Virus record (IMG/VR): IMGVR_UViG_3300044959_000328
Coordinates: 1-37,693 of that record
Length of the DNA: 37,693 bases
Strand: one strand, 5' to 3'
From: a virus
Shown here: piece by piece, positions 1-37,693 of the stretch
How positions within the stretch are numbered: position 1 is the stretch's first letter
How the letters are laid out: every line of letters starts with the position of its first letter
The notes under the pieces: generated by a model
Database searches by the model: none
Seen by the model: the letters and a program-made list of their open reading frames with translations, nothing else
Told to the model about the DNA's origin: nothing
Translations under genes and position numbers: made by a program

Positions 1-129
1 GACCTCCCGCAGGTCGCCATCCACCCACGCATCGGTGTTGGCCAGATAGAGCTCCCCGTGCTTTTGCGCCCCCGCCGCTCGCCATTCAGCTGCAACCCGA
101 CGCGCCGTCTCGGCATCGAAGCCGAAGGC
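1..129. repeat. Terminal direct repeat, left copy
   Basis: Positions 1-126 are identical to 37565-37690. Position 127 is G here and A at 37691, and the last two bases match again. The copy lies inside the giant internal virion gene, and the reading frame runs unbroken across the join. This is what a circularly permuted or circular assembly looks like when cut at an arbitrary point. It is probably an assembly overlap, less likely a real short terminal redundancy. Confidence 0.95.
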
Positions 130-3100
130 CGCAAGCCGCGTAATCTCATCGGCCGACGCACGCCCCTCTGCCACCTTGAGCGAAAGCTCGATCATGTCGC
201 TCTGCAGCAGGGCGCCGGCAAAGCGCTGCGCCCACTGCGTCCACGGCGCCATGAGGTTCAGAAACATCATCATCTCGGCGCCGGACTTGGCGTAACGCTC
301 GAGCAGAGTGTGGTCCGCACCAATGCTCGCCATGTCGTAGAACGCTCGCGACCGCCCAAGCGTCACCAGCTCCAACGCCGCACCGGCCTTGGCCGCCTCA
401 TCACCGCCAAGCCGGAACCCTTCGGCATTTCGGGTGAGGCTCTCCATCACCGACCTCAGGGTGCGCCAGAACCCCGCTGCCATCACCACACGGCCAAGGT
501 CGGCAATCTGCGCCTTCAGGCCGGCACCCATCTGCGTGAGAATGGCGTTGTTGATGAGAAAGCGCACTGCGCGCACCGAATACGCATCGGGGTCCTCGGG
601 AATACGGAAGGTGCCCAGCACCCTGTCCCGCAGGTCGCGCGTCGCTTGCGTGACGGCCTGGAGCTCATCAATCGAGCCGCCTTCGCCACGCGCTACCGCT
701 TTCAGCATCTCGATCTGGTTGGCATAGATCCGCCCCAGCATGGACGGATCGCCAAACTTCCGGCCCATCGCCACCGCCGCCCCCATGCGACGGGCGTATT
801 CGGCAGCACCTGCGCGCTGACTCAGATCCAGGAAGTCATGAATGACCTCTGTCGGCACGTCGATGGTGCGCTCGCGCGCATGACCAGGCCGCTGCCAGTC
901 ATTCCACTCGCTGTATTCCCTTCGGTCGGGCCGCAGGATCTGGTTGAGAAGACCGCTCAGATCGTCCTCAGACCCGCCAACCTGCCGGCCGGGCACTTCC
1001 GCGGACCTCAGAACCTGCTCGACCAGCCGCCCGATACTTTCATCGGGCGTGCGCTTGATCTGCTTCCCAAGCAAGGAGGCAAGCTCGATGCGCAGGCGGG
1101 AGGGCTCGGTCCGCGCAACCCGTTCGTGCAGCTCCTTGGTCAGGTCCGCCGCCAACCCGCTGGCCAGCTGCGGATCCATCCCGCGATCGATCATGGCCCG
1201 GCGGACGACCCGCTCGACCGTGTGCCCGATGCCATCGCCCAGCAGATGCGAAATGGCGACCTCGGCACGAATCTCCGGCGGGGCCCAATCGTGCATTTCC
1301 TGTTCTGCTGCCCAGATCCGGGCGATGCGTTCGACCAGCTCATCCCGCCGCGCGCGCACCTCGCTTCGGATCCAATTCTGCGGCGCATAGGGCTGCGCCC
1401 GCTCTTTCATCTCGGAAAGCAGCTTGCCCCGCTCCAGGAGATAACTCTGATGGCTGCGGATCTCGCGCTCGATCCGCAGCCACTCGGCCATGACCGGATC
1501 TTCCTGCGCTTTCCGATGCGCCCGCTCCGTCCACTCACGGGCAATTTTCTGCGCCTCCGAAAGCTCGGCCGAAATTTCCTTCCGGTTGCGAATGGCCTCG
1601 GCCAATTGCATCCGCGCCGCCTTGGACGGATCGGCCTGGAAACGCTCCCGGCTTTCGCGAAGAAACTCGAACGCGACATCCAGCTTGTGCCAAAGCGCCG
1701 GAATCCGCTCATAGGCCTCCTGGGCCGCCCGCAGCTCTTCGTCCGTGGCACCCATGCGCGCGGCGATCTCGCGCCGCACGTCCTCGAGCTGGCGCTGCAG
1801 CATGATGCTGAGCCGATCCAGCGCGGCTTCGGATTCGGCCCGATACCGCGCGCTCAGCAGCACACCCGCCGCCGCCGCCTCACGCTCGAAAGGCTCATAG
1901 AAGTTCTCGCGCCAGAACCGCGCGGCCTCGAGCACCTCCGGGATCTCGTGCCTGTTCGTCGCAATCGCCAAGCCCACCTGCTGGTCGAACTCGGCGAAGG
2001 AAAGCACCCCTTCCGGCCGGCCGCGGAAGAGGGCGTCGCGCAACTCCTCGACGCGCGTGCGGAACGGCCCCGCCTTCTTCGGGTCCCAGCCGCGATAGCG
2101 GAAATACATCTCCGCCTGGAACCGCTCCGCTGCCGCATACCGCCAGTTCGCCTGGGCCGCGAGCGCTTCGACACTCGCCGTCTCGGTGGCGTATCCCGCC
2201 ACATTGCCGCGGATGCGCAGCCCGGGAATCTGGACGATCTGGTCCGCAAGCCGGGCGATCATGTTGCCCACGCGGCCCCGGAACGTGTTGTTCTTGAGCC
2301 GGTAATACGGCATTTCCATGGTCCGCATCCGCTCGAGACGGATGCCCGTTGCCGCGAGGCGGTCGCTTTCCTCAGGCCCTTCCTTCGGCGCGGCAGCCTC
2401 GCCTTCGGGCGGCTTTGGCGGCTCGGGCCGCGGCTCCTCGGGCGGCGGCGCGGCCGGCTCGCCCTCCGCAGGCGCGGCCGGGCGAGAATCTTCCTCCCCG
2501 GCCGTCGGCTCAGGCGGCCGTCTGACAGGCGGCGTCTCGCCTGCCCGCACGCCAAGATTCCGTTCGATGAGCGCGCCGCGCACCTGCAAAAAGCTGCGCC
2601 GCGTCTTGGCAATCTCCTTTTCCACTTCGCGGAGAAGCGCAGCATCCTTGGAATCCGGCGCTCTCTCGGCACCAGGGAGGAGAAGATCGCGCGCTTTCTC
2701 GAGGTCCCGCAGCGCCCTCTCGAAGATCCCCGCGTATTCTCTCAGCTGGTCCAGCGGCAGCTGGCGGTAATACGAAACCAGCGCCCGATCGTCGAAGTGC
2801 TGGCTTTCAAGCAGCTCCTGCCAGGCCCGGAACTCCTCGCTGTTGAGGAGCTCCTCTTGCGGAGTGCCCTTCAATGCCTCAGGTGGCGTCTCCTCGCCGC
2901 GAAGCAACGGCTCCTTCGGCTCATCGGTTTCGGCGCGAAGCAGCTGCTTCTCCGCTTCCGGCATCCGCGGCTCATGGCGCTCGAAACTCGCTGGGTGGCG
3001 CCAAATCTCGCCCCGCTCCTTGAGCTTTTCCTGCGCCATGCGCACGCGCGCCGCGCCCATGACCTCAAGCCGCCGGAGATCGAGCTTCTCGATGTCGTCA

Positions 3101-5712
3101 TAAAGCTCGAAGATCTCCTCAAGGACCGTCCGCGCCAGCGGCTCCGGCAACCCACCTCGCTCATGCAGATCAAGGAGCTCTTCCAGCTGACGCTCAAGCT
3201 TCCCCGCCTGCTCGGCCAGGAAGCTGGCGCGCTTGACCAGCTCGTCCGAGCTTCGCGACATGTAATCCTTGACCCGGGCAATCTCCTCCGGCTCTTGCCT
3301 GCGAACCAGAGCGCGGAAGGCAGCAAGGTCTGGTCCGCCCAGCAGCTTGGCGCGCTCGATCGAAAAGAGGTTCCAGAGGTCAAGCCCCGCGAAATCGTTT
3401 TCGGCCCTCATGGCCTCGTGGATCTCGCGGGGAGTCCACTGCTCAGCGGTCCAGACCTCCGAAAGCCATTTCGGCCAATCCTGCTCGAAGGACGTGCGTT
3501 CCTCGGCTGGCCGCTCCTCAGGCCGAGGCTCTTCCGCCTCGGCCTGCCGCGGCGGCTCGGGTTCGGCCGACGGCGGCTGCTTCGGGCCCTCGGGCTCGGC
3601 CTGCGGCTCAAGCCGAGCCAGCGCTCGCTCCATGAGCGCACCCCGCGCGGCGTTGGCAAGCTCTGCCGCCCGACCGGCTTCGGCCGAGAGACGCGTTTGC
3701 TCCTCCACAAACTTTTGCATCTCGCTCAGGCTCAGCCGGTCGAAGTCAGTGCTGCTGTCGCGTTCGTTGAACTCCCGGTCCAGCCGCTCGGCACGCCGCT
3801 CCAGCCGCTTTGCCTCCTGGCGAAGCTCGGCCTTGCTCATATTCCGGAAGCGCTCGACGATCTGTCGATTTTCCGGGTCCGCGCTCCTCTGGAGCCTCTG
3901 CCACGCTGCAAAGGCCTCGCTTTCGCGAATCCGCTGCGCTGGCGAAGGCTTCTCGCGCCGCGGCGCCGGCCGCTCCTCGGCCGGTGGCGCCTGGCCGCCC
4001 GTCTCGGCGTCCTGAGGCGGAGGCTCGGTAGGCGCCCTTCCTGCCTGCTCAGGCGGCGGGGTCTGCTCCGGAGCCTTGGGCTCGACGCGCACCCCGAGCC
4101 TCGCAAGCGCGCGTTCCATGAGCGCGCCACGCGCGGCATTCGCGGCCTCTTCCGCTTCCCTCAGCCGGCCGAGGAAATCGAGCTGCTCCTCAAGCCAGCG
4201 GTTGAGCTCGCTTTGGCTTGCGGCCTCAAAATCGAGACGGCGCTGAAGCTCATTGAACTCTTCGCGCAAGCGCTGGACGCGCCGCTCGAGCCGCCGCACT
4301 TCCTGCCGCAGCTCGGCCCTGCTCATCGCCCGGTAGCGTTCGACCTGCGCGCGCGCCTCGGGGAGCTTGCTCGCCAGCAGCCGAAGCCACGCGGCAAAGG
4401 CCTCGCTCTGCTGCATCTTCTGGATGACGAACTCCGGGCCGTCCTCCGGCGTCAGGCGCCGCAGGTAGGCCGGGCCTTCTGGCGCATTGGCCCGCATCGC
4501 CGCCGTCAAGGCCTCTTCGGCCTCGCGCAGACGGCGGAAGGCGTCTTCCATCTCCCTTCGCAGATTCTCGACCTGCTCGCGCAGGGCCGCGTGCTCCGGG
4601 GTGCCTTCGGCCGTGAGGGAAAGCCGCGCTCTTGCTCGATCGTGTTGCTCGAAGAGCGCGTCCGCTTGTTCGCGCGCCTCGGCAACCCGTGCTCGCAGCT
4701 GCTCGATATCGGCCGCCGTAGGCTGGGGCGGAGGCGGGGGCGGGGGCGGCGCTTCCTCCGCCGGCCGCGCAGGCGGTTCGGCCTCCGGCGGACGGCCGAC
4801 ATCCTCGGCCGGGGCGGTAAACCGCCCGATGCTGTTGACACGGACCCAGTCGCCCTCCGGCACGCGCACTTCCAGGCCGTCCGCCTCCAGCGAGGGGCCC
4901 GGCTCCGGCGGCGCCTCAGGCGGCCGCTGCGCTTCGGCTTCCGGCGGCCGTTCCGGCGCCTCCGCCGGCCGCTCCGGCGCCTCTGGCGGCCGCTCCGGCG
5001 CTTCCGCAGGACGCGGCCGCGCCGTTGCGCCGGGCGTCCGCTGCCCGTCCTGCGCGTCCGCCGCACGCGCGAAATCCCGCGCCAGCCGTTCGAGCGACCG
5101 GCCGCTGACCAGCCCGGCAAAGCCGCCCAGCACGAGACCAAAGAGCGCAGAAAGCGCCACGTCCCCGGCAAGGTCGGGCTGCAGGCTGGCCGGCAATTGC
5201 TGCTGCGCGAGCATATTCTCGCCGCCCGCCACCACGACGTTCAGCGCTGCCATCCGGCTCCCGGCCTGCGCGGCACGGCCCAGACGCGACGTCGCCGTCA
5301 GCGGCCCCACCCCTATGGGAAGCAGAAGCAGGTTCTCCGGCGTGAGCATGCCGGCGATGAACTGCCCGAGAACCCCAGCTTGCTCGAGATCCCGCGCCCG
5401 CTGCCGCATGCCGTCAATGCGGCGCTTGATAAACGCAGTCTCCTCCGGACTCTGACTGTCCCGGAAGAGATGCAGGCTATCCTCGTAGCCCTTGAGCTCC
5501 TCCGGATCGGCATAGGGGTTGTATCCCGGCACCGGAGCCGGAGCATAGGCGCCGAAGGCGCGCAGCCGCTGCACCGCCTCCTCGGCCGAGCGGGCAAGCC
5601 CGCTCTGCTGCATGATCCCGTCGAAAAAATTCTCGAGATAGCTACGGGTCTCGGTCTCCGGCAGGCGGAAGATCCGCGTGCCCTCCGCCCAGGACGGCAG
5701 CCTATCGCTCAT
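1..5712 (-). CDS. Giant internal virion (ejection) protein, N-terminal 1904 residues
   Basis: An open minus frame starts at ATG 5712, overlapping the previous stop as ATGA, and runs off the left end. Through the terminal repeat it continues in frame at 37564 down to 36893, giving about 2127 residues. Visible parts: N-terminal region; hydrophobic stretches near residues 115-135 and 182-204 that could be membrane-active; a Pro/Ala/Glu-rich linker (about 220-330) with repeated PPEAPERP-type units; then two related charged coiled-coil blocks (about 450-545 and 620-700), each ending in a form of AARGALMERALARL, with a weaker third copy near 1025-1060; further long helices follow. It comes right after the transglycosylase gene, where podoviruses encode proteins ejected with the DNA. 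The assignment rests on position, size and the C-terminal half; no enzymatic domain was recognised. Confidence 0.85.
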   Translation of the reverse strand, partial: MSDRLPSWAEGTRIFRLPETETRSYLENFFDGIMQQSGLARSAEEAVQRLRAFGAYAPAPVPGYNPYADPEELKGYEDSLHLFRDSQSPEETAFIKRRIDGMRQRARDLEQAGVLGQFIAGMLTPENLLLLPIGVGPLTATSRLGRAAQAGSRMAALNVVVAGGENMLAQQQLPASLQPDLAGDVALSALFGLVLGGFAGLVSGRSLERLARDFARAADAQDGQRTPGATARPRPAEAPERPPEAPERPAEAPERPPEAEAQRPPEAPPEPGPSLEADGLEVRVPEGDWVRVNSIGRFTAPAEDVGRPPEAEPPARPAEEAPPPPPPPPQPTAADIEQLRARVAEAREQADALFEQHDRARARLSLTAEGTPEHAALREQVENLRREMEDAFRRLREAEEALTAAMRANAPEGPAYLRRLTPEDGPEFVIQKMQQSEAFAAWLRLLASKLPEARAQVERYRAMSRAELRQEVRRLERRVQRLREEFNELQRRLDFEAASQSELNRWLEEQLDFLGRLREAEEAANAARGALMERALARLGVRVEPKAPEQTPPPEQAGRAPTEPPPQDAETGGQAPPAEERPAPRREKPSPAQRIRESEAFAAWQRLQRSADPENRQIVERFRNMSKAELRQEAKRLERRAERLDREFNERDSSTDFDRLSLSEMQKFVEEQTRLSAEAGRAAELANAARGALMERALARLEPQAEPEGPKQPPSAEPEPPRQAEAEEPRPEERPAEERTSFEQDWPKWLSEVWTAEQWTPREIHEAMRAENDFAGLDLWNLFSIERAKLLGGPDLAAFRALVRRQEPEEIARVKDYMSRSSDELVKRASFLAEQAGKLERQLEELLDLHERGGLPEPLARTVLEEIFELYDDIEKLDLRRLEVMGAARVRMAQEKLKERGEIWRHPASFERHEPRMPEAEKQLLRAETDEPKEPLLRGEETPPEALKGTPQEELLNSEEFRAWQELLESQHFDDRALVSYYRQLPLDQLREYAGIFERALRDLEKARDLLLPGAERAPDSKDAALLREVEKEIAKTRRSFLQVRGALIERNLGVRAGETPPVRRPPEPTAGEEDSRPAAPAEGEPAAPPPEEPRPEPPKPPEGEAAAPKEGPEESDRLAATGIRLERMRTMEMPYYRLKNNTFRGRVGNMIARLADQIVQIPGLRIRGNVAGYATETASVEALAAQANWRYAAAERFQAEMYFRYRGWDPKKAGPFRTRVEELRDALFRGRPEGVLSFAEFDQQVGLAIATNRHEIPEVLEAARFWRENFYEPFEREAAAAGVLLSARYRAESEAALDRLSIMLQRQLEDVRREIAARMGATDEELRAAQEAYERIPALWHKLDVAFEFLRESRERFQADPSKAARMQLAEAIRNRKEISAELSEAQKIAREWTERAHRKAQEDPVMAEWLRIEREIRSHQSYLLERGKLLSEMKERAQPYAPQNWIRSEVRARRDELVERIARIWAAEQEMHDWAPPEIRAEVAISHLLGDGIGHTVERVVRRAMIDRGMDPQLASGLAADLTKELHERVARTEPSRLRIELASLLGKQIKRTPDESIGRLVEQVLRSAEVPGRQVGGSEDDLSGLLNQILRPDRREYSEWNDWQRPGHARERTIDVPTEVIHDFLDLSQRAGAAEYARRMGAAVAMGRKFGDPSMLGRIYANQIEMLKAVARGEGGSIDELQAVTQATRDLRDRVLGTFRIPEDPDAYSVRAVRFLINNAILTQMGAGLKAQIADLGRVVMAAGFWRTLRSVMESLTRNAEGFRLGGDEAAKAGAALELVTLGRSRAFYDMASIGADHTLLERYAKSGAEMMMFLNLMAPWTQWAQRFAGALLQSDMIELSLKVAEGRASADEITRLAAFGFDAETARRVAAEWRAAGAQKHGELYLANTDAWVDGDLREV

Positions 5713-8700
5713 GGCGCCATCCCCCCGAACGCCGGCAACTCGCCCTCCATGCGGTTGCGCTCCTCACGCGACGCTCGCTGGCGTTCGAGCTCGGCGTTCC
5801 GCCAGCGCGCCTGATGGCGCAGCGCTTCGGCCTGCAGCGGCACGCGCACGGGCGCGGCGGTGCGAACCCCGTCCGGCCCCATGGCCCCCAGGTAGTTGAT
5901 GACGCCAGGCGCAACCGGGCCCCAGATTTCGTAGAGCCGCGCCGAGACCGGCCCGACGCCTTCGACCTCCACGACCTCGAATTGATCGGTCGGCCGCAAG
6001 AACGCGGTTTCGCCCAGCACCCAACGCCGGCGTTCGGCTTCCGGCACCCCGTGCCGGCGAAGGACGTCCTGGACCATCTGCTCCTGCCACCGCGCGCTGA
6101 CCTCTCCCCCGCGCCCGTAGGGAGCGACGAAATGCTCGGGCGGGTTGCGCACCCAGCGGCGCGCGCCGCCGAAGAGCGCATCCTGGACCCCGGCGAAGAT
6201 CCCTTGCGGCAGCGCCAAGGCCCCGCCGACCGGCAGGCCGTAGCGGGAGAGACCCCACTCCCCGCTTTGGACCAGCTCCCGCAGCGCCTGCCGGGCCGCG
6301 ACCTGCCGGTCGGGAATGATGGCCATCAGGGACAGCAAACGCGCGTTGAACTGCCGCTCCATCTCGGGCGGAATGGTCGTGATCCACCCGGAGGGCGCCA
6401 GAATGCCCTCGATGTTGCGGCCAAGCCAGGAGCCTGCGTGCTCGCGCAACGCCCCTTCCAGGAGCTCGCGCAAAGCTTGGCGCTGCTCCTGCTCGGTCGG
6501 CCCCAGCTGCTGCAGGATCTCCTGCGTAAGCTGCGGATCCGCACGGGCAATGCGGCGGGATTGCTCGATCAGCGGCTGCACCCTCTGTTCGAAGCCCTCC
6601 GCCGGGATGCTCGCCAGCTGCTCCGCAACTCCTGCAAAGGCGGTTCGGCTTCTTTCGTCCATCTGCGCATGATAGACGCGCCGCGCCTGTGGCTCCGACT
6701 CCAGGGCGCGATGCAGCGCCGCGGCAGCGGCATAGGCGCGCGGATCGCCGCTCTGCAACGCACCGAGCATGAAGCCCACCACCTGCTCCGGCAGGACGCC
6801 AGCCCGGGCGGCCTGGACAATCCTGAGCTGCGCAGCCGGATCGGTGAACGGAATCTGCTGGTTCGGGCCGCGAATCCACTCGAGCGCAATCTCCTGATAC
6901 TCGCGCGAGTTCTCGACCTGCGGCCCCTGCTGCTCGCCGGGCAACATCGCCGCAGCAAAGCGACGCCACCTCTCCGCCCGCTGCCGCAGCTCGCGCAGGG
7001 CTTGCTCGCGATCGCGAACGAAAAGCTCGAGGATCTCCTTTTGGGCAGCAAGCGGCAGGCTGGAAATACGAGACAGAAGCTGCGCCGTATCGCCTGTCGC
7101 CGGTGTCTCGGGAGAGACGCCCAGCGCCTCGAGCGCGCGCCCAAGCCGATACCGCATCACTGCTTCCTGCGCCGCCTCGGATACCGCTGCGCGGTCGCGC
7201 TCCCTGGCTTGGCGCGCCACATCGGCACCCCAGTCCGCGCCGATGAGATCGCCAAGGCGCTTCAGCTCCTCCTCGATCTGCTGCCGCCGCGTCAGCGCGT
7301 CGGGCGGCAAGGTCCCGTCCGGCCGCCGCTGCTGCTCGAGCAACTCGAGCTCATATCGCCGTTGCGCCCTCACCTGCTCAGCCGCCAACCGCAGCCGCGC
7401 CTCCTGCCAGTTCACTTCCTGCCGGTGCTCGCGTATCAGGGCGTCGGCATATTGGGCGAGCGCCCTCCGTTCCTCTTGGGTGAGGACAGACCATTCCTCG
7501 CGCCATCCGGGCGAGCCCGGCCCGCTGCGCAGAGCCTCGACCAGCCGGCCAGCCTCCACCGAATCCAGCGTGCCGTTCGGCCCGCTGCCAGCTCCCGGCA
7601 TCAGGTTGGCGATATACCGCTGCGTCTCGTCCGGCAGCGGGCGGCCGGTGCGCAGATGCTCATCCACCCGCCCGGGCCCGGCATTGTAGGCCGCGAGCGC
7701 GAGACGGTAGTCCCCGCCATACCGGTCGAGAAGAGCGCGCAGGTAACGCGCCGCCCACGGAATCGCTCGCTCGGGCTTGTTCCGGTCCTCCTCGGGCAGA
7801 GGCTCGAGCCCGAAACCCGGACTGCGCGCCGTGCCCGGCATGATCTGCGCCGGGCCCAACGCGCCCGCTCGGCTCAGGGCATTGGCGTCGCCACCGCTCT
7901 CGAGGCCAATGAGCTCCCGCAGCAGGCGCTCGGGCAGTCCCGTCTGGCGCGCTGCATCGGCAATGATCGGCCGCCATTCCTCGGGCAGTCGCGACCCGAA
8001 CCGCTCGGGGCCGTCGCCAAGCAGCAAGGCGATGCCGCCGAACCGCACCTGCCGCTGCAACTGGGCCTGCAGGGGCCCGAGCACCGTCAGGCGACGCTCT
8101 CGCTCCGCCGCCTCGCCGCGATCCCAGACCGGCCCAGTGTCCTGGGCAAGCTTCGCCCGAATGCTGTTGAGGACCGGCGTCGGATCCCGGCCCTGCAACA
8201 CGAGGTCATAGGCGTCGCGGTAGAGCTGCTCCAAAGCCTGGTCGGCGAGCCTGCGCGCTTCCTCGCGGTCGCGCGTGGCCTTCTGGGTCATCAGCCGGCC
8301 GTAGTGCTGGCCAATCAGCCGCCCGATGCCCTGGTCGACTTCCACCCGAAGCTCCGGCGGCAGCGCGGCCACCGTGCCCTGGCGCCACCGCTCCGCCGCC
8401 TGCCGGAATGCTTCGGGGTCGTTCAGATGCTGGTTGTGCAGCTGCTGCAGCGACCGCTGGCTATCGAGCAGGAACTCCGAAGCGTAACGGCTGGTCAGGA
8501 TTTCCCGACGCCGCTGCTCGGCAATTCGTTCGAAGGGCCCGCGCGAAAGGTCGGGGACGATGATACGGCCGTTTTCGTCCCGCTGGATCGGCTCGGCCGC
8601 GGCCGCGAGCTCGCCACTCACGCGCGCCTGCTCGACCCTCTCCTGCTCCAACGCCCGGGCGATCGGGTCGAGGACGCCCGCGATCTGGCCCTGCTCGCTC

Positions 8701-8807
8701 ACCGCACGCCGAGCAACTTCGACGCTGCGGCCGAAATCCATCACCCCCGCGCTGCGGGGGAGAACCAGCCGCTCCTCGCGCGGCAGCCCGCCTCGACTTT
8801 CGCTCAT
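5709..8807 (-). CDS. Internal virion protein with lytic transglycosylase (SLT) domain
   Basis: 1032 residues. A soluble lytic transglycosylase-like domain lies at about 278-390: the LIGLESGGDANALS segment carries the likely catalytic Glu303, followed by GALGPAQIMPGTA and the conserved LALAAYNAGPGRVDEHL motif. The flanks are long, Glu/Arg/Gln-rich and helical. In T7 the equivalent domain is in gp16, which locally opens peptidoglycan during DNA ejection. The gene sits between a gp14-like protein and the giant ejection protein, and starts at ATG 8807 with a TGATG overlap. The domain call is firm; a role in ejection rather than host lysis is inferred from neighbours. Confidence 0.92.
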   Translation of the reverse strand: MSESRGGLPREERLVLPRSAGVMDFGRSVEVARRAVSEQGQIAGVLDPIARALEQERVEQARVSGELAAAAEPIQRDENGRIIVPDLSRGPFERIAEQRRREILTSRYASEFLLDSQRSLQQLHNQHLNDPEAFRQAAERWRQGTVAALPPELRVEVDQGIGRLIGQHYGRLMTQKATRDREEARRLADQALEQLYRDAYDLVLQGRDPTPVLNSIRAKLAQDTGPVWDRGEAAERERRLTVLGPLQAQLQRQVRFGGIALLLGDGPERFGSRLPEEWRPIIADAARQTGLPERLLRELIGLESGGDANALSRAGALGPAQIMPGTARSPGFGLEPLPEEDRNKPERAIPWAARYLRALLDRYGGDYRLALAAYNAGPGRVDEHLRTGRPLPDETQRYIANLMPGAGSGPNGTLDSVEAGRLVEALRSGPGSPGWREEWSVLTQEERRALAQYADALIREHRQEVNWQEARLRLAAEQVRAQRRYELELLEQQRRPDGTLPPDALTRRQQIEEELKRLGDLIGADWGADVARQARERDRAAVSEAAQEAVMRYRLGRALEALGVSPETPATGDTAQLLSRISSLPLAAQKEILELFVRDREQALRELRQRAERWRRFAAAMLPGEQQGPQVENSREYQEIALEWIRGPNQQIPFTDPAAQLRIVQAARAGVLPEQVVGFMLGALQSGDPRAYAAAAALHRALESEPQARRVYHAQMDERSRTAFAGVAEQLASIPAEGFEQRVQPLIEQSRRIARADPQLTQEILQQLGPTEQEQRQALRELLEGALREHAGSWLGRNIEGILAPSGWITTIPPEMERQFNARLLSLMAIIPDRQVAARQALRELVQSGEWGLSRYGLPVGGALALPQGIFAGVQDALFGGARRWVRNPPEHFVAPYGRGGEVSARWQEQMVQDVLRRHGVPEAERRRWVLGETAFLRPTDQFEVVEVEGVGPVSARLYEIWGPVAPGVINYLGAMGPDGVRTAAPVRVPLQAEALRHQARWRNAELERQRASREERNRMEGELPAFGGMAP

Positions 8808-9400
8808 CAGACCGGCCCCATCGCCCGGCCGGTGCGCGGCTCAATCCGCGCCCGCTGCTCGGCCGTAAGGTTGCGATACATGCTCTGCGTGTTGTCGACC
8901 GTCCCACCCGGATCGAGGGCCGGCCAAGTGCGATAGACGGAAAGGGCCGAGCCCAGCAACGTCGCCGCCGGGCGAATCCAGGCCGTGCGACTCAGAACGG
9001 AAAACGCGTCCTCTTCCATCTCCGCCGCTCGGCCGGCCAGCATCAGCTGCCTCTGCCGCGCCGCCCCCAGCAGGCGAATGGCGGAAACATCCGCCATCAC
9101 CTGCCGGCGGTTTTCGCCAAGCAGCGTGCCGATCGAGCCCGAAGCGTCCGGATCCAGCCCGAAGGCAGCCGTCGCCGCGCGGAGGCTGCTCTCGGTCAGC
9201 TGCGCCCGCCGCTGACGCTCGACTTCCTCAGTCTGCGCCTGCACCGCCAACGTATCGCGTTCGATGGCCAGCTGCTCCCGCCGCAGCGCGGCCATACGCT
9301 GCCCAAGCTGCGCCTGCGTTCTCGCCGCGGAATATTGCATCCCGGCCTGCAGGGCCGAGGTCGCCACGGTCGCAACGGAAAGAGCCACTGCCCACGTCAT
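8807..9400 (-). CDS. Small internal virion protein (T7 gp14-like position)
   Basis: 197 residues from ATG 9400, which overlaps the upstream tail tube gene as ATGA. An upstream in-frame start would overlap that gene heavily and is not needed. The N-terminus is hydrophobic (AVALSVATVATSALQAGMQYSAA, a possible membrane segment), then a long Gln/Glu/Arg helix, then a Gly/Ala-rich tail. Order (tail tube B, this gene, transglycosylase, giant protein) and a hydrophobic start followed by a coiled coil match the T7 gp14 class of ejected proteins that help form a channel through the envelope. Sequence similarity itself is not recognised. Confidence 0.8.
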   Translation of the reverse strand: MTWAVALSVATVATSALQAGMQYSAARTQAQLGQRMAALRREQLAIERDTLAVQAQTEEVERQRRAQLTESSLRAATAAFGLDPDASGSIGTLLGENRRQVMADVSAIRLLGAARQRQLMLAGRAAEMEEDAFSVLSRTAWIRPAATLLGSALSVYRTWPALDPGGTVDNTQSMYRNLTAEQRARIEPRTGRAMGPV

Positions 9401-11331
9401 ACCGGCACCACCACCACCCGCTTGAGGGCCAGAACCCCGACCGGCATCGGCACCTCCCGGTCGATGCGACGCGTCAGCTGCGCCCCTTCGTTGGGCCGCG
9501 CAAAGCCCAAATGCCGCGTCATCCACCACCCATCCCAGGCGGCAGGCGGGGCGCCAGGCGTGAAACCGTCGTTCAGGAGCGTCAGCGCCTGACCACCCAC
9601 CCGCGCCGAACGCGCGCGATACAGCCGCAGATGGGTCTCGAGAACCCGCTGCGTCCGCTGCTGCAGCGTCCCATCCGGCAGGTCGATGACCGGCGGCAAA
9701 GGATCGATCCACCAGTCAAACGCAAGGCCGAGCTCCACGGTCTGCCCGTCCTCTACCCCACCCAGCTCCGGCCGCTGGCGCGGGAGGATCAGCGCCCCGC
9801 CGGCACCGGCCTCGGCCCCGCCCAGGTAGTCATCCCCGATCCGCCCATGCACCTCGAACCCTACAAGGTGCGGCGCCGCCAGATCGGGCGTCACGTCCTC
9901 GATGGTCGCATCGAAGGCCAGCGCTGCATCGAATTGCTCGAGCCGCACCGTGCCGGCGCGTTCGACCGCCACGAAAACGCGCCCGCCCGCAACACCCACG
10001 GCACGAAACGCGCCCTGCGTGGTCCATTCGCACCAGGCGCCAATCTTTTCCACCCGCACACTGTGGAAGAGCGCAATCTTTCCGGCGGAATTGACGAAGA
10101 AGGCGTATTGCTCCGGCCGATCCTGGGCGCCCGAGAGATAGGCCGCATCCACAATCTCGCCGATCACGTCCGTGGCTGGCAGGCTTACAGGCTCGGCCGT
10201 GAGGTTGTCCGCCTCCGCCGTGTAGGCAAGGTCGCGCACCGCCCGCCCGCGGCCCTGGACGAAGAGCACGCCGCCGTCGAATGCGCCCGGGCGCACATCG
10301 CCGGTGCCGAACGGCGCCACATGCCGAATCCGCGCCGTCGTCGGGGTGATCGGCCGCGTCTCCTGCTCGGGCACGAAAAACACCCCCGCCTCGCTGAAGA
10401 ACGTCAGCTGCGGGCCGGAAACCGAATGCTGAATGGTCCGCACCCGCGTCGCGCCGAGCGCCATGGCAATCGCATCGCCATCGGCCGCGGTGCCCAGATC
10501 GAAGTTCCACCACTGGCCGACCCGGCTCATCCAGATCGCATCCCCGGCATCGCGCGAGCCGCCAAAGACCAGGCGCTGCTGATGCAGGCAGACAGAACGC
10601 GGCCAGCCACGCACCAGCGAGAATGCCGCTTCCTCCCACAACGTTGTCGCCACCCCATCCGGCGGCGCCGACCCGTCCCAGGTCACCGTGCACTGGGTGC
10701 CGCTGTTGACCGTGCCGATTGTGCCGTAGCGGTAGACCGACGCATTGGCATCCCAAACGCGGATGGCCGTGCCGGCATGCCCGCTCTGAAGCCAAGCCCC
10801 GGAAAAGTTCAGCACCCCGCCGGCCGCATTCCAGGTCGCCGTGATGTTGTTGGGCGCGTAGCGAAACAGGGGAGTGCCGCGCGCGCCATCGAACGTCAGC
10901 TGCTCGAGCGACCAGCTCGAAGCCCCTACACGGCGGATGATATGCGGCCGCATATCAGGGTGGACCACCCACATGAGATCACCACCCTGGGCGAAGCGTA
11001 GGCCGCGCAGCTGAGCTGACGTCCACGGGCACCCGGTCAGGGCCCCCGCCGGAGCTCCGTCGCTGGCAAAGAAAAACCGCACCTCCCCGCCGAGAAACAC
11101 GGCCAGATAGCTCTGCTCCAGGGAGAAGGCGAACTCCTCCAGCACGGGAATCTCGGGCAGCGTGCCGAGATGGCGAGTGCCCCATCGCGAGATCACGCCG
11201 CCCGTGACCAGCGGCAGGCAATTGATCAACGCTGCTGCGCCGTTCCGATAGAGCGCCGTCTCGTGACGCGCACGCGCCGTCTCGTCGAGCGTGCCGGCAA
11301 CAAAGCTTGTCTGCGAGATATGGGTCTTCAT
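9397..11331 (-). CDS. Tail tubular protein B (T7 gp12-like tail nozzle)
   Basis: 644 residues. The start with SQTSFVAGTLDETARARHETALYRNGAAALINCLPLVTGG is typical of the gp12 family: a few residues, then F-x-G-x-L, R-x-D/E-x-x-x-Y, and the N-C-L/x-P-x-x-GG segment. Internal hallmarks are QRLVFGGSRDAGDAIWMSRVGQWWNFD and FSEAGVFFVPE. It forms the distal nozzle of the short tail and binds the fibres. It overlaps gp11-like upstream and gp14-like downstream by ATGA. Length is somewhat below T7 gp12 (794 aa) but usual for this podovirus group. Confidence 0.93.
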   Translation of the reverse strand: MKTHISQTSFVAGTLDETARARHETALYRNGAAALINCLPLVTGGVISRWGTRHLGTLPEIPVLEEFAFSLEQSYLAVFLGGEVRFFFASDGAPAGALTGCPWTSAQLRGLRFAQGGDLMWVVHPDMRPHIIRRVGASSWSLEQLTFDGARGTPLFRYAPNNITATWNAAGGVLNFSGAWLQSGHAGTAIRVWDANASVYRYGTIGTVNSGTQCTVTWDGSAPPDGVATTLWEEAAFSLVRGWPRSVCLHQQRLVFGGSRDAGDAIWMSRVGQWWNFDLGTAADGDAIAMALGATRVRTIQHSVSGPQLTFFSEAGVFFVPEQETRPITPTTARIRHVAPFGTGDVRPGAFDGGVLFVQGRGRAVRDLAYTAEADNLTAEPVSLPATDVIGEIVDAAYLSGAQDRPEQYAFFVNSAGKIALFHSVRVEKIGAWCEWTTQGAFRAVGVAGGRVFVAVERAGTVRLEQFDAALAFDATIEDVTPDLAAPHLVGFEVHGRIGDDYLGGAEAGAGGALILPRQRPELGGVEDGQTVELGLAFDWWIDPLPPVIDLPDGTLQQRTQRVLETHLRLYRARSARVGGQALTLLNDGFTPGAPPAAWDGWWMTRHLGFARPNEGAQLTRRIDREVPMPVGVLALKRVVVVPV

Positions 11332-11915
11332 TGCCTGCGCTTCGCCTGGAAGCGGCCGACCGGCAGCTGCCGCACCGGCCGTTCGGACGCATTCTGATAC
11401 CGCGCCAAGGCCAATTCGCGCTCCGAAAGCTGCAGCATGGCGGCCTGCAGCTTGGCGTCGTCGCGAATGGGAATGGCGAACTCGGCCGCCAGCCGATAGA
11501 CGACCGCTTGGCGAAACGCGGGGCTCCAGCGGATTTCATCCACCCGCCCGTGGTATTCGAGCTCGACCTGCTGCGTGGGCTCCGCATCGAGCCAGATCGC
11601 CGTCTCGGTCGGCTCCCATCCGCGCGCGACCACCCCGTCCACGAAGGGCGCCACGATGCGAAGAACCCCGACCGGCATGGCATAGGCGGCCGAGTAGCCG
11701 GTGGACGGCGAAGGCGGCGTGGCCAGGCGGGCGAGAGTTTCGATCCGGCGGTTGAACCGCCACGGATGAGAGGCGAGCAGCAGATCGACCGTCGGCTGGT
11801 AGCGCGCGTTGGCCACCACCTGGGCAGCGGACGACCCCTCGAAGCTTTCGATCGGGTTTTCCCCGATCAGAACCAGAGCTTCCGAGCAGATCTTGATGGC
11901 GTCTGCCTGCGCCAT
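11328..11915 (-). CDS. Tail tubular protein A (T7 gp11-like head-tail adaptor)
   Basis: 195 residues. The N-terminus ADAIKICSEALVLIGENPIESFE, then ARYQPTVDLLLASHPWRFNRR, is the classic gp11-like pattern (A-x-x-x-C-x-x-A-L-x-x-x-G, later H-P-W-x-F). It forms the ring between portal and nozzle. It starts at ATG 11915 and overlaps the nozzle gene by ATGA. The strong terminator at 11997-12029 lies just upstream, so this gene and those after it need read-through or an unseen promoter in 11916-11996. Confidence 0.93.
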   Translation of the reverse strand: MAQADAIKICSEALVLIGENPIESFEGSSAAQVVANARYQPTVDLLLASHPWRFNRRIETLARLATPPSPSTGYSAAYAMPVGVLRIVAPFVDGVVARGWEPTETAIWLDAEPTQQVELEYHGRVDEIRWSPAFRQAVVYRLAAEFAIPIRDDAKLQAAMLQLSERELALARYQNASERPVRQLPVGRFQAKRRQ

Positions 11916-11996
11916 GCCAGCCCCCCGATTACGCCGCGATCACCTATCGCAATATTGCCACGAGAATTGCCATGCACGAATAGAGTCGTCAAAGTC

Positions 11997-12029
11997 CAAA
12001 AAGAACAAGGCGGGCAAAAGCCCGCCTTG
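11997..12029 (-). terminator. Rho-independent terminator after head decoration gene
   Basis: A perfect 10-bp stem CAAGGCGGGC/GCCCGCCTTG (12006-12015, 12020-12029) has a four-base loop. On the minus strand it is followed by a T-rich run (TTCTTTTT). It lies 30 bp downstream of the decoration gene stop and separates the head genes from the tail genes, so head gene expression may be set above tail gene expression by partial termination. Confidence 0.85.
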
Positions 12030-12059
12030 CCTTCCCTCCCCCTGCCATGGGCAGCCAGG

Positions 12060-12338
12060 TCAGGTCGTCTGGATCTGCGCAATCGTAACCCCGCTCGGGG
12101 CGCTGGCCGTCACGATGTAGGCGCGAAGCTGCGGCGTCGCCCCCATGTTGAGCGAAGCGAGGATGATATCCCCTGCGTTCAGGCGCTGGTGGACCGCATT
12201 GAAATACCCCGCGCCGGTGACGGTCGCATGGGTATCGTCGGAAACATACAGGTGAAGCTTCCGCCGATGCCCGCCGGCTCCGTTCGGCCGCGTCGACCCG
12301 AAAGCGATTGCGGTGAGGCTGTTTGGAGTGAGCGGCAT
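12060..12338 (-). CDS. Small head protein, probable capsid decoration
   Basis: 92 residues, 12 bp downstream of the major capsid gene and just before a strong terminator, the usual place for a decoration or cement protein made in large amounts. Visible: an N-terminal Thr/Gly region, then VSDDTHATVTGAGYFNAVHQRLNAGDIILASLNMGATPQLRAYIVT, a pattern shared by small phage proteins next to capsid genes (Tyr-Phe-Asn-Ala and Gly-Asp-x-Ile). No signal or membrane segment. The structural role is inferred from position and the recurrent family, not from a characterised domain. Confidence 0.75.
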   Translation of the reverse strand: MPLTPNSLTAIAFGSTRPNGAGGHRRKLHLYVSDDTHATVTGAGYFNAVHQRLNAGDIILASLNMGATPQLRAYIVTASAPSGVTIAQIQTT

Positions 12339-12350
12339 CTCTATGCCTCC

Positions 12351-13181
12351 TCAGTTGGCGTAACGACGCGCAACGACGCCGAGGCTTTCGATGATACAGG
12401 CGCCCATGCGCATCTTACCCATGATGAACGTCGCGTCGTAGTCAGGAAGCCTGGAGACCTCACTCGTGATCTCCTGCCCCACAGCGATGGCGCCCGCGTT
12501 GCTGTTCCACCAGAGATTCAGCCGCGAGCCCGAGGAATGCACCGGCAGCCGGGAATACGGCGCGTAGGCAAACCCGAACCACATCTTCGGGCGCTGGCCC
12601 TCCACCGTCAGCTGCGGATCACCACCATAGTCGGCGTTGATGAAGGTGTTCAGCGAAAGCGCATCATTCCACGCCCTCCAGGTGATGAGCGCATGCATCT
12701 GGCCGCCGGCCATGGCCTCGTTGTTCCCGAAGGTCTGCAGGATGAAACGAGGCACTGCGTCCGAGGACCAGGTGTCGTCGGTGGTGAGGTTGTTGGCCGG
12801 GTTGGTCGTCTGCGCCAGCGCCTGCAGCGCGATGTCGTCCTCGGTGCGCGCGAGCGACATGGTGATCGCACGCTGCACCGCCGTCTTTTCGTCGACGTTG
12901 GTCTTGAGCTCGTCGAGACTGTCGATCATGTCGGCGCCGTAGTAGTCGGCGAGGTCGCACTGGACCCGATCGCGCACGATGTCGAGCAGCGGGACCTTGC
13001 CGTTCCGGCTCTTCGGCTGCGCCGCCGGAGCGAGGCCGATCTTCGGGAAGTGCGTGCGCGTTCCGATGACGCCTGTCTTGCGCCGAAGGCGGCCGCGCAT
13101 CACGCCGCCCATGTTCTGGAACGCCTCGAAAAGCTCGGCTTCGAATTGCTGGATGAAGATATTGTCAGAGGTCGAAGACAT
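12351..13181 (-). CDS. Major capsid protein
   Basis: 276 residues. It follows the scaffold gene and precedes the decoration gene. Recognisable capsid features: N-terminal helix (FIQQFEAELFEAFQNMGG), RVQCDLADYYGADMIDSLDELKTNVDEKTAVQRAITMSLARTEDDIALQALA, and the C-terminal NSNAGAIAVGQEITSEVSRLPDYDATFIMGKMRMGACIIESLGVVARR ending that many podoviral coat proteins of the HK97 fold show. The start at ATG 13181 has a GAAGGGCGAG ribosome site. No protease gene is seen and the N-terminus looks unprocessed. Confidence 0.92.
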   Translation of the reverse strand: MSSTSDNIFIQQFEAELFEAFQNMGGVMRGRLRRKTGVIGTRTHFPKIGLAPAAQPKSRNGKVPLLDIVRDRVQCDLADYYGADMIDSLDELKTNVDEKTAVQRAITMSLARTEDDIALQALAQTTNPANNLTTDDTWSSDAVPRFILQTFGNNEAMAGGQMHALITWRAWNDALSLNTFINADYGGDPQLTVEGQRPKMWFGFAYAPYSRLPVHSSGSRLNLWWNSNAGAIAVGQEITSEVSRLPDYDATFIMGKMRMGACIIESLGVVARRYAN

Positions 13182-13333
13182 TCTCGCCCTTCGCGGTTGC
13201 GAATGACGCCACGGCTTGTCCCCCGCGCACCAGCGCCGGCTTGTCCGTCACGGGGCCGGCCGGCCGCACGGCGGGGCCAAGGGCCCTATATCCGATCGCG
13301 AGAATCCTGGCTACGCACAGATGTGCAAAATCA
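13182..13333 (-). other. Non-coding gap between scaffold and capsid genes
   Basis: The largest gap inside the head cluster (152 bp). It holds a small dyad GCACATCTGTGC and a GC-rich GGCCGGCCGGC run, plus the capsid ribosome site near 13190. A TTGCAC-like hexamer is present but I see no good -10 partner. A capsid-specific promoter or an RNA element is possible but unproven. Confidence 0.4.
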
Positions 13334-14164
13334 TCAAATTGTAGGTCGGTGAATGGTGCGGGGAATCGTCCCGCCCGCCTTGAGGAACTCATACACCGCC
13401 CGCCGCAGCGGCTCGCCCTTGATCGGATCGTTGTAGTCGGGGTGGCGAATGAGCTCCCGCGCCTTCTCGCCCGTCATCGGCTGCTCGCCCATCCCGGGCA
13501 GCCCGGCAGGGATGGGGGAGGCCGTCGGCCCCATGGCCTTGCGCATCAGGGTCTCGAGCGCCAGCACGAAATCGGCGTTCGTCGCCGCCTGCATCACCGC
13601 CCTATACTGCTCCTCCGGGAGCTGACGCGCGAGCCACATATCCACGGCCGCAATCCGCTGCTCCGCCCCTTCGCCAATGCGCTGCCGCTCGGCATCCAGA
13701 TCCGGCGCCTGCGCTACCTGCCAGCGCACAAAGGCGCCGATCAGCCGCTGCCACTGTTCCGGCTTGGCCCCAAGCTCATGCAGGACCTTCCGCGCCTCGT
13801 TGAGCAGCGGGTCGTTGGCATCGGGAACCCGCACCTCGAACCCATCGGGCACAAGCTCGGCGGGGATCTCAAAGCTGTAGCCCTCGGGCGACTCCGGCAC
13901 GCCCTTGCGAAGCTCCCGCAGAAGCTCGGCCTTCAGCGTCTCGTTCTTCTGCCCGAACCGCGCCTGCAGCTCGCGGTAGGACTTCGCCAGGGCGTCCACC
14001 CGGACGCCACCGCGTTCGCTGTCGTAGAACGTCTCGGGCAGCCATTCCGGGCGTTCGGGAACGGCATACAGCCAGTCCGGGGCTGCGGCCGGCTGCGTCT
14101 CCGCCTGCGGCTCGCCAGCGCGGCCGTCCGCCGCGTCATAGGCAATATTGGCATGAATTCGCAT
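13334..14164 (-). CDS. Capsid scaffolding protein
   Basis: 276 residues, acidic and helical, placed directly between portal and coat genes. The N-terminal part has the PEWLPETFYD ... LAKSYRELQARFGQK signature common to podoviral scaffold proteins, followed by PESPEGYSFEIP and a helical region with EARKVLHELGAKPEQWQRLIGAFVRWQ. The C-terminus is short and basic, as needed to contact coat protein. It would guide prohead assembly and leave before DNA packaging. It starts at ATG 14164, 4 bp after the upstream stop. Confidence 0.88.
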   Translation of the reverse strand: MRIHANIAYDAADGRAGEPQAETQPAAAPDWLYAVPERPEWLPETFYDSERGGVRVDALAKSYRELQARFGQKNETLKAELLRELRKGVPESPEGYSFEIPAELVPDGFEVRVPDANDPLLNEARKVLHELGAKPEQWQRLIGAFVRWQVAQAPDLDAERQRIGEGAEQRIAAVDMWLARQLPEEQYRAVMQAATNADFVLALETLMRKAMGPTASPIPAGLPGMGEQPMTGEKARELIRHPDYNDPIKGEPLRRAVYEFLKAGGTIPRTIHRPTI

Positions 14165-14167
14165 GCG

Positions 14168-14398
14168 TCACTCAGGCTCCTTTTCTTGCAGCCGCCGCCG
14201 ATGCCGCTCGGCCCGCATCATGATGGCGAGATACCGCTCCCGGTCGCCTTGCAGCATCAGCAGGCGGTTGGGATCCACAGGCCCGGGCGGGAGCACCGAA
14301 CGAAGAGCCTCACGCTCCCACCACAGTCGCAGGGGCTCGAAATCCACGGCCGTCATGAACTCGAAGCAAGCCCGATCAATGCGCTCCTCCGGCGTCAT
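14168..14398 (-). CDS. Small unknown protein between portal and scaffold
   Basis: 76 residues from ATG 14398, in TGATG overlap with the portal stop. Charged, with Trp and Arg: DRACFEFMTAVDFEPLRLWWEREALRSVLPPGP, then a basic helix. No known domain, signal or membrane segment seen. Coupling to the portal and location in the head cluster suggest an assembly or virion role. Confidence 0.7.
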   Translation of the reverse strand: MTPEERIDRACFEFMTAVDFEPLRLWWEREALRSVLPPGPVDPNRLLMLQGDRERYLAIMMRAERHRRRLQEKEPE

Positions 14399-15957
14399 CA
14401 CGGACGCGCCCCGAGCGCTGCGAGCAGCGGGGCCATGCTCGCCACCTGACCGGACGGCTGCCCGGCCCCTTGGGCCAGAATCTCACCCGTCACCTGCGCG
14501 TTGCGCGCGATCTCCTCGGACGAATACGGCAGGTCGCCCGGGACATCCAGCTGATCCGCCGACCACCGCATGAAGCGCTCGGCCGGCACCAGCGTCTGCA
14601 CGGCCGCCGGCCCATACAGCGCCGCAAGGCTCTGCAGCCATTCGACAACCTTGGCCACCTGCTCGCTGCGCGCCGACCGCACCAGGTTGGACGCCGGCAG
14701 GATTCGAATACGCCGCCCGTCCACGTCGGGCATCACGACGCGCCCCAGCTCGGTGAGCACACGAACAATCCGCAGGATCAGAGGCACCATGATCTCGTGC
14801 CACACCCGGGCATAGGCGGGGCCGATCTGCCGCGCGAGCTCCTGCATGCGCTGGCGGATCTCGAGCGCCGTCGGGGGCGTGTCCGCCGTGCGCGGCGTGA
14901 TCGTCTCGTTGAACAACGCCTTGCGAATGGCGTGCCGCTGCTCCTCGAGCACGATCTGCCCGATATCGAGCCTGGTGCTCGGCAGCTGCAGCGGCTGCAG
15001 CCCGCGGCTTCCGGGCGCGATCGGAATGATGGCCCCGGGCGCCAGCTGCACACTCCAGGGGTTGAGAACCCCGTCATCCTCGGCCTGCCACATGCCGGAG
15101 AGGGCCATCTCTCCGTGCGCGAGAATCAGCCGCACCGCCTCATTGACCACCTCGATGGCGGGCAGGGCAAGCATGCCCTGGCCCACACCGTAGAGCTCCC
15201 CTGCCGCCTTGCTCCAGCGGCCGAAGATGTAGGGGCAACTCCCGCGCCCGGACTCGATGCTGGAAAGCAGCAGATACCGGCCCTCGACATGCACCTGCCG
15301 CTGCCACCGCTCGGTCGGGCTGTTGAGATCGCGGATCCAGCTGTCGATCACCGCGACATTCTGCGCACCATCCTGGCCGCCCAGCGAGGCAGGCAGATCG
15401 GCATTGGGATACTGCGCGCGCACGACATAGCCCGGCACGCGATAACGGACATGAATGTCGGCAACCGTCCCGTCCGGCCCCGGCGTGACCCAAGTGTCAG
15501 CAAGCGGAATGGCCTGGAACCGCAGCGGCTGGACCCAGTCGCCGGCCACCACCTTCACGCAGCAATTGCCAAAGCCCGCGAGGTCTTTGAACGCGTCATA
15601 CATCTCCGGGGCGAAATTGCTGGTCGCAATGAGCCGGAACATCTCGGCCTGGACGTCCGCAATCCCCGCCCGGAGCCGGTCGGACACCGTCTCGTCCGTC
15701 TCAAATCTGGCCCACTCGACCCCGTCCGGCACGATGCCGCTCAGCAGCCGGCCAGCGAACTCCTCGATCCCAACCATCCCGGTCTCGTCGTAGACCGAGG
15801 AGGTGTTCTGGCCATTGCCGGGAGCAAGGGTTGCCGAAAACGGCGTGCGGTAGGGCATGGCGACGTCGATCAGCCGCTGCCAACGCCCCTCCCACGGCTG
15901 CCGCAGCCGCTGGGCCAGGTCGAAGCTCGCTCGGACGTTGCGCGCCGGCTCCGCCAT
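14398..15957 (-). CDS. Portal (head-to-tail connector) protein
   Basis: 519 residues from ATG 15957; a GTG one codon earlier is less likely because the TGATG overlap fits ATG. The family pattern is clear: LAQRLRQPWEGRWQRLIDVAMPYR at the start, FAGRLLSGIVPDGVEWARFE, LAGFGNCCVKV, then GVGQGMLALPAIEVVNEAVRLILAHGEMALSGMW and the ITPRTADTPPTALEIRQRMQELARQIGPAYARVWHEIM stretch with the T-A-T/L-E-x-x-x-R signature. Twelve copies form the DNA channel and bind terminase. Usual length for this group. Confidence 0.94.
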   Translation of the reverse strand: MAEPARNVRASFDLAQRLRQPWEGRWQRLIDVAMPYRTPFSATLAPGNGQNTSSVYDETGMVGIEEFAGRLLSGIVPDGVEWARFETDETVSDRLRAGIADVQAEMFRLIATSNFAPEMYDAFKDLAGFGNCCVKVVAGDWVQPLRFQAIPLADTWVTPGPDGTVADIHVRYRVPGYVVRAQYPNADLPASLGGQDGAQNVAVIDSWIRDLNSPTERWQRQVHVEGRYLLLSSIESGRGSCPYIFGRWSKAAGELYGVGQGMLALPAIEVVNEAVRLILAHGEMALSGMWQAEDDGVLNPWSVQLAPGAIIPIAPGSRGLQPLQLPSTRLDIGQIVLEEQRHAIRKALFNETITPRTADTPPTALEIRQRMQELARQIGPAYARVWHEIMVPLILRIVRVLTELGRVVMPDVDGRRIRILPASNLVRSARSEQVAKVVEWLQSLAALYGPAAVQTLVPAERFMRWSADQLDVPGDLPYSSEEIARNAQVTGEILAQGAGQPSGQVASMAPLLAALGARP

Positions 15958-16211
15958 CACCGCGCTCCCAGATCACCCCCGCGCCGGAACCCCTGCCAGT
16001 CGCCCGAAAGCAGAGAACGAATGCCAACCCGGTTGGCCGCCCGCAACATCTCCGTCCGCTGCTTCTCCATGCGCAGCTGGGCGCTCTGCTCCTCCGCCAT
16101 CTGCCGCTGACGTGCGAGTTCCTCCTTCTGGAGCCTCTGCGCCTCAAGCTCCTCCGGCGAAGGGCCAGGGAGGCGAGGCGCCTTCATCCCGAAAACGCGC
16201 GACATGCTCAT
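15957..16211 (-). CDS. Small coiled-coil protein upstream of portal
   Basis: 84 residues. I choose ATG 16211 because an AGGAG ribosome site lies 8 bases upstream; longer in-frame starts run into the neighbouring gene with poor sequence. After MSMSRVFGMKAPRLPGPSPEE the protein is one long Gln/Glu/Lys/Arg helix (about residues 22-55) with a basic tail RSLLSGDWQGFRRGGD. Similar short Pro-then-coiled-coil proteins sit next to portal genes in many podoviruses. Function unknown; a structural helper is likely. Confidence 0.75.
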   Translation of the reverse strand: MSMSRVFGMKAPRLPGPSPEELEAQRLQKEELARQRQMAEEQSAQLRMEKQRTEMLRAANRVGIRSLLSGDWQGFRRGGDLGAR

Positions 16212-16221
16212 GACCCATCTC

Positions 16222-16626
16222 CTACCCCAAAACGGAAAGCCGACGAAGCGAAAAAGCACCCCTGCGCCGCAGCACGCAAGCCAATCCCCAGGGGGTGCAC
16301 CAGGGAGGCACGCGAATGCCGAGCGCATCGGCAACCAGGGTCACGCAATTCAGGAGATGCGGCGCAGGCAGGCCAAACCTCCGAGGCTCGCCGTGAAGAT
16401 TCGCCTCGAAGACCAGCACCTCATGCGCCGAAAGACTCGCCCGCCGCACGAGATCCGGGCCACAGACGCCAAGCAGCAGACGCTCGGGAGTCCACTCGAC
16501 CCACAACCACACCCCCCGCCACATCCGCCGCGCAGCCCAGACATGGGCATATCCATGCCGCAGCCACCGCTGCCACCAGCGCGTGGCAGGGGCGGCCGCA
16601 GCCTGAAAGCCCACTCGCCACCTCAT
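16222..16626 (-). CDS. Basic NlpC/P60-like or related small protein, function uncertain
   Basis: 134 residues from ATG 16626, ATGA-coupled to the terminase large subunit. Trp-rich N-terminus (RWWQRWLRHGYAHVW), then an internal NCVTLVADALGI segment and a C-terminal TPWGLACVLRRRGA. The Asn-Cys-Val helix followed by a Thr-Pro-Trp/Tyr-x-Leu motif recurs in small podoviral proteins coded between terminase and portal and resembles a cysteine-peptidase-like (NlpC/P60) core. A matching His is not obvious, so activity is doubtful. Confidence 0.65.
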   Translation of the reverse strand: MRWRVGFQAAAAPATRWWQRWLRHGYAHVWAARRMWRGVWLWVEWTPERLLLGVCGPDLVRRASLSAHEVLVFEANLHGEPRRFGLPAPHLLNCVTLVADALGIRVPPWCTPWGLACVLRRRGAFSLRRLSVLG

Positions 16627-18191
16627 GACACCAACCGCCGAAACCGCGCCACAACGCGCGCAGAAGCGAGCGGATCCACACGAACCCGCCCATTCGGCGT
16701 CACCCCGGGCCTCATCCGCGGAGACTCACCACGCCGATCCAAACCCAACACCAGATATTCGGCCGCTTCGCAGACATGTGAGTAGAGGTTCTTTTCGACC
16801 TCCTCGGCATATCGGTCGACGGTGCCCTCGACCTTGATCCGCCGGTAATGAAACCCTCCGGCAAGGCCGGAAATCAACGTCGGACAACCACGCGGACAGA
16901 AAACCACCGCCGGAGCCCCATTGACGAGACGCGTCAGCCGCCGCTCCAACGCCGCACGCCTCTCCTGCGGATCGTTCGTCCACGCCTTGACCAGCGGCAG
17001 CCCCTCCTTCCGCGCATGCGTGAAGGCCGTGCTGTCATCCCCACCCGTCCGATGCCCACCAGACGGATCACCCCAACCACGCAGATGCTCAGCCCAGCCG
17101 GGATACTCGGCATTCAACACCGGAACCACATGATTCCGCACGAACATCTCGACCGAAATGTTCTGCCCGATCCACTCCCGAATGAACCTCAGCTGACCAT
17201 CCACCTCCTGCGCCAACACCGCCGCCGGATTGCGCGCAAAGTCCATGCCAATCAACGCCGACCTCACAGTCGGATCCCAAGACAACGGCCGCGGCGCAAC
17301 GTGAACCTCACGACGAAATTGCGGATGCACCGGACGCGTGGAAGCACTCTTCCGAACCTCAACACAGATGAGATTCAACACCTCATCCACCGTCGAGCCA
17401 CTCAATTGCGCCCGATAATACCCAGGCCGCAGATTCTGCAGATTCTCCGCCTCGGGATTGTCGTCAAACCTCACAACACGCCCACTCTCGTCCCGAACCG
17501 GAAACAACGCCGGCGGCTGCACAAATATCGTCACCCCCTCCGGACGCGTCATCAATTGCCGCGTCATCGGATCCATCCAGTCGGGAGGCTCACTCCACCC
17601 AGCCCAAAGCGCCAAATAGTGCAGCTCGTCTTCAGGCGCATTGCTATCAAAGATCACCCCAGCCCAGCCCGGCTTCGCCCCAGACCTCAACGACGGATAC
17701 CGCCCACAACGCCGCCGAAGCCCCACCAGAATCTCACGCGGGACCTCACGGGCCTCATTCACCCACGCACCCGTGACCTCCATGGAAAGCAGATTCCGCA
17801 CCTGCTCCGGCCGGTCGAGCGGAATGAACCAAAGCTCCAACTCAACCTTCGCATCCGGCAGCCGAAGCATGTAGCTGTAAGGCGGAGACCAATTGAACCG
17901 ACCAAACACCGACTCCGGAAACCAATCCAACACACTCGGAATCGTAGTCGTCTCCAACATCGGGTTGGTGTTCCTCACCACCACCCAACGCGACCTCCGC
18001 CACCCATCACGCCCCTCCGGCTGCTCCAACGCATGCATGAAAATCCGCATGATGCACGCGCCAGTCTTGCCAGATCCAATGGGCCCAATCAGCCCATCAA
18101 TCGGCAAATCCTCACCCAACGCCTTGGGACGATGCTTCAAAAACCGCCGCGCTACCGGACCAGGCGGCCTATAGGTGAGCTCAAAACCCAC
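16623..18191 (-). CDS. Terminase large subunit (packaging ATPase and nuclease)
   Basis: 522 residues. Walker A GPIGSGKT is at 36-43; a Walker B-like region GAWVNEARE is at 141-149; the C-terminal RNase H-like nuclease probably starts at GMDFARNPAAV (Asp317) and continues through WGDPSGGHRTG. It pumps DNA into the prohead and cuts it. The start is GTG at 18191, immediately after the previous stop; no ATG fits better. The coding strand is strikingly G+T-rich compared with the rest of the genome. Confidence 0.95.
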   Translation of the reverse strand: MGFELTYRPPGPVARRFLKHRPKALGEDLPIDGLIGPIGSGKTGACIMRIFMHALEQPEGRDGWRRSRWVVVRNTNPMLETTTIPSVLDWFPESVFGRFNWSPPYSYMLRLPDAKVELELWFIPLDRPEQVRNLLSMEVTGAWVNEAREVPREILVGLRRRCGRYPSLRSGAKPGWAGVIFDSNAPEDELHYLALWAGWSEPPDWMDPMTRQLMTRPEGVTIFVQPPALFPVRDESGRVVRFDDNPEAENLQNLRPGYYRAQLSGSTVDEVLNLICVEVRKSASTRPVHPQFRREVHVAPRPLSWDPTVRSALIGMDFARNPAAVLAQEVDGQLRFIREWIGQNISVEMFVRNHVVPVLNAEYPGWAEHLRGWGDPSGGHRTGGDDSTAFTHARKEGLPLVKAWTNDPQERRAALERRLTRLVNGAPAVVFCPRGCPTLISGLAGGFHYRRIKVEGTVDRYAEEVEKNLYSHVCEAAEYLVLGLDRRGESPRMRPGVTPNGRVRVDPLASARVVARFRRLVS

Positions 18192-18632
18192 TCAAAACCC
18201 CAACGGAGACCTACCCTCCACCGCCCGCCGAATCAAATCCTCCCTCTTCGGAGGATCCAACGACGCAATGAAACGATCCATCGCCGCATCACTCTGCGTC
18301 GGATCCGCCAACAACCGCCACCTCACCCAATCCCGCGCCTTCTTCGCAGTCTCGAAGGAAACATCCTTCCACCAGTAGTCCGACGCCAACCCATCCTTTG
18401 CATATCTCGGCCCCGGAGCCCTCAACTCCTGCGCCAACTCAACCACTACATCCCGAATACGCTCAAAAGAACAGACACGACGCAACAACCGATCGCCATC
18501 ACCCAAGGCCACTGCGTAAGCATCGAACGACCCAACCCTCCCTACACTCAGCGATACCTCCCGCCCAACAACACCAACAGCCTCACACCGAAGCGTCTCC
18601 AAATCCACCCTCCCCACCACCCGAACCCTCAT
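18192..18632 (-). CDS. Unknown protein between terminase subunits
   Basis: 146 residues from ATG 18632, with a GAGGGTGG ribosome site a few bases upstream; GTG 18644 is an alternative. The N-terminal half is Val/Arg-rich and beta-like (VRVVGRVDLETLRCEAVGVVGREVSLSVGRVGSFDAYAVALGD); the C-terminal half is helical (FERIRDVVVELAQELRAPG, then TAKKARDWVRWRLLADPTQSDAAMDRFIASLDPPKRED). It abuts the large subunit start and overlaps the upstream gene by 50 bp. Function unknown; position suggests packaging. Confidence 0.7.
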   Translation of the reverse strand: MRVRVVGRVDLETLRCEAVGVVGREVSLSVGRVGSFDAYAVALGDGDRLLRRVCSFERIRDVVVELAQELRAPGPRYAKDGLASDYWWKDVSFETAKKARDWVRWRLLADPTQSDAAMDRFIASLDPPKREDLIRRAVEGRSPLGF

Positions 18633-18924
18633 CACCACCCTCACGCTCCAACAACAACCGAGCCCCTATCCCACGCAACCGCCGAACCCTCACCCCATGC
18701 TCAGGCCCAACACCACGCCGAGCCTCACCACCAACCTCCCCCTCCCCATCCCACACAACCTCACCACCACCCACCCGAACCACCTCCTCGAGCCGATCAA
18801 CAACCCGCTCAAACTCACCCAAATCCGTCAACACCGCCAACGACGGATGACAAACCTCATCCACCAACCGACGAACCCGACCCCGCAAAAACTCATACCT
18901 CTCAACGACAGCCAAATCACCCAT
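18583..18924 (-). CDS. Unknown Gly/Glu/Val-rich protein
   Basis: 113 residues if ATG 18924 is used (MGDLAVVERYEFLRGRVRRL); a TTG start at 18939 would add five. The N-terminal half is a plausible helical protein (LVDEVCHPSLAVLTDLGEFERVVDRLEEVVRV). The second half becomes very Gly/Glu/Arg-rich (EGGDEGSGGGEGG) and overlaps the next gene. Strand composition is extreme (minus strand G+T-rich). Probably real because it keeps the late-operon spacing, but evidence is modest. Confidence 0.55.
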   Translation of the reverse strand: MGDLAVVERYEFLRGRVRRLVDEVCHPSLAVLTDLGEFERVVDRLEEVVRVGGGEVVWDGEGEVGGEARRGVGPEHGVRVRRLRGIGARLLLEREGGDEGSGGGEGGFGDASV

Positions 18925-19230
18925 CACCACACCCCACAACCAACCACAACGGGAAGAAACATAGCCGAAAACCGGCTACCGGGAGAAACCTAGCGCAGGA
19001 AAACCACCCGCGGAAACCGGCTGTAGGCGAAAAACATAGCTGCGATGAACCGGCTGTATGCGAAAAACATAGCTGCGGGGGACGTCCCGGCCCTTGGCTC
19101 GCACCTTTTTCCCCCCGGGCTGGTGTTTCGTGCGGGGGAGGGGGCCCCAGACGACGCAACGAGGCCAAGCACGACAGAGAAGAATCCAATCGGGCCCTGA
19201 AGCGACGGTCACACCAACACGACCACCCGC
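18925..19230 (-). other. Repeat-bearing gap between terS and the next late gene
   Basis: A stretch of about 300 bp without a credible gene. The left half holds AT-richer direct repeats (listed separately) and a perfect small hairpin TAGCCG/CGGCTA (18962-18978). The right half (19081-19145) is very GC-rich with a CCCCCCGGG run. A frame crosses it on the minus strand, but its Cys/Phe-rich translation is only the repeat read out. Candidate for packaging initiation site or untranslated RNA. Confidence 0.5.
18955..19077. repeat. Direct repeats with 33-bp period downstream of terS
   Basis: Two near-identical 26-bp copies, 19019-19044 and 19052-19077, share GCGAAAAACATAGCTGCG and differ at one base (GTAGG versus GTATG). 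They start 33 bp apart, linked by ATGAACC. Two decayed copies lie further left around AGAAACATAGCCG (18955) and AGAAACCTAGCGC (18983). The array is AT-richer than its surroundings. Iteron-like; role unknown. Confidence 0.8.
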
Positions 19231-19893
19231 TCACTCATCACCCAAGTCAATCCGAATCGATACAGACCCAGCAACCAAATGCTGATGCCTCTCCGGAGGC
19301 TTCAACCCAGCACGATCCAGCAAATCCGCAGCCGCCTGCTGCCTCACATATCCAGACGAATGCTCCAACAGCTTCACCATAGTCCTCAAAGCTAAAGGAG
19401 CAGTCGCACCAATCATCGAAAGTGTCAATTTGTGGATAGCATCTAATACCGCTGGATTCCTCAAAAGTCTGTAGCCAACCGCATGTGCTGAGCTACTTGC
19501 ATATCCCGCTGCGAGAGCTGCGCGTTTTGCGTTTCCGTCTCCGTGCTCGACGTAGCATCTCACGAACCTGGACTGCATTTCTGTCAGGCCAGGTAGGGTC
19601 TCTGGTTCTTCGGTGGCTTCGGTTGTTTCTGTCGCTTCTGGTCGTGTTCTCCTCCGCCGCGCGCGCGAGGTGATCAGCGCCCAGGAATTTTCTCTTGTCA
19701 AGTCACCCGATGTGCGAACTCGGGTCCTCTGCGTCCTTTTCTTCGCGCGTGTGGCCTTCTCATCACGCTCCTGGTGGCCAGGCGCTTCGGTTTCGCTTTC
19801 TTTTGTGCGGGGCTGCGGTTCGTTCTGCCAGGCTTTGGCCTTCGCCTTACGGCGGTTCCTCATTTTTGTGCGGGGCGTTGGTTCGTTCTCCAC
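19231..19893 (-). CDS. Terminase small subunit
   Basis: 220 residues from GTG 19893. A DNA-recognition domain lies at about 103-165: LTEMQSRFVRCYVEHGDGNAKRAALAAGYASSSAHAVGYRLLRNPAV, the standard phage small terminase pattern (F-V-x-x-Y, N-A-x-x-A-A-x-x-A-G-Y, Y-R/L-L-x-x-P). An oligomerisation helix follows with RTMVKLLEHSSGYVRQQAAADLLDRAGL. The first 100 residues are an unusual disordered Lys/Arg/Glu/Thr extension, partly encoded by 63-bp tandem repeats. It is the first gene of the late unit and would choose the packaging start on phage DNA. Confidence 0.88.
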   Translation of the reverse strand: MENEPTPRTKMRNRRKAKAKAWQNEPQPRTKESETEAPGHQERDEKATRAKKRTQRTRVRTSGDLTRENSWALITSRARRRRTRPEATETTEATEEPETLPGLTEMQSRFVRCYVEHGDGNAKRAALAAGYASSSAHAVGYRLLRNPAVLDAIHKLTLSMIGATAPLALRTMVKLLEHSSGYVRQQAAADLLDRAGLKPPERHQHLVAGSVSIRIDLGDE

Positions 19894-19989
19894 AGCCTAG
19901 GCCATCGCCTTACGAAGGTTGCTGTTTTTTGTGCGGGGCGTTGGTTCGTTCTCCCTCGCCCAGGCCACCGCCTCACAACGGTCGCAAGA
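19801..19989. repeat. Three tandem 63-bp repeats over the terS start
   Basis: Copies start at 19801, 19864 and 19927, each at TTTTGTGCGG, with a period of exactly 63 bp (21 codons). Shared core: TTTTGTGCGGGGC, GGTTCGTTCT, GCC..GGCC and CGCCTTACG. On the minus strand they encode NEPTPRTK-type repeats. The outermost copy is cut off from terS by an in-frame TAG near 19900, so it is leader sequence or the end of a tiny upstream frame. Confidence 0.88.
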
Positions 19990-20028
19990 AGCAAAGTAGA
20001 GTGAAATTAGAGTCGAAAATGTTTTTCA

Positions 20029-20046
20029 GCCAATACAACGATTGGC
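20029..20046. promoter_or_regulatory. Operator-like dyad, left copy
   Basis: GCCAAT, six bases, ATTGGC: a perfect 6-bp dyad downstream of the leftward promoter. As DNA it could bind a dimeric regulator; as RNA it forms a 5' leader hairpin. The mirrored copy is at 20231-20250. Confidence 0.6.
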
Positions 20047-20069
20047 GGCCCGCCCGGTATTTTACGCCC

Positions 20070-20097
20070 ATTGTAGCCGGCCGCGGGGGCCGGTCAA
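20070..20097 (-). promoter_or_regulatory. Leftward (late unit) sigma70-type promoter
   Basis: On the minus strand: TTGACC (20097-20092), a 16-bp spacer, then TACAAT (20075-20070). Five of six bases match consensus at each hexamer. A transcript would start near 20063 and reach terS after a leader of about 170 nt. No other candidate of this quality is seen upstream of the late genes. Confidence 0.75.
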
Positions 20098-20119
20098 GGG
20101 GTGGGTCCTCGCCGTGCTC

Positions 20120-20168
20120 GCCGGCTTCGCCGGCTCCGCGCGGCTCCGGTCCCGCCGGCTTCGCCGGC
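20120..20168. repeat. Twin GCCGGCTTCGCCGGC hairpins in the centre of the control region
   Basis: The same 15-bp hairpin occurs at 20120-20134 and 20154-20168. As RNA each would fold as a GC stem closed by a C(UUCG)G tetraloop, an exceptionally stable loop. Neither has a T run, so they are not ordinary terminators. They sit between the two divergent promoters. Confidence 0.8.
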
Positions 20169-20172
20169 GCCC

Positions 20173-20206
20173 TTGACCGACCCCCTTATACGGCCGGCTT
20201 TATAAT
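20173..20206 (+). promoter_or_regulatory. Rightward (early unit) promoter candidate
   Basis: A perfect TATAAT at 20201-20206, mirror of the leftward -10, with TTGACC at 20173-20178. The spacing of 22 bp is too long for a simple sigma70 promoter; relative to the mirrored arm it has about six extra bases (TATAAG-like). It may be weak, need an activator, or use only the -10. The transcript would begin about 60 nt before the first early gene. Confidence 0.5.
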
Positions 20207-20230
20207 GCGGCGTCCGGGCAAAGCCCGGCC

Positions 20231-20250
20231 GCCAATCTGTATGTATTGGC
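20231..20250. promoter_or_regulatory. Operator-like dyad, right copy
   Basis: GCCAAT, eight bases, ATTGGC: same dyad as at 20029-20046 with two extra central bases, lying just upstream of the first early ribosome site. A shared regulator could act on both divergent transcripts. Confidence 0.6.
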
Positions 20251-20271
20251 TGAAAAACGGAGGGTTGAAGG

Positions 20272-20757
20272 ATGAAGGTGAGCAACATCCAGGAACTAAT
20301 GGCGAAGGCCCCGAATGTGGATGGCGCCCATGAGACGCGAGACGACGGCGCCAAGATCATCGAGATAATGATCAGCGCCGTCGGCACAAGCCGCGGCGGT
20401 GAGTATGCCGCCGAACAGCTTGTCCGCCACCTCATGGCCGGCGCCGGAACCGCCATCGACTACTTCGAGTCGCTCATAAGCGAACTCGAAGATTTAGCCG
20501 CCAAGGCGCGCCGCGAGCGCGATGACCGCGGCGGGGTCTGGGGCTTGAGCACCAGGGCCGAGCGCCTGGCCGAGAGGGCCGAAGTCGCCGCCGAGATCGC
20601 CGCCCGCAGGGCTTGGCTGGCCCTGGGCGCGCATGAGCGCTTCCAGCAGACCTTCGGGAAGGAAGTCACCATCACCCCGATGGCAGACCTGGGCGACAAC
20701 GCCCGCAAGACTGCCGCCGAACACCTCAAGCGCCTCAAGGCGCTGCGCGGCAAATGA
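20272..20757 (+). CDS. First early gene, unknown protein
   Basis: 161 residues with a GGAGGGTTGAAGG ribosome site before ATG 20272. Mixed, mostly helical: an N-terminal segment with DGAKIIEIMISAVGTSRGGEYAAEQLVRHLMAGAGTAIDYFESLISELEDLAAKARRE, then a second charged helix (ERLAERAEVAAEIAARRAW) and a C-terminal ARKTAAEHLKRLKALRGK. No known domain. The first gene after the early promoter is often a host-takeover or regulatory protein. The frame contains a 12-bp bulged hairpin at 20463-20491. Confidence 0.8.
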   Translation: MKVSNIQELMAKAPNVDGAHETRDDGAKIIEIMISAVGTSRGGEYAAEQLVRHLMAGAGTAIDYFESLISELEDLAAKARRERDDRGGVWGLSTRAERLAERAEVAAEIAARRAWLALGAHERFQQTFGKEVTITPMADLGDNARKTAAEHLKRLKALRGK

Positions 20758-20769
20758 ACCCCACACCCC

Positions 20770-20798
20770 AGGCCGGGGCACCCGCCCCGGCCTCTTTC
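20770..20798 (+). terminator. Probable attenuator/terminator after first early gene
   Basis: A perfect 10-bp stem AGGCCGGGGC/GCCCCGGCCT (20770-20779, 20784-20793) with loop ACCC, followed by the short pyrimidine run CTTTC. With only three T it is probably leaky. Confidence 0.55.
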
Positions 20799-20830
20799 AT
20801 CACCGGCAGCCCGGAACAAGGAGGACGGCA

Positions 20831-21148
20831 ATGCTGCTCTTGAATGCGTTTTCCCTGAACATGACCGAGCATCCCGCGATCATTCGGACGCGGCCGCTGA
20901 TCGTCGAGGAAGCCCGCCGGCTCCTCGCGCCGGGATTCGCATCTGCGGTGGGGCACGCCGACACGGCGGCCCTGTTCAGCGCGATCCTTGGCCTGGAGGT
21001 GCCGGCCAATCGCATGACCATCCGGCTTCAACCGGGAGACAAAGCGATCGTGGGCCAATACATCGGCCCCCGACTGCCAGAAGGTGCCACGACGCTCCCG
21101 CCAGGAGCCGCGATCCTCTGGCTCTTGGTCGAAGTGGACGAGCCGTGA
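20831..21148 (+). CDS. AcrIII-1-like ring nuclease anti-CRISPR (DUF1874)
   Basis: 105 residues from ATG 20831, preceded by AAGGAGG; in-frame starts upstream overlap the previous gene and read poorly. Family hallmarks: N-terminal LLLNAFSLNM; ASAVGHADTAALFSAILG with His42 at the position of the catalytic His in SIRV1 gp29; NRMTIRLQPGDKAIVGQYIGPRLPEGATTL with Arg81 and Glu84 matching the other active-site residues; VEV end. Known members cut cyclic tetra-adenylate, the alarm molecule of type III CRISPR systems, thus silencing accessory nucleases. Predicted to act early as a dimer in the host cytoplasm, which fits its second place in the early unit. Confidence 0.9.
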   Translation: MLLLNAFSLNMTEHPAIIRTRPLIVEEARRLLAPGFASAVGHADTAALFSAILGLEVPANRMTIRLQPGDKAIVGQYIGPRLPEGATTLPPGAAILWLLVEVDEP

Positions 21149-21157
21149 CGGACTCGC

Positions 21158-21200
21158 GGCGCCGCCGCCCCCCCGCGCGGGGTGAGGGGGCGGCGTCGCC
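21158..21200 (+). repeat. GC-rich hairpin, GGTGA family copy A
   Basis: 15-base arms 21158-21172 and 21186-21200 pair with one mismatch; the 13-base loop ends in GGTGA. It follows the ring nuclease stop by 9 bp. Related hairpins lie at 24505-24542 and 29614-29643. No T run follows, so it is more likely an RNA-stabilising or dispersed repeat element than a terminator. Confidence 0.75.
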
Positions 21201-21221
21201 GCCGCAAGCCCGTCAGACCGG

Positions 21222-21250
21222 TTGACAAGCCGGTCAAGACCGCCTAAAAC
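21222..21250 (+). promoter_or_regulatory. Early promoter with dyad operator in spacer
   Basis: TTGACA (21222-21227), 17-bp spacer, TAAAAC (21245-21250). The dyad TTGAC, six bases, GTCAA (21222-21237) covers the -35 and spacer, as expected for a repressible promoter. Would serve the small-gene block starting at 21269. Confidence 0.7.
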
Positions 21251-21268
21251 AAACCAAGGAGGCAAAGC

Positions 21269-21655
21269 ATGAAAGATCCGCGTTATGAAGCCAAGGCCGA
21301 CAAGGCTTGGGCATTCGTCAAGGGCGCCGCGCTGTATGCCGGCGCGATCGGGTATTGGGCCGCACGGCCCGAGCCGCAGCCCTACGGGCTCGTCGACTTC
21401 ATCGACGAGCAGATCCATTTCTGCTGCGGCAAGGACGCCCGCGCCGGCCGAGCCGGCATGGCGTGGGCGTCTGACGCCGACGCCACAAGCGTCACACTCG
21501 CCCAGACCCTCGAGCGGGCCGCGGAATACGCCGGCCTGCGAACCCGTCGCCAGAAAATCGCCACCACCTGCGTGCAGCAGGGCATCGCTCCGGAAACGCC
21601 CCTTCACCAGGTGAGTGACGAGGCCGCAGCCATCGCGGCCAAAATCTGGGGCTGA
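21269..21655 (+). CDS. Unknown early protein, paralogue 1
   Basis: 128 residues, AAGGAGG ribosome site. Its start DKAWAFVKGAALYAGAIGYW matches EKLWAFVRGAAIYAGALKHY of the protein encoded at 22359-22727, and both end with helix-Cys-helix regions (RRQKIATTCVQQG versus SQQRIETACERAG). Rich in Ala, with Cys residues (FCCGKD). No known domain. The coding sequence holds strong hairpins at 21388-21410 and 21434-21471. Confidence 0.8.
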   Translation: MKDPRYEAKADKAWAFVKGAALYAGAIGYWAARPEPQPYGLVDFIDEQIHFCCGKDARAGRAGMAWASDADATSVTLAQTLERAAEYAGLRTRRQKIATTCVQQGIAPETPLHQVSDEAAAIAAKIWG

Positions 21656-21675
21656 CACCACCAAAGGAGGCCAAC

Positions 21676-21915
21676 ATGCGACCCAACCTGCATCTGATCA
21701 CGCTCAGCTTCAAGACCGACGCGGCGAAAGCCGCGATCGCGGAACGCGTGATGAACGTCCTTGGCCTAGCCAAGCCCGCCGCTTGGCGGGCAGTAATCGA
21801 GGGCATTATCACGCCCGAGCCGCAGCCCATTTTGGCCCGCCTCCGACAGCTGGGGCCGAACATCCACGTTCAGGCCCGCGCCATCCGGAAGGTGCCGGAT
21901 GAATTCCCCTACTGA
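21676..21915 (+). CDS. Unknown small early protein
   Basis: 79 residues, AAAGGAGG ribosome site. Compact and mixed: LHLITLSFKTDAAKAAIAERVMNVLGL then AWRAVIEGIITPEPQPILARLRQLGPNIHVQARAIRKVP. Alternating strands and helices, no signal or membrane segment, no family recognised. Overlaps the next start by 17 bp. Its DNA holds perfect small hairpins at 21720-21735 (GAAA loop) and 21774-21791. Confidence 0.78.
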   Translation: MRPNLHLITLSFKTDAAKAAIAERVMNVLGLAKPAAWRAVIEGIITPEPQPILARLRQLGPNIHVQARAIRKVPDEFPY

Positions 21916-22114
21916 CGCGGAATTGGACCGACTGGTCGAGGAGCTCATCCCGCTCCTCGATCAGCGCGACTCGCTGCCCTGGGGACACCCAGGGCGGCTC
22001 ACGCTGCAAGACCAGATCGATGAAATCAGCCGGAAGATCGAATGGGTCCTCCGGCTGGCGGAAAACAAGGGCGGCGAAGCAGCCGAAGAAAGCTCTTGCC
22101 GCGCCGCGTCATGA
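21899..22114 (+). CDS. Unknown small acidic early protein
   Basis: 71 residues. Predicted helical: DAELDRLVEELIPLLDQRDSL, a turn with WGHPGR, then LTLQDQIDEISRKIEWVLRLAENKGG. Charged coiled-coil character, no enzyme motif. The turn is coded by the hairpin at 21976-21995. Overlaps both neighbours (17 bp and ATGA). Confidence 0.75.
   Translation: MNSPTDAELDRLVEELIPLLDQRDSLPWGHPGRLTLQDQIDEISRKIEWVLRLAENKGGEAAEESSCRAAS
21976..21995 (+). repeat. Covarying hairpin, copy 1 (TGGGGACACCCA core)
   Basis: GCCC-TGGG, loop GACA, CCCA-GGGC: 8 perfect pairs. The core TGGGGACACCCA recurs at 22198-22209 with a different but again fully paired lower stem. Lies in coding sequence. Confidence 0.8.
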
Positions 22115-22327
22115 TGCGGCGCATCATCACGATCTTCAAGAACCCCTTTTGCTGTGTCGTCCACGACACAGCCAAAGGCGGGGCTTTCCACCCCGATTGG
22201 GGACACCCAATCGAGGGCCTCGCGGAATTTTTCCGCGAGCTTCATCACCAACGCGCGACACACCGCGAAACCGGTGTGCCGTATTCCATCTCCCAGAAAA
22301 TCCTGCTCGACCCCCAAATTGAGCAGG
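22027..22327 (+). repeat. Array of seven perfect hairpins in coding DNA
   Basis: Perfect stems: 22027-22034/22050-22057 (8 bp); 22111-22118/22120-22127 (8 bp, ATGATGCG/CGCATCAT); 22151-22160/22163-22172 (10 bp, loop CC); 22194-22201/22206-22213 (8 bp, loop GACA); 22219-22227/22231-22239 (9 bp, loop TTT); 22259-22265/22272-22278 (7 bp); 22302-22308/22321-22327 (7 bp). Centres are mostly about 40 bases apart. None has a terminator T run. Most fall inside the 83-residue frame at 22111. Confidence 0.85.
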
Positions 22328-22362
22328 GCAACCCCGACGAAAACCAAAGGAGGCAACCATGA
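22111..22362 (+). CDS. Unknown small protein coded by hairpin-rich DNA
   Basis: 83 residues from ATG 22111 in ATGA overlap with the previous stop; ATG 22114 is equally possible. Sequence MMRRIITIFKNPFCCVVHDT, then KGGAFHPDWGHPIEGLAEFFREL and a polar tail. It overlaps the next start by 4 bp. Almost the whole frame is covered by hairpins, and its amino acid order is unlike its neighbours. Either a real short basic protein under RNA-structure constraint, or a non-coding structured segment that stays open by chance. Confidence 0.5.
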   Translation: MMRRIITIFKNPFCCVVHDTAKGGAFHPDWGHPIEGLAEFFRELHHQRATHRETGVPYSISQKILLDPQIEQGNPDENQRRQP

Positions 22363-22727
22363 GGACGAACGAAAAGCTTTGGGCGTTTGTGCGCGGAGCC
22401 GCTATCTACGCAGGGGCGCTCAAGCACTACAACGCGCAGAACCCGCCGCCTGTCAACATCGACGCGCGCATCGTCACGGAAATCTATCTGCTCACCGGCG
22501 ATTACTTCATGCACGCCTTCGCTGGGCGTGATTGGGCCGAGCAGATGGGCGCATTCACGGTCCGCGTCGCTGACGCGCTGAAGGCCGGCGCGGAATACGC
22601 CGAAGCCTTCTGCTCTCAGCAGCGGATCGAAACCGCCTGCGAGCGCGCCGGAACGGAACCCGGCGCGTTCCTCTACGAAGCCGAAGGCCGCGCCGCCGAT
22701 GCGGCCTACTACCTGGGCAAGTTCTGA
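22359..22727 (+). CDS. Unknown early protein, paralogue 2
   Basis: 122 residues, AAAGGAGG ribosome site, start overlapping the previous frame. Full-length relative of the 21269-21655 product: same WAFV-GAA-YAGA opening, a central aromatic segment (TEIYLLTGDYFMHAFAGRDWAEQMG) and a conserved AEYA ... R-IET/A-C C-terminal half. Duplication within a small block suggests dosage or diverged targets. Function unknown; no catalytic motif seen. Contains hairpins 22644-22667 (8 bp) and 22685-22707 (7 bp). Confidence 0.8.
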   Translation: MRTNEKLWAFVRGAAIYAGALKHYNAQNPPPVNIDARIVTEIYLLTGDYFMHAFAGRDWAEQMGAFTVRVADALKAGAEYAEAFCSQQRIETACERAGTEPGAFLYEAEGRAADAAYYLGKF

Positions 22728-22746
22728 AAACACAAAGGAGGCGAAA

Positions 22747-23058
22747 ATGCACGACGACGCTCGCAAGACCTGGCCCTACCCCGAAAAGGAGGGCTATCCC
22801 GAATACTGGCTGCGCCATGGCTGGTATTGGCTGCAGTCCCCGCGCGGCGAATGGGTCGTCGCGTATTGGGACCCCTGCTGCCTCTGGCGCTGCCATCGCT
22901 TCCGCAGCGCCAAGCATCCGTCGCGCATCGTCTATGAGGGCTGGCGCTACGGCGGCCTTTGCCTGACACCCGAGCAGGTGCGGGACCGCGAGCGCGCAGC
23001 CTATCGGGCCGGCTGGGCCGACGGCGCATGGCGCCCGGAGCAGATCGAGCAGGCCTGA
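22747..23058 (+). CDS. Unknown Trp-rich early protein
   Basis: 103 residues from ATG 22747 with AAAGGAGG. Very rich in Trp, Tyr and Arg: YPEYWLRHGWYWLQSPRGEWVVAYWDPCCLWRCHRF, then VYEGWRYGGLCLTPEQ and a charged helix AAYRAGWADGAW. Three Cys in CCLWRC. Looks like a small beta-rich domain (W/Y repeats) with a helical tail. No family recognised. A 9-bp hairpin covers 22885-22912. Confidence 0.75.
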   Translation: MHDDARKTWPYPEKEGYPEYWLRHGWYWLQSPRGEWVVAYWDPCCLWRCHRFRSAKHPSRIVYEGWRYGGLCLTPEQVRDRERAAYRAGWADGAWRPEQIEQA

Positions 23059-23066
23059 CAACGCCC

Positions 23067-23116
23067 TTGAACAAAGCGCCCAGGTTCGCGCATCATGGTT
23101 CCATGGTGCGCGAACC
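23067..23116 (+). promoter_or_regulatory. Promoter and palindromic operator of the HTH gene
   Basis: TTGAAC (23067-23072), 18-bp spacer, CATCAT (23091-23096). An inverted repeat of 16-bp arms with one mismatch (23083-23098 and 23101-23116; GGTTCGCGCATCATGG) covers the -10 and start codon. Predicted transcription start falls at about 23103, the ATG itself, so the mRNA may be leaderless. A dimer bound here would block the promoter: likely autoregulation. Confidence 0.7.
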
Positions 23117-23417
23117 GACCGGGCTTTCGCCCGAACTCGCCGACGTCATCACCACGCTGATGACACGGCGCCAGGAACTCGGGGTTTCGCAAGAAACCCT
23201 CGAGGCGCGCATGGGCATCGCCAAAGGCCTGCTGTCGAAATGGGAACGAGGCATTCGAAAGCCAAGCGCTTGGCTCCTGGCAGTTTGGGCGAAAGCCCTT
23301 GGCTATCGGCTCGCCGCCGTTCCAAATACCGAGCCAAGCCCGCCTGCTCGGCCGATGGACGACGCTTCGCGAGCCAAGCCGAGCGTGACCGATACGAAGA
23401 GCTCGCGACGCTTCTGA
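23103..23417 (+). CDS. Cro/CI-type HTH regulator
   Basis: 104 residues. An XRE-type helix-turn-helix spans about 12-66: LADVITTLMTRRQELGVSQETLEARMGIAKGLLSKWERGIRKPS, with the standard S-Q-x-x-L-E and S-x-W-E-R-G elements. Residues after 73 are Pro/Ser-rich and disordered and overlap the next gene in another frame. No ribosome site precedes ATG 23103, consistent with a leaderless mRNA; a TTG at 23067 is the alternative start. No LexA-type peptidase tail, so more Cro-like than CI-like. Likely represses its own promoter and perhaps the mirrored control region. Confidence 0.82.
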   Translation: MVREPTGLSPELADVITTLMTRRQELGVSQETLEARMGIAKGLLSKWERGIRKPSAWLLAVWAKALGYRLAAVPNTEPSPPARPMDDASRAKPSVTDTKSSRRF

Positions 23418-23662
23418 AGGCGGGCGAGATCAAGGATCTCGTCCTCCAGCCAAGCTGGCATTTTCCGATCAACGGCCGTTACTTGGAAATCAACGGCCGC
23501 AAGGTGCGTTACACTGCCGACTTCCAATACTACGACTGCCGCAAGCGGCAGATCGTAGTCGAGGACGTCAAGGGATACATGACCCGTGACGCCGCGCTGC
23601 GCATTGCATTGATGCGAGCGGTGCACGGGACTGAGGTTCAACTTCTACGGAGGAAGCGATGA
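23240..23662 (+). CDS. DUF1064 family protein, predicted PD-(D/E)XK-type nuclease
   Basis: 140 residues. Family pattern from about residue 28: SKYRAKPACSADGRRFASQAERDRYEELATLLKAGEIKDLVLQPSW, then YTADFQYYDCRKRQIVVEDVKGYMTRDAALRIALM. The Asp of TADF with E-D-V-K-G resembles the D ... ExK core of this nuclease fold. Phage members sit in replication/recombination clusters. The start is uncertain (ATG 23240, or TTG 23285), but the conserved part already begins inside the HTH gene, so the overlap is real. It overlaps the replication gene by 4 bp. Confidence 0.82.
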   Translation: MGTRHSKAKRLAPGSLGESPWLSARRRSKYRAKPACSADGRRFASQAERDRYEELATLLKAGEIKDLVLQPSWHFPINGRYLEINGRKVRYTADFQYYDCRKRQIVVEDVKGYMTRDAALRIALMRAVHGTEVQLLRRKR

Positions 23663-24621
23663 TGCCGCGATTGCCGGCGCGGCTGCCTTTGGCCGTGCCC
23701 GCCGAAATCCTGTCCCGGACCGACGTGAGTCCCGCTGCGAAGCTTGCGTGGATGGCCATGGCCTCGGCGATTGGTGCCGACGGCCTCTGCCAGGCGTCCC
23801 TGAAGGCGCTGCGGTCCGTCGTCGGCCTTCCCGACCGGACGATGCGGAGGGCGCTCGGCGAGCTGGTGAGAGCGCAGCTGGCGACGCCCGTGAAGCTGCC
23901 GGGGCAGCCGACGGCTTGGGCAGTGCATATTGGCGAAGCCGAGAAATTGGCAAGCGCGGCGGCGGCCAAGGGCGGCCAGAATGGCCGTCGGCCAGAATGG
24001 CCGTCGGCCAGAATGGCCGTCGGCCAAAATGGCCGACCCGCCCTCAATGAAATCAATGGGTTAGCGAAAGACCCCCGGCCAGAACGGCCGTCGGCCAAAA
24101 TGACCGTCGGCCAAAATGGCCGACCCGGGCCCAATGAAATCAAGGACTTACGAGACGCGCGGGGAGACAATCCTCCCCCACTCCCCCACACCCCCTCTCC
24201 CCCTATAGATATAAACCAAACACTACCACTCCTCGATGTTCTACAAGGCGAAGCGCCGAACGGCGCGAAGCGGCGCAACCTCCCTTGCACCCTCCCGCCG
24301 GACTTCGCGCCCAGCGAGCGCTTGGTCGCCCACATCGAGACGCACTACCCGTTCGTCGACATCCATCGCGAGCTCTCGGCCTTCCGCCTCTACTGGCTGG
24401 AAGGCAAAGGCCGTGGAAAGCGAAAATCAGATTGGCAAGGCGCCTTCCGCGTCTGGTGCGAAAAGGCCAACGACTGGGCCATGGAGAGGCGCCTTGGCGC
24501 CGTCGGCGTCGCCGCCCCCGGCCAGGTGAGGGCGGCGCCGCCGCCGCCGCCGCAAGCCACAGAAAGCGAAGGCATACAGCGCCTTCGTGAGATCATCGCC
24601 AACGCAAGAAAGGAGGCATGA
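23659..24621 (+). CDS. Replication initiator (lambda O / DnaT-like)
   Basis: 320 residues. A winged-helix-like N-terminal domain (about 5-80: SPAAKLAWMAMASAIGADGLCQASLKALRSVVGLPDRTMRRALGELVRAQLA) is followed by a low-complexity middle (105-160) coded by iterons, a Pro-rich linker, and a C-terminal domain with the FRLYWLEGKGRGKRKSDWQGAFRVWCEKAND motif of phage replication proteins related to DnaT. Expected to bind the iterons inside its own gene, open DNA and recruit a helicase loader (next gene). The arrangement matches lambda O with its internal origin. Confidence 0.85.
   Translation: MMPRLPARLPLAVPAEILSRTDVSPAAKLAWMAMASAIGADGLCQASLKALRSVVGLPDRTMRRALGELVRAQLATPVKLPGQPTAWAVHIGEAEKLASAAAAKGGQNGRRPEWPSARMAVGQNGRPALNEINGLAKDPRPERPSAKMTVGQNGRPGPNEIKDLRDARGDNPPPLPHTPSPPIDINQTLPLLDVLQGEAPNGAKRRNLPCTLPPDFAPSERLVAHIETHYPFVDIHRELSAFRLYWLEGKGRGKRKSDWQGAFRVWCEKANDWAMERRLGAVGVAAPGQVRAAPPPPPQATESEGIQRLREIIANARKEA
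23973..24123. repeat. Seven 16-bp iterons inside the initiator gene
   Basis: Unit CGGCCAGAATGGCCGT, itself a dyad (CGGCCA, three bases, TGGCCG). First array 23973, 23989, 24005, 24021 (fourth ends in A); second array 24076, 24092, 24108. Units 5-7 vary at a few bases (AGAACG, AAAATGA). Each array is followed by a shared box CCCG....CAATGAAATCAA. Units are head to tail with no gap. Confidence 0.95.
23973..24245. other. Predicted replication origin
   Basis: Two iteron arrays, then a C-only strand-biased run (24174-24203, CCCCCACTCCCCC) and the only AT-rich patch around, CTATAGATATAAACCAAACACTACCA (24203-24228 region). Iterons followed by a one-sided purine/pyrimidine tract and AT-rich DNA are the layout of lambda ori. 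Confidence 0.75.
24505..24542 (+). repeat. GC-rich hairpin, GGTGA family copy B
   Basis: Arms 24505-24517 and 24530-24542 pair with one mismatch; loop CCGGCCAGGTGA. Lies inside the 3' part of the initiator gene and codes for an Ala/Pro run, sharing GTCGCCGCC and CGCAAGCC flanks with copy A. Confidence 0.65.
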
Positions 24622-25301
24622 TGAACATCATCAAGACCGACCACAGCCATCGCACGGTGACGCCTGTCACCTTCGCCAACGCCCACCGCGTCCAAGACAT
24701 GAACCCCTGCTGGGGCCTGATGGCCCACGCGGTCGATCCGGACCCTGGCGAGGTCCCGGACAACCTGCCGCCCGACGACGTCCTCGCCACCATGGAGCGC
24801 GAGCTGCTGGCGGCGCTCCGCCCCTGCGCCGATCCCAGGACCGGCGAGGGCATGGAGAAAGCCGCCGCTGCGGCCGGAGTCCTGATTGCCAGCTATCCCC
24901 AGCAGGACCGCACCAGCGCGACCTATGCCGAGCTGGTGGCCAGCCGCCTCGCCCGCTGCCCGGAGGACCTGCTGCCCAAGGTCATCCACCGCCTGGTCGA
25001 CGAAGAAGAGTTCCGGCCGCCGGTGGCCAAGGTCCATCAGGCCGTCCAGCGCGAGGTGGCCAAACGCCAGCTGCTGCTCGCGCGCGTCCAGGCCGCGCGG
25101 CGGTATTGGGCCTGGCTTGCCAAGGAGGAGAAGCGCTTGGCGCAGATCGCGGCCGATCGAAAGGCAGCGGCCGAGCGGCGCGCTGCTCGACCGCCGGAGC
25201 CCCCTGCACCGCGCGAGGAGAAGGCCCGGACCATCCGGCCCGCCTATCTGTCGCCCGGCGAGCTCGCCGCGCTGCGAACCGCCAAGCCGAAGGGCGACTG
25301 A
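24618..25301 (+). CDS. Possible helicase loader (G39P-like)
   Basis: 227 residues; ATG 24618 in ATGA overlap with the initiator (ATG 24621 also possible), AAAGGAGG ribosome site. The central segment TYAELVASRLARCPEDLLPKVIHRLVDEEEFRPPVAKVHQAVQRE follows the pattern Y-x-x-x-L ... D-L-L-x-x-V ... F-x-P-x-x-x-x-V/L of small phage loader proteins such as SPP1 G39P. The C-terminal third is a Lys/Arg/Ala helix with a Pro-rich tail. Position right after the initiator, as P follows O in lambda, supports the role; similarity is weak. Confidence 0.5.
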   Translation: MMNIIKTDHSHRTVTPVTFANAHRVQDMNPCWGLMAHAVDPDPGEVPDNLPPDDVLATMERELLAALRPCADPRTGEGMEKAAAAAGVLIASYPQQDRTSATYAELVASRLARCPEDLLPKVIHRLVDEEEFRPPVAKVHQAVQREVAKRQLLLARVQAARRYWAWLAKEEKRLAQIAADRKAAAERRAARPPEPPAPREEKARTIRPAYLSPGELAALRTAKPKGD

Positions 25302-25310
25302 TTTTTTCGC

Positions 25311-25339
25311 TTGCATTCCTGCCCAAGGGCAGGTAGAAA
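25311..25339 (+). promoter_or_regulatory. Early promoter with palindrome in spacer (recombination genes)
   Basis: TTGCAT (25311-25316), 17-bp spacer, TAGAAA (25334-25339). The spacer holds the perfect palindrome CCTGCCC-AA-GGGCAGG (25318-25333). Placed in the 57-bp gap before the exonuclease gene. The same design, a dyad in or over the spacer, is seen at 21222. Confidence 0.65.
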
Positions 25340-25358
25340 AGCGCTCAAAGGAGGCAAC

Positions 25359-26072
25359 ATGACAGCCTGCGAAGCGGCCCAGCCGCGGCCCAAGTCCTGG
25401 ACGATCGGGGCGTCCGACGCCCGCGCCCTGATCGACGGCCACCTGCCAAAGCTGGCGGCGATCATCCGCGGCTTCGAGCCGCGGCCGACCGCCGCCGAGA
25501 CGGCCGCCGCTCACGCGGCGGCGCTCAAGGCCAAGGGCGTTCCTCGTGTCAACGAGGACAACCTTGAGCTCGCCATCCTCATTGGAAACGCGCTCGAGCC
25601 GCTGAACCAAGTCTGGTTCGAGCGCAAAACCGGCCTGAAGGTCACCGACCCTCAGTGCCGGGTCGTCCATGCAACCTACCCCTTGCACGCCACGCTCGAC
25701 GGCATCGTCGAGTGGCAGGGCACGCGCTTCCCATGGGAGGCCAAAACCACCGGCCCCCACACAAAGCTCCAAGAGATCATCGACCGCGCCGCCCCGCAAC
25801 TCCAGGCGCAGATGATCTGCTTTGGGGCACACGCAGCCATCGTCTCGGTCCTGTGGCGGACTCCGAAATGGGAGGCCGTCATCGTCGAGACCAACGACGT
25901 GCTCGGCGAAGAGATCCTCGACCGCCTGGATCTCCTTGCCGTGCACATTGACCAAGGAACGGACCCGCCCCAGCTGCCGCCGTTCCCGCTGCCCCGTTTG
26001 GCGTGGAGGCCACTGGCCGTCACCTCCGCGCCGACCACCGAGACGGCCAAAGAAGGAGGTCACACCGAATGA
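25359..26072 (+). CDS. YqaJ/lambda-exonuclease-type recombination nuclease
   Basis: 237 residues from ATG 25359 (AAAGGAGG). The YqaJ viral recombinase core is visible: IGNALEPLNQVWFERKTG (Glu80), HATLDGIVEW (Asp114) and WEAKTT (Glu127-x-Lys129), then Gln-rich LQAQMICFGAH. These residues form the PD-(D/E)XK metal site of 5'-3' double-strand exonucleases. It would resect DNA ends for the annealing protein coded 470 bp downstream, making a two-gene single-strand annealing system used in concatemer formation and repair. Confidence 0.88.
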   Translation: MTACEAAQPRPKSWTIGASDARALIDGHLPKLAAIIRGFEPRPTAAETAAAHAAALKAKGVPRVNEDNLELAILIGNALEPLNQVWFERKTGLKVTDPQCRVVHATYPLHATLDGIVEWQGTRFPWEAKTTGPHTKLQEIIDRAAPQLQAQMICFGAHAAIVSVLWRTPKWEAVIVETNDVLGEEILDRLDLLAVHIDQGTDPPQLPPFPLPRLAWRPLAVTSAPTTETAKEGGHTE

Positions 26073-26482
26073 GGAATGTTCCTGTTTTCGTCTCCACCTT
26101 CCGCTACGCGAACCGCACGGCCGTCTCGCCGTCCGAGGCGATGACGGATCTGATCCGGCTCGCCAAGCAGACCACCGGCTGCGACCATCCCGCAGCCGAC
26201 AACCTGGCCCTGACTGCCATCGAGCTCTTCGTCTGCCAGCTCGATGCATACATCCACAGCTTCTACCCGCCAATGCACGGCATCAGCGAGGAGGAGCGCA
26301 ACGAACGCACGCGCAAGGCGCTCCAGCACGTGCCCTGGACCATCCAGGAGACGCTCCAGCGCATCGAGAAGCTCCGCGAGACGCCGGAGCAGCGAGCCGC
26401 ACGCGAGGCGCGCGAGCGCGCGGAATACGCGCGCGACCGCGCGATTCTCGACAAGCTCAGCTCGCCGCGCGACGACGACTGA
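26069..26482 (+). CDS. Unknown protein between exonuclease and annealing protein
   Basis: 137 residues, start in ATGA overlap with the exonuclease, AAGGAGG site. N-terminal half VPVFVSTFRYANRTAVSPSEAMTDLIRLAKQTTG ... LALTAIELFVCQLDAYIHSFYPPMH; C-terminal half a charged helix (SEEERNERTRKALQHVPW, REARERAEYARDR). No domain known. Being embedded in the recombination pair suggests an accessory role. Confidence 0.75.
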   Translation: MRNVPVFVSTFRYANRTAVSPSEAMTDLIRLAKQTTGCDHPAADNLALTAIELFVCQLDAYIHSFYPPMHGISEEERNERTRKALQHVPWTIQETLQRIEKLRETPEQRAAREARERAEYARDRAILDKLSSPRDDD

Positions 26483-26490
26483 GCAAACCA

Positions 26491-26518
26491 CCTGCCCGCC
26501 GTTCGCGCGGCGGGCAGG
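26491..26518 (+). other. Intergenic hairpin
   Basis: A perfect 11-bp stem CCTGCCCGCCG/CGGCGGGCAGG (26491-26501, 26508-26518), loop TTCGCG. No T run. Sits 8 bp after a stop and 28 bp before the annealing gene; could stabilise or pause the message. Its CCTGCCC/GGGCAGG outer arms match the palindrome at 25318. Confidence 0.7.
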
Positions 26519-26545
26519 CCCCCACCAACCGCATAGGAGGCCAAC

Positions 26546-27319
26546 ATGCCATTCGACCGCACCAACCCGAACCTCACCATCTGGCTCCGCGAGATGGCCA
26601 CCGACCCGGCCTTCGAAGGCCGCCCGGTCGTCAAGCCCTTCACCCGCGGCGGCGGGTTCAAAGGCAGCGCGATCAACGCGACATACATCGTCATGAGGCT
26701 CACCCAAGCCTTCGGGCCGGTGGGCTTCGGCTGGGGATACGAGGTCCTTGCCGACGACGTCATCCCCGGCGCGCCGGTGCTGAACAAGTCCGGCGTGCTC
26801 CTGGGCCATGAGCAGGTGCAGCGCACGCGCATCCGCTTCTGGTATTACCCGCACGGCCGCAACGGCGAACGCGCCGAATTCCAGCAGGTCGGGCAGACCA
26901 CCTACGTGAGCTGGTCCGAGAAATTCGGCCGGTTCACGACCGACGAAGAGGCCTGGAAGAAAAGCCTCACCGACGCGATCACCAAGGCCGCAAGCCATAT
27001 CGGCTTCGGGGCCGATGTTCATATCGGCCTCTGGGACGACAACAAATACGTCAACGACCGCACCGCAGATAGCGAAGCCCAGCAGCGCGCGCTCGACCAG
27101 GCAGCAGCGGCCGAGGAAATCGCCGCGACCAAACAGAAAGCCCAGGAAATCATCGAAAACCTGGCGCAAGCCATGGATCCTTCAGCGATCACGCGCCTGC
27201 GCGGCGACGCGATCGCGCTCCGCCCCAACCTCAAGAAACACGGCCTGACGCACATCGAGATGGCAATCGCCAACGCCATCCGTGAAGCGCAGAGCCGCAT
27301 CAACCCCGCAGCCGAATGA
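26546..27319 (+). CDS. Rad52-superfamily single-strand annealing protein
   Basis: 257 residues. Diagnostic stretches: GSAINATYIVMRLTQAFGPVGFGWGYEV (30s-60s), then FTTDEEAWKKSLTDAITKAASHIGFGADVHIGLWDDNKYV at 130-169, which follows the Rad52-like phage recombinase pattern (K-S-x-T-D-A-x-x-K-A-x-x-x-x-G-F-x-A-D-V). The C-terminus is a charged helical tail. It would anneal single strands produced by the YqaJ nuclease. The AGGAGG site is 7 bases before ATG. The downstream gene overlaps by ATGA. Confidence 0.85.
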   Translation: MPFDRTNPNLTIWLREMATDPAFEGRPVVKPFTRGGGFKGSAINATYIVMRLTQAFGPVGFGWGYEVLADDVIPGAPVLNKSGVLLGHEQVQRTRIRFWYYPHGRNGERAEFQQVGQTTYVSWSEKFGRFTTDEEAWKKSLTDAITKAASHIGFGADVHIGLWDDNKYVNDRTADSEAQQRALDQAAAAEEIAATKQKAQEIIENLAQAMDPSAITRLRGDAIALRPNLKKHGLTHIEMAIANAIREAQSRINPAAE

Positions 27320-27588
27320 AAACCGACATGACGGAAACCGACCGCAACCTGCTCGCCGCTCGCTACGTCGAGCGACTCGTCGAGATCATGCAGAAGAAGC
27401 AGGAGCTCACCGAAGCCCTGGCGCAGTGCAAGGAAGAGGCCAAGAACGACGGCCTCAACGCCCGCGCCCTCACCCTGGTCGCCCAGCGCTGCGTCGAAGA
27501 CGAAACAGCGCGCAAGCGACGCATCGCCGCCGAGAACGAAGCTGAGCGCCTGATGCAGGCGCTCGGCTTGCCCAAGCACAACCCGTAG
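27316..27588 (+). CDS. GapR-like (DUF2312) DNA-binding protein
   Basis: 90 residues. Pattern ARYVERLVEIMQKKQELTEALAQCKEEAKNDGLNARALTLVAQRCVEDETARKRRIAAENEAERLMQALG fits DUF2312: an N-terminal helix with E-x-L, K-x-x-L, E-A-K-x-x-G-x-x-x-x-A-L, then R-x-x-x-E-x-E and A-L-G. GapR is an alphaproteobacterial protein that clamps overtwisted DNA ahead of forks. A phage copy next to SSB may ease phage replication. Starts in ATGA overlap with the annealing gene. Confidence 0.75.
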   Translation: MKTDMTETDRNLLAARYVERLVEIMQKKQELTEALAQCKEEAKNDGLNARALTLVAQRCVEDETARKRRIAAENEAERLMQALGLPKHNP

Positions 27589-27597
27589 GAGGACAAC

Positions 27598-28032
27598 ATG
27601 AACACACTGAACGCCGTCCAGCTGATCGGATACGTGGGTAAGGATCCGGTCGTCCGCCAGACACAGACCGGCCTGAAGGTCGCCTCCCTGCGCATGGCCA
27701 CAAACGAAACCTGGATCAACAAGGAAGGCGAACACCACCAGCGCACCGAGTGGCACAGCGTCGTTTTCTGGGGCGGCGCTGCCGACATCGTCGAGAAATA
27801 CGTTCGCAAGGGCTCGCGGCTCTACGTCCGCGGTAGCCTGCGCACGCGGTATTACGAGGCCGACGGAACGACGAAGTCGATCACCGAAGTCGTCGTCCAG
27901 GGCCTGAGCAGCGAAATCATGCTGCTCGATCCGAAGCCGAGCGAAAACGCCAAGAACACCAAGGCAGCCAGCCGCCCGGCCAGCCGCGAAACCAAGCCGA
28001 TCGAGGAGATTGACGATGACATTCCCTTCTGA
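27598..28032 (+). CDS. ssb: Single-stranded DNA-binding protein
   Basis: 144 residues. A bacterial-type OB fold is clear: NAVQLIGYVGKDPVVRQTQTGLKVASLRMATNETW, then TEWHSVVFWGGAADIVEKYVRKGSRLYVRGSLRTRYYEADG. A short linker and the acidic tip IDDDIPF at the end match the motif by which SSB recruits host replication and repair proteins. AGGAGG ribosome site. The phage probably coats replicating DNA and recombination intermediates with it. Confidence 0.95.
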   Translation: MNTLNAVQLIGYVGKDPVVRQTQTGLKVASLRMATNETWINKEGEHHQRTEWHSVVFWGGAADIVEKYVRKGSRLYVRGSLRTRYYEADGTTKSITEVVVQGLSSEIMLLDPKPSENAKNTKAASRPASRETKPIEEIDDDIPF

Positions 28033-28285
28033 TCTGCCCGTCGACACTCACCACCCGCTGCCAAAGCGAGCGCTGGTGCGCGAGGAAAACGACCGCATCC
28101 GCGCCCGGATCAAGGCGCTCAAGCCAGGCGAGTCGTTCTTCCTCCCCTGCCCGCCGGACTACACGAACCAGCTTTGGCAGGCACGCATCGCAGGCGTCGC
28201 GAACCGCCTGCTGGGCAAGAAGCAGATCACGACACAACAGACCACCGAAAACGGGGTCGTCGGCTTGCGAGTGTGGAAGCGATGA
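28016..28285 (+). CDS. Unknown small basic protein
   Basis: 89 residues if ATG 28016 is used (AGGAG eight bases upstream, 17 bp overlap with ssb); a TTG at 28010 would add two. RENDRIRARIKALKPGESFFLPCPP then WQARIAGVANRLLGKKQITTQQTTENGVVGLRVWKR. Many phages encode small proteins with this plan (I-x-x-L-x-x-G-E-S-x-x-x-P ... A-x-R-x-G-K/R ... G-x-R-V-W), probably DNA-binding. Function unknown. Confidence 0.7.
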   Translation: MTFPSDLPVDTHHPLPKRALVREENDRIRARIKALKPGESFFLPCPPDYTNQLWQARIAGVANRLLGKKQITTQQTTENGVVGLRVWKR

Positions 28286-29001
28286 ACCCGCTGCGCGTCC
28301 TCGACCTCTTCGGCAACCTGGGCAATTTCACGCTCGGGCTGGAACGAACCGGCGCATTCAAGACCGTCGCGTTCTGCGAGCCCAACCGCTCGCTGCGCGA
28401 GGCGCTCGCACGGCGATGGCCGGGAGTGCCGGTCTTCGAAAGCCTCGAAGCGATCACGCGCGAACGGCTTGCCGCAGACGAACTCAAAGTCGACGTCGTC
28501 TGCGGCGGCTTCCCGCCCCATGACTTCATTGGCAAAACCGTGAGAAAGAAACGGGGCGAGGAGGCTTGGCGCGAGCAGGTCCGCATCCTTCTGCAGGCGC
28601 GGCCGCGCTGGGTCATCCTCGAAATAAGCCCAGCCTTTTCGGGCCTAAACCTCAAGCGGATCATGGGGCTGTTCCGCACCATCGGCTTCGTAAGCTGGTG
28701 GGGCCAACTCCCACCGGACGAAGACGACGTGAACGGACGCCTATGGATCGTCTCCGGCAATCTCAGGCGAGGGGCGCCGCCGTCTTTCGGGCGAGAAACC
28801 TGCGACTGGGAGATCCGTTCGGCAATCGCCGAACGGCACGACTGGGGTCTCGACCCAAAGGCGCTCGAAGCCGCACGCGAGATCTCCGGCCCGGTCAGCC
28901 GAGTCCAGATGTTTTCGTCGTCCTTCCACGTCACGATTGCACAGGCCATCGGCGAAACCATCCGGAAGTTCGAGACGGCCGCCGCCCAGCCCACAACCTG
29001 A
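28282..29001 (+). CDS. Catalytically dead cytosine methyltransferase-like protein
   Basis: 239 residues from ATG 28282 (ATGA overlap). It aligns along nearly its whole length with the active enzyme at 30542-31348: LRVLDLF ... LGLERTG-F--VAFCE, LAR-WPGVP, VD-VCGGFP, WREQ-RI--, RPRWV, GRLWIV, EIR-AIAER. Every active-site motif is changed: motif I SGIGG to GNLGN, motif IV PCQ to PPH (catalytic Cys now Pro79), motif VI ENV to EIS, motif VIII VRNR to VNGR, motif X GNAVYP to SSFHVT. The frame is intact, so it is kept for a non-catalytic purpose. It sits in the early unit after SSB. Confidence 0.88.
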   Translation: MNPLRVLDLFGNLGNFTLGLERTGAFKTVAFCEPNRSLREALARRWPGVPVFESLEAITRERLAADELKVDVVCGGFPPHDFIGKTVRKKRGEEAWREQVRILLQARPRWVILEISPAFSGLNLKRIMGLFRTIGFVSWWGQLPPDEDDVNGRLWIVSGNLRRGAPPSFGRETCDWEIRSAIAERHDWGLDPKALEAAREISGPVSRVQMFSSSFHVTIAQAIGETIRKFETAAAQPTT

Positions 29002-29020
29002 ACGAAGGAGACACACACCG

Positions 29021-29398
29021 ATGACGTCGAAGCGAACCCGCACCACATCCACCCGAAACATCGCGCCCACGCTGCCGCCTGAACTCGAAGGTGCGGTCAA
29101 GGTCGCACGCCTGATGCTGACCAGCGCCAATCAGGACCAGGCCGTGCAGATCATGGAGAAAATTTACGCCCTCGTCTGCGGCTTCGATGCACCCACCATC
29201 CTGGTCGCGCTCACCAGCTACATCGCGGACTCGACCATCAAAGCCGCGCTGGAGGCGAAAAAACGCGGGCAGGAAGATCACTGCGCGATGATCATCCACC
29301 TGCCCTGCGTGATGCTGACCATGCTCCTCCAGACAGGTTGGGAAGCGGAATTGCAGTCCGCGGAAAACGCGAGCGTCGAAACGCCCGAAAGTTCCTGA
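29021..29398 (+). CDS. Unknown helical early protein
   Basis: 125 residues from ATG 29021, AAGGAGA site. A basic Thr-rich start (TSKRTRTTSTRN), then LPPELEGAVKVARLMLTSANQDQAVQIMEKIYALVCGFDAPTILVALTSYIADSTIKAALEAKKRGQ and a hydrophobic segment HCAMIIHLPCVMLTMLLQTGW that could be a buried helix. No known domain. It is followed by the terminator region 29439-29585. Confidence 0.75.
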   Translation: MTSKRTRTTSTRNIAPTLPPELEGAVKVARLMLTSANQDQAVQIMEKIYALVCGFDAPTILVALTSYIADSTIKAALEAKKRGQEDHCAMIIHLPCVMLTMLLQTGWEAELQSAENASVETPESS

Positions 29399-29527
29399 CG
29401 TGCCCTCTTCCCAAACGGGCAACCAAGCCCTATACGACTGGACGGGACGGGTCGCCTCCTCCCGTCCAAGCGCCCATGCAAGGGACTCGCATCGCCGATT
29501 CAGCAGGCGGCGGAGATGCGAGCCTAA

Positions 29528-29585
29528 GGCGGAAGTCGGCCAGGGCTTTTCGGTGTGGGCCCCGGTCGGCTTCCGCCGATTTTTT
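29528..29585 (+). terminator. Rightward Rho-independent terminator
   Basis: Stem GGCGGAAG/CTTCCGCC (29528-29535, 29570-29577), extended inward by CGGCC/GGTCG with one wobble pair, then GA and six T (29580-29585). The only rightward terminator with a real T run in the early unit. ardC beyond it would need its own promoter or antitermination. Confidence 0.78.
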
Positions 29586-29613
29586 GGAGAACAAGCCATC
29601 GCGCCACCCCGCC

Positions 29614-29643
29614 GCGCCGCCCCGCTCGGGGTGAGGGCGGCGC
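29614..29643 (+). repeat. GC-rich hairpin, GGTGA family copy C
   Basis: GCGCCGCCC/GGGCGGCGC (29614-29622, 29635-29643), loop CGCTCGGGGTGA. Same stem end and loop end (GGTGA before GGG) as copies at 21158 and 24505. Confidence 0.7.
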
Positions 29644-29723
29644 GCCGGGACGGCGCGTCAACGAACGAACAACGAATTCGTTCCAGCCCGTCCTCGACCC
29701 ACCACAAACCAGGAGGCACACCG

Positions 29724-30587
29724 ATGCGAAAAGAAACACTCGAACGCCTGACCGCCCACGTCTGCCACCTGCTGGCCAACGAGGGCATGATCACCTTCGA
29801 CCGCTTCGCCAGAATGGGAAGCCGGCCCATCCGCTTCTCAACCGGCGCCCCATACCGCGGCGGCAACGCCGTCGTCCTCTGGGCCACCGCCGAGATCAAG
29901 GGCTACAACTCGCCATTCTGGCTGACATTCAAGCAAGCCAAGGAAGCCGGGGCACACGTCCGCAAGGGCGAAACCGGAACCCTCATCCTCTACGCCGACC
30001 GCTGGAAGCCGGCCGACGCCGACGAGGACACGCCCGAGCGCGTCTTCATGCGCGCATACACCGTCTTCAACGCCGAGCAGGTCGAGGGGCTGCCCGAGAC
30101 CTACTACGTCCGCATGCGGCGCCCCGAAGGCTTCGACCCCATCCCGAGGGCCGAGGAGTTCGTGAAGAACACCGGCGCCGTCGTGCAGGAGGGAAAGAGC
30201 GGCGCCTTCTACTGCGCGAGCGATGACACCATCCGCATGCCGGACCGGCGCGCCTTCAGCGACGCCGAAGGCTTCTATGCCACCTTGCTGCATGAGCTGG
30301 TCCATTGGACCGGGGCCGAGCAGCGGCTGAACCGCCTGCCGAACGCGAAGTTCGGGGATCCGAGCTATGCCCGAGAGGAGCTGGTGGCCGAGCTCGGAGC
30401 GGCCTTCCTCTGCGCCGATCTGCAGCTCAGCAAGGCACCGCGCGAGGACCATGCCCACTACCTCGCTGGCTGGCTCCGGGCCCTTGAGAAGAACCCCATG
30501 GAACTCTGGTCGGCCGCCAGGGCAGCCGAAACCGCAGCAGACTACCTCTGGCAGAAGCAACCCTCGCGCGAGCAGCAGGCGGCCTGA
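29724..30587 (+). CDS. ardC: ArdC-type antirestriction protein with zinc metallopeptidase motif
   Basis: 287 residues from ATG 29724 (AGGAGG). N-terminal ssDNA-binding ArdC domain (about 5-130): GGNAVVLWATAEIKGYNSPFWLTFKQAKEAGAHVRKGETGTLILY. The C-terminal zincin domain has HELVHWTG (His190, Glu191, His194) and a downstream EELVAELGAAFL supplying a third ligand (Glu223). ArdC of plasmids protects incoming single-stranded DNA against restriction; phage copies likely do the same on entry. Last gene of the early unit, running 46 bp into the opposing methyltransferase gene. Confidence 0.9.
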   Translation: MRKETLERLTAHVCHLLANEGMITFDRFARMGSRPIRFSTGAPYRGGNAVVLWATAEIKGYNSPFWLTFKQAKEAGAHVRKGETGTLILYADRWKPADADEDTPERVFMRAYTVFNAEQVEGLPETYYVRMRRPEGFDPIPRAEEFVKNTGAVVQEGKSGAFYCASDDTIRMPDRRAFSDAEGFYATLLHELVHWTGAEQRLNRLPNAKFGDPSYAREELVAELGAAFLCADLQLSKAPREDHAHYLAGWLRALEKNPMELWSAARAAETAADYLWQKQPSREQQAA

Positions 30588-31348
30588 TCCCAGCGAGGGG
30601 GCGTCTCCGCAACAGACGCCCCCTCGAACTTCAGGATGGCGCTTCCGATCGCCTCGACAACCGCCGGGTAGACGGCGTTGCCGAGGGCTCGAATTCGGTC
30701 CACCCGACGGGGAACCCCATGAACCACTCGCACCATTCCGGGTTCAGCGGCCCGCCCAGCACGTTCGGCAATTGCTGCCCGGATTTCCGCATCGAACGCC
30801 TCAGGCGTGAAGGGCCGTCCGGCCTGTTGGGATGCCGAAAATCCCTCGCGCATAGCGTGGGCAACAATCCAGAGGCGGTTTCGCACGTGGTGCGCGCCAA
30901 CGGCGGAAGCGGGAATGCAACCCCACCAGCCCACCAACCCCAACGCATCGAGCGCAACAAGGAGGCGTTCAAGTCCGCGAGTGAGCAAGGCGGCCACGTT
31001 CTCCATGACAACCCAGCGCGGACGGACTTCCTGGACGATCCGGATTTGCTCACGCCAAAGCCCGGATCGCGGTCCATCGATCCCGCCGCCGCGTCCGGCG
31101 ACAGAAATGTCTTGGCAGGGAAAGCCGCCACAGACCAGGTCAACGGCAATTCCATCTGCCGCGAGTCGCGCACCCGTGAGCGTCCTGACGTCATCGTAGA
31201 TCGGCACCCCCGGCCAGTGCCGCGCAAGGACTTGGCGCGGGAAGGGTTCGCATTCGCAGAACGCAACAACGCGAAAGCCCCCGGTCCGTTCCAGGCCCAG
31301 CGAAAACCCGCCAATGCCGGAAAACAGATCGAGGACCCGGAGCTTCAT
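30542..31348 (-). CDS. C5-cytosine DNA methyltransferase
   Basis: 268 residues, ATG 31348 in ATGA overlap. All catalytic motifs are present: motif I DLFSGIGG (7-14), motif IV GGFPCQDIS with nucleophile Cys79, motif VI MENVAAL (Glu116), motif VIII VRNR (155-158), motif X ALGNAVYP (221-228). The target-recognition region between VIII and X is very short, so the recognised site is probably short. It lies at the end of the late unit, so it would methylate progeny DNA before packaging, shielding it from host restriction. An additional C-terminal Cys-rich tail (CCSREGCFC) is unusual. Confidence 0.93.
   Translation of the reverse strand: MKLRVLDLFSGIGGFSLGLERTGGFRVVAFCECEPFPRQVLARHWPGVPIYDDVRTLTGARLAADGIAVDLVCGGFPCQDISVAGRGGGIDGPRSGLWREQIRIVQEVRPRWVVMENVAALLTRGLERLLVALDALGLVGWWGCIPASAVGAHHVRNRLWIVAHAMREGFSASQQAGRPFTPEAFDAEIRAAIAERAGRAAEPGMVRVVHGVPRRVDRIRALGNAVYPAVVEAIGSAILKFEGASVAETPPRWDQAACCSREGCFCQR
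30595..30625. terminator. Hairpin in the convergent overlap, possible bidirectional stop
   Basis: A perfect 12-bp stem GAGGGGGCGTCT/AGACGCCCCCTC (30595-30606, 30614-30625), loop CCGCAAC, starting 7 bp after the ardC stop and inside the end of the methyltransferase frame. No T run on either side. Best placed structure to end both converging transcripts. Confidence 0.6.
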
Positions 31349-31569
31349 GCAGGCTCTTCATCGGAAGCACTCGGCTTGAACCAGGCAGCCCTCTCAAGCC
31401 GGACCTTCATCACCTCCACAAGGTGGGCCTGGGCGCGCTCGACCGTGGTCCCCAGCACGACGACATCCGGCCAGTCCTCCGGCCGCAGCGCCCAGTGCCG
31501 GCCGGCCCGCGTCAGGAAAGCGCGAATCCGCCGGTCTCCAACCATAACGTAGACGGGAGCCTGAAGCAT
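31345..31569 (-). CDS. Unknown small late protein
   Basis: 74 residues. LQAPVYVMVGDRRIRAFLTRAGRHWALRPEDWPDVVVLGTTVERAQAHLVEVMKVRLERAAWF: small beta-then-helix protein, no signal or membrane segment. Coupled by ATGA to the methyltransferase. Possibly a partner or regulator of it; no family recognised. Confidence 0.72.
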   Translation of the reverse strand: MLQAPVYVMVGDRRIRAFLTRAGRHWALRPEDWPDVVVLGTTVERAQAHLVEVMKVRLERAAWFKPSASDEEPA

Positions 31570-31605
31570 CGCGAATCTCCTGCCACGACCGTGCCCATCC
31601 CTGGC

Positions 31606-31791
31606 TTACCAGCCGCAGAGGCGACGGCCCGTAAGGTTGTGCGCCAGAATCGCCCGCGCCGTCTCGGGCGTGAGGACGTCAGCGTCCGAAACCAGGATCG
31701 GACGCCAAGGGACGCAGCCCTCAGGGCCGGCGCCAGTCCCGGCGCAACTCGGCAACAGGATCAGGGCTGCGAGCAGCAGCGTCTTCCGCAT
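31606..31791 (-). CDS. Outer-membrane spanin lipoprotein (Rz1-like)
   Basis: 61 residues from ATG 31791. Signal peptide MRKTLLLAALILLPSC with a lipobox ending at Cys16; the mature part CAGTGAGPEGCVPWRPILVSDADVLTPETARAILAHNLTGRRLCGW fits small phage o-spanins (W-R-P-I-x-V-S, L-T, A-I-L-A-H-N, C-G-W). It begins 71 bp inside the i-spanin gene in another frame, the Rz/Rz1 overlap architecture. With the i-spanin it fuses inner and outer membranes at lysis. Confidence 0.85.
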   Translation of the reverse strand: MRKTLLLAALILLPSCAGTGAGPEGCVPWRPILVSDADVLTPETARAILAHNLTGRRLCGW

Positions 31792-31972
31792 GGGCTCTCT
31801 CCCGGGCCGCCGCCACGGCCGCCTCCGCCTGCCGCCGTCGGAGCCGCTCCGTAGCGCTCTGGCGCCCCCGGAAGTAGGCCGCACCGAGCAGGGCGAGAAG
31901 CGCCCCCAAGGCGGCCGCAAATTGGCCTACGCGCGTCCGCAGGGCCCCGAACAGGGCGGCCAGCCATGTCAT
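31721..31972 (-). CDS. Inner-membrane spanin (Rz-like)
   Basis: 83 residues, ATG 31972 in ATGA overlap with the upstream membrane protein. One N-terminal transmembrane segment (about 17-34, FAAALGALLALLGAAYF), then a charged coiled coil SATERLRRRQAEAAVAAARERAHAEDAA and a short basic end. Type II topology and overlap with a lipoprotein gene define the spanin pair. Implies a host with an outer membrane. Confidence 0.85.
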   Translation of the reverse strand: MTWLAALFGALRTRVGQFAAALGALLALLGAAYFRGRQSATERLRRRQAEAAVAAARERAHAEDAAARSPDPVAELRRDWRRP

Positions 31973-32250
31973 ACCGTGTAGGCCGCAACCAGGCCCCAGA
32001 GGGCACCACAGGCCAGCGTAGGCCACGCCAGGTCCCGGAAGGCGCGAGGGCGCCACTCCCAGGGGAACAGGCGGTTGGTGCCATACCACTCCTCGCTCTG
32101 GCGGCGCTCCCGGCCGACGTAAAAGCCAGAGGCGAACGCCCAGCCGACGCCAAAAGCGGTGGACGCATCGCGCAGGAGGAACATGAGCGGCACGGCCAGC
32201 ATGACCTGCAGGGCCAGGGCAATGAGGACGTGCGAGGTGCCAGGGTTCAT
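31969..32250 (-). CDS. Small membrane protein, holin candidate
   Basis: 93 residues from ATG 32250. Hydrophobic segments: SHVLIALALQVMLAVPLMFLL, a weaker TAFGVGWAFASGFYVG, and C-terminal LAWPTLACGALWGLVAAYTV, separated by a polar RERRQSEEWYGTNRLFPWEWRPR loop. Located between endolysin and spanins with ATGA coupling on both sides, the place of a holin, though similar proteins in other phages are unassigned. The 60-residue membrane protein at 34324 is the rival candidate. Confidence 0.72.
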   Translation of the reverse strand: MNPGTSHVLIALALQVMLAVPLMFLLRDASTAFGVGWAFASGFYVGRERRQSEEWYGTNRLFPWEWRPRAFRDLAWPTLACGALWGLVAAYTV

Positions 32251-32939
32251 CACGCCACCCTCCGCATTCGCTGCCAGACGAACCAGGCTGCCACGGCGAT
32301 GATGAGCGCCGCCGACACCCACGGGCCGAGAGCCCGGGCGAGGTCGGCAAACCCACCAAGCCAAGGCCCGACCTGGCCGACCATCTCGGTCAAGGCCACA
32401 CCGCTGAGGCCAGCCGCGGCCGTCCCGGCCGCCGCCTTCGCCGTGCCGGTGCGCAGGACGGCCGCAGGCTCAGTTGGCACGACTCCAGCCAGCCGGAGGC
32501 CGGCATCAATCGTCGCCGCATTGTAGGGGTTGCCACCGCATTCGTGCGTGATGATGGCCTCCACCAAAGGCCGGAGGTCTTCATACCGGTGCAGGTCCAG
32601 GGTCTCGCCAGGATCGCGGCCGGTCAGCCGGGCCACATGGGCGATATATGCCAGGGTATCGTTCTCGTGCCCCGGCGCCCAGCGATGAATGATGCCGCGA
32701 ATGGTTCTGAGGTCGTGGCGGTCCTGATAGGTGATGAGGAGCACCGCCAGGGCGCGGATGCCGTATTCGTGCGTCTCGAACTTGGCGAAGCGGCGCTTCT
32801 CGGGCGGCAGCCAGTCATCGCCCAAGCCCACCTGCCCCTGCCACTTGTTGCGCGGATTGTATTCGATGTTGCCGGGGTTGCGGTTGCGATATCCCCGGCT
32901 CTGCTCCGGCCCGACCGCACGCACGTCAATCGGCATCAT
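32250..32939 (-). CDS. Endolysin: muramidase-like (P5-type) with C-terminal membrane anchor
   Basis: 229 residues. The N-terminal catalytic region starts with GYRNRNPGNIEYNPRNKWQGQVG, the phage structural protein P5/muramidase-like signature, followed by FAKFETHEYGIRALAVLLITYQDRHDLRTIRGIIHRWAP and NDTLAYIAHVARLTG. From about 160 on it turns Ala/Gly-rich and ends with a transmembrane segment (about 205-222, SAALIIAVAAWFVW) and a basic tail QRMRR. No signal peptide. It would cleave peptidoglycan; how a C-tail anchored form crosses the membrane is unclear. Confidence 0.82.
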   Translation of the reverse strand: MMPIDVRAVGPEQSRGYRNRNPGNIEYNPRNKWQGQVGLGDDWLPPEKRRFAKFETHEYGIRALAVLLITYQDRHDLRTIRGIIHRWAPGHENDTLAYIAHVARLTGRDPGETLDLHRYEDLRPLVEAIITHECGGNPYNAATIDAGLRLAGVVPTEPAAVLRTGTAKAAAGTAAAGLSGVALTEMVGQVGPWLGGFADLARALGPWVSAALIIAVAAWFVWQRMRRVA

Positions 32940-32940
32940 G

Positions 32941-33621
32941 TCACGACACTACCGCCCCATCCGGCCAACGCCACGAACTGCCATCACTCACCGCAAGGCG
33001 CCTGTCGCCAGATCCGTCCGAGACATAGATCAGGCAGCGCACATAGGTCGAAGCCGAAGGCAGCGTCGAAACCGTGTAGCTCGGCAGCTGGAAGGGCATG
33101 GCCGAAGACACCGGCGCCGCGCCCTTCGCGCTGAGCGACAGCGCGACGTTCGTGTCCGTGCCCTGAGCCGACAGGCTCGGAGCCGATCCAGTTGCGGTTC
33201 CCGTAGCGCGGACGTAATTCGCCGGCGTCGCGCTGGCAGAGACCTCAAAGCCCGTCCCGCCTCGGGTGCGCAGGCGCACCGCACCCGTGCCCTTCGCTTC
33301 AACATGCAACGAGATGTTGGCCTCGCCTCCGGCTGCGATAATCGTCGGCGTTGTGCTCGAAGTCCCCCCTGTCACCTGAACATACCGCACAGTATTGGCC
33401 GGAGTGACCACCTGGAAACCATGCGCGCCCGGCGCGGCCCCCACGGTCACGCCCACCGACGGGCCCGCACGAAGCATTTCCACCCCACCAGCCGTCAGGC
33501 CGACGGTGCCGGCGGCAGGCTGGAACACGCCCGCATTCACCTCGCCCACCCGCACCGCCGGAGACGCAGCAGTCCCTGCCGAAAGCGGTGCCAGCGGAGC
33601 CATGGGAGCGAAAACCGCCAT
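32941..33621 (-). CDS. Short tail fibre-like protein with duplicated beta repeat
   Basis: 226 residues from ATG 33621 (GAGGG site); a longer frame overlaps its neighbour. Low-complexity Gly/Ala/Thr/Ser protein with two imperfect copies of a unit around GFQVVTPANTVRYVQVTGG ... AGGEANISLHVEAKGTGAV and GFEVSASATPANYVRATGT ... GTDTNVALSLSAKGAAPV. Ends with YVRCLIYVSDGSGDRRLAVSDGSSWRWPDG, a cap common in phage fibre and baseplate-attached proteins. Likely virion-surface. Confidence 0.78.
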   Translation of the reverse strand: MAVFAPMAPLAPLSAGTAASPAVRVGEVNAGVFQPAAGTVGLTAGGVEMLRAGPSVGVTVGAAPGAHGFQVVTPANTVRYVQVTGGTSSTTPTIIAAGGEANISLHVEAKGTGAVRLRTRGGTGFEVSASATPANYVRATGTATGSAPSLSAQGTDTNVALSLSAKGAAPVSSAMPFQLPSYTVSTLPSASTYVRCLIYVSDGSGDRRLAVSDGSSWRWPDGAVVS

Positions 33622-33634
33622 GGCAAGAATTCCC

Positions 33635-33997
33635 TCAGCCAATTGCCCGAAACACCAGCACAATCTCCCGGTCCGCCGCCTGCGCCACAGGCAAGGCAGA
33701 GCTCCCGGAGCGAACCCTGAGCCACTCCACCATCAACGCAGCCCGCGGATCGAACGGCACGAACCTGTTTGCATCCACGACCAGCACGAACTCGTTCCCG
33801 GCCCAGTCCCAAAGATCACGCCACGGCCCCGACTCGGTCGGCGCAAGCTGGAAGGACAACGGCGCCGCCGTCCATTCACTGGGCATCTCGACCCCGATCA
33901 GCGCCAAGCGATGGCCGAAAACCGTGCCCGAAAGCGACTGGCCCTCCGCAATCTGGGCCGCAACCCGCCGCACCATCGGGCGCTGCATGCCAATCAT
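33635..33997 (-). CDS. Virion-associated protein, unknown
   Basis: 120 residues, ATG 33997 in ATGA overlap. Beta-rich: LSFQLAPTESGPWRDLWDWAGNEFVLVVDANRFVPFDPRAALMVEWLRVRSGSSALPVAQAADREIVLVFRAIG. The final R-S-G-x-S-A-x-P-V-x-Q-x-A-D-R pattern is recurrent in small proteins next to fibre genes. No enzyme motif; a fibre accessory is likely. Confidence 0.72.
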   Translation of the reverse strand: MIGMQRPMVRRVAAQIAEGQSLSGTVFGHRLALIGVEMPSEWTAAPLSFQLAPTESGPWRDLWDWAGNEFVLVVDANRFVPFDPRAALMVEWLRVRSGSSALPVAQAADREIVLVFRAIG

Positions 33998-34320
33998 AGG
34001 CTCACCCTCCACGAGGCGGTGCCCGCAGTGATCGCGGTGCACCTCAGCCGAAACAAAACCCCGGGCTCCGGCTGCTTCAAAAGCCACGCGCCCGGCGAGG
34101 TCAGGACAAACTCGCTGCCATCCGCCCCGATCACCGGCATCGCCACAGTGCCACCGTCAAAGCTGTATTCGCCACTCAGCGAGCCGACAAAGCTCCCCCA
34201 CACCACCACGTTGAACTCGGCCCCGCCGATGTTCAGCCACGGGCCGCTACCAACCGAAGAAAAAGCCCCCTCCGCCGCGAATTGCGCAAGGTCCGCATGC
34301 ACACTCGAGAGCTTGCCCAT
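33994..34320 (-). CDS. Virion-associated protein, unknown
   Basis: 108 residues. Beta-rich with Gly, Ser and aromatic residues: GSGPWLNIGGAEFNVVVWGSFVGSLSGEYSFDGGTVAMPVIGADGSEFVLTSPGAWLLKQPEPGVLFRLRCTAITAGTASWRVSL. Resembles small phage proteins of beta-sandwich type located after tail fibre genes. ATGA-coupled to the next gene. Confidence 0.72.
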   Translation of the reverse strand: MGKLSSVHADLAQFAAEGAFSSVGSGPWLNIGGAEFNVVVWGSFVGSLSGEYSFDGGTVAMPVIGADGSEFVLTSPGAWLLKQPEPGVLFRLRCTAITAGTASWRVSL

Positions 34321-34323
34321 ACC

Positions 34324-34506
34324 TCACTCCTTCCTCTGCGCACCCTGCTGCATCAACAGCACCTGCAACCGCTCCGCCAGCCTCTCGAACAATACCCGCA
34401 TCTCAGCCATGCGCGCATCCAAACGCCAGACCAAAAAAATCAGAACGGCAAGATTGCCGCCCGCCTCCAGCAACTTCACCAAAAGCCGCTCGTCCATGCG
34501 CGCCAC
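34324..34506 (-). CDS. Small single-span membrane protein
   Basis: 60 residues. After MARMDERLLVKLLEAG comes a hydrophobic NLAVLIFLVWRL stretch and a C-terminal amphipathic helix (MAEMRVLFERLAERLQVLLMQQ). One predicted span of modest length. Could be a small holin or a virion-associated membrane peptide. Lies between the tailspike and the short-fibre genes. Confidence 0.65.
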   Translation of the reverse strand: MARMDERLLVKLLEAGGNLAVLIFLVWRLDARMAEMRVLFERLAERLQVLLMQQGAQRKE

Positions 34507-34565
34507 CCGACATCGCCAGACCCCCGAGCCTCATAACCAATTCGGAAAGCTACGACCACGCACAA

Positions 34566-36896
34566 CTAAACCCTCGGTTTCACGGCCCTGACAAACAACG
34601 TTCCCGCCCCAACCGTGATCGACCCGGACGACACATTCTGCGCCGTCACACGCACCTGGTTCGTCCCCGCCGTGCCACCCACCACGGCATGAAACACCAC
34701 CCCACCATTCTGGAAACCACTGTCCTTCGCGTGCGACGCCTGCACGAAATCCCCCTGCCGAACACCCGTAAGCGTCACATCCAACGTCGTCGTCGCACCC
34801 GCCGACAAAGCCGGCACGTCCCACGTCACCGACGTCCGGAGCTCACGACGCCCCCAATTCCTCGAACCACCATAGATCAGCCGCGGCGCATGCTCGGCAG
34901 GCGCAAACAGCCGCAGCGCCGAAACCCGCGCCGAAGACGACCCACCACGCACCCCAATCACCGCAAACCTCGCATCCGCATGCAACGTCACCCGCTGCAA
35001 CCTGAACAACTCGAACCCGCCCGACTGCGCATCCAGATTGGCATTCGCCTCCCACCAGAACGAAGGCGAACCCAAGAACGCAATGTCCATCCCGGACAAA
35101 CGCACACGCTTCGTGCCGTCCAGCACATTCTCGGACGCATCGAATTGCATCACAATGAGCCGAAGCTCACTGCCCTCCGCAGCCAGGAAAAACTCCTTGC
35201 AGCGCGAGCAATCCACCACGAACCCGAGCGCACGACTCGTCGGAAGCGTCACATCCTCGGCATTCGCCGTCAGACTGCTGAGCCCAGGAAAGCAGAAGCC
35301 GTTCAGCGTCGACGGCGGCCCCGCAGGATTACCGGAAAGCACCGCAAGCTTGTCGCAGCCAAGCTCCGTCGCAGACCACCGGAACAGCGCCGCGCGGACA
35401 TTGTCGACCTCCCCAACCAGCCGCGGCGTCGCCACCGCCCCAATCGCCTGGTGCAACGGCACCACCGCACCACCAGCCCGGGCCGCCGAGCTCCCGTAGT
35501 CCACCGCGCAGCCCGTGAACCCATAGGTGCCGACATACGACACTTCATACAGCGCATCGCTGAAGGTGCCCGTATGCCGCGCCACGAACGGACTGCACTG
35601 CTCCATCCGCACGCCAACGGCCCTAAGGCCACGCCCGTCCACCTCGACGAGGAACGGAATGGCATCCACCGTCCCCACCGGAGTGCCCTGACGCTGCAAC
35701 TCAAAGGCCGGCCCGAAGAAGCTATGGGCGTTGTGCAGCACGTAGGCCCCCGACGCTGCCGATAGCCGCACCCCGAACCGGCTCAGCGTCGGATGCGTCG
35801 TGCTCTGATTGGCGAAATGCCCGCCAATATACCGGTTGGCATTGTTCCAACTCGTCGCGGAAAGCGTTCGAATGTCGAGGCCGTAGCGGCAATCAATCAG
35901 GCGGCCCAGCGTGAACGTGCTGTCCTCGACGCCATAGCTGCCGGCCCCGAGCGTCTGCACCCCGATGGTAAAGCCGGACACCTCCACAATCTCGACATGA
36001 CCCGCATCGAGATTGATGATCTGAATCCCGACCTCCGCCTCATTGGTCCAGCTGCTCAGAGTGTCCCGCACAACCCGCAGGCCACGCGCAACGAAGGCCT
36101 GGTTGCGCGCCGACGTCGAACCGATCACCAGCGCAGGCGCGCCGACCACCGTCGAGATGATCTGCCCCTGCATCACCACCTGCGGCACGCCTACCGGGAT
36201 GGTCACGGTGTTGGCACAACGAAACCGGCCAACCAGATGCAGCGGACGACCGACCGACGCGGCATATGCCGCAGCGGCATTCAAAGCCACCGTGTCATCC
36301 CCCGTCCCGTTCCCGAGCGCCCCAAAGAACAGGGGATTGACGGCATCGGAAACCACCGACGCCAGCGTCCTCGCCGTCGTCGCCCCGATCGCCGTCACCG
36401 TGTCGGCCGACTTGTCCAGCTGCGACAACGCAATCGGCTCGCCCGCCTCGCTGAAACCGAGCACCTTGCCCGCCCGGTTGGTCAGGCTCGGCAGCCTCGC
36501 ACTGGCCGGATCGCCATCCGGCAGCCGCAGCGTCTGCTCCAACCGCCGCACATGATCCTGCAGCGCCATCCAGAACCGGCTGATCTCGCGGTTCAGCGGA
36601 CGAACCGGAAACGACCCGGAGGTCGGAAACAGAACGTCCTGCTCGAGCACCGTATCGCGCTGAATGGTCACCACCGAATTCGTGACCGGATTCAGAAGCT
36701 CGGCCGCTGCGCCCTGGTAGAACCCGTCCTGCTCCAGCCCGCCAACCACCGTGAAGTCCACGGGGGAGCCGTTGACGAACACCCGGAGATCGGTGGCGTC
36801 GTCAAACGGAAAAGGCACCGGAAAGACCTGCTGCGACACACTGCCGACCGAATACTGCACCACACTGGCCGTCGAGGTGACGCGAAAAGAGCTCAT
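34566..36896 (-). CDS. Tailspike with T7 gp17-like head-binding domain
   Basis: 776 residues. The N-terminal about 150 residues (VVQYSVGSVSQQVFPVPFPFDDATDLRVFVNGSPVDFTVVGG ... PLNREISRFWMALQDHVRRLEQTL) match the T7 tail fibre attachment domain. From about 190 GALGNGTGDDTVALNAAAAYAAS marks the start of a pectate-lyase-like beta helix that runs to about 600, typical of capsule- or LPS-binding and cutting spikes. The C-terminal part is beta-rich. Starts by ATGA overlap with the giant protein stop. Gives host-range specificity. Confidence 0.9.
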   Translation of the reverse strand: MSSFRVTSTASVVQYSVGSVSQQVFPVPFPFDDATDLRVFVNGSPVDFTVVGGLEQDGFYQGAAAELLNPVTNSVVTIQRDTVLEQDVLFPTSGSFPVRPLNREISRFWMALQDHVRRLEQTLRLPDGDPASARLPSLTNRAGKVLGFSEAGEPIALSQLDKSADTVTAIGATTARTLASVVSDAVNPLFFGALGNGTGDDTVALNAAAAYAASVGRPLHLVGRFRCANTVTIPVGVPQVVMQGQIISTVVGAPALVIGSTSARNQAFVARGLRVVRDTLSSWTNEAEVGIQIINLDAGHVEIVEVSGFTIGVQTLGAGSYGVEDSTFTLGRLIDCRYGLDIRTLSATSWNNANRYIGGHFANQSTTHPTLSRFGVRLSAASGAYVLHNAHSFFGPAFELQRQGTPVGTVDAIPFLVEVDGRGLRAVGVRMEQCSPFVARHTGTFSDALYEVSYVGTYGFTGCAVDYGSSAARAGGAVVPLHQAIGAVATPRLVGEVDNVRAALFRWSATELGCDKLAVLSGNPAGPPSTLNGFCFPGLSSLTANAEDVTLPTSRALGFVVDCSRCKEFFLAAEGSELRLIVMQFDASENVLDGTKRVRLSGMDIAFLGSPSFWWEANANLDAQSGGFELFRLQRVTLHADARFAVIGVRGGSSSARVSALRLFAPAEHAPRLIYGGSRNWGRRELRTSVTWDVPALSAGATTTLDVTLTGVRQGDFVQASHAKDSGFQNGGVVFHAVVGGTAGTNQVRVTAQNVSSGSITVGAGTLFVRAVKPRV

Positions 36897-37693
36897 TGCC
36901 TACCCCCCATGAACCCAGGCAGTCGCGGCTCCGGCAGCCGCGGCGGCGGCGACTGACGAAACGCCGTGGCCGCCTCCTGCGTGACGGCGCGGAAAAGCCA
37001 GTCAATATACAGCAGATTCTGGAACCAGATCGTCCTCCGAATCGCCCCTGCCACCTGGTCAGCCTTTGCATCGGGATCGGTCAGCGCCCATACAACCGTC
37101 AGCCATGGTGCAAGCGCAGGACCGCCAATCGCCGTAGCCTGCTGCGCCCAATTGACCTCCCGCGCATAGGCCGGGGGATCCATACCCAGCAAAGGACGAA
37201 GCCCAATGCTGTTCCGGCTGACCAACTCGACCGCAGTATTGATGTCGAACAGCAGGCCCAACGCACCCGAACGCTCGACCGCAGTAAACAACCTCTCGGA
37301 GGAGAAAATCGGGTGGCGCGCGAACGGCCCGCCGGGCGCATCCCCCAGCAGCCACGCCAACGCAATGGACGAGAGAATGCCCGAAAGCACCAGCGCATCG
37401 CGCTGCTGGAGCCCTGCCATCAGGATCCGCTGCGTGGCCGCGATCGAGAAACCCTTATACATGAAGATCATCTGGCCAAGCGGCGCACTCATGAAATTCG
37501 GCCGGTCTGCCGCGCCAGGCCGCACCACCGCCGCATCCACCGCCGTGCGCAACGCCGCCCGAAAGACCTCCCGCAGGTCGCCATCCACCCACGCATCGGT
37601 GTTGGCCAGATAGAGCTCCCCGTGCTTTTGCGCCCCCGCCGCTCGCCATTCAGCTGCAACCCGACGCGCCGTCTCGGCATCGAAGCCGAAAGC
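36893..37693 (-). CDS. Giant internal virion protein, C-terminal part
   Basis: An open frame from the right edge to a TGA at 36893, in the same frame as the gene at 1-5712 once the 129-base terminal repeat is removed; together about 2127 residues. This part has RPNFMSAPLGQMIFMYKGFSIAATQRILMAGLQQRDALVLSGILSSIALAWLLGD, a hydrophobic pattern found at the C-terminus of many large podoviral ejection proteins, and a Pro-rich end PPPRLPEPRLPGFMGG. The stop overlaps the tailspike start (ATGA). Confidence 0.85.
   Translation of the reverse strand, partial: AFGFDAETARRVAAEWRAAGAQKHGELYLANTDAWVDGDLREVFRAALRTAVDAAVVRPGAADRPNFMSAPLGQMIFMYKGFSIAATQRILMAGLQQRDALVLSGILSSIALAWLLGDAPGGPFARHPIFSSERLFTAVERSGALGLLFDINTAVELVSRNSIGLRPLLGMDPPAYAREVNWAQQATAIGGPALAPWLTVVWALTDPDAKADQVAGAIRRTIWFQNLLYIDWLFRAVTQEAATAFRQSPPPRLPEPRLPGFMGGRQ
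37565..37693. repeat. Terminal direct repeat, right copy
   Basis: Same as 1-129 except A at 37691 instead of G. See the left copy. The base difference suggests two variants in the sampled population or an end-of-contig error. Confidence 0.95.

Follow-up and report, generated by a model that had tools for sequence, protein, structure and literature searches.

In animals and plants, C5-cytosine methyltransferase paralogues without catalytic activity are already known to act as regulators. DNMT3L in mammals and DRM3 in plants are paralogues of this kind, each supporting an active methyltransferase (PMC2965745). A dead C5-methyltransferase can also bind DNA tightly and site-specifically: M.EcoRII-C186A, a catalytic-cysteine mutant, binds its sites very tightly and in E. 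coli acts as a barrier to replication forks (PMC4437897). Mutants of the motif VIII arginines lose catalysis, and their DNA binding is kept or raised (PMC4802922). Anti-restriction proteins of the ArdC and DarA/DarB types, which act in DNA protection in mobile elements, guard incoming DNA by binding it (PMC5512222). A literature search of incomplete coverage found no description of dead C5-methyltransferase paralogues in phages.

Here we describe P1, a 239-residue protein encoded at 28282-29001 on the plus strand of a viral genome record (IMG/VR IMGVR_UViG_3300044959_000328; all 37,693 nucleotides were analysed and are called the window). Its homology, motif state and predicted fold identify it as a putative pseudo C5-cytosine methyltransferase. 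Like DNMT3L and DRM3, P1 is catalytically mutated and coexists with an active sister, here P3; unlike them, it is of independent phage origin and lacks chromatin-reading domains. As in M.EcoRII-C186A the catalytic cysteine is replaced, although that protein carries a single laboratory point mutation whereas P1 has many further losses. The outcome that we propose for P1 resembles that of ArdC, DarA and DarB, and an ArdC-like gene lies near P1, but the folds are unrelated, and protection is only a proposed effect of P1. The nearest class is that of the phage C5-methyltransferases (PF00145, PHROG 363; P3 the nearest member, M.HhaI the structural type). P1 is like them in homology, predicted fold, length and layout, and differs in lacking the catalytic cysteine, the ENV asparagine, the first QxRxR arginine, the motif I glycines and motif X. 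No second member of the family in this state was present among the sequences collected or in our pattern scans.

Results

The P1 reading frame runs from ATG to TGA without an internal stop. Profile searches place the protein in the C5 cytosine methylase family of Pfam, PF00145 (E=3e-11, 43.6 bits, cut-off 22), and in PHROG 363 (E=1e-17); against NCBIfam TIGR00675 it reaches just 26.4 bits, below the cut-off of 100.65. A preliminary description of this DNA had proposed that the phage encodes two related proteins of the C5-methyltransferase fold, the second of them intact. Both points hold. P1 and P3 share 41% identity over 248 columns (E=5e-60), and P3 (268 residues; 30542-31348, minus strand), which matches PF00145 and PHROG 363, has all the standard C5-methyltransferase motifs. 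Sequencing error or a chimera can be ruled out as the source of P1, given this identity to P3 and a frame that is kept throughout. Hardly any other gene of the phage has a third-position G+C content (GC3) or a codon score as low as those of P3 (0.70 and 0.07), as if P3 had joined the genome, or been released, later than P1.

Alignment to the family shows how far P1 has departed from an enzyme. Motif I, FSGIGGF in the family, is FGNLGNF (28309-28329), with FSGIGG replaced by FGNLGN. PCQ of motif IV has become PPH (28513-28521), so that proline 79 stands in place of the catalytic cysteine. Motif VI reads EIS rather than ENV (28621-28629), its glutamate kept and its asparagine lost. In motif VIII (QxRxR), HHVRNR has changed to DDVNGR (DVNGR, 28726-28740), the first arginine lost and the second kept, and motif X is SSSF in place of GNAV (28915-28926). 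The motif III aspartate is absent (D53 of P3 is a serine in P1), the serine that follows PCQ is replaced (S82 to I), and part of the catalytic loop that follows motif IV is missing, its conserved arginine (R94) included. P1 thus combines the homology and predicted fold of an active C5-methyltransferase with the absence of PCQ, of ENV, of the paired QxRxR arginines and of SAM motifs I and X.

The alterations listed in the preliminary description, in motifs I, IV, VI, VIII and X, are all present. Its wider statement that every catalytic motif is erased is borne out at ten key positions, all of them lost, and overstates the case for the motifs as a whole, because P1 retains the motif I phenylalanine and middle glycine (F10 and G14), the motif II glutamate (E33), the PCQ proline (P78), the ENV glutamate (E114) and the second motif VIII arginine (R153). 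These surviving pocket residues could be read as those of an active enzyme of another type, in which a remodelled pocket serves another cofactor or reaction. We consider this very improbable: the cysteine, the ENV asparagine, the first motif VIII arginine and motif X have gone together, and none of the relatives collected conserves an alternative motif. We predict, with little room for doubt, that P1 is a catalytically dead C5-methyltransferase.

The scaffold appears to have survived this loss. An AlphaFold2 model of P1, built from a 63-sequence alignment, has the C5-methyltransferase fold (pTM 0.79), with low confidence at residues 193-211, which adjoin the recognition segment. Its best matches among solved structures are to HhaI methyltransferase (Z 20.4, 2.9 Å over 202 residues), the comparison that the preliminary description had suggested. 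Because active enzymes dominate the alignment, the model partly inherits their fold. A model of P3 from its single sequence (pLDDT 41) was left out of the analysis. Kept together with the scaffold, as had been proposed, is the segment EIRSAIAER in the recognition region (28810-28836). Among 172 full-length family members aligned, P1 and P3 included, the pattern EIRxAIAER occurs in P1 and P3 only.

These relatives were gathered from IMG/VR and GTDB genomes by short exact patterns, among the matches listed; P3 peptide patterns, including CGGFPCQD, matched at least 599 stretches. Finding relatives in this way biases conservation within the patterns upward, and the key test below was rerun without those columns. 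Against the ten key catalytic and SAM positions lost in P1, 157 members have lost none, 13 have lost one and a single member two. The cysteine of PCQ, absent from P1, is invariant in the 171 aligned relatives. The member with two changed positions (L048:5983-6735) has FSAVSGAF as its motif I.

A PPH variant next to recombination genes in related phages, which the preliminary description had suggested looking for, did not turn up: in 2.9 million viral contigs, the patterns GGFPPHD and CGGFPPxD gave chance matches only and no further methyltransferase. A scan of the same contigs for CGGFP[S/A]QD returned one real fragment, the rest being chance matches. That fragment (L260:812-835) belongs to a viral C5-methyltransferase with PSQ for PCQ, a lone cysteine-to-serine change with the remaining motifs intact, and is possibly a second, much milder loss of the catalytic cysteine. 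No P1 orthologue was found in the viral, phage, plasmid or bacterial collections searched, nor in 385 genomes from the class of a related locus, L095 (Sphingomonas). Neighbouring genes (a 91-residue reading frame and an Erf-like protein), used to search viral contigs, led to no kin of the phage.

P1 lies in an operon of recombination genes on the plus strand. Upstream are a RecE-like exonuclease (25311-26072, PHROG match), a recombination-type gene (26546-27319, PHROG 7838), a single-strand DNA-binding protein (27598-28032, profile matches) and a small gene with no family match in Pfam or PHROG (28016-28285), the stop of which overlaps the P1 start in an ATGA at 28282-28285. The downstream gene (29021-29398, plus strand) has AAGGAG before its ATG. 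Further on is an ArdC-like anti-restriction gene (29724-30587, plus strand; ArdC N-terminal domain and MPTase-PolyVal by profile matches), the 3' end of which overlaps that of P3 on the opposite strand. Few polyvalent proteins of the phage type carry an ArdC N-terminal domain (PMC5512222). P3 runs in the direction of the structural and lysis-type genes, on the minus strand. From gene content only, we infer that P1 is early and P3 late; consensus scans for promoters and terminators stayed at chance level. Between the 29021-29398 gene and the ardC-like gene, at 29525-29595, GGCGGAAGTCGGCC ... GGTCGGCTTCCGCC look like the arms of an inverted repeat, and a run of T comes after them; this structure was noticed by eye, is not listed by the consensus scan, and possibly marks the end of the operon. 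On the minus strand, the frame of a giant virion protein continues without a break from one end of the record into the other when the two are joined (window 1-600 and 36893-37693), which suggests a complete, circularly permuted genome, though no end repeat was found.

The ArdC-like neighbour could place P1 in anti-restriction by another route. As a dominant-negative decoy, P1 would mimic the C5-methyltransferase subunit of a host defence system (type II restriction-modification, DISARM or Druantia III) and poison the complex. P1 does score about equally on the MTase_II and DruM profiles; these equal scores reflect only common family membership, however, and the closest kin of P1 is the phage's own P3. 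A decoy role is therefore improbable.

Several features tie P1 to P3. P1 is about 41-43% identical to P3 (42.5%) and at most 38% identical to the other relatives aligned. In the tree the two are sisters (support 99/86). The terminal branch of P1 (5.67) is about ten times the median (0.59), and long branches are hard to place in trees; that of P3 (0.57) is of ordinary length. Across the recognition region P1 is 40% identical to P3, compared with a mean of 17% and a maximum of 32% for other relatives. Net charge is also alike (+3.8 for P1 and +3.9 for P3, against a family mean of -2.1), and both the recognition segment and a C-terminal KFE segment hold residues common to P1 and P3 alone. The simplest reading of these sequences is that P1 arose by duplication inside the P3 lineage and then diverged fast; with one genome known, separate acquisition is a possible alternative.

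The main rival to the role that we propose below for P1 draws on this same kinship. P1 could be a partner, as DNMT3L is for DNMT3A, forming a heteromer with P3 or a host C5-methyltransferase to stimulate, restrain or redirect it. Two sister paralogues in one genome, the residues that they alone share in the KFE and recognition segments, and the way in which DNMT3L and DRM3 act all fit such a role. Against it, P1 and P3 belong to separate operons that are read from opposite strands, P1 among recombination genes and P3 after the structural and lysis genes, and bacterial C5-methyltransferases mostly act as monomers. On balance we regard a partner role as unlikely.

Is P1 a working gene or a wreck? 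A decaying relic would be a duplicate that lost its function, is eroding and remains open by chance, and the very long branch and lack of an orthologue in the collections searched are what such a relic might show. Four-fold degenerate sites are saturated between P1 and P3 (22 of 62 identical, with 32% expected at random). All four indels between the two proteins are nevertheless in frame. P1 scores 158 bits against the family profile, far above neutral copies of P3 simulated to equal identity (60 ± 15, maximum 101). Losses fall on the catalytic and SAM columns, assigned after those of HhaI, more often than on the remaining conserved columns (p=0.024, or p=0.041 once the pattern-biased columns are left out). 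Codon score and GC3 (0.79, against 0.70 in P3) are typical of genes of this phage, and the start is coupled to the preceding gene through ATGA. When whole-gene neutral erosion was simulated, with the erosion of the P1 catalytic columns as its clock, no stop arose in 2% of runs at a G+C of 0.66, close to the window value; across the G+C values tried this chance ranged from 0.75% to 12.5%, which in high-G+C DNA is not negligible. Phage genomes rarely retain 720 idle bases inside an operon.

Each of these retention tests is modest singly; jointly they favour a kept gene, and whole-gene neutral decay fits poorly. We judge a relic unlikely and consider P1 probably functional. The preliminary description had argued for a pseudoenzyme under selection. 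Preferential loss of catalytic and SAM columns, an open, codon-biased and coupled gene and a kept scaffold agree with that view; selection after catalysis was lost is likely rather than established. Scaffold retention may be partly older than inactivation, and the collections searched yielded no orthologue that could give a direct sign of purifying selection on P1 after inactivation.

Discussion

We propose that P1 is a duplicate from the lineage of the phage's own C5-methyltransferase, P3, that it lost catalysis and probably SAM binding too, and that it has been kept as a non-enzymatic protein of the recombination operon. P1 would still bind P3-type DNA sites. Occupying them ahead of P3 synthesis, it would hide them from host restriction or delay their methylation. 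Because the P3-like recognition segment is kept in P1, occupancy of sites asks for the fewest assumptions. The preliminary description had put forward three candidate roles: hiding sites from restriction, regulation by a SAM-less protein, and pairing with the active enzyme. The common segment favours binding to the same sites, and placement in the operon is a mild argument for a role that precedes P3 production; the eroded catalytic loop and motif X may weaken DNA binding. Both DNA binding by P1 and the timing of its expression are what we infer from the sequence. We put site occupancy forward tentatively, as a mechanism that may well prove wrong, and the account taken as a whole, from duplication in the P3 lineage to early occupancy of P3-type sites by a dead but retained protein, is likewise possible rather than probable.

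Taken more broadly, P1 is probably a strongly degenerate, functional pseudo-methyltransferase, known from one genome, and selection has likely maintained it since catalysis was lost. It might be a selected phage protein that controls or replaces methylation, by site occupancy or by pairing with its active paralogue, and so an independent viral counterpart of DNMT3L, born of a duplication inside a single phage lineage; we offer this as a conjecture that falls somewhat short of probable. If it is true, this phage example would show that loss of catalysis can likewise open the way to a new role, whether against restriction or in setting when DNA is methylated. P1 and P3 form a two-gene system small enough for direct testing at the bench.
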